From Pelagibacteraceae bacterium AG-426-P20 (GTDB taxonomy: Bacteria > Pseudomonadota > Alphaproteobacteria > Pelagibacterales > Pelagibacteraceae), in the NCBI GenBank assembly GCA_003210015.1, contig QCNX01000002.1:1-60997 (forward strand): a stretch of DNA of 60,997 nucleotides, written 5' to 3'. Shown piece by piece: positions 1 through 60,997 of this stretch (its first letter is position 1; each line of letters opens with the position of its first letter). The notes below the pieces were generated by a model that worked only from the letters and a program-made list of their open reading frames with translations, did no database searches and had not been told where the DNA came from. A program made the translations under genes and the position numbers.

Positions 1-671
1 TATTTACTCTTTATCCGGAAGTTTTTCCTGGACCTTTATCTAAAGGTCTTTATGGAAAAGCTTTGTCTAATAAATTGTGGAATTTAAGTGTAATAAATAT
101 TAGAGATGCAGCCACCGATAAACATAAAACAGTTGATGATACTCCTTATGGGGGAGGAACAGGAATGTTGTTAAAAGCTAATGTTTTAGCAAATGCGCTT
201 GATCAAAAAGTTAAAGAGGGAGAGAGGGTTTTTTATCTTTCACCCAAAGGTAAAAAATTTGATCAAAAACTTGCTCAAGATCTGTCAAAAGAAAAATCTA
301 TATCTTTAATATGTGGTCATTTCGAAGGCGTGGATGAAAGAGTTTTATCCACAAGAAATATTGAAGAAATAAGTATAGGAGATTATGTTTTGTCTGGTGG
401 AGAAACTGCTGCATTAGTAGTGCTTGATAGCATTTTAAGACTTTTGCCTGGAGTTTTAGGAAATGATAAATCCTCACTCGATGAAACCTTTGAAAATGGT
501 CTTTTAGAATATCCTCAATATACAAAACCTCAAATATGGGAGAAAAAATCAGTACCAGAGGTATTATTATCTGGAGATCATAGTAAAATTAAAGACTGGC
601 GTTTATCTCAATCTGAGGCTATAACACGCGTCCGAAGACCAGATTTATGGCAAAAATATAAGAAGAATTAA
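1..671 (+). CDS. trmD: tRNA (guanine-N1)-methyltransferase TrmD, 5' end truncated by window
   Basis: Frame open from base 3 ([21 protein letters not shown]...) into ORF 63..671; motifs [35 protein letters not shown]. Confidence 0.95.
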
Positions 672-672
672 T

Positions 673-1239
673 TTGTTAAATATTGAAATGAAAAATATAG
701 AAGAAATAAACCAACATAACGTCAAAAAAATCCTATCAGAAAAGAAAATTCCGGATTTTTTTCCTGGTGATGTAGTAAAAGTTGGCGTCAGAATTACAGA
801 AGGAAAAAAAGAGAGAATTCAATATTTTGAAGGTGTTTGTATAGCTAAGAAAAATAGGGACTTAAATTCATCTTTTACTGTTAGAAAGATATCTTTTGGA
901 GAAGGTGTTGAAAGAACTTTTCCATTATATGGAACAGTAATTGATACGATCAAAGTAATTCGATCAGGGAAAGTTAAGAGAGCAAAACTTTATTATTTAA
1001 GAGATAGAACTGGTAAATCAGCAAGAATTGCAGAAAAAATAAGAAAAAAAATTGGAATTGATATCGATGTTAAACCTGAAACTGTGACTGAAGAAAATCT
1101 AGCACCAGTAACAGAAGCTAAAAAGGAAGAAGCTCCTAAAGTAGATGCGGCACCAGCAGTAGAGGCCAAAAAGGAAGAAGCTCCTAAAGAAGAAGCTAAA
1201 ACAGAAAAAAAACTTGAAAACACACCAGAAAAAAAATAA
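673..1239 (+). CDS. rplS: 50S ribosomal protein L19 with Lys/Glu/Ala/Pro-rich C-terminal extension (start may be ATG 688)
   Basis: [75 protein letters not shown]; follows trmD; about 60-aa low-complexity tail. Confidence 0.93.
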
Positions 1240-1250
1240 TTTTTTTTTCA

Positions 1251-1865
1251 ATGCCCAATACTCTTTACGATAAAATTTGGATCGATCACTTAGTAGATCA
1301 ACAAGAAGATGGAACCGCTTTACTATTTGTTGATAGACATTTAGTTCATGAAGTTACTAGTCCACAGGCTTTTGAGGGATTAAGAAATTCTAAACGTAAA
1401 GTTAGACATCCAAACTTAACTCTTGCAGTTGCAGATCACAATGTTCCTACAACAGATAGGTCCCAGGGTATTTCTGACCAAGAGTCAAAGATACAAGTTG
1501 AAACTTTAGAGGCCAATTGTAAAGAATTTGGAGTTCAACTTTTTGGAATGGATGATAAGAGACAAGGCATAGTTCATGTTACTGGTCCTGAACAGGGTTT
1601 TACTCAACCGGGTACGGTTATAGTTTGTGGCGATAGTCATACTGCTACTCATGGTGCATTCGGTGCTTTGGCATTTGGAATTGGAACTTCAGAGGTAGAA
1701 CATGTTTTGGCAACACAAACATTAGTTCAGAAAAAAGCAAAAAATTTTAGAATAAACGTTAATGGTAAACTTCCAATTATCGCATTAGGTTTGGGTGAAA
1801 AAGAAGATGACTTGCAAATATTTGAGGCTGAAAAATTTGCTGAGGCTTTTACTCAGACTAATTAA
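1251..1865 (+). pseudogene. Chimeric ORF: N-terminal part of LeuC (isopropylmalate dehydratase large subunit) joined in frame to an FtsY-like C-terminal tail
   Basis: Residues ~1-174 match LeuC ([44 protein letters not shown]); the last ~30 aa ([27 protein letters not shown]) resemble the FtsY GTPase C-terminus, not LeuC. Confidence 0.8.
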
Positions 1866-2421
1866 TCAAATTACTTGATATAAGTGGTTTGTAATAACTA
1901 CACTTATAATTATCTTTAAATTTAAAATGACCACAATTTTTTGCAAATGAAGATATAATAAAATCAAATTTACCAGTAGTTGGATATAATTCTAATTTTT
2001 TTTCAATAATATCAAATTTGAAGTTAGCATTTAAACTTTTTACTGCACTAATCATTACTAAAGTTTTATTATCTTTTAAAAGATAATAGGCAAAATCATC
2101 TGGAAATACTGGGAAATCATATTCTTCTAAATAGAATTTTGCGTGAGATGGAAACCACTCATAGGAAATTAATGGGGATGAAGTTTTAGTTTTATAATCA
2201 TAAATATAAAGATCTTTTGGATAATCACTAATATAATTACTAGTTTCACCTCTAGCTAAAATAGAATTTTCTCGACCTTTAAAATACAAAGCAAAATTTT
2301 CATTATGTGAATTCATTTGATCTATATGAAATAAATCATCAAGTAAAAATTCATTATCTTTTGCAATAGCAATTTTATTCAAAAAAAAAGTAAAAATTAT
2401 TAAAAATATTATTCTACTCAC
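1858..2421 (-). CDS. Hypothetical secreted protein (N-terminal signal peptide)
   Basis: ORF with hydrophobic N-terminus [22 protein letters not shown]; family not recognised. Confidence 0.6.
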
Positions 2422-2470
2422 AATAATAATCTAAAAATTAATATTGAATTATATTTGTTTAGAATGTGGC

Positions 2471-3289
2471 TTAATTTAAACTTTTGAAAAATGATTTAAG
2501 GGCGAAAATTAACTTTTCATCATATTCCATCATATGATTGTCATATTTTGTAAAGTAAGAATATTTGGGTTCATTTGCTATTTCATAAATTTTTTTACCC
2601 ATTGAAAATGGAACTATTTGATCCACTTCACCGTGCATAACTAAAATAGGTGAATTTATATTTTTAACTTTTTTATAATTTTCAAATTTATCTTTAAGCA
2701 ACAAATTAACTGGTATGTAAGGATAGAATTTTTTTGCAGCATCTATCATTGATGTAAATGGTGTTTCTAAAATTATACCTGCATAACTTTTGTTTTGAGC
2801 TAGATGCGTAGCTACACCTGTTCCTAAAGACTCTCCATATAAAATAAGATTTTTTTCATTTACTCCTTTTTGAGCTAACCAATTAATTGCACTTTTTCCA
2901 TCTTCATAAAGACCTTTTTCAGTGGGTTTACCATTGTTACCACTAAAACCTCGCCAAGCTATAATTAAAAAATTAATATTCATATCTTGAAAGTGATTAA
3001 GTTTATGAATTCTATTTTCTAAAGATCCAGCATTACCATGAAAATAAACAAGGGTTTTATAATTTTTGAGATTTTTTTCATGATACCATCCCACTAACTC
3101 AATATTGTCCGAGGTTAATATCTTTACTTTTTTTATATCTACCGAAATTTTATCCTCTGAATAATTATTCTCATTTGGATGGTAAAGTAAATTACGCTGA
3201 TAAAAGTATAAAAATACTAAAACAAAAAAATACAAAAAAAATATGATTAAAACTAATTGCAATAAATTTTTCCTAAGTTTTTTTAACAT
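2471..3289 (-). CDS. Membrane-anchored alpha/beta hydrolase
   Basis: N-terminal TM; YFHGNAGSLENRI, LYGESLGTGVATHLA nucleophile elbow, MHGEVDQIVPF, catalytic-type His near the C-terminus. Confidence 0.85.
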   Translation of the reverse strand: MLKKLRKNLLQLVLIIFFLYFFVLVFLYFYQRNLLYHPNENNYSEDKISVDIKKVKILTSDNIELVGWYHEKNLKNYKTLVYFHGNAGSLENRIHKLNHFQDMNINFLIIAWRGFSGNNGKPTEKGLYEDGKSAINWLAQKGVNEKNLILYGESLGTGVATHLAQNKSYAGIILETPFTSMIDAAKKFYPYIPVNLLLKDKFENYKKVKNINSPILVMHGEVDQIVPFSMGKKIYEIANEPKYSYFTKYDNHMMEYDEKLIFALKSFFKSLN

Positions 3290-4178
3290 TTTTTTTTTTT
3301 GCTAAGTATACGCCAATAAATACCAAAACTGTGCCTATCAAATGATAATTTTCTAATTTTTCTCCAAATAAAAAATAACCATAAATTGCACCGTAAATTG
3401 TAAAAATGTATAATGTAAATCCAGTCAAAGATGCACCAAGTTTTTTTTGGGTTATTGTATAAAGAGTAAATGCAATTATACCTGGAGAAATTGCTGCAAA
3501 GATTACCCACATAAAAAATTCCCTACTAATAATAGTTTTTTCAAAAAAAAATTCCTCACCAATATAAAAAGGCAATAAACTAACAGCACCAAAGAAAGCT
3601 ATTAAAGTAAATCTTTGAAAAATCTCAAGTTTAGTTTTCCAGTAAAAAAGATAAATTGAGTATAATGCCCAACCTATAGCGGCAGCTAACATCCAAAGAT
3701 CACCAATTGTGAAATTAAGATTTATTAATAAATAAAGATCACCCTTAATAATAATTGCAAAAACTCCAATTAAACAAGATATGAGCCCAATAATTTTTGT
3801 AAGATTAATTTTTTCACCAAAAAAAATACCTGAAATCAAGATTATAAATATTGGTGATGACGTATAAATAATTCCCATATTAGTAACCGTAGTAGTTTGA
3901 CCTGCTAAAAAAGGGAAAGCTCCACAAACACCACAGCCAGTTGCGCCTAAAAATAAAAGTTTTTTATACTCTTTTTTTATAATCTTATAATTTTTTTGTA
4001 GTGATACATAAGTAAATGGTAAGAGAATTAAAAAAACTAATGTCCATCTCCAAAAAGCTAAGGAAATTGGTGGAACAAATTCAACACCTCCTCGAGCTAC
4101 AACTAAATTTGATGCCATAAAAATAGGTTGAATAAATAAAAGTGAAAGTGCAAAAAGATTGTTAGTTTTAGTGCTCAA
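3273..4178 (-). CDS. EamA/DMT-family transporter
   Basis: ~10 hydrophobic segments; FWRWTLVFLILLPFTY, TVTNMGIIYTSSPIFIILISGIFFGEKI. Confidence 0.85.
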   Translation of the reverse strand: MSTKTNNLFALSLLFIQPIFMASNLVVARGGVEFVPPISLAFWRWTLVFLILLPFTYVSLQKNYKIIKKEYKKLLFLGATGCGVCGAFPFLAGQTTTVTNMGIIYTSSPIFIILISGIFFGEKINLTKIIGLISCLIGVFAIIIKGDLYLLINLNFTIGDLWMLAAAIGWALYSIYLFYWKTKLEIFQRFTLIAFFGAVSLLPFYIGEEFFFEKTIISREFFMWVIFAAISPGIIAFTLYTITQKKLGASLTGFTLYIFTIYGAIYGYFLFGEKLENYHLIGTVLVFIGVYLAKKKNVKKT

Positions 4179-4197
4179 TGATTTGTTTTTAAATTAT

Positions 4198-4374
4198 TTA
4201 TTTTTTATCAAAGAAGGCTTCATAAACCATCATGAAAATTGCAATGCCCATCAAAATATAAACGGGTAACACATCAAAAAAACCTATCATTGATGACCTA
4301 GTCAATGTAGTAGCAAGACCAACTAAAAAAGCAATGGCGAGTAAAGAACCTAAAAGTGTTGTAAACTTTTGCAT
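4198..4374 (-). CDS. Small two-TM membrane protein, 58 aa, not in ORF track
   Basis: Translated by hand: MQKFTTLLGSLLAIAFLVGLATTLTRSSMIGFFDVLPVYILMGIAIFMMVYEAFFDKK*; ATG lies 1 nt after the amidase stop, same strand. Confidence 0.65.
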   Translation of the reverse strand: MQKFTTLLGSLLAIAFLVGLATTLTRSSMIGFFDVLPVYILMGIAIFMMVYEAFFDKK

Positions 4375-5700
4375 TTAATTATTACATTCCTTTTCTAACC
4401 AATTAGCAACCCCTAAAAATCTATGATCATCATAACGATCTCCTATAAGCTGAACTCCTAATGGTAAATTTTTCTCTCCTTCAAGCAAAGGAAGAGAAAT
4501 ACAAGGGGTTCCCAAATAAGACCAGACTTTATTAAATTCTGCTGTCCCTGTACTCTTTAAGCCTTTTAAAGCAACACCTGGACTAGAAGGAGATAACACG
4601 CCGTGATAATCTTCAAAGACTTCTTGGTAAGACTCATAACTTCTTTTTTTAAAATCAATTGCTTCAGCATATTCTTTTGCTGAATGCTTATTGCCTTTAG
4701 CTATAGCTGCTTGCATATATTTTGAAAGTTTAGTTTTATATTTTTTGTAATACATGCCAAAATTATTTGCCAAATCTGTTTCGTGAATAATTTGATGATA
4801 TTTATGAATATCTTTAAAATATGATGGGGTATCAAAAACCTCTATATTTTTAAATGACTTAATAAAATATTCAAATGACTCTCTTGATTTTTTATCAATT
4901 ATTTTCCAATAATCTGTCTTATAGAAAATAAACTTAGGTTCGTATGCGGGCCCCTTTTTTACTTCTTCTAAAATATTTTCAGCTGAATAATAAATGGTTG
5001 CGGTGTCATGATGGTCTTTTTTAATTAAAACTTTTGCTAATAATGCAACATCTTGAACTGTTCTTCCAAATATGCCGATATGATCTAATGAGTAAGATGT
5101 TCTTAAAACACCATTTCTTGAAATCAAACCATAACTAGGCTTATAACCAACAACTCCACAGTATGAGGCTGGTCTAATGACTGATCCTCCTGTTTGAGAT
5201 CCAATCGAAAGTGGTGTCATTAGAGATGCAACAGATGCTGCCGATCCACTTGAAGAACCTCCTGGTGTACGTGAATAATCGTGAGGATTTGTTGTTTTTG
5301 GTGGGCCAAGATATGCTAACTCTGAAGTGGTTGTTTTACCCATTACAATTGCTCCAGCAGCATGTAGAAGTTCAACTATCTCGGCATTCTGGGAGTAAGA
5401 TTTACCTTTTCTTATTACTGTTCCACATTCAGTCGGCATATCCACAGTCCCGATAATATCTTTTAAAGCTACAGGAACACCATGTAATGTGCCTACTGGT
5501 TTTCCAGATCTTCTATGCTCATCTGCATCTGCAGCTTTTTCTAATAAAAGTTTTTTATCAAAATGAACCCATGCTTTGACCTCTTTTTCAAATTTATTTA
5601 TTCTTTCTATATATTTTTCACAAACTTCAACAGATGTTAATTGGCCCTCTTTAATTTTTAAAGCCATCTCCTCAACACTTAATGAAAATATATCAATCAT
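4375..5700 (-). CDS. Amidase (amidase-signature family)
   Basis: Amidase signature GTLHGVPVALKDI, KTTTSELAY, TPGGSSSGSAASVAS, SIGSQTGGSVIRPASYCGVVGYKPS. Confidence 0.92.
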   Translation of the reverse strand: MIDIFSLSVEEMALKIKEGQLTSVEVCEKYIERINKFEKEVKAWVHFDKKLLLEKAADADEHRRSGKPVGTLHGVPVALKDIIGTVDMPTECGTVIRKGKSYSQNAEIVELLHAAGAIVMGKTTTSELAYLGPPKTTNPHDYSRTPGGSSSGSAASVASLMTPLSIGSQTGGSVIRPASYCGVVGYKPSYGLISRNGVLRTSYSLDHIGIFGRTVQDVALLAKVLIKKDHHDTATIYYSAENILEEVKKGPAYEPKFIFYKTDYWKIIDKKSRESFEYFIKSFKNIEVFDTPSYFKDIHKYHQIIHETDLANNFGMYYKKYKTKLSKYMQAAIAKGNKHSAKEYAEAIDFKKRSYESYQEVFEDYHGVLSPSSPGVALKGLKSTGTAEFNKVWSYLGTPCISLPLLEGEKNLPLGVQLIGDRYDDHRFLGVANWLEKECNN

Positions 5701-5705
5701 TTTTT

Positions 5706-7067
5706 TTAGTCAGCAAACAACACATCTGGCAGCCACAATGCTATTCCAGGGAACATATACATTAAAAACATTCCAAAAATAACTATACCCAAGAATGGCA
5801 TAATTCCTTTAAATATTTCCAATAATTCAACATTAGCTTTTTGAACTCCTTTTAAATAATAGGCCGACATTGCCATCGGTGGCGTTAAAAAAGATGTTTG
5901 TAAATTTAAAGCTATTAACATTGCAAAAAAATATGGATTAACATCAAAAACTTCTAAAAGAGGCAAAAATATTGGTACAAATATAATTAAGATTTCAGTC
6001 CATTCTAAAGGCCATCCTAAAAGAAAAATTATTATTTGAGTAATCACTAAAAATTGCCATGTAGTAATGTTTATTGAAGTAAAGAAATGTTCAAATACTT
6101 CGTGTCCTCCCAAATAAGAAAAGACAGAAGAAAAAGTCCAAGAACCAATAAACAACCACATAATCATAGCCGTAGTTTTTGCTGTTAGAAAAACTGACTC
6201 TTTAAAATTTTGCCATTTAAGAGTTTTATAGAACCACGATAAAAGTATTGCACCAAACGCTCCCGCAGCAGCAGCTTCTGCTGGAGTAGCTATGCCTGCT
6301 AAAATTGTTCCTAAAACTAACATTATTAAACCAAATAAAGGCACGAAAGAAACAAGTACCTCTTTTAAAATTTGAGCTCTAGGTGGAATATCCTCAGCAG
6401 GTGGTCTAGGTGCTATTGATGGATTTAACCAAGCTCTTGTAACTGCATAAGCAATATATAAGCCTGCCAACATTAACCCAGGAAAAATCGCAGCAGCAAA
6501 TAATCTTAATGGAGATAATTGTGCAATCACAGAATAAACAATTAACATAATACTTGGTGGAATTAAAATTCCTAAACAGCCACCAGCACAAATTATTCCT
6601 GAAGCAAATTTTTTATCATATCCCGCTTTAACCATTGCTGGCCAAGCTAGTAAACCCATCAAAGTTACAACAGCTCCTATAATCCCTGTTGCTGTGGAAA
6701 ATAAAGTACAAGTTATTAATGCAGCTACAGCCATGGATGCAGGCAACCTGTGAGCTGCTAATCTAATAGCAAAAAATAATTTAGCTACTATTCCAGCTCT
6801 CTCAACTAAATATCCCATGAATAAAAAAAGTGGAACCGCAGTCAGCACGTTATTATCCATAACCGTGTAAGTATTTTTAACGAACAAAGAAAATATCCTG
6901 TTATCAAATAAATGATCCATCAAAACAGGATCATAATAAGCATAGTAACCAAAGCCTATTCCCATTGCCATTAAAGTGAACGCTATTGGAAAGCCCAATA
7001 AAACTGCAAACAAAAATACGCCCATCATTAAAATTGCAACTTCAGGATTGGTAAGACTAAACAACAT
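5706..7067 (-). CDS. TRAP transporter large permease subunit DctM
   Basis: Long polytopic protein with DctM motifs (VPLFLFMGYLVERAGI, GCLGILIPPSIMLIVYSVIAQ, ATPAEAAAAGAFGA). Confidence 0.95.
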   Translation of the reverse strand: MLFSLTNPEVAILMMGVFLFAVLLGFPIAFTLMAMGIGFGYYAYYDPVLMDHLFDNRIFSLFVKNTYTVMDNNVLTAVPLFLFMGYLVERAGIVAKLFFAIRLAAHRLPASMAVAALITCTLFSTATGIIGAVVTLMGLLAWPAMVKAGYDKKFASGIICAGGCLGILIPPSIMLIVYSVIAQLSPLRLFAAAIFPGLMLAGLYIAYAVTRAWLNPSIAPRPPAEDIPPRAQILKEVLVSFVPLFGLIMLVLGTILAGIATPAEAAAAGAFGAILLSWFYKTLKWQNFKESVFLTAKTTAMIMWLFIGSWTFSSVFSYLGGHEVFEHFFTSINITTWQFLVITQIIIFLLGWPLEWTEILIIFVPIFLPLLEVFDVNPYFFAMLIALNLQTSFLTPPMAMSAYYLKGVQKANVELLEIFKGIMPFLGIVIFGMFLMYMFPGIALWLPDVLFAD

Positions 7068-7644
7068 TTTGATTATCTTCCTCTTGGGATGTTCTCATTA
7101 AAATTTTTTCAGTTTCCTCAGCTACAACCATTCTTGCAGGCCATTGACCAGATTGAATACATAGTATTGATCTAAACACTTCACTGATACCTTGGATTAT
7201 TAATAAAACACCTGCAGCAGGTATCATAGATTTTACCATGTAGATTTGAATTTGAGCAGGACTGCTCCAGCTAGTTTCTTTTATTTTCCAAGCTTGCGCA
7301 GCATATTCATAACCATAAAAAGCTAAAGCAATAACCCCTGGGAAAAAAAAGATAAAATATAAAACTAAATCTATCCATGCTTGAGTTTTTTGGTTAAATA
7401 ATCTGTAGATAACATCACCTCTTACATGTGCTTCTGTAGCTAGACAATATGCTCCTGACATCATTAATATCGCTCCATACATCTGCATACTAAAATCAAA
7501 ATTCCATAACGTTGGTGCATTAAATGCATACGCCATAATAACTTCATAAACTGTACCTCCCATTAAAATAACTATGCACCATGAAAAAGCTTTTCCCATT
7601 GAGGTACTTAAAGTATCAGCAAATCTTATAAAAGATTTCATCAT
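7057..7644 (-). CDS. TRAP transporter small permease subunit DctQ
   Basis: 4-TM protein overlapping dctM, with an EAHVRGDVIYRL DctQ motif. Confidence 0.93.
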   Translation of the reverse strand: MMKSFIRFADTLSTSMGKAFSWCIVILMGGTVYEVIMAYAFNAPTLWNFDFSMQMYGAILMMSGAYCLATEAHVRGDVIYRLFNQKTQAWIDLVLYFIFFFPGVIALAFYGYEYAAQAWKIKETSWSSPAQIQIYMVKSMIPAAGVLLIIQGISEVFRSILCIQSGQWPARMVVAEETEKILMRTSQEEDNQNVV

Positions 7645-7672
7645 ATTTTTGAGGGTATATTATAAATGATTA

Positions 7673-7698
7673 AAAAAAAAGGGGGTTTTTAAACCCCC
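7673..7698 (-). terminator. Intercistronic hairpin + U-tract between dctP and dctQ (probable partial terminator)
   Basis: Minus strand GGGGGTTTAAAAACCCCC followed by TTTTTTTT. Confidence 0.75.
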
Positions 7699-7723
7699 TC
7701 TTTTTAAAATTTTTAAAAGTTAA

Positions 7724-8878
7724 TTAAATTTTAACTTTTGCAATTGGACCAAACTCATTTTCATAAGCTAATTTGTAGTTCGGTTGATTCATCAACAGAT
7801 ACTTCATTGTTCTCTTAGCGTATGCTTTTTGAGAGTCGATAATTTTCTTAAAGAAAGGATCTTTTCCAGAAAATTCAGCGACTATTTTATCCCAACCTTT
7901 TAATTGTTCAGATAAAATTGCATCAGATGTTTGGTAAACATTAACCTTATGTTCATTCATCAATTTACCTAAGTCAGTTGAATATCTAACTAAAGCTTTG
8001 AAGTAGTTATCTGAGTTTGCAGCATAAGCAGCATTTTTCAAGATAGCTTGATGAGCAGGTGAAAGGCTGTTGTATCTTTTCTTGTTCACCGGTATCTCAA
8101 ACATTTCTTGAGACTGGTGGAAACTACCTAAGTGATAGTGTTTAGATACATCTTGCATTCCAAACTGTGAGTCTGATGTTGGGTTGTTAAACTCTGCAGC
8201 ATCAATCAAACCAGTTTTCATAGCTGGTTGGATTTCACCACCTGGTAACTGTCTTACGACCATTCCCATAGCAGTTAAAACGTTAGTCGCTAAACCAACT
8301 GTTCTATACTTCATACCTTTAACATCAGATACTTTTGTTACGTTCTTTTTGAACCAACCAAAAGGTTGTGCTGGCATAGGCATATGAAAGAATCCAATAT
8401 AATCGAATCCAACTGAAGCAACTGCTTCTTCATATAATTTTCTTCCTCCACCATACTCCATCCATCCCATAACTTCTTGAGATGACATTCCGTATGAAGG
8501 ACCAGTTCCAAAAAGTGAAGCTGCAGCATTTTTACCATACCAATATGCTGTCACCCAGTGACCCATATCAAGGTTTCCATCACTTACCGCTGCTCCTATT
8601 TCTGAAGTCTTTACAACTGAACCAACTGGCTGAAGATCTATTTTTAAAGAACCTCCAGACATGTCGCTTACCATTTTGCAATAGTCTCCTGCCATTTCAA
8701 AAAAGATGTTTGCGCCTGAAGGCCAAGCAGCTTGCATCTTAAGAGTTACTGGAGCTGCGTGTGCAATGTTTGGCATTGCCACTGTTGCAGCTGCAACAGC
8801 TCCTGCTTTAGCAGCAGTTTTAAAGAACTTACGTCTTGAAGATTTTGTAGTCTTCAATGATTTATTTTCTTTTGTCAT
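7724..8878 (-). CDS. TRAP transporter substrate-binding protein (DctP/TakP-like) with Tat-type signal
   Basis: SSRRKFFKTAAKAGAVAAATVAMPNIAHA signal; AAWPSGANIFFEMAGDY, GEIQPAMKTGLIDAAEF. Confidence 0.94.
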   Translation of the reverse strand: MTKENKSLKTTKSSRRKFFKTAAKAGAVAAATVAMPNIAHAAPVTLKMQAAWPSGANIFFEMAGDYCKMVSDMSGGSLKIDLQPVGSVVKTSEIGAAVSDGNLDMGHWVTAYWYGKNAAASLFGTGPSYGMSSQEVMGWMEYGGGRKLYEEAVASVGFDYIGFFHMPMPAQPFGWFKKNVTKVSDVKGMKYRTVGLATNVLTAMGMVVRQLPGGEIQPAMKTGLIDAAEFNNPTSDSQFGMQDVSKHYHLGSFHQSQEMFEIPVNKKRYNSLSPAHQAILKNAAYAANSDNYFKALVRYSTDLGKLMNEHKVNVYQTSDAILSEQLKGWDKIVAEFSGKDPFFKKIIDSQKAYAKRTMKYLLMNQPNYKLAYENEFGPIAKVKI

Positions 8879-8943
8879 TGTTACTCCTATTAAAGTTAAT
8901 TAACTTCAATAATTAAACACAGTTTGAGATTAGAGTCTTTCTA

Positions 8944-8963
8944 AAAAAAAGCGACGATGTCGC
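8944..8963 (-). terminator. Rho-independent terminator downstream of the hydroxyacid dehydrogenase gene
   Basis: Minus strand GCGACATCGTCGC followed by an 8-9 T run. Confidence 0.75.
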
Positions 8964-8995
8964 ATAATTTAAATTAAATACAATTGTAAGTAGAA

Positions 8996-9949
8996 TTAAT
9001 TAACTTTATTTATGCAATTACCAGTTTTGAAAAATTCATCTATATTATCAACGGCCAAGTTTGCCATTGCAATTCTAGTGTCTTTAGTTGCGCTCCCTAA
9101 GTGAGGTAAAATAAAAGCTGTTTTTATTTTTAGATAACCAGGATTAAGATTTGGTTCATTCTTATAAACATCTAAACCGACAGCATAAATTTTTCTTCTA
9201 TTTAGTGCATCGATTAAAGCTTCATCTTCAATTATATCTCCTCTAGCTACGTTAGTTATAATTGCTCCTTTGGGAAAATATTCAACTGTCTCTTTATTAA
9301 TCATATTTTCAGTTTCTTTAGTAGCCGGACAACAAATTGACAATACATCTGAAACAGAAAAAAGACTTTTAATACTATCATGGTAAATTGCCCCGTCCTC
9401 CTTCTCACCTTTTAATTTAGATCTATTATGATAATGGATTACCATTCCTAAAGATTTAGCGATCTTAGCAATCTTTTGTCCTATTCTTCCCATGCCTAAA
9501 ATACCCAACCTTGTTCCTGTTAACTGTTTACCAATTAAGTAATCAGCTGACCATTTCCAACCACCTTCTCGTGCAGCTTCAATTCCTTCGGCTGCTCTTC
9601 TGCATGCACCTAATATCAGCAAAATACCAATCTCTGCAGTTGCGTCTGACAAAACCTCTGGAGTATTTGTTACGGCAATACCTCTTTTTTTTGCAGCCTC
9701 TAAATCGATATTTCCAAAACCGACTGCAAAGTTAGAAATTATTTTTATAGTATCAGGTAATTTATCAATTGTTTCTTTATCCATTTTGTCTGTAAGTGAA
9801 GTAAGAATACCATCACAACCCTTACTCATTTCGATAACCTTTGATTGAGAGTACAATTCATCATTACTATTAAATATTGGATCAAAAGTTTGTGAAGCTT
9901 TATCTTCACTATCTTTAATTAATTTTCTTGTAATTAAAATTTTTTTCAT
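8996..9949 (-). CDS. D-isomer-specific 2-hydroxyacid dehydrogenase (NAD-dependent, glyoxylate reductase-like)
   Basis: LGILGMGRIGQKIAKIAKSLGM, NVARGDIIEDEALIDAL, GLDVYKNEPNLNP, LPHLGSATKDTR. Confidence 0.92.
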   Translation of the reverse strand: MKKILITRKLIKDSEDKASQTFDPIFNSNDELYSQSKVIEMSKGCDGILTSLTDKMDKETIDKLPDTIKIISNFAVGFGNIDLEAAKKRGIAVTNTPEVLSDATAEIGILLILGACRRAAEGIEAAREGGWKWSADYLIGKQLTGTRLGILGMGRIGQKIAKIAKSLGMVIHYHNRSKLKGEKEDGAIYHDSIKSLFSVSDVLSICCPATKETENMINKETVEYFPKGAIITNVARGDIIEDEALIDALNRRKIYAVGLDVYKNEPNLNPGYLKIKTAFILPHLGSATKDTRIAMANLAVDNIDEFFKTGNCINKVN

Positions 9950-9965
9950 AATTATTTCCCTAAAA

Positions 9966-11339
9966 TTAATTTAGATCAAATATCTTTCCTGGATTCATTA
10001 TATTATTTTGATCAATGCTTCTTTTAATCATTTTCATAACTGGAATATTATCACCATGTTCCTCTAATAAATATTCCTTTTTGTGAAGACCTACTCCGTG
10101 CTCTCCAGTTATAGTTCCGTTTAATTCTAATGCTTTTTTAATTAACAAATCATTAAATTTTCTTATTTTTTTATACATTTCTTTTTTTTCCGGATCAAAA
10201 GGCAAAAGAACATGAAAATTTCCATCTCCTAAATGACCAACCATTGGAGCTCTAAGTCCAAATTTCTTGGCTTGTTCCTCAGCATAGTTAACACATTCAG
10301 TTATATTTGAAATTGGCAGACACACATCTGTTGAATAAACTCTTCCATTGTTGATTAAAGCTTTTACTGAGTAATACACATCCCATCTTGCTCTCCAAAG
10401 CTTATTTCTTTCCTCTAGATCTTTTGCCCATTTAAATGAACTACCATTATTATCTTTTGATATTTCCTCAACTATTTTGATATTTTCATTATTTGATATT
10501 TCAGATCCGTGAAATTCAAAAAACAATGTTGGAACTTCCTGAATATCTTTTAATTTTGAATACCTGATACTTATTCCCATTTGATCTTTGTTAAGCATCT
10601 CGATTCTTGCTATTGGAATACCGTATTGAATTACTTGCTGAGCAGTTTTAACTGCATTTTCTAAAGTTGGAAAATGGCATACTGCAGCCATTATACTTTC
10701 TGGTATAGGAGATAATCTCAATTGAACCTCTGTTATTATTCCTAATGTTCCCTCTGATCCAATAAAAAGATTTGTTAAATTATACCCAGCAGAAGTTTTT
10801 TTAGTTCTGCTACCAGTGTTTATAATATCACCATTAGGCAAAACTACTGTAAGACCACTTATTACTGTTTTCATTGTTCCATATTTTACAGCCATCGTTC
10901 CTGAGGCCGAAGTTGATGCCATGCCTCCGATTGCTGCATTAGCTCCAGGATCAATTGGGAAAAAAACCCCATCTTCTCTTAAATAATCATTTAATTGTTC
11001 TTTGGTAACACAAGCCTGAACTCTGCAGTCAAAATCCTCAACATTTACACTTAAAATTTTATTCATTTTTTCTAAGCAAATAGTAATTCCTTTTTCATTA
11101 CCTACTACGTTTCCTTCCAATGAAGTTCCTGTTCCAAAAGGGACTACTGGAATTTTATGTTCATTGCATAATCTTAACACTTTGGAGACTTCTTCATTTG
11201 TCTCAGGAAAAACTACAGCTTTAGATAAAACAGGATCATAAGTATCTTCTCCTCTTGCATAATTAGCTCTTGTTGACTCAGAGGTTGAGAATCTTCCATT
11301 AAAAATTTTTTTTAATTCTGATTGAACTTGCTCATTCAT
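9966..11339 (-). CDS. FAD-binding oxidase, GlcD/D-lactate dehydrogenase-like
   Basis: VVPFGTGTSLEGNVVG, ASTSASGTMAVKYGTMKTVI, GSEGTLGIITEVQLRL, GHLGDGNFHVLLPFDP, TGEHGVGLHKKEYL. Confidence 0.92.
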   Translation of the reverse strand: MNEQVQSELKKIFNGRFSTSESTRANYARGEDTYDPVLSKAVVFPETNEEVSKVLRLCNEHKIPVVPFGTGTSLEGNVVGNEKGITICLEKMNKILSVNVEDFDCRVQACVTKEQLNDYLREDGVFFPIDPGANAAIGGMASTSASGTMAVKYGTMKTVISGLTVVLPNGDIINTGSRTKKTSAGYNLTNLFIGSEGTLGIITEVQLRLSPIPESIMAAVCHFPTLENAVKTAQQVIQYGIPIARIEMLNKDQMGISIRYSKLKDIQEVPTLFFEFHGSEISNNENIKIVEEISKDNNGSSFKWAKDLEERNKLWRARWDVYYSVKALINNGRVYSTDVCLPISNITECVNYAEEQAKKFGLRAPMVGHLGDGNFHVLLPFDPEKKEMYKKIRKFNDLLIKKALELNGTITGEHGVGLHKKEYLLEEHGDNIPVMKMIKRSIDQNNIMNPGKIFDLN

Positions 11340-11377
11340 TAGACAAATATTATTAGAGTTTTATAGGAAAATACAGT

Positions 11378-12544
11378 CTATTTAGACAACATTTTTTTCA
11401 GATTTTCCAGGGCATCAGAAATATTTTGCTGTGAACACGCAAAGCTAAATCTCACGTAATCATTACAAGTTTTACCGAATGCTGTACCAGGAACAATTGC
11501 AACTCCTGCATTATGCATTGCTTTTTTACAAAATTCAGCTCCATTCATTCCTGTTCCAATAACCTTTGGAAATGCATAAAAGGCTCCACCTGGTAAACTA
11601 CATTCAACACCTGGCAAACTATTAAGTCCCTCATGGATTAACTTTCTTCTCTCTGTGAACTTTTTCATCATTTCATGTATCGAGTCATCAGGACCGTCTA
11701 ATGCTGCTATTCCAGCAAACTGAGCAGCTGCATTTACACATGATACACTATTAATTAGAAGTTTATTAACATGTTGAACTAAATCTTTTGGCCAAAAACT
11801 CCAACCTAATCTCCATCCTGTCATAGAGTAAGCTTTACTCCAACCTTCTAATACAATTAATCTCTCTCTTAGTTCTGGATAATTAAAAAATGTTGGCATT
11901 TCTTTGTCATCAAAAATTTGTCTACTATATATTTCATCACTCAAGATTGTAACATGAGGATGTTTTTTTAAACCTTCAGCTAATTTATCTACCTCTGGTT
12001 TTTCAACAAAACTTCCTGTTGGATTATTTGGATTTATTAATATTAATAATCTTGTCTTATCTGTTATTAAAGAAAGAATTTTATCTGCTTTAAATTTTAA
12101 ATCTTTATCCTCAGTTAAATCATATGGAACAGAAGTCGAGCCTGTATAATTAATCATAGACTCATAAATAGGGAAAGCTGGTGTTGGATGAATGATTTCT
12201 GCTCCTGGTTCACCAAAACATTGAATTGCATAACTCATAGTTGGTTTTCCACCAGGCATTATTAAAATTCTCTCAAAATCTACTTCAACATCGTATCGTT
12301 TTTTAATCCATCTTGTAACTGCTTGTCTGCACTCAGGGATACCATTAGACATTACATATCCATGGTGTCCATCATCCAAAGCTTTTTTTGCAGCCTCTAC
12401 AACGTGTTTAGGTGTTTTAAAATCAGGCTGTCCTAATCCCATGTGTATCATTGGGTTACCTTGAGCTTCTAACTTTTTTGCTTCTGCTAGAACTGAAAAA
12501 GCCGATTCAGTTCCGAGATTTTCTAAATTTTTTGCTAATTTCAT
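11378..12544 (-). CDS. PLP-dependent aminotransferase, class I/II
   Basis: MGLGQPDFKTPKHV, NPNNPTGSF, SDEIYSRQIFD, GWSKAYSMTGWRLGW, VRFSFA. Confidence 0.93.
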   Translation of the reverse strand: MKLAKNLENLGTESAFSVLAEAKKLEAQGNPMIHMGLGQPDFKTPKHVVEAAKKALDDGHHGYVMSNGIPECRQAVTRWIKKRYDVEVDFERILIMPGGKPTMSYAIQCFGEPGAEIIHPTPAFPIYESMINYTGSTSVPYDLTEDKDLKFKADKILSLITDKTRLLILINPNNPTGSFVEKPEVDKLAEGLKKHPHVTILSDEIYSRQIFDDKEMPTFFNYPELRERLIVLEGWSKAYSMTGWRLGWSFWPKDLVQHVNKLLINSVSCVNAAAQFAGIAALDGPDDSIHEMMKKFTERRKLIHEGLNSLPGVECSLPGGAFYAFPKVIGTGMNGAEFCKKAMHNAGVAIVPGTAFGKTCNDYVRFSFACSQQNISDALENLKKMLSK

Positions 12545-12616
12545 AACTCATCCTAATATTTTTATTCGATTGATTAATTTATTTTTTTTATATCTAGTTT
12601 TTATAAGTAATTGAAT

Positions 12617-13768
12617 TTATTTTCTATAAATTAATTTTTTACTATTTAACTCATTTAAATTTTTACATCCCATCAAAACCATATTTCGATTTATTTCATC
12701 ATGCATATTTTGTAACAAGCGCTCTACACCTTCCTGGCCGCCAGCAGCTAATGAGAATAAGAACATTTTACCAAAGCTACAAGCTTTAGCACCAGCTGCC
12801 AGTGCTTTTAAAACATGAGTTCCTCTTCGAACTCCTCCATCTAAGATTATTTCCAATTTATCACCAACAGCATCTGAAATCGCTTTAACTTGATCAAAAG
12901 GTGACCTTGAACCATCAAGTTGTCTGCCCCCATGGTTTGAAATCATTATCGCAGTACATCCTATATCAATAGCTCTTTTTGCATCTTCAACTGACATAAC
13001 TCCTTTGAGTGCAAAAGGCCCGTTCCATTTTTTTGCACAATATTCCGCATCCTTCCATCCCATTGCTGGATCGTACTGTTCATTAATATATTCAATTACT
13101 GATTTTGAAATATTTGTTCCTTTATCAGTCTTTTTTTTAACATTTGATAATTCAAATTTTTTACCAGTTAAATAATTAAATACCCATCTAGGACGCATTG
13201 CAAAACTCATTAAGCTCTGAAAAGTAAGTTTTGGCGGGGTAGTAAATCCTGTTCTATGATCTTTTTCTCTATTGCCTGCAACTAATGTATCTACAGTCAA
13301 ACACATAGCATCAAAACCAGACCTTCTTGATCTATCTATTAAATCATCAGAAATTGATCTGTCTTTATGAACATAAAGTTGAAATAATTTTGGACCACTG
13401 GAGATGTTTGATACTTCTTCAATAGTATTATTTCCCATGGATGACATACTATAAAATGTGTTAAATTTTTCGGCTGCTCTCGCTGATGCCTTGTCTCCAT
13501 CAGGATGATATAATCTCTGCATTGCTGCAGGAGAAAGGAAAACTGGCATATCAATCTTTCTACCAAATAAGGTAGTGGACATATTTGGCTTACCAACGCT
13601 AGCTAAAATATTTGGAACTAAATCACAATCATTAAAAGAATCTGTATTTCTTCTTAAAGTCGTCTCATCGTCTGCTCCACCATCAATGTAGTGAAATATA
13701 GGCGAGGGTAATTTTTTTTTGGCTAATTTTCTAAAATCTTCAAAGTTATGACAATTTTTTAGATTCAC
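12617..13768 (-). CDS. FMN-dependent alpha-hydroxy-acid dehydrogenase (LldD/glycolate oxidase-like), copy 1
   Basis: FHYIDGGADDETT, LYVHKDRSISDDLIDRSRRSGFDAMCLTVDT, ISNHGGRQLDGSRSPFD, LDGGVRRGTHVLKALAAGA. Confidence 0.92.
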   Translation of the reverse strand: MNLKNCHNFEDFRKLAKKKLPSPIFHYIDGGADDETTLRRNTDSFNDCDLVPNILASVGKPNMSTTLFGRKIDMPVFLSPAAMQRLYHPDGDKASARAAEKFNTFYSMSSMGNNTIEEVSNISSGPKLFQLYVHKDRSISDDLIDRSRRSGFDAMCLTVDTLVAGNREKDHRTGFTTPPKLTFQSLMSFAMRPRWVFNYLTGKKFELSNVKKKTDKGTNISKSVIEYINEQYDPAMGWKDAEYCAKKWNGPFALKGVMSVEDAKRAIDIGCTAIMISNHGGRQLDGSRSPFDQVKAISDAVGDKLEIILDGGVRRGTHVLKALAAGAKACSFGKMFLFSLAAGGQEGVERLLQNMHDEINRNMVLMGCKNLNELNSKKLIYRK

Positions 13769-14920
13769 TATCTTCTGAATCTTAAATTATTTCGATTCAA
13801 ATCACTAATCTTTGTGCACCCCATTAATTTCATATCTCTTACTAATTCAGATTTATACTTTTCTATAGCTCTCTCAACACCTGCTTGTCCTCCAGCAGCT
13901 AAAGCATAAAGATATAACCTTCCACCTGAGCAAGCTTTGGCACCTAATGATAAAGCTTTAAGCATGTGTGTTCCTCTATGAATTCCACCTTCACAAATAA
14001 CATCTAATTTATCACCGACAGCATCAACAATTTCAGCAAGTTGATCAAATGGTGATCTTGATCCATCAAGTTGTCTTCCACCATGATTTGAAACCATTAT
14101 ACCTGTGCATCCAATATCAACAGCTCTTTTAGCATCCTCAACACTCATCACTCCTTTAAGAGCAAAATGACCACCCCACTTAGAACATAATTGTTCAGCA
14201 TCTTTCCAATTCATGGATTGATCCAACATTGTAGAAAAATAGTTTCCAATCGAAGAATTAGTGCTTGTACCTTCTTTAACAAAATCTTGGAGGTGTGGTA
14301 ATTCGAACTTGCCTTTTGTTAAATAATTTATTCCCCACATTGGCTTAGTAGCAAAACTAAATAAACTCGATAATGTTAATTTTGGAGGAGACGTAAAACC
14401 TGTTCTTAGATCTCTTTCACGATTCCCTCCTGTAATTGTATCAACTGTTAAAGCCATAACATCAAATTTCGCTGCCTTGGCCCTTTGCAAACATGAATCA
14501 TTTAAGCCTCTGTCTTTGTGGAAATAAAACTGAAACATTTTTGGAGTATCAATCATAGAAGAAATTTCCTCTACACTCACAGTTGCTAGAGCTGAAACAC
14601 CAAACATAGTATTAAATTTTTTTTGCTGCCTTTCCTACTGCTCTTTCACCATCATAATGAAAAAGTCTTTGAAGCGCTGTCGGCGCTAGATAAAAAGGTA
14701 AATCTAATTTTTTTCCAAATATCGTTGTTGATAAATCAACATTCTCGACACCCCTTAAAACATTAGGAACTAAATCAACATCATCAAATGCACTCGTATT
14801 TCTTTGATATGTAATCTCATCGTCTGCAGCTCCATCAATATAATGAAAAATTGGTGAGGGTAATCTTTTTTTAGCTAGCTTTCTAAAATCACTAAAATTG
14901 TGACAATCATTTAAATTCAT
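13768..14920 (-). pseudogene. FMN-dependent alpha-hydroxy-acid dehydrogenase copy 2, split by a +1 frameshift in an A8 homopolymer (ORFs 14612..14920 and 13768..14607)
   Basis: Upstream ORF ends ...RAVGKAAKKI*; downstream ORF starts MFGVSAL; removing one A from GCAGCAAAAAAAATTT restores AAKKFNTMFGVSA, colinear with the intact paralog. Confidence 0.88.
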
Positions 14921-14929
14921 TTCTGAATT

Positions 14930-15451
14930 TTAGAAGTTTTTAATGAAATTAAACATATAACTATTTGCCCCAGGATTTTTATCTCCTAGACTAGCATTAG
15001 ACACATGATTATATGAAACGCCTAAGCTAGATTTATCTGTGGCCGCATATGATAATTGTACTTCTGATTTAAATTCCAAAACATGTCCTAAGTCTTTACC
15101 ATTTCCTTTGTGATAAAGTCCTGGTGCAAAACTAGGTGTTAATGTTAATCCACCCATGTCTATATTCCATTCTACTCCAGTATAAACATAAGCGGCTGAG
15201 TTTTCTGTTATAAAACCGCCTGTTATTGGAGAAACATTTCCAAGAAATGTATTTCTAAATAAATTTTCATTTTGATGTTGAAAACCTATTGAGATTGCTT
15301 TTTGCTTATCATCACTAAAATCAAAATTTCCGTTAAAAAAATTTAATTGATGTTCGCTACTATTTATTTCTTCTGAAGCAAACGAACTTGATGTAGCTAA
15401 AAAAGCGAACAAAAATATACTTAACTTTTTAAAAATCATTACTTTCATCAA
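14930..15451 (-). CDS. PagL-like lipid A 3-O-deacylase / acyloxyacyl hydrolase family outer-membrane protein
   Basis: Signal peptide; C-terminal GVSYNHVSNASLGDKNPGANSYMFNF resembles the PagL H-x-SN-active-site region. Confidence 0.72.
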   Translation of the reverse strand: MMKVMIFKKLSIFLFAFLATSSSFASEEINSSEHQLNFFNGNFDFSDDKQKAISIGFQHQNENLFRNTFLGNVSPITGGFITENSAAYVYTGVEWNIDMGGLTLTPSFAPGLYHKGNGKDLGHVLEFKSEVQLSYAATDKSSLGVSYNHVSNASLGDKNPGANSYMFNFIKNF

Positions 15452-15455
15452 TAAA

Positions 15456-15821
15456 TTATTTTTTTATTATTACCAATTTTTTTATGATTATTGCACCTCC
15501 AAAAAGGAAGATCAATAGAGGTAAAAACCACAAGAAATATGTATTTTTATTAAGTTGAGGATCATATAAAATCCATTCACCATATTTTTCAGTCAAAAAT
15601 TCATATATTTGTTTTTCGTTTAAACCTTTTTCTATTTTATTCTTCACTACTAGCTTCAAGCTGATTGCAAATTCAGAGTCAGAGTCATATACAGATTGCC
15701 CTTGACAAATTAAACATCTCAAATTTTTAGTAATTTTATTTTGAAGCTGAATTTCATCAGCTTTTGATAAATTAAAAGTAAATACAATTAAAATAAGTAT
15801 AAAAAATTTAAAAAAATTCAT
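15456..15821 (-). CDS. ccmH: Cytochrome c biogenesis protein CcmH (CcmL/CycL)
   Basis: LRCLICQGQSVYDSDSEFA CxxC motif, C-terminal TM. Confidence 0.92.
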   Translation of the reverse strand: MNFFKFFILILIVFTFNLSKADEIQLQNKITKNLRCLICQGQSVYDSDSEFAISLKLVVKNKIEKGLNEKQIYEFLTEKYGEWILYDPQLNKNTYFLWFLPLLIFLFGGAIIIKKLVIIKK

Positions 15822-16333
15822 TTTATATAATTATTGATTTCATTAACTAAATTAGAATTAAGCGGACCAATATATCTTTTTATAATTTTATTTTTATAAA
15901 TTAAAAAAGTTTCTGGTACTCCAAATGCTCCCCATTCTATTGCTTTAGTGCCATCTCTATCTAGTAATATTGTTGAATATGGATTGCCTAGTTCATTAAT
16001 AAATTTCTCAGCATTATTTAAATTATCTTTGTAATTTAAACCTATAATTTCAATTTTTTTACTATTCCCTAAATTTACTAAAAATGGATGTTCATCTTTA
16101 CAAGGTATACACCATGAAGCCCAAATATTTAATAAATAATAATCTTCTTTATTAAAAATATCTTTAGAGTCTACAGATTTTTTTTTTAAAAGAGTTTCAG
16201 ATGTAAATTCTGGAACAATCTTAATATTTGTATTAGGAGTATATAAATTTGAATTGTTTAATCCTCTGTAAAAAATTACAAATACAAAAACAAAAAAAAT
16301 AACTAACAAATAATAGACTATTCTATTTTTCAT
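15818..16333 (-). CDS. ccmG: Thiol:disulfide interchange protein CcmG/DsbE
   Basis: NIWASWCIPCKDEHPFL; GVPETFLI. Confidence 0.92.
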   Translation of the reverse strand: MKNRIVYYLLVIFFVFVFVIFYRGLNNSNLYTPNTNIKIVPEFTSETLLKKKSVDSKDIFNKEDYYLLNIWASWCIPCKDEHPFLVNLGNSKKIEIIGLNYKDNLNNAEKFINELGNPYSTILLDRDGTKAIEWGAFGVPETFLIYKNKIIKRYIGPLNSNLVNEINNYIK

Positions 16334-18201
16334 ACCTTTTTTTTAAATAAACTAATTAAACCTCCTAAAGAAATTAATAATACTGAAATCCAAATCCAAA
16401 GCATAAATGGTTTTACTTGATACCTTATGTTAAAATACTCCTCATTTTGAACTGAATTCATCGTAATAAATTTATCCATAAAAAATGTTGTTTTTATATC
16501 CGCTTCACTGGTAATAATATTTGGTTGATTGTAAACTCTCAACTCAGGCTCTAACTCATCTTTTATCTCATTTTCCCTAATAGAAAAATTTCCTTTGAAA
16601 GATATATAATTTTTTTCTTTTGATTTTTTTAAGTTATTAAAAATAATTTCAAATCTATCATTCTTAAAACTTTCACCAACCTTCAAATTCGTTATTAATT
16701 CACTTGAAAAAATATTATTAAATAAAATGCTTAATATTAATAAACTAAATCCAAAATGAGCTATGTTTTGTTGAATATTATTAGGTTTTTTCAAAAAAAA
16801 ATCTCTAATTGTGATAAAAAATAAATAAAAAGCACTTCCAACTAAAACCGTATTTACTAAAAAATTAATTTCCAAATTCTTAAAAATTAAGAAAGAAATC
16901 AATAAAGAAATAATAAATATAACTACCAAATGTATTTTGTTTTGAAGTTCTGCTTTAATCCACTTAAGTTGAGGACCTATTGCCATAAAAATTAAAAATG
17001 GAATTAAAAATGGAACTATAAGTTTATGATAAAATGGTGGTCCTACAGAAATTTTTTGGGAAGAAATAACATCTAAAAAAATTGGATATAAAGTCCCAAT
17101 TAAAACGACTGACAAAAAATACATCATAAACCAATTATTTATTAAGATAGATGTTTCTTTACTAATCAAAAAAAATGAATTTGGGTTTTGATTTTCTGAT
17201 TTATGAAAAGTGAAAAAAACAATTAATGAGATTAAAACTAATATAAATAAAAAAGTTAATATAAATAAACCTCTTTCTGGATCATTTGCAAATGTATGAA
17301 CTGAGTTTAAAATTCCAGAGCGAACTAAAAATGTTCCACACATACTAAGGGTAAAAGTTGCAATCGATAAAATTATTACCCAAGAGCTAAGAATTGATCT
17401 TTTTTCTAAAATTAAAATACAATGCAATAGGGTCGTTAACGCCAACCATGGCATTAACGAAACATTTTCAACAGGATCCCAAAACCAAAAGCCGCCCCAG
17501 CCGAGCTCATAGTAAGCCCAGATTGAACCTAGTAAAATTCCCAAAGTTAAAAACACCCATGAAATTAATACCCAATTTTTAATGTGAGCTGCCCAATTTT
17601 TGGATATATAATTTAAAGTTGTTGCCGCTAAAACACTGGAAAAAATAATAGAAGATCCTACATAGCCTAAATATAAAATTGGAGGATGAATAGCTAAAGC
17701 AGGATCTTGTAAAATCGGATTAAGACCCATTCCTTCATAAGGTGTGGGAAATATAAAATTAAATGGGCTAGAAAATTTAATTAAAAAAATAAAAAAACCT
17801 ATAATAATTATTTGATGGAACAATACAGTTAATATTCTGTATTTTTTTAATAGACCTTTAGATCCTATTAGAAATAAAAAAATAAACAAAGTTAAAACTA
17901 CTAACCATAGTAATAAACTTCCTTCATGATTTCCCCATGTTCCAGAAATTTTATAAAATAATGGTTTCGTTGAATGTGAGTTGTTAAAAACAGTTTCATT
18001 ACTAAAATCAGAATATACAAAGGAAAAAACTAAACCCATGAAACTTATAACAACTAAAAATAACTGAATAAAAGAGAATGATACTATTTTATTATCTAAT
18101 ATTCTTTCATTCTTAAAATTTATAATAGAGAAAAAAAATATTGGTAAAGAAACAATCAGTCCAAAAATTAGAGAATAATATCCTAAAGTGCTGTATATCA
18201 T
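16330..18201 (-). CDS. ccmF: Heme lyase CcmF
   Basis: GTWGNHEGSLLLW, HPPILYLGYVG, ELGWGGFWFWDPVENVSLMPWL. Confidence 0.97.
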   Translation of the reverse strand: MIYSTLGYYSLIFGLIVSLPIFFFSIINFKNERILDNKIVSFSFIQLFLVVISFMGLVFSFVYSDFSNETVFNNSHSTKPLFYKISGTWGNHEGSLLLWLVVLTLFIFLFLIGSKGLLKKYRILTVLFHQIIIIGFFIFLIKFSSPFNFIFPTPYEGMGLNPILQDPALAIHPPILYLGYVGSSIIFSSVLAATTLNYISKNWAAHIKNWVLISWVFLTLGILLGSIWAYYELGWGGFWFWDPVENVSLMPWLALTTLLHCILILEKRSILSSWVIILSIATFTLSMCGTFLVRSGILNSVHTFANDPERGLFILTFLFILVLISLIVFFTFHKSENQNPNSFFLISKETSILINNWFMMYFLSVVLIGTLYPIFLDVISSQKISVGPPFYHKLIVPFLIPFLIFMAIGPQLKWIKAELQNKIHLVVIFIISLLISFLIFKNLEINFLVNTVLVGSAFYLFFITIRDFFLKKPNNIQQNIAHFGFSLLILSILFNNIFSSELITNLKVGESFKNDRFEIIFNNLKKSKEKNYISFKGNFSIRENEIKDELEPELRVYNQPNIITSEADIKTTFFMDKFITMNSVQNEEYFNIRYQVKPFMLWIWISVLLISLGGLISLFKKKV

Positions 18202-18621
18202 TTATTTTTCCCCTAGAGCTTCTTTTACTTCGGGTGGCATATAGTTTTCATCATGTTTGGCTAAAATTTTTGAAGCTTCAAAAAAACTTCTATCTTTCAA
18301 ATATCCCTCAGCAACCACTCCTTTACCTTCGGAGAAGAGGTTAGGCACTACACCTGAATAAGTTACATTAATCTCATTTTTAAAGTCTGTAATAATAAAA
18401 TTTACTTCATTAGATTTAATTTTTATAGAATTTTCCTTTACCATCCCTCCAATTCTAATCTGATTCTTATCAAGTTTTCCAAGCAACTTTACATCAGAGG
18501 GTGATTTGAAATAAATTACGTTTTCTTCCAGAGATTTTATAACTAAAAATACTGATAAAGTTAATGATAATAATATTAATATAATGAAAATAAATCTTAA
18601 TTTAACTTTTCGACCATACAT
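18202..18621 (-). CDS. ccmE: Heme chaperone CcmE
   Basis: [39 protein letters not shown] heme-binding motif. Confidence 0.95.
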
Positions 18622-18631
18622 GGTTCAAAAG

Positions 18632-18859
18632 TTAAATGCTTTGGCTGCTAGATAAAATTTCTTTATTAATAATTTGTAATCTTGCACGTTCAGCTTTTTC
18701 AGAGTCTAGGGCTCCAAATTTAGTTACGAATTTATTTTTTTCTTTAATATATTGAATTTTTATAATCACATATAAAGTTGTAAAGCTTATAAGTGTAAAA
18801 AAAAACGCAGACCAAACATACACGCCGTATCCATTCATATAAAGTATTTCTTCAATCAT
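18632..18859 (-). CDS. ccmD: Heme exporter CcmD-like small membrane protein
   Basis: YMNGYGVYVWSAFFFTLISF; position between ccmC and ccmE. Confidence 0.8.
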   Translation of the reverse strand: MIEEILYMNGYGVYVWSAFFFTLISFTTLYVIIKIQYIKEKNKFVTKFGALDSEKAERARLQIINKEILSSSQSI

Positions 18860-19563
18860 AGTCTGTCTAAACCTTTGTTCTTAATTTTTATCAGTTCTGT
18901 ATTATATTTCATTAAAAAAATTAACAAAGAAAATAGTGCAAATGCCGCAGTCATTACCAATAAAGGAAACATCATGGAGGAATGTATTGAAGATTTAGAC
19001 AATATATTTATCGAAGCTGGCTGATGAAGTGTATTCCACCAATCAACAGAATATTTAATTATTGGTACATTAACGATTCCTATAATAGTTATGGTGGTCG
19101 TAATTTTTAAAACTTGTTCTTTATCCTCATAAATTCTCCAAGCAATTAAATACATTACATAAAACAAAGCTAGAATTAACATTGAGGTAATCCGTGCATC
19201 CCAAGCCCACCAAGTTCCCCATGTGGGTTTTCCCCATATTGAACCAGTAACCAATGCAATAATATTGAAAACTAAACCAGAGGGAGCCAAACTTTTTGCA
19301 ATTAAAAAAAAATTTTTATTCTTAAAAATATAACCAACCAAAGACAAAAATGCTACTGATGAAAAAATACCAAGTGAAATCCATGCTGCCGGGACATGTA
19401 CATACATTATTCTAACTGAATGACTTTGTTTATAATCTTCAGGTGAAAAAATTAGAGCCTCAAGCAGCCCAATTGAAAGCACTATGATAAATAGTATCAT
19501 CACATATTTGGGTGCCTTTGATGTAATTAAAAAAATTTTGCCTGGTTCAAAAATTTTAAACAT
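18856..19563 (-). CDS. ccmC: Heme transporter CcmC
   Basis: MYVHVPAAWISLGIF, GKPTWGTWWAWDARITSMLIL. Confidence 0.96.
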   Translation of the reverse strand: MFKIFEPGKIFLITSKAPKYVMILFIIVLSIGLLEALIFSPEDYKQSHSVRIMYVHVPAAWISLGIFSSVAFLSLVGYIFKNKNFFLIAKSLAPSGLVFNIIALVTGSIWGKPTWGTWWAWDARITSMLILALFYVMYLIAWRIYEDKEQVLKITTTITIIGIVNVPIIKYSVDWWNTLHQPASINILSKSSIHSSMMFPLLVMTAAFALFSLLIFLMKYNTELIKIKNKGLDRL

Positions 19564-19599
19564 AAGATTTTATGAATATTTTAGTATGAAAGATTTATC

Positions 19600-19653
19600 T
19601 GATCAAGAATGTAGAGGGAGGTAATAGGAGATAAAATTTAACACTCTTGATCA
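19600..19653. other. Imperfectly characterised inverted repeat (9-bp stem, purine-rich loop), candidate structured RNA
   Basis: TGATCAAGA (19600-19608) pairs with TCTTGATCA (19645-19653); intervening atgtagagggaggtaataggagataaaatttaacac. Confidence 0.35.
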
Positions 19654-19722
19654 AATATATATTAAAAATATTGCACCTCTTTGTCTAAGTTTTGAGCTAA
19701 ATGTGGTTAAAAAATGATTTTT

Positions 19723-20043
19723 TTAGTTAGAAGGCTTGAAATAGCTTGATCCTTTTTTGCCTGAAAAAATTTCTTCAATTAAAGGGTGTTTAATAGGTTC
19801 TTCAGAATCATCTATTAACAGGTTTTGTTGCGACACATATGCTTCATAAGTAATTTCATCATTTTCAGCTAATAAATGATAAAATGGTTGATCTTTTCTT
19901 GGTCTCACGTTTTTTGGTATTGATTGATACCATTCCTCAGAATTATTAAATTCAAAATCTACATCGTAAATTACACCTCTAAATTCAAAGTGTTTGTGTT
20001 TAACGATATCTCCAATTGAGAATTTAGCTTTTTGAATTGGCAT
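19723..20043 (-). CDS. hspQ: Heat shock protein HspQ
   Basis: AKFSIGDIVKHKHFEFRGVIYDVD, RPRKDQPFYHLLAENDEITYEAYVSQQNL. Confidence 0.9.
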   Translation of the reverse strand: MPIQKAKFSIGDIVKHKHFEFRGVIYDVDFEFNNSEEWYQSIPKNVRPRKDQPFYHLLAENDEITYEAYVSQQNLLIDDSEEPIKHPLIEEIFSGKKGSSYFKPSN

Positions 20044-20129
20044 ATTGTTTAGTATGGGTATTTAAAATAAAAAATCAATGGTTAAAATAATACTGTTTTG
20101 TCAAATATTAAATATGTTAATATCTTTTA

Positions 20130-20681
20130 GTGAATAAATCTTTTTTAAAATTTGTTACAGATTTCGGTCCTTTAGCAATATTTTTTTTCTATTATTACAA
20201 TAATGATAAAAATTTATCAATTGCTATTCCTCCACTCATAGTTGCAACTTTAATTGCTTTGGGGATTGTGTGGTTTTTTGAAAAAAAAATACCACCCATG
20301 CCTTTAGTAAGTGGAATCTTAATCACTTTCTTTGGTGGTCTAACAATTTATTTTAATGATCCAATATTCATTTATATAAAACCAACAATAATAAATATTT
20401 TATTTGCTTTAACTTTATTTTTTGGAAAATTTTTTACAAAAGATCCAATTCTCAAAAAAATTATGGGTAAATCAATTGCTTTATCAGACATTGGGTGGCA
20501 ACTATTGAATAAGAGATGGATGTTATTTTTCTTTGGACTTGCCATATTAAATGAGTGTGTTTGGAGAACTCAAACCGAAGAATTTTGGGTTAATTTTAAA
20601 GTTTGGGGCATGTTGCCAATAACAATAATTTTTACAGGTTTTCAAATACCTTTAATTAACAAACATAAAATTGATGCATAA
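20130..20681 (+). CDS. yciB: Inner-membrane septation protein A family (YciB/IspZ), GTG start
   Basis: FVTDFGPLAIFFFYYY, LNECVWRTQTEEFWVNFKVWGMLPITIIF. Confidence 0.9.
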   Translation: MNKSFLKFVTDFGPLAIFFFYYYNNDKNLSIAIPPLIVATLIALGIVWFFEKKIPPMPLVSGILITFFGGLTIYFNDPIFIYIKPTIINILFALTLFFGKFFTKDPILKKIMGKSIALSDIGWQLLNKRWMLFFFGLAILNECVWRTQTEEFWVNFKVWGMLPITIIFTGFQIPLINKHKIDA

Positions 20682-21018
20682 AAATTTAAAATTAGTAGTA
20701 AATAATTCATATAAACAAATACAAGAAAAACAATTTTTTGAAAAAAGTGAACTAAAAATAATCTTAGATCTGTATGCTAAGATGGTTTCTGAGGGATCTT
20801 GGAAAGACTACGGTCTAAATATCTCTAGTAAACAAGTCAGTTTTAGTGTTTTTAGAAATGCAGCAGAAAATGCTTTATATAAAATATGTAAAAATTTTAA
20901 TCCAAAAAATAAAAACCTTAAATATTTAATAACAGATACTACTGGTAAAATTCTTAAAAATTCTTTTGATTTAAAAATATTATTTAAAAATACTAATTGG
21001 AAAAAATTACAAAAGTAA
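20671..21018 (+). CDS. DUF2794-like conserved protein
   Basis: LDLYAKMVSEGSWKDYGLNISSKQVSFSVFRNAAENALYKICK. Confidence 0.75.
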   Translation: MMHKNLKLVVNNSYKQIQEKQFFEKSELKIILDLYAKMVSEGSWKDYGLNISSKQVSFSVFRNAAENALYKICKNFNPKNKNLKYLITDTTGKILKNSFDLKILFKNTNWKKLQK

Positions 21019-21019
21019 T

Positions 21020-21781
21020 CTATCTTCTTTGACCAAACAATCTAAGTAACATTATAAATAAATTTATAAAGTCTAGATAAAGAGTAAGTGCTCCCATTAC
21101 AGCTTTTTTACCCATCACTTCGCCTGTATCACTGGCAGCGTACATATTTTTGATTTTTTGAGTATCATATGCCGTTAAACCAACAAAAATCAAAACACCT
21201 AATATAGAAATCACAAAATACATCATTGATGATTTCATAAATATATTAACTATAGAAGCAATTATAATTCCAATTAAACCCATCATTAAAAATGAACCAA
21301 GTTTAGTTAAATCTCTTTTAGTAGTATATCCATATATGCTCATCGCTCCAAAAGTAGCTGAACTTATAAAGAAAACTCTAGTGACGCTCATTCCGGTATA
21401 AACTAACAAAATTGAGGACAACGATAGTCCCATTAGTCCTGCAAAAACCCAAAAAGTTGTTTGAGCTTTTGATGCACTCATTTTGTTAATTCCAAAACTC
21501 ATATAAAAAACAATTCCTAGAGGAGCAAGCATAACAAGCCATTTTAATCCTGACATGAAAATTGCATTTCCTACTGAGGTTAGGGCTACTATTGAACCAG
21601 CATCGTTTGTAACAACTGACATCTTAAATGTAATTAGAGCTATAATGCCTGTTAATAAAATTCCAGTTGCCATGTAATTATAAACCTTAAGCATGTAGGA
21701 TCTTAAGCCTTCATCCATCACAGCAGCTGTTTGCTGAGCTGCTTTAGCTCTGTTTAAAATTCCATTTTTATCAAATTCCAT
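21020..21781 (-). CDS. Bax inhibitor-1/YccA family membrane protein
   Basis: ~7 TM; LTAYDTQKIKNMY, LTLYLDFINLFIMLLRLFG. Confidence 0.93.
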   Translation of the reverse strand: MEFDKNGILNRAKAAQQTAAVMDEGLRSYMLKVYNYMATGILLTGIIALITFKMSVVTNDAGSIVALTSVGNAIFMSGLKWLVMLAPLGIVFYMSFGINKMSASKAQTTFWVFAGLMGLSLSSILLVYTGMSVTRVFFISSATFGAMSIYGYTTKRDLTKLGSFLMMGLIGIIIASIVNIFMKSSMMYFVISILGVLIFVGLTAYDTQKIKNMYAASDTGEVMGKKAVMGALTLYLDFINLFIMLLRLFGQRR

Positions 21782-21842
21782 AATACTGATTATATAATAT
21801 TCTTTTGCTAATTATTCAAGATACCTTAAAAGATAAACTTCA

Positions 21843-22880
21843 ATGAATTATAAAAAATTAGGTAATACGGACGTAAACGTAAGTACAATTTGTCTCGGCA
21901 CTATGACCTGGGGTGAACAAAATACTCAAAATGATGGGTTTGAGCAAATGGATTATGCTTTAGATCAAGGAGTAAATTTTTGGGACACTGCTGAAATTTA
22001 TTCTATCCCTCCTAAACAACAAACGTTTGGAGATACAGAAACAATCATTGGAAATTGGTTTGAAAAAACAAAAAAGAGAAAAGAAGTTATTTTAGCCTCA
22101 AAAGTTTGTGGGCCAATGAGAGAATATGTCAGGGGTGGTGGTAATCAATTTGGTACAAAAAATATTACTGAAGCTTTAAATGGTAGTTTAAAGAGATTAA
22201 AAACGGATTATATCGACCTATATCAACTGCATTGGCCTGAAAGAAAAACAAATTTTTTTGGTAAACTAGGTTATGAGCATGATGATAGTAACGAGTGGAC
22301 TAAGTTTGAAGATATACTGGCTGATCTAAATAACTTTATAGATCAGGGTAAAATTAGACATGTTGGCTTATCAAATGAAACTCCTTGGGGATTATCAAAA
22401 TTTTTAGAAATATCTAAAAATAAAAATTTACCAAGAATGCTTTCAGTTCAAAATCCATACAACTTATTAAACAGAACATATGAAGTTGGTCTTGCAGAAA
22501 TGTCCGTCAGAGAGAAAGCTGGATTATTAGCCTATTCACCTTTAGCGTGTGGATATTTATCTGGAAAATACAGAAATAATCAAATGCCAAAAGGCACACG
22601 AATAGAACGTGATGGTGAATTTTGGACAAGATATAATAAACCTAATTCGGACAAGGCTATTGATGCTTATTTTAAAATAGCAGAAAAGCATAAGTTAAAT
22701 TTAGCTCAAATGTCTTTAAAGTTTTTAGAAATTCAGCCTTTTGTGACTTCTGTAATTATAGGTGCTACGACAATGGATCAGTTGAAAACAAATATAGAAA
22801 GTGTAAATATAAAATTAACAAATGAAGTTATTAATGAAATTAACGAAGTTCAAAAAACATATCCTAATCCATGTCCATAA
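21843..22880 (+). CDS. Aldo/keto reductase (Tas-like)
   Basis: LGTMTWGEQNT, FWDTAEIYSIPPK, DYIDLYQLHWPERKTNFFGKLGY, HVGLSNETPWG. Confidence 0.92.
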   Translation: MNYKKLGNTDVNVSTICLGTMTWGEQNTQNDGFEQMDYALDQGVNFWDTAEIYSIPPKQQTFGDTETIIGNWFEKTKKRKEVILASKVCGPMREYVRGGGNQFGTKNITEALNGSLKRLKTDYIDLYQLHWPERKTNFFGKLGYEHDDSNEWTKFEDILADLNNFIDQGKIRHVGLSNETPWGLSKFLEISKNKNLPRMLSVQNPYNLLNRTYEVGLAEMSVREKAGLLAYSPLACGYLSGKYRNNQMPKGTRIERDGEFWTRYNKPNSDKAIDAYFKIAEKHKLNLAQMSLKFLEIQPFVTSVIIGATTMDQLKTNIESVNIKLTNEVINEINEVQKTYPNPCP

Positions 22881-23383
22881 TTAAAAAAAATTTAATATTA
22901 ATCTCAATTTTCACTTTACTGGTTATAACCCCATCTAAATCTGAAGAATTAAAAAAAATTGGAAAATTTAAAGATTGGGAAACTATGGTTTTAGTTGAAC
23001 AAACTGGCACGGTTTGTTTTGCACAATCATCACCTGTCTTACAAGCTCCAAAATCTAACAAAAGAGAGGCTAGATTATTTGTGACCTTTAGACCAAGCGA
23101 AAAAATTTCTGATGAAATCAGCGCAAGTCCAGGGTATGAGTTTAATAAAAAAAATTCTGTAACAGCAACATCAGGAAAAAATAAAATTAAATTTGATATT
23201 AAGCAACAAGGCTTTGCGTGGATTGCTGACAACAAAATTGAAAAAAAGATGGTTAGATTAATGAAAAAAGGATCAAGAATTATGATTACAGGTTATAATG
23301 AAAAAGGTTCTCAAACTATTGACCATTACTCACTCTTGGGGTTTACCAAAGCTTATAGTGCTGCAAAAAAAGCCTGCAGTTAA
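22871..23383 (+). CDS. Invasion-associated locus B (IalB)-family periplasmic protein
   Basis: Signal peptide, FKDWETMVLVEQTGTVCFAQS, ARLFVTFRPSEKISDEISASPGYEF. Confidence 0.8.
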   Translation: MSIIKKNLILISIFTLLVITPSKSEELKKIGKFKDWETMVLVEQTGTVCFAQSSPVLQAPKSNKREARLFVTFRPSEKISDEISASPGYEFNKKNSVTATSGKNKIKFDIKQQGFAWIADNKIEKKMVRLMKKGSRIMITGYNEKGSQTIDHYSLLGFTKAYSAAKKACS

Positions 23384-23386
23384 TAA

Positions 23387-24571
23387 ATGAAATCCAAAAA
23401 AAAAATAGTTTTAGCCTATTCTGGAGGATTAGATACATCTATAATTTTAAAATGGCTTCAATTAAATTATAAAGCAGAAGTTATATGTTACACCGCTGAT
23501 ATTGGTCAGAAAATTGATAAAAAAAAAATAATTAAGAATGCAAAAAAATTTGGTGTAAAAAAGATTATCATTCAAGATCTTAAAAATGAGTTTGTTAAAG
23601 ACTATGTCTACCCTATGATTAGAGGACATGCTGTTTATGAAGGAATATATTTGTTGGGAACATCAATCGCAAGACCTTTAATAGCAAAAGATCAAATAAG
23701 AATTGCAAAAAAATTTAAAGCGTATGCAGTTTCTCATGGTGCAACCGGTAAAGGAAACGATCAAGTAAGATTTGAGCTTGGTTATCATTATTTTGGTCCA
23801 AAAATAAAAGTTATTGCTCCATGGAGAAACTGGAAATTAAAATCAAGAACAGATTTAATTAATTATGCAATTAAACATAATATAGAAATTCCTATGGATA
23901 AAAAAGGTACCCCGCCATTTTCTATTGATGACAATTTATTTCATACCTCAACAGAAGGTAAGACTTTAGAAAACCCTAAAAATTTTGCACCAGAGACTGT
24001 ATTTCAAAGAACTACTTCTCCAGAAAAAGCTCCTAATAAACCAACATTTATAACTATAAATTTTAAAAATAGCGATCCATACAGAATCAATGGAAAAAAA
24101 CTATCACCATCAAAATTGTTAGAAAAATTAAATATATTGGCTGGCAAAAACGGAATAGGAAGAGTTGATCTTGTTGAAAACAGATTTATAGGAATAAAAT
24201 CTAGAGGAGTATACGAAACACCTGGCGGTACACTTTTAATAAATGCTCATAGAGCTATAGAATCTGTAACTCTTGATAAAGAAACTATGCACAAAAAAGA
24301 GCGTGTAATGCCAAGATATGCTGAACTAATTTACAATGGTTATTGGTTTTCTAAAGAAAGATTTAAACTTCAAAAAATAATTGACCTTAAGAAAAACAGA
24401 GTAAATGGATCTGTTAAGCTAAAACTTTATAAAGGAAATATTACTATTCACTCGAGAATTACTAAGAGTAATGCATACTCAATGAAAAAAGTGTCTTTTG
24501 AAGAAAATAAAACTTTTAATAAATCAAATGTTGAAAGATTTATTAATTATCACAAAAAAAAACTTAGATAA
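23387..24571 (+). CDS. argG: Argininosuccinate synthase
   Basis: KIVLAYSGGLDTSIILKWL, YLLGTSIARPLIAK, SHGATGKGNDQVRFELGY. Confidence 0.97.
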   Translation: MKSKKKIVLAYSGGLDTSIILKWLQLNYKAEVICYTADIGQKIDKKKIIKNAKKFGVKKIIIQDLKNEFVKDYVYPMIRGHAVYEGIYLLGTSIARPLIAKDQIRIAKKFKAYAVSHGATGKGNDQVRFELGYHYFGPKIKVIAPWRNWKLKSRTDLINYAIKHNIEIPMDKKGTPPFSIDDNLFHTSTEGKTLENPKNFAPETVFQRTTSPEKAPNKPTFITINFKNSDPYRINGKKLSPSKLLEKLNILAGKNGIGRVDLVENRFIGIKSRGVYETPGGTLLINAHRAIESVTLDKETMHKKERVMPRYAELIYNGYWFSKERFKLQKIIDLKKNRVNGSVKLKLYKGNITIHSRITKSNAYSMKKVSFEENKTFNKSNVERFINYHKKKLR

Positions 24572-24577
24572 TTTATA

Positions 24578-25720
24578 ATGAATTTTGTTCCGTCGAGAGC
24601 TTTTGCTATTGATAAACTTAACAAATTTGTTGATCAAAATTTATTTGAATATTCAAGGTTAAGAAATTTTGATTATGGTCCAAAAAATAGATCAAATATT
24701 TCATGCATTTCCCCTTATATTACTCATGGTGTAATTTCTGAGTTAGAGTTAATTAAAAAATCTTTAAATAAATTCTCATTTTCCAAAAACGAAAAATTTA
24801 TTCAAGAAGTTTTATGGAGAACATACTGGAAAGGTTGGTTGGAATTAAGACCTACTGTTTGGACAGATTATTTAAACGAATTAAAAAAAATTCGTGAAGA
24901 ATTTAAAGATAACGCTGATTATAAAAAGGCTATTGAGGGAAATACAAATATAGAGTGTTTTAATGAATGGGTAAATGAATTAAAAGAAAACAATTACTTA
25001 CACAATCATGCAAGGATGTGGTTTGCAAGTATTTGGGTTTTTACTTTAGAGCTGCCGTGGCAATTAGGGGCTGAATTTTTTATGAAGCATTTGTATGATG
25101 GAGATACTGCAGCCAATACATTAGGATGGAGATGGGTTACTGGAATTCAAACACAAGGAAAAAATTATTTAGCTAGTGAATGGAACATTAAAAAATTTAC
25201 CAATAACAGGTTTAACAATATCAAACTTAATGAAAATGCTCCTCCGAAAACAAGCGATAAAACTTATGCTGCATCAAAATTGGAGTTTAAGAATCCACAA
25301 AATCTTGAAGAAAAAAATCTTCTTATTTTTGAGAATAATTTGTCTTTTGAAATAAGTGATTTTAAAGATCAAAAATTTAAAAAGGTTTTTTTAATTTCTA
25401 ACAAAAATGAAAACCGAACCATAAAGCTCAGTGAAAAATTAGTAAAATTCAAGTCTCAATTAATTGAAGATCAAAAAAAGAGATTAGAAGAAAAATCAAT
25501 TGATACTGAAATTATAGATTTGAGTGAGATACAGAATATTAATGAAACTTCTTATGGTTTATATCCGACAGTTGGTGAAAACCTAGATTTTATAAATACG
25601 AATAATTTAAAAATAGAATTTCTGTATAGAAAATTAGATCAATTTTCTTGGCAATATTGTAATAAAGGTTTTTTTAATTTTAAGAATTATATTCCAAAAA
25701 TTATTACAAATTTCAATTAA
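24578..25720 (+). CDS. Cryptochrome/photolyase-family FAD-binding protein lacking the usual N-terminal alpha/beta domain
   Basis: FAD-domain motifs RSNISCISPYITHG, LWRTYWKGWLELRP, HNHARMWFASIWVF, LYDGDTAANTLGWRWVTGIQTQGKNYLAS. Confidence 0.88.
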   Translation: MNFVPSRAFAIDKLNKFVDQNLFEYSRLRNFDYGPKNRSNISCISPYITHGVISELELIKKSLNKFSFSKNEKFIQEVLWRTYWKGWLELRPTVWTDYLNELKKIREEFKDNADYKKAIEGNTNIECFNEWVNELKENNYLHNHARMWFASIWVFTLELPWQLGAEFFMKHLYDGDTAANTLGWRWVTGIQTQGKNYLASEWNIKKFTNNRFNNIKLNENAPPKTSDKTYAASKLEFKNPQNLEEKNLLIFENNLSFEISDFKDQKFKKVFLISNKNENRTIKLSEKLVKFKSQLIEDQKKRLEEKSIDTEIIDLSEIQNINETSYGLYPTVGENLDFINTNNLKIEFLYRKLDQFSWQYCNKGFFNFKNYIPKIITNFN

Positions 25721-26493
25721 AATTCATATTTCTTGAAATAGATCTGATCTAGCCAAGTCAATCTACCTATCAACTTGTAACTGTTTTTAGCTAAAAGGTT
25801 TCGAATTTTTTTTGATTTCATAGATGATGGTTCCTCGTCTTCATAGATAATGTAATCAATTTTTTCTTTGAATGACAATGACTCTAAAACTTCTAATTCA
25901 AATCCCTGAACATCAATCACTAAAAGGTTTGAAGTATTAACTGGAAAATTTATATTTTTTAATTGAAAAGATTTTACGTATTCATGGATTATATTTTCTT
26001 TAAATCTTTTGATGTTATTTATATAATTTTTTCCTCTAAACGAATTGTCATCAATAGCTTTTAGGATAGAATTTTTATCAAAAGAACCTTGCCCATGTGC
26101 CCAATTATCAAAAAACCCTTCCCCATTCAATTCATTACAAATTTTTGGGTTTATATAAAAAATTTTTTTGTTTAAATTTTCATTTGAAACATAAAAATTT
26201 TCTAATTTTATATCTTCACGATTTTTGTACAGATCACATAGCTGATCATAATAATACTTGATGGGTTCAAATATTATTGTTGAATAATTACCTTTGTTCA
26301 CCAAGAATTGTCTTAATGGATCATTTTGTATCCCATCATTCCCACCAACTTGTACAATAAATTTTTTCTTTTCTTGTGAGAAGTAATATTTAAAAAAATC
26401 AGGAGTTTTAAAATTATTTTTATAAATAGTTTTTGATAAAATTTTACGTTTTAATTTAAAAAAGAGATTATTTAATAAATTCATTAAAACCAT
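25717..26493 (-). CDS. FkbM-family methyltransferase-like protein
   Basis: FIVQVGGNDGIQNDPLRQFL, IIFEP, LLVIDVQGFELEVLESL. Confidence 0.82.
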   Translation of the reverse strand: MVLMNLLNNLFFKLKRKILSKTIYKNNFKTPDFFKYYFSQEKKKFIVQVGGNDGIQNDPLRQFLVNKGNYSTIIFEPIKYYYDQLCDLYKNREDIKLENFYVSNENLNKKIFYINPKICNELNGEGFFDNWAHGQGSFDKNSILKAIDDNSFRGKNYINNIKRFKENIIHEYVKSFQLKNINFPVNTSNLLVIDVQGFELEVLESLSFKEKIDYIIYEDEEPSSMKSKKIRNLLAKNSYKLIGRLTWLDQIYFKKYEF

Positions 26494-26705
26494 CTTATCA
26501 TACCGATAATTCCAGCAGTTGCATAAAAAAATTGTAATAACAATATTCCTTTATGACCTCCTCTGTAAGCCCAAATTCCAATTAAAATTGCTGACAATAA
26601 TAATAAACAAAAACCAAAAAATTCTATCCCTATATTTAATGCAACAAATAAAGAGTACAGTATAGCTGTAATAACTCCTGCCCATTCAAAAATTTTATTA
26701 CTCAT
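26484..26705 (-). CDS. Small multi-TM membrane protein
   Basis: 73 aa, three hydrophobic segments; overlaps neighbouring ORFs by a few nt. Confidence 0.65.
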   Translation of the reverse strand: MSNKIFEWAGVITAILYSLFVALNIGIEFFGFCLLLLSAILIGIWAYRGGHKGILLLQFFYATAGIIGMIRWF

Positions 26706-27421
26706 AATATCTTTTTAAAATTTTCATAAAGGATTTTAGAATAATTATTCATATCACTCATATTATCTTTCGCAGATTGATCAAATTTTTCTAATGCCCC
26801 ATCTCCTAATTGATCCTCTAGAGCTTTTTTATACTCTGGAACACAACCCCACTCGTTTACAGTTGTGTCTTTAATTTCGATATGAAATTGAATTCCGTAA
26901 GCATGATTTTGATATTTAAAAATTTGATATTTAGTAACTGGTGAAGAAGCTAATAAAGTTATATCTTTATTATTCTCAATCCCTTGGACCTCGTAAGAAT
27001 GCCATTGCAAGCTTTTTATTTTATTAGGAAATTTAGAGAATAAATTATCAGTATCTTTTTCTTTAGAAAAATTAATATCCATAATCCCTATTTCTGCTGG
27101 TTGGGATTTAACTACTTTGCCACCTACAACTTCACCTAACAACTGGCATCCTAAACAAAAACCTAAATAAGGCTTTTTTAGATTAATAACAAATTCTTTG
27201 ATTGCTTTTTTTTCCTCAATCATCCAAGGATAATCTTTTTCCATAAACGTATCCATTGGGCCGCCCATACAGAACATTCCATCAAATTTACTAAGATCAC
27301 TTGGAATTTTTTCACCTTCATCGAGCTCTATGGTTGTCAAGTTAAGTCCATCAGCCAACATTAAATCTTTAATGTATCCAGGGTCTTCAATTTTAATATG
27401 CTGTAATACAATTATGTTCAC
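26702..27421 (-). CDS. Class I glutamine amidotransferase-like protein, GTG start
   Basis: MGGPMDTFMEKDYPW, YLGFCLGCQLLGEVVGGKV, GIQFHIE. Confidence 0.9.
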   Translation of the reverse strand: MNIIVLQHIKIEDPGYIKDLMLADGLNLTTIELDEGEKIPSDLSKFDGMFCMGGPMDTFMEKDYPWMIEEKKAIKEFVINLKKPYLGFCLGCQLLGEVVGGKVVKSQPAEIGIMDINFSKEKDTDNLFSKFPNKIKSLQWHSYEVQGIENNKDITLLASSPVTKYQIFKYQNHAYGIQFHIEIKDTTVNEWGCVPEYKKALEDQLGDGALEKFDQSAKDNMSDMNNYSKILYENFKKIL

Positions 27422-27426
27422 TAAAA

Positions 27427-27555
27427 TTAGCTTAGCTTAGAACACTTCTTAGAACAATATTTTACTCTATCCCAATTAAGCTTCCATTTCTTTCTCCAAA
27501 CAAAAGATCTTTTACAAACAGGACAAATTTTTGATGGTAAATGTTCTTTTTTCAC
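27427..27555 (-). CDS. DUF2256-like zinc-ribbon protein, 42 aa, not in ORF track
   Basis: Translated by hand: V(M)KKEHLPSKICPVCKRSFVWRKKWKLNWDRVKYCSKKCSKLS*; CxxC...CxxxC; GTG start overlaps the TAG of the upstream photolyase gene. Confidence 0.88.
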   Translation of the reverse strand: MKKEHLPSKICPVCKRSFVWRKKWKLNWDRVKYCSKKCSKLS

Positions 27556-29045
27556 TAGATTGTATTTTTTTTTATGAATTTATCAGCTTCAGATAAAATC
27601 ATTTTTTTTCTATCTGTTTTCATTTTATCAAAGATACGAACCATCATCGACAATCTGGGATTTTTTAAAAAGAATTTTCTATTTCGATCTATAAATCTCC
27701 AATACAATCCATCCATTGTATTACACCAATTACCTTTTTTAAAATCCATCATTTTCATAAAATAAGCAGATCCACAGATATAGGGTTTAGTTGCAAAAAT
27801 TCCCCCATCACTAAATAATCCCATTCCATAAACATTTGGAACCATTACCCAATCAGATGAGTCGACAAACATTTCCATGAACCATTTATAAACCAATGTT
27901 GGTTTTATTTCGCAAAGATTCATAATATTAGATAAAATCATTAACCTTTCAATATGATGGGACCATCCATAACTTTCTGCATTTTGAATTGCATGATCTA
28001 AAGGAGGCAGGCCTGTTGTTCCCTCGTACCAGGATTTTTTCATTTTTTTAATATGTTTAAAAAAGTTGCTTGTTTCCATTTCGTCAGAATAATTTTGATA
28101 AATTCCACGCATAAACTCTCTCCAACCGATTATCTGACGAATGTACCCTTCTAGTGAGTTCATTTTTATTTTATTCTTTTTGTGAAACTCTAAAACTTTT
28201 TGAACAATAAATTCAGGAGTAATTAATCCTAAATTGATATATGGGCTTAAGGCACTGTGAAACAATATATTATCTTTTTGATTTACAGCATCTTCATAAT
28301 CGCCAAACAAATTTGATTTTTCTTTTATAAAAAAGTTCAAAAGCTTAACTACTTGATCAAATTCTGTTGCAAGCCAGAAATCTTTTGTACTACCAGGATG
28401 ATCTTTAAATAATTTTTCAATAATAGGTTTTAACTTTTTTGTATGATTAGTTTCATTAATTTTAGGAAATTTTGGTATTGAAATATCTTTAGGTAACTTA
28501 TTTCTATTGTCTTCATCAAAACTCCATTTTCCTCCAACTGGATTTCCATCAGCACCCATTAATATTCCAGATTTTTTTCTAACTTCTTTATAAAATGTTG
28601 CCATGAAAGGTTTTTTAGATTTTCCTAAATAATTATTAAATTCATTTCTTGAATTTAAAAACATTGGGGTTTGAATAATATTCCACTTAATTTTTTCTTT
28701 TTTTAAAAATTGTGACATTTTTTTTTCAAAAAATTTGTCTTCTATTTCAAAACTTGAGATTTCTGTTATTTTTTTTTGGGTAGTATTTTTTTTTAATTTT
28801 TTAAAATAATCATCTTTAAAATCTTTATCCTCAATTTTTGAATAATGTAATTTATATTTACTCTTTTTAAGAGTATCGGCATATGAACGCATAGAGGACA
28901 AGAATAGTAAGATCTTTTGCTTATGGTGTTTTTCATAAGTACATAAACCGTTGTCTTCTGCCATAAAAAATGTGTGGTCCTTTTTGAAGCGGTCGATGTA
29001 TTTTAATGGAAATAATTGATTACCAAGTATAAAAAATAACTTCAT
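27555..29045 (-). CDS. Deoxyribodipyrimidine photolyase-related protein (PhrB/DPRP-type cryptochrome-photolyase family)
   Basis: FFILGNQLFP, GGKWSFDEDNRN, GWREFMRGIY, DWVMVPNVYGMGLFSDGGIFATKPYICGSAYFMKM. Confidence 0.9.
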   Translation of the reverse strand: MKLFFILGNQLFPLKYIDRFKKDHTFFMAEDNGLCTYEKHHKQKILLFLSSMRSYADTLKKSKYKLHYSKIEDKDFKDDYFKKLKKNTTQKKITEISSFEIEDKFFEKKMSQFLKKEKIKWNIIQTPMFLNSRNEFNNYLGKSKKPFMATFYKEVRKKSGILMGADGNPVGGKWSFDEDNRNKLPKDISIPKFPKINETNHTKKLKPIIEKLFKDHPGSTKDFWLATEFDQVVKLLNFFIKEKSNLFGDYEDAVNQKDNILFHSALSPYINLGLITPEFIVQKVLEFHKKNKIKMNSLEGYIRQIIGWREFMRGIYQNYSDEMETSNFFKHIKKMKKSWYEGTTGLPPLDHAIQNAESYGWSHHIERLMILSNIMNLCEIKPTLVYKWFMEMFVDSSDWVMVPNVYGMGLFSDGGIFATKPYICGSAYFMKMMDFKKGNWCNTMDGLYWRFIDRNRKFFLKNPRLSMMVRIFDKMKTDRKKMILSEADKFIKKNTI

Positions 29046-29072
29046 AATTAAATATAACTAATAAAAGATTTT

Positions 29073-29783
29073 ATGTCAGAAAAATATCTTATTTTTGGTG
29101 CGACAGGTTCTATTGGATCAAGTTTAGCTGATCAATTAAAAAATTCAGGGTATGATATTCACTTAGTTGCAAGAAACGAAAGCGAAGTAAGTTCAATCGC
29201 AGAAAAACTTGGCTGTGATTTTACCGTTGCAGATGTTCTTGAAGATGGCTTTATAGAAAAAATTAAGACAGATGTTCCTGAAATTAAGGGGATTGCATAT
29301 TGTGTAGGCTCAATTGATTTAAAACCATTAAGAATGGTAACTGAACAAGATTTTAATAAATGTATGAAGTTAAACCTTTATTCAGCAGTTGAGGCAATCA
29401 AAGGTTATCAAGAGACTCTAAAAAAAAACAAAGGTTCGGTAGTTTTGTTTTCAACTGTTGCTGCTCAAAGAGGTTTTACTAATCATGCTATTATTGCCTC
29501 GGCAAAAGCTGCAGTTGAAGGTTTAACAGTATCCCTTGCAGCTGAATTTGCTCCAAATATAAGAGTTAATTGCGTTGCTCCAAGTTTAACAAAATCTAAA
29601 ATTGCAGAACCCATGTTGAAAAATACTACAATTGCAGAAGGTATTGCAAAAGCTCATCCGCTAAAAAGGTTGGGTGAAGGAAAAGACTCAGCTGCGCTTG
29701 CAAAATTTTTAATAACTGAAGATAGTTCTTGGGTTACTGGTCAAATTATTGCTGTTGATGGTGGCAGATCAAAACTCTCTTAA
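29073..29783 (+). CDS. Short-chain dehydrogenase/reductase
   Basis: YLIFGATGSIGSSLADQL, SAKAAVEGLTVSLAAEFAPNIRVNCVAPS, SSWVTGQIIAVDGG. Confidence 0.93.
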   Translation: MSEKYLIFGATGSIGSSLADQLKNSGYDIHLVARNESEVSSIAEKLGCDFTVADVLEDGFIEKIKTDVPEIKGIAYCVGSIDLKPLRMVTEQDFNKCMKLNLYSAVEAIKGYQETLKKNKGSVVLFSTVAAQRGFTNHAIIASAKAAVEGLTVSLAAEFAPNIRVNCVAPSLTKSKIAEPMLKNTTIAEGIAKAHPLKRLGEGKDSAALAKFLITEDSSWVTGQIIAVDGGRSKLS

Positions 29784-29784
29784 G

Positions 29785-30849
29785 GTGAGCAAATATTTTT
29801 TATTAATATTTTTTACAATTTTATTTACTTCAAAAAGCTACTCTGACAACTATTTACTCTCTAAAATAATAGAACTAGATGAGCCATGGGGATCATCATT
29901 TATTAATAAAGATGAAATAATTGTTACTGAAAAAGGTGGAAAAATAAAAATAGTTAATATTAATTCTAAAAAAATCTCAGAAGTTAAGCATAATTTAAAT
30001 TTTTTAGATATTGGTCAAGGTGGGTTACTAGATATTATTCATCAAAATAATAACCTATGGATTTCATACACGGAGGATAGAGGGAATTGGGAAACAAGTA
30101 CTTCTATTGCAAAAGCAAAATTAGATAAAAAAAAATTAAATTTTAAAAATATATTTCAGGCAAATCCTCCTATAGATTCTGGTTATCATTTTGGCTCAAG
30201 ATTAGTGATTAAAGGTGATTATCTATTTGCATCAGCAGGTGAGAGAGGTCAAGGAATGATAGCTCAAGATCCTACAAAACACCCAGGAAGTATTATTAGA
30301 ATTCATTTAGATGGAAGTATTCCGAAAGATAATCCTAAATTTAAAGATAAACCAAATTGGTTGCCGGAAATTTATCAAATAGGAATTAGAAATCCCCAAG
30401 GTCTTACACTTTCAAAATTTGATGGAAAAATTTACATGAGCAATCATGGAGCAAAGGGTGGTGATTGGTTTGGTGAGGCTAAAAAAGGAGAGAACTATGG
30501 ATGGAAAATATTAGGTTGGGGAGGAAGAAATTATTCAGGATCTAAAATTGGTCCAAAATGGAAGCCTGGCTTTACTAAAGCAATTCAATACTGGGTGCCC
30601 TCAATTGCTGCTAGTGCTATCACAATCTACAAAGGGGAAGAGTTCAAAGAATGGAATGGCCATGCTTTAATCACTTCACTAAAAGATAAATCTTTAAGAA
30701 AATTAATCTTTAATGATTTATCTAATGTAAAAGAAGAAATTATTTTTAAAAATAAAATAGGAAGAATACGAGATATTCAAATTCATCCAGTTAATGGAAA
30801 AATTTATTTTTTGGCAGGTAATAAACTTTGGATGATGGAAAAAAGTTAA
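29785..30849 (+). CDS. Periplasmic PQQ-dependent sugar dehydrogenase (YliI-like); probable GTG start at 29785
   Basis: Signal peptide KYFLLIFFTILFTSKSYS; GQGGLLDI, HFGSRLVIKGDYLFASAGERGQ, GIRNPQGL, NHGAKGGDWFGEAKKGENYGWK. Confidence 0.88.
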   Translation: MSKYFLLIFFTILFTSKSYSDNYLLSKIIELDEPWGSSFINKDEIIVTEKGGKIKIVNINSKKISEVKHNLNFLDIGQGGLLDIIHQNNNLWISYTEDRGNWETSTSIAKAKLDKKKLNFKNIFQANPPIDSGYHFGSRLVIKGDYLFASAGERGQGMIAQDPTKHPGSIIRIHLDGSIPKDNPKFKDKPNWLPEIYQIGIRNPQGLTLSKFDGKIYMSNHGAKGGDWFGEAKKGENYGWKILGWGGRNYSGSKIGPKWKPGFTKAIQYWVPSIAASAITIYKGEEFKEWNGHALITSLKDKSLRKLIFNDLSNVKEEIIFKNKIGRIRDIQIHPVNGKIYFLAGNKLWMMEKS

Positions 30850-31112
30850 TTGTCTAAAATTTTCTTTTTAGCTTTTTCAAATTCTTCTTGGGTTAAGGCG
30901 CCACTTTTTAAGAGTTCATTTAATTTGTTTAATTCACTAGTTAAATTTTTAGTATCATTTAATGAATTTTCTATTTCTTCATTAGTATCAATTTCTAAAT
31001 TAGGTTTGTTAGTACTTTTTGCGCTAAATCCTGTCATAATAGCTCTACTACCTAAATAAAGCACAAAAATAAAAATTGGAATTACAAGTCCAAAAAAAAT
31101 TATCTTTTCCAT
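30846..31112 (-). CDS. SHOCT-domain small membrane protein
   Basis: N-terminal TM; C-terminal LNKLNELLKSGALTQEEFEKAKKKIL. Confidence 0.75.
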   Translation of the reverse strand: MEKIIFFGLVIPIFIFVLYLGSRAIMTGFSAKSTNKPNLEIDTNEEIENSLNDTKNLTSELNKLNELLKSGALTQEEFEKAKKKILDN

Positions 31113-31115
31113 AGT

Positions 31116-31319
31116 TTAATCTTCATCCTCCTCTCGCCAATTTTTTTCATACATTAACCAAGCGGCATATATTACAGAAAATGTACCAACGATCATACCA
31201 TAATCAAACCCAGTTTGCTGATCAAATAAGTACCAACCTAATTGTGTCGCTCCTATTGGGGGAATAGTAAGTATGAGCATAAGAATAACTATTCTGTAAG
31301 GATACTTAGGCTTTTTCAT
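31116..31319 (-). CDS. Hypothetical small membrane protein
   Basis: 67 aa, two hydrophobic segments, tightly packed with neighbours. Confidence 0.55.
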   Translation of the reverse strand: MKKPKYPYRIVILMLILTIPPIGATQLGWYLFDQQTGFDYGMIVGTFSVIYAAWLMYEKNWREEDED

Positions 31320-31353
31320 AAGCTAACTTAACAAATAAAACTTGTGGATTTAA

Positions 31354-32202
31354 TTACTTATTTTGCGATCTTTTGAAACAGTCAATTGTATTTTTAAGTA
31401 AACAAGCAATAGTCATTGGTCCAACCCCGCCAGGTACAGGTGTTAATGCTTTTGCATTTTTTGAAACTTCTTTAAAGTCTACATCTCCAACAATACCTTT
31501 GTCAGTTTTGTTAATACCAACATCAATTACTATTGTATCTTTTTTAACCCAGTCTCCCTTAACAAGTTCAGGAATACCTACCGCTGCAACAATAATATCT
31601 GCTTCTAGACATTCAGCTTTTAAGTCTTTTGTTTTTGAGTGAGTAATTGTGACGGTACAATTTTCTTTTAAAAGAAGCTGAGTCATTGGCTTTCCATTAA
31701 GATTAGATCTTCCAACTATAACTGCTTTTTTCCCATTTAAATTTGGTTCTATTTTCTTAATTAACAAATAACACCCCAATGGAGTACATGGTACTGAGCT
31801 CTCATAACCTGAGGAAAGATTTCCAACATTCATTGGATGAAAACCATCAACATCTTTTGCAGGATCAATCATTTCTATTACTTTTTGCTTATCAATATGT
31901 TTTGGGAGTGGCAATTGAACTAAAATTCCAGAAACTGTCTCATCTTTGTTTAATTCTTGAATTTTATCCAATATTGTTTTTTCTTCTACAGAATCTGGAT
32001 ATTTTATGACGTCAGATTTCAGTCCAACTTCATTAGCTGATTTTTCTTTATTTCGAACATAAATTTGGCTAGGTGTTAAATCTCCGATCAAAATTACAGT
32101 TAATCCTGGAACTTTATTATATTTGGCTTTTAAGTTAGAAACTTCTTTTTTTAGTTCTTCTCTTAAATCAGCTGCTATTTTTTTTCCATCAATTAAAATC
32201 AT
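31354..32202 (-). CDS. folD: Methylenetetrahydrofolate dehydrogenase/cyclohydrolase
   Basis: GILVQLPLPKHI, KDVDGFHPMNVG, VIVGRSNLNGKPM, TPVPGGVGPMTIACLL. Confidence 0.97.
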   Translation of the reverse strand: MILIDGKKIAADLREELKKEVSNLKAKYNKVPGLTVILIGDLTPSQIYVRNKEKSANEVGLKSDVIKYPDSVEEKTILDKIQELNKDETVSGILVQLPLPKHIDKQKVIEMIDPAKDVDGFHPMNVGNLSSGYESSVPCTPLGCYLLIKKIEPNLNGKKAVIVGRSNLNGKPMTQLLLKENCTVTITHSKTKDLKAECLEADIIVAAVGIPELVKGDWVKKDTIVIDVGINKTDKGIVGDVDFKEVSKNAKALTPVPGGVGPMTIACLLKNTIDCFKRSQNK

Positions 32203-32209
32203 AAATTTT

Positions 32210-32500
32210 TTAGAATATTATTGGTGCGATGTAGAGCTTCATACACATTTCTATAAACCAAATCAATAGAAGTAAAATAATAGGTGATATATCTAAAGAT
32301 CCTAAATTTGGTAAGAAACGTCTTATTTTATTTAAAATTGGATCTGTAAGTCTATAGCTAAGCTCTAAAATAGAGTAAACAAGTCTATTTTGTGTATTCA
32401 AAACATTAAAAGCTATCAACCAACTTAAAATTACGTTTGCTATCACCACATAAGAATAAAGTTTTAATATTTGTAAAACCAAATAAAAAATAGCTATCAT
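32210..32500 (-). CDS. YggT-family membrane protein
   Basis: VIANVILSWLIAFNVLN, LTDPILNKIRRFLPNLGSLDISPIILLLLI. Confidence 0.9.
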   Translation of the reverse strand: MIAIFYLVLQILKLYSYVVIANVILSWLIAFNVLNTQNRLVYSILELSYRLTDPILNKIRRFLPNLGSLDISPIILLLLIWFIEMCMKLYIAPIIF

Positions 32501-33582
32501 TTTTTTTCAATATAAATAGAAGTGCTAGGAAATGCGAATGAAGCTTTATTATTTTCTACAATTTGCTTAATTTCAATAGCTAATTTTTCTTTTACTGAAA
32601 GCCATTCATTCCAACTATCTGATTTTGTAAAACAACGAACATACATGTCAATTGAACTATCTGAAAATTTATCAACTCTAACTGCAATTCCTATACTTGT
32701 ATTAAAGTCCTCACTTTTCTTAATATGATCTTCAATTTGATTTCGAATAGTTTTTAATTGATCAACTGTTGTGTCGTATTGAAGAGTAATAATCCAACTG
32801 ATTAACCAGTTAGAAGTTTCGCTTACATTAGTGACTGCGTTTTCAGCAAACTGGAAGTTTGGAATAATTGCCAATGATTTATCAAATTTTCTAATTGTTG
32901 TTGATCTAAATCCTATTTTTTCGACTATTCCCTCTATTATCCCATCAACTAAAATCCAATCTCCTATTTTAAATCTTTTTTCAACCAAAACTAAAATCCC
33001 AGAAATCAAATTTTTAAATAAATCTTGCGCCCCTAGCGCAACAGCAACTCCAAAAAGTCCTAGACCAGCAATAATTGGGCCAATTTTTATTCCCCATAAT
33101 TCAAGTACAGCTGCAAGACCTAAAATGAAAATTAGAATCTTCAAAGATTTAATAATCCATCCGATCAACTCTCTCGTTAAAATTTTATCAAGACCACTAA
33201 GAATATATGAAATTGGTTCAATGATTTGATGAATGACCCAAAAAATTAAAATAGTGATCAAGGTCCTATTAATAGTGTCTACAACTTCTCTTCCTTCAGT
33301 TGAAAAAGTCATATAATAACTAGCAATAAAAAAACCAAGAACAATTGGTAAAAATCTTGCTGGACCAATCAATGATTGTACAAAAGTGTCGTCTAATTTG
33401 TTAGTTGTTCTTTTTGAGATTATCTCTAATTTTTTTATAATAAGCTTACTTATTAATCCTCTAAAAATTAAGAAAAGAAAAAATATTCCAATTCCAATTA
33501 ATATTTGAAAAATATCAACTCCAAGAATTCCCTTATTCCATACAGATAAAAATATATCTGAAAAATTACTTATTATTTCCAT
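32497..33582 (-). CDS. MscS-family mechanosensitive ion channel
   Basis: FGVAVALGAQDLFKNLISGILVLVEKRFKIGDWI, VEKIGFRSTTIRKFD, IPNFQFAENAVTN. Confidence 0.95.
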   Translation of the reverse strand: MEIISNFSDIFLSVWNKGILGVDIFQILIGIGIFFLFLIFRGLISKLIIKKLEIISKRTTNKLDDTFVQSLIGPARFLPIVLGFFIASYYMTFSTEGREVVDTINRTLITILIFWVIHQIIEPISYILSGLDKILTRELIGWIIKSLKILIFILGLAAVLELWGIKIGPIIAGLGLFGVAVALGAQDLFKNLISGILVLVEKRFKIGDWILVDGIIEGIVEKIGFRSTTIRKFDKSLAIIPNFQFAENAVTNVSETSNWLISWIITLQYDTTVDQLKTIRNQIEDHIKKSEDFNTSIGIAVRVDKFSDSSIDMYVRCFTKSDSWNEWLSVKEKLAIEIKQIVENNKASFAFPSTSIYIEKK

Positions 33583-33584
33583 AT

Positions 33585-34283
33585 CTAAATTTTATATAAC
33601 AAATATTCTTCTTCTCCAGGGTTAAAAAGAAATATCTTCTTCCATTTAATTTCATTCAATATTGATGAGGTTTTTTCACTAATACACATTAAATTTGTAT
33701 TCATCCAAAGCTTTTCAGATTGATTTACTTTTATAAAACTCAAAAAATTTAAGGCACTATTTTGAGAATAGATATAGACAATATCTGGTATATTTTGCTT
33801 CAATGCTTTTACAAAGTCATCATCAAATTTTTGATTATTAATAGCTCTATAATTAATTACTCTCTTTATATCATACCCTTCTTTTATTAACTGTCGATCT
33901 AAATCAACTGATATAGCTTCTCCACTTACATAAATTAATTTTCCATCTTTTTTATCAAAGTTTTGTAAAACTAATTCTTTTAAATTTTCGACATTTCCCT
34001 CTGCAGAAATAACATTTTGAAAACCTATACTTCTAGCTTTTTTTTCAGTTGCAGCACCCACACAGAAACATAAAAGATTTTTATCTATATTTTTTATATT
34101 TAAAAACTTAACTGCATTAGCACTCGTAAAAATAATTCCTTTGAAATTTGAAAAATCAATTTGTTCATAATCCAATTTTTTTATACTTAAAAGTGGAAGA
34201 TGAGAAACTTGATGTCCTAAAGATTTAAATTTTAAAATGATATTATAACAATCATCTAATGGCCTTGTTAATAAAATATGCAT
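33585..34283 (-). CDS. hemD: Uroporphyrinogen-III synthase
   Basis: ILLTRPLDDC, FTSANAVKFL, adjacent to hemC. Confidence 0.85.
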   Translation of the reverse strand: MHILLTRPLDDCYNIILKFKSLGHQVSHLPLLSIKKLDYEQIDFSNFKGIIFTSANAVKFLNIKNIDKNLLCFCVGAATEKKARSIGFQNVISAEGNVENLKELVLQNFDKKDGKLIYVSGEAISVDLDRQLIKEGYDIKRVINYRAINNQKFDDDFVKALKQNIPDIVYIYSQNSALNFLSFIKVNQSEKLWMNTNLMCISEKTSSILNEIKWKKIFLFNPGEEEYLLYKI

Positions 34284-35201
34284 TTATTTTTTATAACTCC
34301 CGTTAGATTTTTTTTTTAAAATTCTTCCCACTTCTTCACCGAGTTTTTTTGCATCATAAATTTTTGAAGATTTTTTTTCATAGAATCTCTGACTTCCATC
34401 TAAAGAAAATAATTCAGCTTCAAGAATAATATTGTCTTTCTTTATAGTTGCATGAACTCCTATTGCTGTTTCACAATCACCTTCTAAAACTTTTAAAACA
34501 TTTCTTTCAGCACAAGCTCTTAGAGAAGTTTCTTTATCATTAATCTTATCTAAAAGAGAAATAATTTCATTATCATTATCACGACATTGAAGTGCAATAA
34601 TTCCTTGACCTGCACTGGGAATTATTTTTTCAGCTGAAAAAATTTCAGAAACTTTATCTTCCATATCTAAAGATTTTACTCCAGCATAAGACAAAACTAT
34701 AGCGTCATATAAACCATCTTTGAGTTTTTGAATCCTGGTATCAACATTTCCTCTAATAAGTTTACAAATAAAATCTTTTCTTATTTTTTTAATTTGGAAT
34801 TCTCTACGATATGAAGATGTGCCTATAATCGCTTTTAATTTTAATTCATTAAGTTTTCTTTTATTTTTAGTAATTAAAATTTCTCTAGGGTCATTCCTTT
34901 TTAGAAATATATTTGTTTTTAAACCATGAGTTTCAATTGCTGGCATATCTTTTAATGCATGAACAGCAATATCAATATTTTTATCCAAAAGTTCTTTCTC
35001 TATATTTTTTGAGAATAAACCTTTTCCACCTACTTCTGATAACCTAATATCTTTAATCTGATCACCTTTTGTTAATATTTTTATAATCTCAATATCCTCA
35101 TCTTTAAAATTTGTATTTTGAATAATCTTATTTTTAGCCTTTTGAGCATAAATTAATGCTAACTTACTACCTCTAGTTCCAATAATTATTTTTCTCTTCA
35201 T
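34284..35201 (-). CDS. hemC: Porphobilinogen deaminase
   Basis: IGTRGSKLALIYA, DIAVHALKDMPA, LIRGNVDTR, EGDCETAIGVHA. Confidence 0.96.
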   Translation of the reverse strand: MKRKIIIGTRGSKLALIYAQKAKNKIIQNTNFKDEDIEIIKILTKGDQIKDIRLSEVGGKGLFSKNIEKELLDKNIDIAVHALKDMPAIETHGLKTNIFLKRNDPREILITKNKRKLNELKLKAIIGTSSYRREFQIKKIRKDFICKLIRGNVDTRIQKLKDGLYDAIVLSYAGVKSLDMEDKVSEIFSAEKIIPSAGQGIIALQCRDNDNEIISLLDKINDKETSLRACAERNVLKVLEGDCETAIGVHATIKKDNIILEAELFSLDGSQRFYEKKSSKIYDAKKLGEEVGRILKKKSNGSYKK

Positions 35202-35257
35202 AAAAAAATTTATTTCTTACTTGTATTGAGATTGTACAATTAATAAAAACTATTTGA

Positions 35258-36331
35258 ATGAGTAAAAAACCCTTAATTCTTGGAATAGAAACCAGTTGTG
35301 ACGAAACCGCAGCATCAATTGTTACTGAAAATGAACATGGAATACCAATAGTTTTATCTAATGTGATCTCAAGTCAAGTAGATGTTCATAAAGAATTTGG
35401 AGGCGTAGTCCCTGAATTAGCAGCTAGATCACATATAGAGAAAATTGATTGGATTGTTCAAAAAGCAATTAGAGAAAGTGGGAAAAAAATTGAAGAAATT
35501 AATGCAATCGCTTCAACTGCAGGTCCAGGACTAATAGTGTGTTTATCGGTAGGTTTAAGTTTTGGGAAGAGTCTTGCTTCAATATTAAACAAACCTTTTA
35601 TTGCCATAAATCACTTGGAAGGTCATGCCTTAAGTCCAAAACTTAATTCAAAATTAAACTATCCATATTTACTTTTGTTAATATCTGGAGGTCATTCTCA
35701 ATATTTGCACGTACAGAATATTGGTACATATAAAAGATTAGGAACTACAATTGATGATGCACTTGGAGAAGCGTTTGATAAAACTGCAAAATTACTTGGA
35801 ATAAAATTTCCTGGTGGTCCTCAAATTGAGATATTAGCCAAAAAAGGAAATCCAAAAAGATTTGATCTTCCTAAACCAATTTTAAATAAAGGAGGATGTA
35901 ACTTATCTTTTGCTGGACTTAAAACAGCAGTGCTTAAAATAAGTAAAAATATTAAAAACGATCAAGACAAATTTGATTTGGCTGCTTCTTTTCAAAAAAC
36001 AATTTTAGATATTCTTTTAAAAAAAACAACTATCGCCTTTAAAGAGTATGAAAAAACCAATTCAAAAAAAAATAAAATATTTGTTGTGGCCGGAGGAGTG
36101 GCAGCTAATGAACAAATTAGACTAATGTTAATAAAGCTATGTGATGAAAATGGTTATAAACCTGTGTTTCCACCAATAAATTTATGTGGAGATAATGCGG
36201 CAATGATTGCTTTGGTGGGATTAGAAAAATTTAAAACTAACAAATTTTCTTCTTTAGACAGCCCTGCTAAACCAAGATGGCCTTTAGACGAAAAAGCTGA
36301 ATTCTTAAAGGGAGCTGGAGTTAAATTATAA
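35258..36331 (+). CDS. tsaD: tRNA threonylcarbamoyladenosine biosynthesis protein TsaD
   Basis: LGIETSCDETAAS, GPGLIVCLSVG, NHLEGHALSP, ISGGHSQYL, GDNAAMIALVG. Confidence 0.97.
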   Translation: MSKKPLILGIETSCDETAASIVTENEHGIPIVLSNVISSQVDVHKEFGGVVPELAARSHIEKIDWIVQKAIRESGKKIEEINAIASTAGPGLIVCLSVGLSFGKSLASILNKPFIAINHLEGHALSPKLNSKLNYPYLLLLISGGHSQYLHVQNIGTYKRLGTTIDDALGEAFDKTAKLLGIKFPGGPQIEILAKKGNPKRFDLPKPILNKGGCNLSFAGLKTAVLKISKNIKNDQDKFDLAASFQKTILDILLKKTTIAFKEYEKTNSKKNKIFVVAGGVAANEQIRLMLIKLCDENGYKPVFPPINLCGDNAAMIALVGLEKFKTNKFSSLDSPAKPRWPLDEKAEFLKGAGVKL

Positions 36332-38299
36332 TTCAATATTTATTTTTGGTTCTTCACTGAAATATTTATTATAAATAATTTTATAAGCTTCTTCAATATT
36401 TTTTGTATAGACCGAAGTATTAAACAAATTAGAACTTTTTTTATTAACTTTAATTTTATCTTTGATTTCTGCAAAATAGTTTTTATCATTTGAAATTTTT
36501 AGGGCTAACTTTTCATACTCATCAAAACTGTTTGTGATTAATTCACCCACACTAATTGTATTTATCAAGCTTGCAGCAACTCTACTTGCAAAGGATTTAC
36601 CTTTTAAAGTAACAACTGGAAGATCCATTCTTAAAGCATCACTACATGATGTGTGGGCATTATATGGATAAGTATCAAGCAACAAATCTGCTAATTTTAA
36701 TCTGGCTAAATGTTGATCTAAAGGTACATGATCAGCAAAAATTAATCTTTTAGGATCTAATCCCTGTTCAGATAAAGCATTTTTTAAATTTTTTTCTGAA
36801 AATTTATTATCCTTAAGCAGCCATAAAACACTATCTTTTTTTTGTTTTAGAATTTTTATCCAAGCCAAAAATATTTTAGGATTAATTTTTTGATGACTAT
36901 TAAAGCAACAAAAAATAAATTGATTTTCAGGTAAACCATTTTTTTCTCTGGTTAAATTACTATCTAAGATCGCCTTATTTTCTTCGTTTGGTTGATATGT
37001 GTCAGGTAAATAAATAATTTTTTCTGAATAATATTTTTCTTCATCAGCAGATATCAAAGTTTTATCAGCAACAATATAATCCATACATTTTGATCCAGAC
37101 GTTCCTGGGTAACCAAGGAAATTCACTTGTATGGGTGCTGCCTTATGCAAAAAAACGCCAAACCTATTATTATTACCAGTGTAGCCCATACAATCGATTG
37201 CTATATCTATTCCTTTATCTCTAGATAAATTAACAGCCTCATTGTTGTCTAGAAGGCTTATATCATTAAAACTATCAAAACATTTTAATATTCTATTTTG
37301 TACTAAGTCATTTTTATTTAACTTTGGACCAAAATAAAATCCATGTAATTCAAATTTTTTTTTATTATGGAGTTCAAACATTCTCACCATTAAATGCCCC
37401 ATGGGGTGAGTTCTAAAATCTGCCGAGAAAAAACCCAACTTAATTTTATCATTTTTTTTATTATTAAATTTTAGATTCATCTCATGTTTGAGTCTATATT
37501 CTTGTTGCCATATTTCAGAGCATCTAAGTTGCAACTCCGGTGAGTCAAAAAGTGTAGTTATTGGATATGGCGGAGAAGACTTAATACTTTTTTGAATCTG
37601 TGTCTCTAATTCTAACATATCATTTTGAAAGTTATCCCATTCACACATTCTTGTTTTAGTATGAATAAAATTTCCTAATACAAAAGATGGTTCTGATTTA
37701 ATCTCTAAAGCTCTTTTATAATTATCTAAAGCTTCATCTAATTTATTTAAATCAAAATAAATGTCTGCTTTATCTATAAAAGCTTTTAAATTATTAGGTT
37801 CGTATATCAATATCTTGTCTATTTCAGATAGAACTTGTGTAAAATTTTTTTGTTTTTTAAATATTTCTTTTCTGCTTTTAATTGAAGGAAGATAATCATA
37901 TTTGATTGCTAGCGCTGAATTATAATTCTCTAAAGCTTTTTGTATATTATTTAATTTTGAATATGCATTACCTCTATTATGATAAGCCTCAAAATAATCA
38001 GATTTAATATTAATTGCTTTATCATAATTTATTATAGCATTGTCTATTTCATTTATTTTTAAATAAACATTTCCAAGATTATTATATCCAAAAAAATAAT
38101 CTTTATTCAATTCTATTGTTTTTTTCCAATTAATTATTGCCTCATCAAACTTTTTAAGTTCATATAATATAACAGCATAAATGTTATATATTTCAAAATT
38201 TGAATCAATTTTACTTAAAATTTCTTCACACTGTTTTTTTGCATTCAAAAAATCTTTTTTTTTATATAAATCAAATAATTTTTTTAGATTTTTGTCCAT
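36326..38299 (-). CDS. TPR-repeat protein with O-GlcNAc transferase (OGT/SPINDLY)-like C-terminal domain
   Basis: TPR units (YNNLGNVYLKINEIDNAIINYDKAINI...); FFSADFRTHPMGHLM, QVNFLGYPGTSGS, YLPDTYQPN, FCCFNSHQKINP, LLDTYPYNAHTSCSDALRMDLPVVTLKGKSFASRVA. Confidence 0.92.
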   Translation of the reverse strand: MDKNLKKLFDLYKKKDFLNAKKQCEEILSKIDSNFEIYNIYAVILYELKKFDEAIINWKKTIELNKDYFFGYNNLGNVYLKINEIDNAIINYDKAINIKSDYFEAYHNRGNAYSKLNNIQKALENYNSALAIKYDYLPSIKSRKEIFKKQKNFTQVLSEIDKILIYEPNNLKAFIDKADIYFDLNKLDEALDNYKRALEIKSEPSFVLGNFIHTKTRMCEWDNFQNDMLELETQIQKSIKSSPPYPITTLFDSPELQLRCSEIWQQEYRLKHEMNLKFNNKKNDKIKLGFFSADFRTHPMGHLMVRMFELHNKKKFELHGFYFGPKLNKNDLVQNRILKCFDSFNDISLLDNNEAVNLSRDKGIDIAIDCMGYTGNNNRFGVFLHKAAPIQVNFLGYPGTSGSKCMDYIVADKTLISADEEKYYSEKIIYLPDTYQPNEENKAILDSNLTREKNGLPENQFIFCCFNSHQKINPKIFLAWIKILKQKKDSVLWLLKDNKFSEKNLKNALSEQGLDPKRLIFADHVPLDQHLARLKLADLLLDTYPYNAHTSCSDALRMDLPVVTLKGKSFASRVAASLINTISVGELITNSFDEYEKLALKISNDKNYFAEIKDKIKVNKKSSNLFNTSVYTKNIEEAYKIIYNKYFSEEPKINIEL

Positions 38300-38359
38300 A
38301 TTTATTGTAAATAATTATTAAAAATAATATGCGATAGTCAAAGTAACTTAAATTAAAAA

Positions 38360-38773
38360 ATGAGCTATTGGTTATTAAAATCAGAACCGGATGTTTGGTC
38401 TATAGATCAACAAAAAAAAGCTGGCGTTAAAGGGGCACCTTGGGATGGAGTTAGAAACTATCAGGCAGCAAAAAATTTAAAATCAATGAAAAAAGGAGAT
38501 AAATGTTTTTTTTATCATTCAAATATTGGAAGAGAAATTGTTGGAATAGTTGAGGTAATTAAAGAAGCATATCCAGACACGACCGATAAATCAGGCCGAT
38601 TTGTTGCTATTACTGTAAAGTTTGTAAAAAAAATAAGTAAACCTGTTAATCTTGATAAAATAAAAAAAAACAAGGAATTAAGCCATTTAGCTCTTATTAA
38701 ACAAAGCAGACTGTCCGTGATGCCTATAGACTCTAAAAGCTGGAAAATATTAAACGACATGGGTAGAATTTAG
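38360..38773 (+). CDS. EVE domain-containing protein
   Basis: [44 protein letters not shown]. Confidence 0.92.
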
Positions 38774-38789
38774 ATATAAATTAAAAATT

Positions 38790-40889
38790 ATGTCAAAAAA
38801 AAAGAAAAAAAGAAAAATAAAAAAAAGAAGTTCTAGTAAAAGAAAAGTAAAAAAAAGAAGTTCTAGTAAAAGAAAAGTTAGAAAAAGAAAAACAAAAGTA
38901 AAAAAAAGAAATTCTAAAAAAAGAAAGAAAAAAACTGATAATTCAAATGCACCTACTGAATTAATTATTAAAACTAAACCTGAGTGGATTAGAACAGGTT
39001 TGGCAAATAAAGCCCAATATCAAAAAAAATATAATGAGTCGATAAAAAATAATGATAATTTTTGGAAAAAAGAAGGCAAAAGAATTACTTGGATTAAGCC
39101 ATACAAAAAAATTAAAGATGTAAAATATAGTTCTACAGATGTAAAAATAAAATGGTTTCACGATGGAACTTTAAATGCTTCACAAAACTGTATTGATAGA
39201 CACTTAAAAGACAAAAAAGATAAGACTGCAATAATTTGGGCTGGAGATGATCCAAAAGATAATCAAAAAATTACATACAAACAACTTCACCAAAAAGTGT
39301 CCAGAGCTGCGAATGGTCTTAAAAAATTAGGAATTCAAAAAGGTGATAGAGTTACAATCTATCTAACTATGATCCCAGAACTTGCTATTTTAATGTTAGC
39401 ATGTGCTAGAATAGGTGCTGTACACTCAATAATTTTTGGAGGTTTTTCAGCTGACTCTATTTCTGGAAGAGTTAATGACTGTGAGTCAGAATATATTATT
39501 ACAGCTGACGAAGGTGTAAGGGGGGGAAAAACAATACCTTTAAAAGCAACAACTGATGAAGCATTATTAAGTTGTCCAAATGTAAAAAAATGTATTGTTG
39601 TAAAAAGAACAGGTAGCAAAATTGATTGGAATAATAATAGAGATGTTTGGTATCATGATTTAATTAAAGATGTTTCTTCCCACTGCGATCCTGAGGAGAT
39701 GAATGCTGAGGATCCGCTATTTATACTTTATACCTCTGGATCTACTGGAAAACCAAAAGGAGTACTTCATACCACAGGTGGCTATATGGTTTATGCTTCG
39801 ATGACTCATCAATATATTTTTAACTATAAGCCAAAAGATATTTATTGGTGCACTGCTGATATTGGTTGGGTGACAGGTCATAGTTACATTATTTATGGTC
39901 CTCTAGCTAATGGAGCAACAACAATTATGTTTGAAGGTATCCCAAATTATCCTGATAGTTCTAGATGGTGGCAAATAATTGATAAATTTAAAGTTAATAC
40001 CTTTTATACTGCACCTACCGCTATTAGAGCTCTTATGAGAGAAGGTGATGATCCAGTTAATAAAACATCAAGGAAATCACTTAAATTATTAGGTACTGTT
40101 GGTGAACCCATTAATCCTGAAGCCTGGATGTGGTATTATAAAACAGTTGGAAACTCTCAATGTCCAATAGTTGATACTTGGTGGCAAACTGAAACAGGAG
40201 GAATTATGATTGCTCCTCAAACTGGTGCCATTCCTTTAAAGCCAGGATCAGCTACAAAACCTTTTTATGGAATCAAACCTTCTCTTTTAAATAAAGAAGG
40301 TAATGAAATAAGAGGAGCAGGTGAAGGACGGCTTTGTATATCTCAATCTTGGCCTGGTCAGATGAGAACAGTTTATGGAGATCATCAAAGATTTATAGAT
40401 ACATATTTTTCACAGTTTGAAGGTAAATACTTTACGGGTGATGGATGTAAAAGAGATAAAGATGGATACTATTGGATAACTGGAAGAGTTGATGATGTGA
40501 TTATAGTGTCAGGACATAATCTTGGAACTGCAGAAATAGAAAGTGCGTTTGTTGCCCACCCTAAAGTGGCGGAAGCTGCGGTTGTTGGATATCCACATGA
40601 TATAAAAGGCAACGGCTTATATTGTTATGTAACTTTAAATGCTGGCGAATCAGAAACAGGTGAACTTGAAAGAGATTTAAAACTTTGGGTTAGAAAACAA
40701 ATAGGTCCACTTGCCACGCCTGATTTAATTCATTTTACTCCTGGATTACCAAAAACAAGATCTGGTAAAATTATGAGAAGAATTTTAAGAAAGATAGCAG
40801 CTAACGAACACAATCAATTAGGAGATACTACAACTTTAGCTGACCCTAGTGTTGTTGACAGTTTAGTAGATAATCGAAAAAATATTTAA
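38790..40889 (+). CDS. acsA: Acetate-CoA ligase with ~55-aa Lys/Arg-rich repetitive N-terminal extension
   Basis: [63 protein letters not shown]-terminus [34 protein letters not shown]... Confidence 0.95.
38821..38880 (+). repeat. 30-nt tandem direct repeat x2 inside the acsA N-terminal extension
   Basis: aaaaaagaagttctagtaaaagaaaagtaa / aaaaaagaagttctagtaaaagaaaagtta, encoding a [10 protein letters not shown] decapeptide twice. Confidence 0.95.
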
Positions 40890-41509
40890 AATTGGATTCT
40901 TTCTATAAATTCTTTTTTAATTACATCCCATTTTAAAATTACAGAATTTAAAACTATTTTTCTATCTAATATTTTCAAATCTTCAGCAATTGGAGCCCAT
41001 TTGTATAATGATAAAGCACTTTGATTAAATGGAATGTCACTATAATAATTTTCCCAATTAATTTTTTCAATCCTTTCGTTAAAAGATTTTTTAGCTTCAT
41101 CAATTATTTCTAGTGGCATGTTATTTGAAGTTTCATCATCAAGAATTTTTAAAAAAATTTCTTTAGATCTATTAATTTCTTTTAAATTAAAATGAGCTTT
41201 TAAATGAGAAAATGTGTAGAAAGTGAGATCTTGCAAAGCAACAGCATAAATGTTCCATTTGGCTAAATTTACAGATTTCATAAATTCATCATTTTCAAAA
41301 TGAAGAACATATCTTGTTCCCATTCTGGTCTTTAAATAACCATACAAAGTAACTTGAGAAACCCAGGCTGATTTCATTTGAATAAATTCTTCTAATTCAT
41401 CAAAACTTCTGATTTTATTCTTTGGTATAAATGCTTTAAACAAAGAAAAGAAATAAACCTTAAAATCATTTAAAGATAAGTCTTTCCAGCTAAATTTATA
41501 TTTTGACAT
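40886..41509 (-). CDS. Conserved hypothetical protein
   Basis: 207-aa ORF in an otherwise uncovered region; family not recognised. Confidence 0.65.
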
Positions 41510-41633
41510 AAAAAAAGGTTGTTTATGCTTTATAAACCAAAAAAATCAGTAATATGAGCATTTTTTACACCTTTTATTATCCTTCAGAATGAGTATGGTT
41601 TTGGCCAGTTATAACTAAAAGAGAGAGGTATAC

Positions 41634-41894
41634 ATGTCAAAACAAGAACAACACTGGGAAAAAACCAGAGGTTTGCTATTTGTTACTTTAGCAATCTGGT
41701 TTGTATTCTCAATTGGCATCTTCCTTTTTGGAGCTGAAATGAACGAAGTTGGAGGACCATTTGGTTATCCTTTAACTTATTGGTTCACTTGTCAGGGTTC
41801 TCTTGGAATTTTCGTGATCCTAATTTTCTGGTTTGCGGGAAGACAAGAAAAAATTGATGAAGAGTTCGGCTTTGCAGAAAGAGAGGACGACTAA
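41634..41894 (+). CDS. DUF4212-type small subunit of sodium/solute symporter
   Basis: Two TM, FGYPLTYWFTCQGSLGIFVILIFWFA; coupled to the symporter gene. Confidence 0.88.
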   Translation: MSKQEQHWEKTRGLLFVTLAIWFVFSIGIFLFGAEMNEVGGPFGYPLTYWFTCQGSLGIFVILIFWFAGRQEKIDEEFGFAEREDD

Positions 41895-43693
41895 TGAAAG
41901 GTAATTTTATAGATAATTTGCCTAAAGTTTATGGAATTTATACGGGAGGTTTTATAGGTTTCATAATCATTATGGCAATCGGTGAACAGATGGGTATGAC
42001 GGCAAAAGCAATAGGTATTTGTTTTGTTGCCTTCACAATATTCATCTATGCATTAATTGGTTGGCTATCACGTACAGCACAAGCAGATGCATATTACGTA
42101 GCTGGAAGACAAGTTCCAACTGTATTCAATGGAATGGCGACAGCGGCAGACTGGATGTCTGGTGCTTCATTCGTTGCAATGGCAGGTGGTATTTACTTTA
42201 AAGGCTATGGTTATATGGCATTACTTGTTGGTTGGACTGGTGGTTATGTGCTTGTTGCAACTTTATTAGCACCGTACTTAAGAAAATTTGGCTGTTACAC
42301 AGTTCCAGATTTCATCGGTACAAGATATGGTGGTAATTTAACTAGGTTACTTGCAGTAATAGTCTTAACTGTTGCTTCATTTACTTATGTGACTGCACAA
42401 ATTAACGCTACAGGTACGATCGCATCTGTTGCTCTAGATATCCCGTTCCAATACGCTGTATATGTTGGATTAGTAAGTATATTACTATGTTCAATGTTAG
42501 GTGGTATGAGAGGGGTAACTTGGACGCAAGTTGCACAATATATCGTTCTAATTATAGCTTACTTACTTCCAGTATTCTGGATCAGTAACGAAATTGGGGC
42601 AGGTTTTTTCCCTCACTTTATGTTAGCTGATGAAGTGGCTAGAATTGGTGAGTTAGAACAACAGTATGGTTTTGTAAAAAACTCTGCTGCTGATCTTGCA
42701 AATGTACCTAAAGGGTTAGCTGGTATTACTAAAGCTCACTCTGCAGTAAATGCAACTCCTTGGGCGTTTATTTCATTAGCACTAGCGATGATGATGGGAA
42801 CAGCTTCATTACCGCACGTTATGATGAGATACTTTACAACTCCTAGCGTAAAAGCAGCTAGAAAATCAGTAGGTTGGTCATTATTCTTTATCTTCCTATT
42901 GTATTCTTCTGCTCCAATGTTAGCTACACTTTCTAAACTATCATTGATAGATCCAACATTACCGACTGGTATTATTGGTAAATCAATTGCAGAAGTTCAA
43001 GCTATTGATTGGTATCAAAACTGGAACCAAGCTAATTTGATGTTTGTTAGCGACTTTAACGGAAATGGAACTCTTGAATTAAATGAGTTTTTCATGGGTG
43101 GTAAAGCCGTAGTATTAGCAACACCAGAAATAGCTGGATTACCTTACGTGATCTCAGGTTTAGTTGCTGCTGGAGGTATGGCTGCTGCCATGTCAACAGC
43201 TGATGGTTTGATTCTAGCAATTGCTAATGCGATCTCTCATGATGTGTATTTCAAAATGATTGATCCAAAAGCAGAGACTGCGAAAAGACTGACTGTTGCA
43301 AGGGTATTACTTGTAGTAATTGGTTTTGCTGGAGCAACTATTGCGGCAATGGAAATCCAAGGTATCTTAGGTTCAGTAATCTGGGCTTTTGACTTTGCGA
43401 TGTCTGGTTTATTCTTCCCACTTGTACTTGGTGTATGGTGGAAGAGAGCTAACAGAGAAGGTGCTATAGCTGGTATGGCTTTAGGTCTAATTTCTGGTTT
43501 TGCGTATCTAATTTGGGTACGGAACGGTGGAAGTGGATTCTTAGGTATTACACAGTTAACTTTTGGTATCTTCGGATCTGCAGTTAGTTTAGTAGCAATG
43601 GTAGTTGTAAGTTTAATGACTTCAGCTCCAAATGCTGCAACTCAAAAAATGGTTGATAACGTAAGAGTACCTTCGGGTAGATCTGTTATCTAA
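41894..43693 (+). CDS. Sodium:solute symporter (SSS; acetate/ActP-like, VC_2705-type) with EF-hand-like insert
   Basis: AYYVAGRQVPTVFNGMATAADWMSGASFVAMAG, ASLPHVMMRYFTTPSVKAARKSVGWSLFFI, MAAAMSTADGLILAIANAISHD. Confidence 0.93.
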   Translation: MKGNFIDNLPKVYGIYTGGFIGFIIIMAIGEQMGMTAKAIGICFVAFTIFIYALIGWLSRTAQADAYYVAGRQVPTVFNGMATAADWMSGASFVAMAGGIYFKGYGYMALLVGWTGGYVLVATLLAPYLRKFGCYTVPDFIGTRYGGNLTRLLAVIVLTVASFTYVTAQINATGTIASVALDIPFQYAVYVGLVSILLCSMLGGMRGVTWTQVAQYIVLIIAYLLPVFWISNEIGAGFFPHFMLADEVARIGELEQQYGFVKNSAADLANVPKGLAGITKAHSAVNATPWAFISLALAMMMGTASLPHVMMRYFTTPSVKAARKSVGWSLFFIFLLYSSAPMLATLSKLSLIDPTLPTGIIGKSIAEVQAIDWYQNWNQANLMFVSDFNGNGTLELNEFFMGGKAVVLATPEIAGLPYVISGLVAAGGMAAAMSTADGLILAIANAISHDVYFKMIDPKAETAKRLTVARVLLVVIGFAGATIAAMEIQGILGSVIWAFDFAMSGLFFPLVLGVWWKRANREGAIAGMALGLISGFAYLIWVRNGGSGFLGITQLTFGIFGSAVSLVAMVVVSLMTSAPNAATQKMVDNVRVPSGRSVI

Positions 43694-43713
43694 AACTATT
43701 ATTAAAATCTTTT

Positions 43714-43736
43714 AAGGGGCGATTAGTTCGCCCCTT
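43714..43736 (+). terminator. Rho-independent terminator after the symporter gene
   Basis: aaggggcga-ttagt-tcgcccctt, followed by ttaatttt. Confidence 0.85.
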
Positions 43737-43770
43737 TTAATTTTCCCTTCAATAAGTTATAAAATATTTA

Positions 43771-44127
43771 ATGTCAGCTAATTTTCACCCTCTTGTTTAT
43801 ATAATTGACTATATACTTGGTGTTATTATGTGGACTTTAATTGGAAGAGTGGCAATGAATTTTTTTCAAAAAGAAGATTCACAATTTTTCTTTATGAAAG
43901 TTTTTGTTAAATTTACCAACCCTTTACTTAAGGTTTTTAAACCAATTACACCATCTTTTATAATTCAACCATTGGTACCTCTATATGTTGCATGGTTTTT
44001 TTTCATGATAAGGTTTTATTTAATGCCTTATATATTGGGCTACTCTGTTATGGGTATGCTTTCTTTTCCTCTTGAAAGTGAAATTTCGAGACAAATTTAT
44101 CAATTTTTTAATTCAATAAAATTTTAA
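43771..44127 (+). CDS. YggT-like small membrane protein
   Basis: LIGRVAMNFF, VKFTNPLLKVFKPITPSFIIQPLVPLYVAWFFFMIRFYLMPYI; annotation by resemblance. Confidence 0.6.
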   Translation: MSANFHPLVYIIDYILGVIMWTLIGRVAMNFFQKEDSQFFFMKVFVKFTNPLLKVFKPITPSFIIQPLVPLYVAWFFFMIRFYLMPYILGYSVMGMLSFPLESEISRQIYQFFNSIKF

Positions 44128-44155
44128 AAATTGATACTAGTAAATTTGATATCTA

Positions 44156-44815
44156 ATGAAAAAAATACAAATTTCACCATCAATTTTATCTGCTGATTTT
44201 AGTCAGTTAGGTATGGAAATCAAACGGCTTGAGAATGGGGGCGCTGATTTGATTCATATTGATGTGATGGATGGTCATTTTGTTCCTAATTTAACAATTG
44301 GACCACCTGTAATAAAAGAACTTAAAAAAAATTGCTCAATTAAATTTGATGTGCATTTAATGATTTCACCAGTACATAAATACATAGAAGCTTATGCTGA
44401 TGCTGGAGCTGATATTATAACTATTCACCCTGAGGCAACTGAAGATTTATTGGCTTCGATTAATAAAATAAAAGATTTGAAAAAAATAGTAGGTGTATCA
44501 TTAAATCCAGAAACAAAAGTAAGTGTGATCAAAGATTACTTGGATGAAATTGATTTAGTATTAATTATGAGTGTGAATCCTGGTTTTGGTGGTCAAAAGT
44601 TTATGCCTGAAGTTTTGGACAAAATTAAAGAACTTAAAAATATTCAAAAGGATAAAAATATAGATTTTGATATAGAAATAGATGGTGGGATTAATTTTGA
44701 AAATTCAAAAATTGCGATAAAAGCAGGTGCCAATATTTTAGTCTCAGGAACTACTATATTTAAAAGCAATAATGGAGACATCAAAAAAAATATAGATTTA
44801 CTTAAATCTCTATAA
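44156..44815 (+). CDS. rpe: Ribulose-phosphate 3-epimerase
   Basis: ISPSILSADFSQLG, HIDVMDGHFVPNLTIGP, MSVNPGFGGQKFMPEVLDKI, DGGINFENS. Confidence 0.97.
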   Translation: MKKIQISPSILSADFSQLGMEIKRLENGGADLIHIDVMDGHFVPNLTIGPPVIKELKKNCSIKFDVHLMISPVHKYIEAYADAGADIITIHPEATEDLLASINKIKDLKKIVGVSLNPETKVSVIKDYLDEIDLVLIMSVNPGFGGQKFMPEVLDKIKELKNIQKDKNIDFDIEIDGGINFENSKIAIKAGANILVSGTTIFKSNNGDIKKNIDLLKSL

Positions 44816-44819
44816 ATAA

Positions 44820-46448
44820 ATGATTTTAAGAAATCCTCTAAATTTCATAAGTCAACTTTTATCAAACACCACAAAACAGCTTAGAAATATTTATTTAAAT
44901 TCAGATTATTACAATAAAAAAATATCAAAGATTAATAATAACAATCTATTTTATAAACCAAGTCCTCATTTGCTTTCATCGCTAATAAAATATCAAAAAA
45001 AAAAGATTAACATAGATGATATTGAAATTAAAAATTTGTGGGATAAAAAAAATATAAATGTTCAAGATTTTAGAAAATTAAATAACTTTTATTGGTTTTT
45101 TAGCTTAGATTTAAAATCATCCAAAAAAAAAACACAAATTATTATATCAGAATGGATTATAAAAAACTTTAGATATAATTCTAGAAGTTGGGAATTTGAT
45201 TTAACTTCTAAAAGAATTATAGCATGGCTTTCAAATCATAATCTTACAGTTGAAGGAGGTGGCAAAGATTACCTAGAAAATTTCAATGAAATAATACAAA
45301 AACAAACTAATCACCTAATGAATGAAATTAAGAATTCAAAAATAGTTGATGATAAAATTATAGGATGTGCAGCTATTATTTTAGTTGGATTATGTTTTAA
45401 AGATGAAAAAAATTATCTTGCATTTGGTTTGAGCCTATTAAAAAAGATATCTATTCTTTCTTTTGATAGTTATGGCTTTCCAAAATCAAGAAATATAAAA
45501 CAGTTAATTTTTTATCTTAAATACTTCATTTTAATTAGAGAGTGGTTTAAAGAAGCTCAAATTGATATTCCTGATCATATTAATGAGACCATCTATTACT
45601 TAGGGCAAGGGTATGCTTTTATATGGCAAAATATTAAATCTGACGTGTTAATGAATGGAAATAATATTTCAAACAATTCTGAATTCGATCAATATCTTAA
45701 AAGATTAGGTTATAAGTTCAAAAATGATAATAAAGAATTTGGTGGTTATGTAATTTTATACAATAAAAAAATATCTATTGTAATGGATGCAGGTCCACCC
45801 CCTTCCTCTAAATTTTCTTCAAAATATCAATCTGGTGCTTTATCATTTGAAATAAATTCAAATGGAAAAAAGTTAATTAGTAATTGTGGTAATTATGAAA
45901 GTAAAAGAAGTAAATTAATAGAACTTTCAAAATCAACTGCAACACATAGCACTTTAGTGATCGATGATAGCTCCTCGTGTCGCTACAAGAAATGTAATGA
46001 AAATTATCTAGTAAATAATGGTTTAAAAATCTTAAAGAAAAATATTGTTTTTGAGAAAAACTATTGGAAAATAAATGTTACTCATGATGGATATTATAAA
46101 AAATATGGTACAACTCATGAACGAAATATTGAGTTTTATCCAGAGCAATTTAAATTTGTTGGCACTGATAAAATTTTAAATAAAAAAAAAAATTTAAATT
46201 TAAAGTTCGATATACGATTTCATCTTGAACCAGATGTGAAATTAATGAAAACACAGGATAACAAAGCCATACTAATTGAACTTAATGATGAAGGATGGAA
46301 ATTTACTTGTAATAACTTTGATATAAATATTGATAATGGATTATATTTCGGTAATAAAAATTCTTACACTCAAAACCAGAATATTTTTATTGCTGGGATA
46401 ACAAACAGTCAAAATGAAAATATTATTTGGCAGCTAAGTAAAATTTAA
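44820..46448 (+). CDS. Heparinase II/III-family protein
   Basis: YNSRSWEFDLTSKRIIAWLSNHN; MDAGPPPSSKFSSKYQSGALSFEI; THSTLVIDDSSS. Confidence 0.82.
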   Translation: MILRNPLNFISQLLSNTTKQLRNIYLNSDYYNKKISKINNNNLFYKPSPHLLSSLIKYQKKKINIDDIEIKNLWDKKNINVQDFRKLNNFYWFFSLDLKSSKKKTQIIISEWIIKNFRYNSRSWEFDLTSKRIIAWLSNHNLTVEGGGKDYLENFNEIIQKQTNHLMNEIKNSKIVDDKIIGCAAIILVGLCFKDEKNYLAFGLSLLKKISILSFDSYGFPKSRNIKQLIFYLKYFILIREWFKEAQIDIPDHINETIYYLGQGYAFIWQNIKSDVLMNGNNISNNSEFDQYLKRLGYKFKNDNKEFGGYVILYNKKISIVMDAGPPPSSKFSSKYQSGALSFEINSNGKKLISNCGNYESKRSKLIELSKSTATHSTLVIDDSSSCRYKKCNENYLVNNGLKILKKNIVFEKNYWKINVTHDGYYKKYGTTHERNIEFYPEQFKFVGTDKILNKKKNLNLKFDIRFHLEPDVKLMKTQDNKAILIELNDEGWKFTCNNFDINIDNGLYFGNKNSYTQNQNIFIAGITNSQNENIIWQLSKI

Positions 46449-47983
46449 TGAAAAAAATAAAGAGAGCCTTAATTTCTGTATCTAATAAAAAAAATTTAAA
46501 ACCTTTATTAAACATCCTAAAAAAAAATAAGATTGAAATAATTAGTTCTGGAGGAACATATAAAGAAATTAAAAAATTAAAATTCAAATGCACTGAAATA
46601 TCAAAATATACGGGTTCACAAGAAATTTTAGGTGGAAGAGTTAAAACGCTACACCCTAAAATTCATGCTGGAATTCTTTATAAAAGAAATAATAAATCAC
46701 ACCATCAAGATTTAGTAAAAAATAAATTTAAAAATATTGATCTTGTTATTGTAAATTTTTATCCTTTTGAAGAAACTTTAAAAAATACTTCTAATCATGA
46801 AAAGATAATTGAAAACATCGATGTTGGAGGCCCAACCATGGTTAGAGCTGCAGCAAAAAATTATAATGATGTAACTGTCATAACTACTAGCTCACAATAT
46901 GATGAACTAATTAATGAAATGGTAAAGTTTAAAGGATCGACTTCTCAAAGTTTTAGAAAAAGAATGTCTCAATTAGCATTTGCAGAAACTGCTTACTATG
47001 ATGCCCTGATCTCAGATTATTTTAACAAAGTTAATAATGATTATTTTCCTAAAAAAAAAGTCATTTACGGGAATTTAATTGAAAAACTCAGATATGGTGA
47101 AAATCCACATCAAGAAAGTGCATTATATTCAAAAAATAATTTTTTAAAAATTAAGCAACTTCATGGAAAGCAATTAAGCTATAATAACTATAATGATATT
47201 TTTGCTGCACTAACAATTTCAAAATCTCTACCAAAAAATATTGGTACTGTAATATTAAAACATGCAAATCCATGTGGAGTGTCAATTTTAAAAAATGGAG
47301 TAAAATCTTTCCAGTCAGCTTTGGCCTGCGACCCCATAAGTGCTTTTGGTGGAGTAGTGTCTTGTAATTTTAAGATAGATAAAAAGGTAGCTTTAGAACT
47401 TAGTAAATTATTTCTTGAAGTGATTATTGGTAATAACTTTAATAATGATGCTCTTAAAATTTTAAAAAAGAAAAAAAAACTAAGATTAATTGATGCATCA
47501 AATTTTACTATCTCAGAAAACATAAAATTTAATTCAGCGAATGAGAGTATTTTGGTTCAATCAGAAGATAAAAAGATTTTTACAAAAAATGATTTTAAAA
47601 TTGTATCCAAAAAAAAACCTTCAAAGTCGCAATTTGATAATTTAATATTTGCTTTTAATATATGTAGATACGTAAAATCAAATGCAATTGTTTTAGCATC
47701 TAATCAAACAACAACTGGTATTGGATCGGGTCAGCCTAGTAGGCTAGATAGCTGTAAAATAGCAATTCATAAAATGAAAAAATTTACATCCCTATCATCT
47801 GATATTGTAGCAGCTTCTGATGCCTTTTTTCCATTTGTTGATGGGATTGAAAAATTAGTGCAATCTGGGGTTAAAGCTGTCATACAACCTGCCGGATCTA
47901 TAAGAGATAAAGAGATTATTAAATTTGCAAATGAGACTAACACTGTCTTAGTCTTCTCTAAGACTAGACATTTCAGACACTAA
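46448..47983 (+). CDS. purH: Bifunctional AICAR formyltransferase/IMP cyclohydrolase
   Basis: RALISVSNKKNL, EILGGRVKTLHPKIHAGIL, KHANPCGVS, GIGSGQPSRLDS, DAFFPFVDG. Confidence 0.97.
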   Translation: MKKIKRALISVSNKKNLKPLLNILKKNKIEIISSGGTYKEIKKLKFKCTEISKYTGSQEILGGRVKTLHPKIHAGILYKRNNKSHHQDLVKNKFKNIDLVIVNFYPFEETLKNTSNHEKIIENIDVGGPTMVRAAAKNYNDVTVITTSSQYDELINEMVKFKGSTSQSFRKRMSQLAFAETAYYDALISDYFNKVNNDYFPKKKVIYGNLIEKLRYGENPHQESALYSKNNFLKIKQLHGKQLSYNNYNDIFAALTISKSLPKNIGTVILKHANPCGVSILKNGVKSFQSALACDPISAFGGVVSCNFKIDKKVALELSKLFLEVIIGNNFNNDALKILKKKKKLRLIDASNFTISENIKFNSANESILVQSEDKKIFTKNDFKIVSKKKPSKSQFDNLIFAFNICRYVKSNAIVLASNQTTTGIGSGQPSRLDSCKIAIHKMKKFTSLSSDIVAASDAFFPFVDGIEKLVQSGVKAVIQPAGSIRDKEIIKFANETNTVLVFSKTRHFRH

Positions 47984-48317
47984 TTATTTTATCAATCTTA
48001 GCTGCCAAAATAAAATCATTTTCAGATAAACCTTCAATTGCATGTGTAGTTATAATAATTTTTGCATATCCCCATCCAAAAGTGATGTCTGGGTGGTGAC
48101 CCTCCTCTTCTGAAATTTTTCCAATAATATTAATAAAATCTTGACTATCTTTAAAATTTTTAAATTTAAAATTTTTTTCTAAAAAAAAATTATTTTTTTC
48201 ATTTTTGGCTATATCCCAACCATCAATTTTTTTTTGATATTTATGAATTTCTGAAATATCAAAAGGAATTGTCTTTCCTTCACAAGGTACACATTTTTTT
48301 TTAGAAATATCACTCAT
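47973..48317 (-). CDS. Pterin-4a-carbinolamine dehydratase
   Basis: IDGWDIAKNEKNNFFLEKNFKFKNFKDSQDFIN, EEEGHHPDITFGWGYAKIIITTHAIEGLSENDFILAAKID. Confidence 0.9.
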   Translation of the reverse strand: MSDISKKKCVPCEGKTIPFDISEIHKYQKKIDGWDIAKNEKNNFFLEKNFKFKNFKDSQDFINIIGKISEEEGHHPDITFGWGYAKIIITTHAIEGLSENDFILAAKIDKIISV

Positions 48318-48324
48318 AATTTAA

Positions 48325-48400
48325 TGGAGCGGGCAAAGGGGGGTCGAACCCTCGACCTTCTCGTTGGCAACGAGACGCTCTACCACTGAGCTATGCCCGC
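48325..48400 (-). tRNA. tRNA-Gly (anticodon GCC), CCA encoded
   Basis: GCGGGCATAGCTCAGTGGTAGAGCGTCTCGTTGCCAACGAGAAGGTCGAGGGTTCGACCCCCCTTTGCCCGCTCCA folds as a cloverleaf; GCC in the anticodon loop. Confidence 0.97.
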
Positions 48401-48464
48401 AATTAAACATTATAATTAGCTATTTTTTTTGATTTAAGCAATATTAAATATGATATAATTAAAT

Positions 48465-49112
48465 ATGAAAAAAGAAGAACTACCAAATACAATTTCAGTT
48501 TTTCCTTTAAGTAATTTTATTATTTTTCCAAAAACTACTGTTCCTCTTAATATTTTTGAACCAAGATATATTGAAATGATTAATGATAGTATGAAAACTA
48601 ATAAATTTATTGGAATGATACAGCCTAAGAATATAAAAAAAAATGAAACAAATATTTCTATTCTTCATCAAGTTGGTTGTTTGGGCAAAATAACAAGTTT
48701 TAAAGAAACTGATGATGGCAGATATTTTATTGATTTAAAAGGCATTATTCGTTTCAAAATTTTAGAGGAAACAAAATCTGATAAATCTTACAGGGAATGC
48801 AAAGTTTCATATGAGGATTATTTAAATGATTTGAATCAAAAAAAAGAGGATTTAAAGTTTTCTGATTTGGAATTGATTTTCAAAGATCTTAAAACTCTAT
48901 TTGAAAAAAGAGGATTTATAATTAACTGGAAAGCTCTAGAGAAACAAAGTTTAGATGAAACAATAAATGCTTTAGCAATGGCATCTCCTTTTAGCTTAGA
49001 AGAAAAACAAGTTTTATTAGAAGCTAAAAATTTAGATATAAGAAAAAACAAAATTGCTGAAATTTTATCTACATATACTTTTGATGAATATCACAATACA
49101 ACTTTGCAATAA
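48465..49112 (+). CDS. Stand-alone Lon N-terminal (substrate-binding) domain protein
   Basis: ISVFPLSNFIIFPKTTVPLNIFEPRYIEMINDSM; no AAA or protease domain. Confidence 0.87.
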   Translation: MKKEELPNTISVFPLSNFIIFPKTTVPLNIFEPRYIEMINDSMKTNKFIGMIQPKNIKKNETNISILHQVGCLGKITSFKETDDGRYFIDLKGIIRFKILEETKSDKSYRECKVSYEDYLNDLNQKKEDLKFSDLELIFKDLKTLFEKRGFIINWKALEKQSLDETINALAMASPFSLEEKQVLLEAKNLDIRKNKIAEILSTYTFDEYHNTTLQ

Positions 49113-49115
49113 AAT

Positions 49116-50195
49116 TTAAATTCTAATACCACTATCAGCAAATTTTTTAAATAAAGAGTTTATAATTTTATTTTTTCCGATCACATTAATAGATTTACTC
49201 AATATATTAGAGTTAATTCTACTTTCAAAATTAAATAATTCATATATCCAATCAATACCAGTTGCAAAAAGATAATTTTTATTTTGTGATTTTTTTTCAA
49301 ATTCTAAACATAAAGATTTATCAATATCTAAACCTAAATTAATTTTTTTATCAATTAAATCTGATAAAAGGTTAATATCTCTTAGAGACATATTAAAACC
49401 TTGCCCTGCCAGTGGGTGGATCTTATGAAGTAAGTCGCCAAAGGCAAGGATATTATCTTTGAAGTATTTTCTTAAACTTTGAGACTTTAACTGAAAAAAA
49501 TTTAGATCATTTATTTTTGTAATTGAATATGTAGGATTATATTTTTTAATTAAATTTTGTATGTCCACGTTAGTTTTTTGTTTTTTTTCTCTCAATGAAT
49601 AAACTATAGATGTTTGAGTTTTTGAAATTGGTAAAAAAGCTATAGGACCATTACTTGTAAAGTTTTGGAAAGCTGTATTGTTAATCAATTTCTTATGATT
49701 AATAGTAGTTATATAAGCACAACTATTATAATTTTTTTCTATTTTATTTGAAAAAAACTTTTTTGTTATTTGGTGTTTGGAATCACAATTAATTATTAAT
49801 TTATATTTTTGTTTTACAATATCTTGATAACTAATGATTTTTCTAAATTTAACTAAATTACTTTTTTTTAAATTATTTTTTAATAACTTATGTAACTCAT
49901 AATTTTTAATAATTGAAAAAATTTGAGAACCTTTATTTTCAAAATTTAAAACTTCCTCATAAGAAATTTTTTCTGTAAAAACCTTAATCTTTTTTATTTG
50001 CCAAGATATTTTTTTTATATCTATTATTTCACTATTAAAATAATCAATATTAGATTTTGAAATTCCTAATGTTCTTGTTTTGTCATATTCATAATTTTTT
50101 TTATTTGATACAATATCAACTGATAATTCTTTTTTAATTAACGCATTAGCTAGTGTTGAAGCAACTAATCCATCTCCAATAATACAAACTTTCAT
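49116..50195 (-). CDS. FAD-dependent UbiH/UbiF-like monooxygenase
   Basis: VCIIGDGLVASTLANALIKK, FGDLLHKIHPLAGQGFNMSLRDINLLSDLI. Confidence 0.88.
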   Translation of the reverse strand: MKVCIIGDGLVASTLANALIKKELSVDIVSNKKNYEYDKTRTLGISKSNIDYFNSEIIDIKKISWQIKKIKVFTEKISYEEVLNFENKGSQIFSIIKNYELHKLLKNNLKKSNLVKFRKIISYQDIVKQKYKLIINCDSKHQITKKFFSNKIEKNYNSCAYITTINHKKLINNTAFQNFTSNGPIAFLPISKTQTSIVYSLREKKQKTNVDIQNLIKKYNPTYSITKINDLNFFQLKSQSLRKYFKDNILAFGDLLHKIHPLAGQGFNMSLRDINLLSDLIDKKINLGLDIDKSLCLEFEKKSQNKNYLFATGIDWIYELFNFESRINSNILSKSINVIGKNKIINSLFKKFADSGIRI

Positions 50196-50256
50196 AACAA
50201 ATTAATTTTAACAACAAAAATTAGATGATACAAAGTGTTAAATTTGATTCATTAAA

Positions 50257-52347
50257 ATGAATATTAAAAAAATAGCTAATTCTGCCCTGCAATTTACAAT
50301 CAACAGAGTGATTGAAATTTTTGGGACAAGTATAACCTTAATTGGTTTTTTGTTATTAGCTGCTTTGATCTCCCATTCCCCAAATGATCCTAACTTTATT
50401 TTTTCAGAAAGTACGGAAATACAAAATTTGCTAGGATTTCATGGTAGTTATGTTTCAGATCTATTTTTTCAATCAATAGGAATAATTTCTTACTTAATGT
50501 CTATTACTTTAATTGTAACTGGAATTAATATTTTTAATGACAAGGACTTATTTTTAATAATTGAAAATATATTTTATGCCATTCTTTATTGTATCTTTGG
50601 AACTTTATTTTTTAGTTTTTTTCATCAAAACGCATTTGAACTTTATATCAATGGTAATGGTGGATTTGTTGGTGAATATTTAACTAAAACTTTTTTTATT
50701 AATTTAATCAATTTACAACCAAGTGTTTCTTATTATTTTTTAATTATTTTAATTTTAGGATTATTTTTAATAAGTATTAATTTCAATCCCAAAAAAATTT
50801 GGAAATTTTTGAGAAAGATATTTAATTATTTTATAAAAGATAATAAAAAATCATATACCGATAAAAGTGAAATTATTAACGAATATATTCCTCAAGATGA
50901 AATTAAAAATTTAATTCAAGAAGATCTACCTTTTATTAAAGCTGAAAAAATAAAAGAAAATGAGAAAATTAAATTCAAACTTCCGAATTTAGATTTATTA
51001 AAGTTACCAACACAAAAAGAAAGAGGAAGTTTTGAAAAAAATCAAGCTCATGAACCAGAATTTCTAGAAAAAATTTTGCTAGATTTTGGAGTAAATGGAA
51101 ATATTAAAAAAGTAAGTCATGGTCCAGTGGTAACTTTAAACGAATTTGAACCAGCTGCTGGAATCAAAGTATCAAAAATAATTAATCTATCAGATGATAT
51201 AGCTCGTAATACAAGTTCAGAATCAGCTCGTATCGCAACTATACCTGGTAGTAATACAATTGGTATCGAATTACCAAACTCCTCAAGAGAAAATGTTTAT
51301 TTAAGTGAAATTTTAAGTAATGGGGATTTTAAAAAGAAAGAGATTAAGTTACCAATTGCCTTAGGCAAAAATATCTCAGGTGTTCCAATGATTGGCGATC
51401 TAGCTTCAATGCCTCATTTATTAATTGCTGGAACAACCGGGTCTGGTAAATCTGTTTGTATAAATACAATAATTTTATCCCTTCTTTACAGGCACGGCCC
51501 AGAAAAGTGTAAATTTATTTTAATAGATCCTAAAATGTTAGAACTTTCAACATATGAAGGTATCCCACATTTGTTATGCCCAGTGATAACTGAAGCAAAA
51601 AAAGCAGCATCAGTTTTAGGTTGGGTTGTTAAAGAGATGGAAAGTAGATATCGACTTATGACAAAAGAAGGCGTTAGAAACATCGATGGTTACAACACAA
51701 AACATAAATTACCGATGCCTTATATAGTTGTTGTTGTTGATGAGATGTCTGACTTAATGCTAGTAGCTGGTAAGGAAATTGAAAATTATATACAAAAATT
51801 ATCCCAAATGGCTAGGGCGGCTGGAATTCATATAATAATGGCCACCCAAAGACCTAGCGTAGATGTGATAACTGGCACAATTAAAGCAAATTTTCCAACA
51901 AGAATTTCATTTCAAGTCACTTCTAAAATAGATAGCAGGACAATATTGGGAGAGCAAGGTGCCGAGCAACTTCTTGGTAAAGGGGATATGCTTTACATGT
52001 CCTCTGCAAATAAGGTTTTAAGAATTCATGCCCCTTTTGTATCTGATAATGAAATAGAAAAAATAAATAATTTTTTAAGATTACAAGCTGAGCCAGATTA
52101 TGTTGATGAAATATTAGATTTTGCTGATGAAAAAGAGATTGGAGATATACCAAAAAGTAGTAGTGATAAAGATGACCTTTATCAAACTGCATTGGAAATC
52201 ATTAAATCAGAAGGAAAGGCTTCTACATCTTTTTTACAAAGAAAATTACAAATTGGCTACAATAGAGCAGCAAGAATTATAGATATGATGGAAGATGAAG
52301 GTATCGTAAGTAAAGCCAATCATGTCGGTAAAAGAGATGTTCTTTAA
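50257..52347 (+). CDS. ftsK: DNA translocase FtsK
   Basis: 4 N-terminal TM; PHLLIAGTTGSGKSVCINTIILSLLYRHGPEKCKFILIDPKMLELS, ATQRPSVDVITGTIKANFPTRISF, C-terminal gamma-like winged helix. Confidence 0.97.
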   Translation: MNIKKIANSALQFTINRVIEIFGTSITLIGFLLLAALISHSPNDPNFIFSESTEIQNLLGFHGSYVSDLFFQSIGIISYLMSITLIVTGINIFNDKDLFLIIENIFYAILYCIFGTLFFSFFHQNAFELYINGNGGFVGEYLTKTFFINLINLQPSVSYYFLIILILGLFLISINFNPKKIWKFLRKIFNYFIKDNKKSYTDKSEIINEYIPQDEIKNLIQEDLPFIKAEKIKENEKIKFKLPNLDLLKLPTQKERGSFEKNQAHEPEFLEKILLDFGVNGNIKKVSHGPVVTLNEFEPAAGIKVSKIINLSDDIARNTSSESARIATIPGSNTIGIELPNSSRENVYLSEILSNGDFKKKEIKLPIALGKNISGVPMIGDLASMPHLLIAGTTGSGKSVCINTIILSLLYRHGPEKCKFILIDPKMLELSTYEGIPHLLCPVITEAKKAASVLGWVVKEMESRYRLMTKEGVRNIDGYNTKHKLPMPYIVVVVDEMSDLMLVAGKEIENYIQKLSQMARAAGIHIIMATQRPSVDVITGTIKANFPTRISFQVTSKIDSRTILGEQGAEQLLGKGDMLYMSSANKVLRIHAPFVSDNEIEKINNFLRLQAEPDYVDEILDFADEKEIGDIPKSSSDKDDLYQTALEIIKSEGKASTSFLQRKLQIGYNRAARIIDMMEDEGIVSKANHVGKRDVL

Positions 52348-52898
52348 TGAAAAAGATTTTATTAATATTCTTATTGATTAACTTTAATAGTGTTGCTTTA
52401 AGTTCAATCAAAGAAAATATTATCAACAATCTATTAAATACAAAAAATTTAAGCTTTAATTTTGAACAAAATATTAATGGTAAAGTTGAAACAGGGAATT
52501 GTGTTATAGAATATCCAAAAAAAATATATTGTAAATATAACAATTTAAATGGCAAAATTTTAGTTTCAAATGGGAAATCACTTGTAATTAAAACTAAAAA
52601 TGGAATTTATTATCGATATGCAATTAAAAGAACACCTTTAAATTACATTCTGGATAAAAAATTTTTAATAAATCAAATTCAATCTTTAAAACAAAGAGTT
52701 ATTAATGACAGGTTTATAAATTTTACAATTTTTAAAGATGAAAATGAAATCAATGTTTTTTTTGATATAGAAAATTTTGATCTTATTGGCTGGCAGACTC
52801 TGGATATTTATCAAAATTTAAACATTACATATCTTTCGTTTTTGAAAAAAAATCAAATACTTAAAAAAAAATTTTTTCAATTACCATCGTTGAATTAA
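52347..52898 (+). CDS. lolA: Outer-membrane lipoprotein carrier LolA-like
   Basis: Signal peptide; LNTKNLSFNFEQNINGKVETGNCVIEYPKKIYCKYNN; downstream of ftsK. Confidence 0.83.
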   Translation: MKKILLIFLLINFNSVALSSIKENIINNLLNTKNLSFNFEQNINGKVETGNCVIEYPKKIYCKYNNLNGKILVSNGKSLVIKTKNGIYYRYAIKRTPLNYILDKKFLINQIQSLKQRVINDRFINFTIFKDENEINVFFDIENFDLIGWQTLDIYQNLNITYLSFLKKNQILKKKFFQLPSLN

Positions 52899-53401
52899 AT
52901 TTTAACTATTTCTTTTTTATAAATTTTCATTCCTCTTGCTAGGTAATTTTTTATTGCATTTTTATGGTCAAGTGTACACGTATGAACCCAAACCCTTTTA
53001 ATATCTTTTTTTTTAAAAGATTCTTTTATTGCTGTTGAAAGTAAATATCCACCTAATTTTTTATTATGGTATTCTTCTAATAAACCAAAGTATGCAATTT
53101 CAATTTCTTGAATATCTAAGTGAAAAATTAATTCAAAATAACCTGCAAGATCATCTCTAACTTTGAGAACATATGTTTCAACTTTTGGATCAGAGGAATA
53201 TTTAATCCAATTCTCTTCTGACCAAATAAGTCGGTCTATCCATCTATGTTTTTTACCAACGTTTTTATAAAAAAACTTATTAATTTGAAAATCGTCAGGT
53301 TCTACAATGTTTATTGAACACTCTTGACTCGGAGGTGAACTATCTACAAGAGCATTTATAGACTTTATCTCTAAATAATTTCTCTCAATAGTTTCTTTCA
53401 C
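52895..53401 (-). CDS. GNAT-family acetyltransferase
   Basis: EIAYFGLLEEYHNKKLGGYLLSTAIKESF, RVWVHTCTLDHKNAIKNYLARGM. Confidence 0.88.
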   Translation of the reverse strand: MKETIERNYLEIKSINALVDSSPPSQECSINIVEPDDFQINKFFYKNVGKKHRWIDRLIWSEENWIKYSSDPKVETYVLKVRDDLAGYFELIFHLDIQEIEIAYFGLLEEYHNKKLGGYLLSTAIKESFKKKDIKRVWVHTCTLDHKNAIKNYLARGMKIYKKEIVKI

Positions 53402-53763
53402 TCGACCATTTTTCCAACTTTTTCACCTCCAAACAAGTGAAAATGCAAATGAGGGACCTCTTGCCCCCCATGTTCATTTATATTTGCTAATGCTCTGTAA
53501 CCTTTTCCTGTATTAACTGAGATTTTTAATTTTTGTGCAACTATACTAATCCCTTTTAATAAACCAACCATCTCATCAGAACTAGCGTTTTCACTAAAAT
53601 CATCAAGATCAATATATTTTCCTTTAGGAATTACTAGTGCATGAATTTTTTTTTGCGGATTAATATCATGAAATGATAATATAAATTCATCTTCATAAAT
53701 TTTATTGCATGGTATTTCGCCTCGTAAAATTTTTGCAAAAATATTATTATTATCGTAACTCAT
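53398..53763 (-). CDS. HIT-family protein (HinT-like)
   Basis: NIFAKILRGEIPCNKIYEDEFILSFHDINPQKKIHALVIPK, HGGQEVPHLHFHLFGG. Confidence 0.95.
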   Translation of the reverse strand: MSYDNNNIFAKILRGEIPCNKIYEDEFILSFHDINPQKKIHALVIPKGKYIDLDDFSENASSDEMVGLLKGISIVAQKLKISVNTGKGYRALANINEHGGQEVPHLHFHLFGGEKVGKMVE

Positions 53764-54032
53764 TTTTTTCTTTTATCTAATTCGGTCATTATATCTTCAA
53801 TCTTAATATTATTTGCCTCAAGATACATGATCAAGTGATAAAAAACATCTGCCGCTTCATGAATTTTATTTGTATCTTTTTCTACCGCCTCTACTAGTTC
53901 ATTTATTTCCTCTAAAATTTTTGCTTTACTTAATAATTTGTCTTTTAATAGTTTATTTGTGTATGAATCTTCCTTAGGAAATTTTTTTCTCTCCCTTGCT
54001 AGATTGAATAAATTTTCTAACGTATTAAGCAT
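53760..54032 (-). CDS. hisE: Phosphoribosyl-ATP pyrophosphatase
   Basis: DSYTNKLLKDKLLSKAKILEEINELVEAVEKDTNKIHEAADVFYHLIMYLEANNI; adjacent to hisF. Confidence 0.9.
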   Translation of the reverse strand: MLNTLENLFNLARERKKFPKEDSYTNKLLKDKLLSKAKILEEINELVEAVEKDTNKIHEAADVFYHLIMYLEANNIKIEDIMTELDKRKK

Positions 54033-54033
54033 T

Positions 54034-54789
54034 CTAAATTCTAACAGGTATTCCTTTTGAGTCCAAATATTCCTTGGCCTCCTTTACAGAATGCTTTCCG
54101 TAATGAAATATTGAAGCAGCTAATACTGCACTTGCATTTCCTAATTTTATTCCATCAACTAAGTGATCTAAACTACCTACACCACCAGATGCAATAACTG
54201 GAATATTTACTTTGCATGAAATTTGGTACATTAAATCAATATCATAACCAACTTGTGTTCCATCTCTATCCATAGAAGTTACTAATAATTCTCCAGCACC
54301 ATTTTCTTCCATTTGTTTTGCGTATTTAATTGCATCAATACCACTGTTATTTCTTCCTCCATGAGTGAACACTTCCCACCTATCTCCATTTTTTTTAGCA
54401 TCGATCGCTACTACAATACATTGTGACCCAAATTTTTTTGAACTATCTAGAACAACTTTTGAATTTTCAACTGCTGCAGTGTTTATAGAAACTTTATCAG
54501 CCCCACAATTGAGTAGTTTGTTAATATCCTCAACGTTTCTGACACCACCTCCTACAGTCAAAGGAACAAAACATTTTTTTGATGTTTTTTCTACTACATC
54601 ATAAATAGTATCTCTATTTTCATTTGAAGCAGTAATATCTAAAAAACAAATTTCATCGGCTCCACCGTCACTATAGATTTTAGCTTGTTCTACAGGATCA
54701 CCTGCATCTTTTAGATCAACAAAATTAATACCCTTAACAACACGGCCATTCTTAACATCTAAACAAGGAATTATTCTATTTTTAAGCAT
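54034..54789 (-). CDS. hisF: Imidazole glycerol phosphate synthase subunit HisF
   Basis: [50 protein letters not shown]. Confidence 0.97.
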
Positions 54790-55498
54790 CTTCTTTCGCT
54801 AATTCATCTAATTGAATATCACCATCGTAAATGGCTTTACCAACTATTATACCCTCAATATTTTTTAAACTCTTTGCTTTTTTAATGTCATCTATTGAAG
54901 AAACGCCGCCAGATATTATTACAGGACAATTTGATATCTCAGAAACTTTTGATGTTTCATCAAAATTTGGACTTTGTTTCATACCATCTCGATTTATGTC
55001 TGTATAAATCAATCGACTAACACCATAATCATTTATCTCTTTTAAGTAATCTAAAGTCAATTGATTTGAATTTTCTTTCCACCCAGATACTGATAAATAA
55101 CCATCTTTGGCATCTAAACCTAAAGCAATTTTATTTGTAAATTTTTCACATGCTTTTTTTAAAAAGTTTTTATCTTTTATGGCAGCACTTCCCAAAATAA
55201 CTTTCTCAACACCAGCGTTTATATATTTTTGAATACTATCAAGATTTCTAATACCACCACCTATCTCGACTTTTAGATCAAATTTATCAACTATATCTTG
55301 GATAATATCTAGATTTACTATTTCACCAGTCAAAGCTCCATCAAGATCAACAATGTGTAAATTTTTAAATCCATGATCTTTATACTTCTCAGCTTGTTCA
55401 ACTGGGGACATTTCATACTCAGTTTTGTTATCGAAATCTCCTTTGACTAGTCTTACACACTTTTTATCTTTAATATCTATTGCTGGAAATATTTTCAT
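54782..55498 (-). CDS. hisA: HisA phosphoribosylformimino-5-aminoimidazole carboxamide ribotide isomerase
   Basis: [54 protein letters not shown]. Confidence 0.96.
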
Positions 55499-56125
55499 TT
55501 ACAAATTTATAAAATTATTAATCATTTTAAGCCCAATCTTATCACTTTTTTCAGGGTGAAATTGAGTCCCAAAAATATTTTCTTTTTCAATAGAACAGAC
55601 AATATTTGATGAATAATCAGTTGTTGCTGAAATTACATTTTTATCATTTGGTACAAATTCATAACTATGTACGAAATACATATGAGAATTACTCTCTATA
55701 TCTTTAAAAATTTTACTATCCTTGATGATATTAATTTGGTTCCAGCCAATATGGGGAAGTTTGAATTTTCCGTTTTGATTGTCTATTTTTGATACCTTGC
55801 CTGAAATCCATCCTAAACCTTTTGTCTCTGTTTCTTCATAGCCTATATCAGCAAACATTTGTAAGCCAACACAAATTCCAAGGAGAGGTTTTTTGTTGGT
55901 TATTGCAAATTCGTCAAGTGTATCTGTGAGACCATCAATTTTTTTTAAAGCATCGACACAGCTCTTGAATGAGCCCTGCCCTGGTAGAACCACTTTATCA
56001 CTTGATTTAATCTTGCTTAAATCTGAAGTTACTTCAATATTCACTTTATCTTTAGCAACTTCCTTAAAGGAGTTTATCACCGAGCTTATATTGCCCGAAT
56101 TATAATCAACAATTGTGACGTTCAT
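55499..56125 (-). CDS. hisH: Imidazole glycerol phosphate synthase subunit HisH
   Basis: VDYNSGNISSVINSF, LPGQGSFKSC, LLGICVGLQMFADIGYEE, GTQFHPEKS. Confidence 0.96.
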   Translation of the reverse strand: MNVTIVDYNSGNISSVINSFKEVAKDKVNIEVTSDLSKIKSSDKVVLPGQGSFKSCVDALKKIDGLTDTLDEFAITNKKPLLGICVGLQMFADIGYEETETKGLGWISGKVSKIDNQNGKFKLPHIGWNQINIIKDSKIFKDIESNSHMYFVHSYEFVPNDKNVISATTDYSSNIVCSIEKENIFGTQFHPEKSDKIGLKMINNFINL

Positions 56126-56130
56126 TAAAC

Positions 56131-56721
56131 TTATAATGAGCCTTTAGTAGATGGAATGCTCTTTTTATTTCTTGGATCCATCTCCAATGCAGCTCTTAAT
56201 GATCTTGCCAAACCTTTATAACAAGACTCGATGATGTGGTGGCTATTTTCCCCATAAATATTTTCAACGTGCAATGTAATTCCTGCTGATTGTGAAAATG
56301 CCTGAAACCATTCTTTAAATAACTCCGTGTCCATCTCACCAAGTTTCTCAACTTTTAATTTTACTTTCCATATCAAATAAGGTCTGTTTGAAACATCAAT
56401 AGCAACTCTAGATAAGGTTTCATCCATTGGTATCATGGTGTGTGCATATCTTTTGATACCTATGAATTTTTTTGCTGCTTTTTTTAAAGCCTCGCCTATT
56501 GCGATCCCTGTATCTTCAGTAGTATGATGAAGGTCAATGTGTGTATCTCCTTTAGCTTTAACTTTTAGATCAATAAGTGAGTGTTTTGATAACTGCTCAA
56601 GCATATGATCTAAAAAACCTATTCCAGTATCAATTTGATATTTTCCTTTGCCATCAATATTGACTTCAACGTTAATACTGGTTTCTTTAGTTTTTCGGGA
56701 TACTTTTCCTTTTCTAGCCAT
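56131..56721 (-). CDS. hisB: Imidazoleglycerol-phosphate dehydratase
   Basis: [57 protein letters not shown]. Confidence 0.97.
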
Positions 56722-56809
56722 ATATTTTAGAGGTATATATACATAATCCTTTCATATCAATATTAGTATCTACTCTTGAAGTATCAAAAATAGTTACCAT
56801 TTATCATGT

Positions 56810-57325
56810 ATGACAACAATTGTGCTAGTAAGAAAAAACAATGAAGTAGTAGTTGCAGGAGATGGGCAAGTAAGTATGGGAAATACTGTTGTTAAGAGCA
56901 CAGCATCGAAGGTAAGAAAAATTGAAAAAAGAGATGTAGTTGCTGGTTTTGCAGGATCTACAGCAGATGCTTTAACATTATTTGAAAGATTAGAAGGAAA
57001 ACTTGAAAAACATGCGGGAAACTTGTCAAGAGCTGCTGTTGAATTAGCAAAAGATTGGCGTACAGATAAATATTTAAGAAGGTTAGAAGCTCTAATGGCC
57101 GTAGGTGACAAGAATAATAGTTATATCATTTCTGGTACTGGAGATGTTTTGGAGCCAGAAGGAGATGTAATTGGAATCGGTTCAGGAGGAAATTATGCTC
57201 TTGCTGCTGGTAAAGTATTAATGGAAGGCAAAATGTCAGCTGAAGAAGTTGCAAAAAAGGCAATTAAAGTCGCTGCTGATATATGTGTTTTTACCAACGA
57301 AAATGTAAAAATTGAAAAAATATAA
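56810..57325 (+). CDS. hslV: ATP-dependent protease subunit HslV
   Basis: [53 protein letters not shown]. Confidence 0.97.
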
Positions 57326-58698
57326 TGGACAATTCAAACGTAACACCACTTCACCCAAAAGAAACAACTAAAAAAGAAAAGTCGTCTTTAGTAAGTTCTT
57401 TATCTCCCAGAGAGATAGTTTCTGAATTAGATCGATTTGTTGTTGGACAAAACAAGGCTAAGAAAGCTGTTGCGGTTGCATTAAGAAACAGATGGAGAAG
57501 ACAAGCTCTTGAAGGGGAAATGAAAAATGAAGTTTTACCAAAAAATATTTTAATGATAGGCCCAACTGGAGTTGGAAAAACAGAAATTTCAAGAAGACTA
57601 TCAAAACTTGCTGAAGCTCCTTTTGTAAAAGTTGAAGCAACAAGATTTACTGAAGTTGGATATGTTGGAAGAGATGTTGAACAAATAGTTAGAGATTTAA
57701 TTGAAATTGCTATTTCAATGGAAAAGGTCAAAAGAAGAAAAGAGGTTTTTGCCAAAGCACAAAAAGCTGCTGAGGAAAAAGTTTTAGATGCATTAGTAGG
57801 TAAAAAAGCCAGCTTAGCAACTAGAGAAAGTTTTAGAAAAAGATTAAGAAATGGTGATTTAGATAATAACGAAATTGAAATTGCAGTAAGTGATGTTGGC
57901 TCAAGTGGTACATCATTTGAAATTCCTGGCATGCCTGGAGCAAATGTGGGGATGATTAATATTGGCGAAATGATTGGTAAATCCATGGGCAATAAAGAAA
58001 AAAAAAGAAAAATGACAGTAAAAGAGTCTCATGAAATTTTAATTAATGACGAGTCCGACAAATTAATTGAACAAGATAAAATTGTAAAAGCTGCAAAATT
58101 ATCAACTGAAAATAATGGAATTGTTTTTCTGGATGAAATAGACAAGATTTCTGCAAGAACTGACAGAGTTGGTGGTGACGTATCAAGGGAGGGTGTTCAA
58201 AGAGATCTATTGCCGTTAATTGAAGGAACAACAGTAAATACAAAACATGGTCCTATAAAAACTGATCATATTTTATTTATAGCATCTGGTGCTTTTCAAC
58301 TTGCAAAACCATCTGATTTGCTACCTGAACTACAGGGTAGGTTGCCAATTAGAGTTGAGCTAGAGGCTCTAACAAGCGATGATTTTAAAAGAATTCTTAA
58401 AGAACCTGATTACAGTTTAATTAAGCAATACGTTGCTTTATTAAAAACCGAAAATGTTGACCTTGAATTTTCAGAGGACGGCATTGATGCAATTGCAAAT
58501 ATTGCTTCTGAAGTAAATGCAACTGTTGAAAACATTGGCGCAAGAAGACTTCACACTATTATTGAAAAAATCTTAGATGATATTAGCTTTACAGCAACTG
58601 ATCGTGCTGGAGAAAAAATTATCATCAACAAAGAATATATCAACAAAAACTTAGATAATTTGGTTAAAGATACAGATCTATCAAAATTTATTTTATAA
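57325..58698 (+). CDS. hslU: HslU ATPase subunit
   Basis: [63 protein letters not shown]. Confidence 0.97.
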
Positions 58699-59106
58699 TT
58701 TTTTTTTTAAAAAAATATAAAAAGCTCCCCCACCACCATCTTCAATATTGGCATCTCTTATCTCTATAATTTTTTTCATTAATTCAGCATCATTTTGAAT
58801 AAACTCTGGAACTGAATACTTCAAAATACTTAAGTCTTTTGAAACATATGGATCCTTTTCAACATTTGAATGTAAGCCTTTGCCAGTAACAACTGTAATT
58901 TTAGAAATACCATCGTTGTATGAATGATTAATAAATTTTTTAATTAATGTATTTGCTTCTTTCAGAGTGCATCCATGCAAATCTATGTTTTTACTTTGTG
59001 CAACTCTTTTATTTATTTTTTTTAAGTCTTTATTAGGTAATTTATCGTCACTAGACAAAAAATTCTCCCAATCTTGTTTATCTTTATCTGAAATTTTATT
59101 GTTCAA
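58693..59106 (-). CDS. Smr/MutS2-type domain protein
   Basis: [42 protein letters not shown]. Confidence 0.9.
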
Positions 59107-59745
59107 TTATGTTAGCGTATCTACTAGTTGCCAATTTGGATTTTTTGATCTTATGTTTCTTGAAAAAACCCACGTATCATAGATTTTTTTAATTTTTTCA
59201 CTATCTCCTGAAATTATTTTTTTTTCTTTATCCTTAATACAGGTGATTACCTCGCCAATAAATTCAACTGTAACATTTAAAATCTCATCTATTTTTTTAT
59301 GCTCTTTAATTTTGGCTGAGTTAACACCAATAAAAGTTATCTCTGCGTGATGTCCTCTACTGTTTCTCTCTTTTAAAGCTTCGTTAAATTGATCATATAT
59401 TTTTTTACTTAAAAGGGGCTTACTGGCAATTAATTTGTTATCACTATCACTAAAGTCAGTAATAATAGTTTCATATGCTATTTTTGCTCCTCTTAAAAAT
59501 TCTTGTTGATCTTTTTCATCAAAATTTTCTTTTTGAACAATCTTTTTTTCTAACTGAGTATTATTAATCATTTTTTCAAATTGTGATGGCGCCTTACCCT
59601 CAAAACCTGTTCGTTTACCTAAAATCCCTCTTAATCTTAAAAAGATAAAACCCGCGATCATCGCAAGCAGTATTATATCGATATATTCAAAACTATAATT
59701 CACGATATAAATGTAATTACTATGTTGATTAATTTCAACTAACAA
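59107..59745 (-). CDS. Tim44/TimA-family protein
   Basis: N-terminal TM; FIFLRLRGILGKRTGFE; C-terminal IKKIYDTWVFSRNIRSKNPNWQLVDT. Confidence 0.88.
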   Translation of the reverse strand: MLVEINQHSNYIYIVNYSFEYIDIILLAMIAGFIFLRLRGILGKRTGFEGKAPSQFEKMINNTQLEKKIVQKENFDEKDQQEFLRGAKIAYETIITDFSDSDNKLIASKPLLSKKIYDQFNEALKERNSRGHHAEITFIGVNSAKIKEHKKIDEILNVTVEFIGEVITCIKDKEKKIISGDSEKIKKIYDTWVFSRNIRSKNPNWQLVDTLT

Positions 59746-59760
59746 TTACATTAAGGACAA

Positions 59761-60186
59761 ATGAACCCAGTTTTATTAACAATAATATTAGTGCCAATTA
59801 TGGAAATTTATTTATTTATTAAAATTGGCTCACAAATTGGGGCTTTTAATACTGTTTTACTCATCTTTCTTACAGCAATAATTGGTGTTTATTATGCAAA
59901 ATACGAGGGCCTCAATACATTTAAGACTGGTTTTTCACAGATAATAAAAAACGAAGTCCCGGCATATGAAATAATTTCAGGCGCAGCAATAGCATTTGCA
60001 GCAGTACTTTTGATCATACCTGGATTTGCTACAGATTTATTAGGTTTTTCATTGATATTCCCAATAACAAGAAAACTAATTTTAAAAAATTTCTCCAACA
60101 AATTTAAAAAAAAAGATATTAAAAAAAATAATTTTATAGATGGAGAGTTTGAGGATATAGAAGATAACGATGACAGAAAAATTTAA
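59761..60186 (+). CDS. FxsA-family membrane protein
   Basis: EIYLFIKIGSQIGAFNTVLLIFLTAIIGVYYAKYEG, LLIIPGFATDLLGF. Confidence 0.9.
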   Translation: MNPVLLTIILVPIMEIYLFIKIGSQIGAFNTVLLIFLTAIIGVYYAKYEGLNTFKTGFSQIIKNEVPAYEIISGAAIAFAAVLLIIPGFATDLLGFSLIFPITRKLILKNFSNKFKKKDIKKNNFIDGEFEDIEDNDDRKI

Positions 60187-60592
60187 AGTTTTAGCTGAAT
60201 ATATTAAAGATATGTCTAGCGAAACTCCAGACGTTGAAACTTTTTTATTTGTAAAAGAAAATATCTCAAAATATCAGTTGAATATAGATATCATTTCTAA
60301 AGCATTAAAAAACAAACTTGTCGAAGTAAATACTATTCTTAAATTTGAAGACAAAGAACCTAATGAAAAAAAATCACATTATGAGATAGCTTACGCTGCA
60401 ATAATTAGAGTTGATGATAGCGTGAAAGAAAAAAAAGAATTAGAAAAAATTATTCTTTGTGATGTGCCTACAAAAATTTATCCTAATTTGGAAAATTCTT
60501 TTTTAAATTTGATACATAATTCTGGTCATCCATCAATTAAATTAGATAAAAAGATTGATTTTAATAAACTTTATAACGAAAGATTTAATTAA
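60170..60592 (+). CDS. secB: Protein-export chaperone SecB
   Basis: YIKDMSSETPD, YEIAYAAIIRVD, LCDVPTKIYPNLENSFLNLIHNSGHPSIKLDKKIDFNKLY. Confidence 0.93.
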   Translation: MTEKFKVLAEYIKDMSSETPDVETFLFVKENISKYQLNIDIISKALKNKLVEVNTILKFEDKEPNEKKSHYEIAYAAIIRVDDSVKEKKELEKIILCDVPTKIYPNLENSFLNLIHNSGHPSIKLDKKIDFNKLYNERFN

Positions 60593-60997
60593 AAAAGTTT
60601 TTCTTTAAACTTGTTTTTAAAAAACCTTTATGCTTCTCTAGTTCCTGTAAATTTGGTTCTATTATTTTTTTAAAATATATTATATTTTCATATTCGTTAG
60701 ATTTAGAAATTTCGTCTTGTTTTTGGAAATCTAAAGTAGGTTCTTTTTGATCAATTAAATTTATATAAACTTTTGCTAGCAAAGCACAGTCTATAAGTGC
60801 TGTATGTTTAACTCTCTTTGAATTATCAATTCTAAATCTTTTACATAAAGCATCAAGGCTTATCGCTGAACCTGGAAATTTATTTCTAGCTAAGCTTAGT
60901 GTATCTATAGTTTCATTTTCTATATTTTTTTGTCCAAGAATTTCAAGCTCGTGATTTATATGGGTCAAATCAAACTCTGCATTATGGATTATTAATC
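60585..60997 (-). CDS. dnaQ: DNA polymerase III epsilon subunit (exonuclease), N-terminus beyond window
   Basis: Open through window end (LIIHNAEFDLTHINHEL); LDALCKRFRIDNSKRVKHTALIDCALLAKVYINL. Confidence 0.92.
   Translation of the reverse strand, partial: LIIHNAEFDLTHINHELEILGQKNIENETIDTLSLARNKFPGSAISLDALCKRFRIDNSKRVKHTALIDCALLAKVYINLIDQKEPTLDFQKQDEISKSNEYENIIYFKKIIEPNLQELEKHKGFLKTSLKKNFFN

Follow-up and report, generated by a model that had tools for sequence, protein, structure and literature searches.

An in-frame LeuC–FtsY fusion at a SAR11 contig end is very probably an inverted laboratory chimera

We found that an open reading frame at 1251–1865 (+) of the window, which is the whole of contig C2 (60,997 nt), consists of codons 1–172 of leuC followed, in the same reading frame, by the final 32 codons of ftsY. 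This LeuC–FtsY fusion is very probably a laboratory artefact and no real feature of the organism. We hold with high confidence that the join at 1766–1775 is an inverted chimera that was formed in vitro, most likely during phi29 multiple displacement amplification (MDA) of a single SAR11 cell, and was kept by the assembler.

Composition of the fusion frame

The frame lies downstream of rplS and encodes 204 amino acids. Residues 1 to about 174 matched LeuC (TIGR00170, 283.7 bits), and the match covered profile positions 1–174 of 466 and stopped there; the Pfam Aconitase family was also matched, over positions 1–176 of 463. The LeuC part was about 90% identical to that of relatives at the protein level. 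The tail matched FtsY, and residues 172–203 were 97% identical to the FtsY end of the relative G019. LeuC is the 3-isopropylmalate dehydratase large subunit and FtsY the SRP receptor. Chance is no reasonable explanation for this double match. Compared with ordinary Pelagibacteraceae LeuC and FtsY, both halves are plain orthologues, but each is incomplete and the fusion protein has no counterpart among the relatives searched.

The earlier note had described the frame as starting as LeuC after rplS and switching to the FtsY end at this site. The profile match to positions 1–174 bears out the first part and the tail, which matches FtsY and not LeuC, confirms the second. That note had set relatives carrying the short frame as a conserved gene as a finding that would speak against it, and none were found; a conserved short LeuC-like gene was thereby ruled out, since no relative searched has one. 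The features at this end of the window are collected in Table 1.

Table 1. Features of the window around the LeuC–FtsY join
Feature	Position	Strand	Basis or remark
trmD	2..671	+	truncated by the contig start, with codon 1 expected at about −21
rplS	673..1239	+	long Ala/Lys/Glu/Pro-rich tail; orthologue in G019
leuC 5′ part, codons 1 to ~175 of 467	1251..1775	+	TIGR00170, Pfam Aconitase, G019 DNA identity
breakpoint, 10-nt microhomology TAAACTTCCA common to leuC and ftsY	1766..1775		BLAST alignment overlap and base-by-base alignment
ftsY 3′ end, last 32 codons and stop	1766..1865	+	match to relatives' FtsY
187-aa protein, no known family	1858..2421	−	next after ftsY in relatives, in convergent orientation
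alpha/beta hydrolase, EamA-type transporter, amidase and TRAP transporter genes	2471..8878	−	normal order downstream of relatives' ftsY

Breakpoint and gene order

At the DNA level the window was 90.0% identical to G019 on the leuC side (1–1775) and 88.1% identical on the ftsY side (1766–8917). The two alignments share exactly 10 nt, TAAACTTCCA, and at the corresponding position G019 leuC reads CAAACTTCCA. The reading frames of leuC and ftsY both divide the shared stretch as AAA-CTT-CCA. It is therefore the position of the shared sequence in the two genes that puts the join in frame, and selection is not needed to explain it. The earlier proposal that amplification or assembly produced a chimera where the two genes share a short sequence (aaacttcc) is therefore supported, at the very site named. 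Beyond the tail, the 187-aa protein gave no Pfam match and is kept downstream of ftsY in most relatives; its presence here, as in relatives, indicates that the real downstream context of ftsY continues in the window.

We examined this neighbourhood in roughly 80 relatives' loci (SAR11, Pelagibacteraceae). The gene order is the 187-aa protein gene (+), ftsY and dapF (−), then ffh, rpsP, trmD, rplS, leuC, leuD and leuB (+), and both order and orientation were constant in nearly all loci long enough to show them. In G019 the TRAP genes, amidase, EamA and hydrolase genes precede the 187-aa protein gene on the plus strand, ftsY and dapF are on the minus strand, and ffh to leuB are again on the plus strand. 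The relatives thus carry leuC and the ftsY tail on opposite strands, about 5.4 kb apart in G019. When the window was aligned with C1 of G019, positions 1–1775 corresponded to 72479–74253 forward and positions 1766–8917 to 68832–61675 reversed, with one orientation change. The LeuC–FtsY join was absent from every relative searched.

Judged from gene orientation, then, the join is an inverted one and not a collapsed deletion, because leuC and ftsY sit on opposite strands in relatives. The earlier suggestion that a segment had collapsed between two same-strand genes fails on this point, and a deletion between direct repeats is ruled out in the same way. A genuine leuC–ftsY fusion gene was also rejected: it is not conserved in relatives, where leuC is full-length (467–494 codons in the 29 same-genus matches that became loci) and gene order is constant. 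Contamination, or a join between two species, was unsupported, the two arms and contig C44 of the same assembly being similarly identical to G019 (90.0, 88.1 and 89.6%).

The remainder of ftsY and leuC

Most of the remaining ftsY lies on C44. This contig (3,405 nt) carries part of rpsP, ffh, dapF and ftsY codons 1–257, and maps to 72279–68878 of G019 with 89.6% identity. The assembly as a whole has 909,565 bases in 59 contigs, of which the smallest checked was C59 (2,009 nt), and is estimated to be 76% complete. Family searches of its contigs did not find the leuC 3′ part, leuD or leuB anywhere in this 76% complete assembly. On C1, the matches to the leuC and leuD families fall within a single 890-aa open frame, which is probably an aconitase, and the leuB family match on C10 was weak. 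No intact copy of leuC, leuD or leuB was found elsewhere in the assembly.

These absences are what one would expect if a deletion in the genome had fused leuC with ftsY and left the cell auxotrophic for leucine, but a simple deletion is unable to join genes on opposite strands, and the intervening ffh, dapF and rpsP are present on C44 together with most of ftsY. Furthermore, little weight can be put on one adjacent cluster being absent from an assembly that is 76% complete. We consider this deletion, which the earlier note had put forward, to be barely credible. The best view is that the leuC 3′ part, leuD and leuB went unrecovered, rather than that their absence reflects auxotrophy. A genuine deletion scar was rejected likewise: in relatives the flanking genes lie in opposite orientations, and the intervening genes were found on C44.

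The right end of C44 falls 45 nt short of the breakpoint. FtsY was gap-free among 69 matches in relatives, so this distance is robust and not blurred by length variation. If 100 nt of trimming is assumed, the raw end of C44 runs 55 nt past the first shared base. C44 therefore ends exactly where an assembly-graph branch between the true ftsY path and the chimeric leuC path at k=55, the largest SPAdes default in such a pipeline, followed by 100-base end trimming, predicts, a correspondence that rests on this one case. Trimming of 100 bp, a 2,000-bp minimum and SPAdes --sc are what one single-cell genomics group has published as its pipeline (PMC5519541).

The left ends can be treated in the same manner. 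Those of C44 and C2 are about 200 nt apart in G019, and with 100 nt of trimming per contig the two raw ends meet in the rpsP tail. The meeting point is a tandem repeat, whose G019 copy has a 48-nt period and repeated 55-mers. Several other relatives' loci also begin near trmD. As separate observations, trmD is the contig start in many relatives, as in the window, and in SAR11 relatives both rpsP and rplS have long C-terminal tails that are rich in Ala, Lys, Glu and Pro and contain similar KKEEAPK units (12324–12435 of locus L040 for rpsP; 1100–1239 of the window for rplS).

Origin of the join

Next to a chimera formed in vitro, we considered that the assembler alone had erred at a short repeat, with no chimeric molecule involved. 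Misjoins do occur in short-read assemblers, and there is a repeat, 1.8 kb from the join, at which the contig breaks. The 10 nt shared here are far shorter than a 55-base k-mer, however, and without real chimeric reads a de Bruijn assembler would have no path across such a join, which makes this explanation very improbable.

The join was then compared with chimeras described for MDA. Among single-cell MDA chimeras, inversions made up 85%; of 406 such inversions, 337 linked sites less than 10 kb apart, and junction overlaps were 2–21 nt (Lasken and Stockwell 2007, PMC1855051). Inverted joins over less than 10 kb with a short overlap are thus the main class of MDA chimera. In another study overlap length peaked at 6 nt (PMC4595205). 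The join in the window resembles the inverted phi29 chimeras (PMC1855051) in that its second segment is inverted, its two sites are less than 10 kb apart (about 5.4 kb) and its overlap is 10 nt; in keeping with such an origin, the join was absent from the relatives searched, and joins of the same geometry occur at other sites in other single-cell-type assemblies of the family. Unlike the chimeras of that study, which were seen in reads, the join here is known from an assembled contig, of a genome that was probably amplified by MDA. Among the close kin that carry names, single-cell-type assemblies are in the majority, and the close kin, the contig statistics and the contig-end arithmetic together point to a single-cell origin of this genome.

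Three single-cell-type assemblies of the family contained different inverted joins in the same neighbourhood. They were located at about 3847–3854 in L059 (AG-908-O13; 8 nt overlap, 4.0 kb), at about 9675–9679 in L077 (AG-912-C16; 5 nt, 3.7 kb) and at about 404–413 in L083 (AG-414-L03; about 8–10 nt, 5.1 kb). With that of the window there are four such joins, and none is more than about 4 kb from the end of its contig. Gene calls at the three additional join points are probably artefacts; the true partner contigs in those assemblies were not found with the queries tried.

On the amplification model, a displaced 3′ end would have copied trmD–rplS–leuC as far as TAAACTTCCA. This end may then have paired with the same 10 nt where they occur in ftsY, about 5.4 kb off, on displaced single-stranded DNA copied from the opposite strand, and extension would have run through the end of ftsY into its downstream genes. 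The true ftsY junction would also be present in the reads, as the end position of C44 suggests indirectly.

A real chromosomal inversion was also considered. It would have turned round the segment of about 5.4 kb that is flanked by the 10 nt occurring as inverted repeats in leuC and in ftsY, with a LeuC′–FtsY tail fusion at one end and a FtsY′–LeuC″ fusion at the other. A clean inversion predicts a left-hand junction identical to that seen, and C44 stops 45 nt before the spot where the reciprocal junction would show. It would truncate FtsY and LeuC together, however, and FtsY, the SRP receptor, is normally essential. Moreover, such an inversion was seen in no relative searched, the reciprocal leuC 3′ part is not in the assembly, and joins of the same class occur at other sites in other single-cell-type assemblies. 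An inversion also leaves the exact end of C44 unexplained, whereas a branch between true and chimeric paths predicts it. We therefore regard a chromosomal inversion as very unlikely. Were it true, one SAR11 cell lineage would have a shortened SRP receptor and would need leucine, an outcome we think just as hard to credit.

Significance and additional observations

Being very probably an in vitro chimera, the fusion is uninformative as to this marine bacterium's biology and matters as a warning and for annotation hygiene. In single-cell assemblies, terminal arms that are short and inverted can mimic fusion genes, losses of essential genes and auxotrophies. Since three further joins were found in one neighbourhood among roughly 80 loci, claims of fusion or gene loss from such assemblies should be checked against gene orientation in relatives.

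Other differences between the window and G019 were noted. At 8917–8982 of the window, G019 has about 9.6 kb (52051–61675) that aligns nowhere in the window, which would reflect either differing content among relatives or a further effect of assembly. A 657-aa protein at 36326–38299, by eye of TPR/O-GlcNAc-transferase type, lies within a stretch of about 2 kb that is absent from the compared G019 region. A 258-aa protein at 25717–26493, which by eye resembles FkbM-type methyltransferases, likewise lies in a stretch absent from the compared G019 region.
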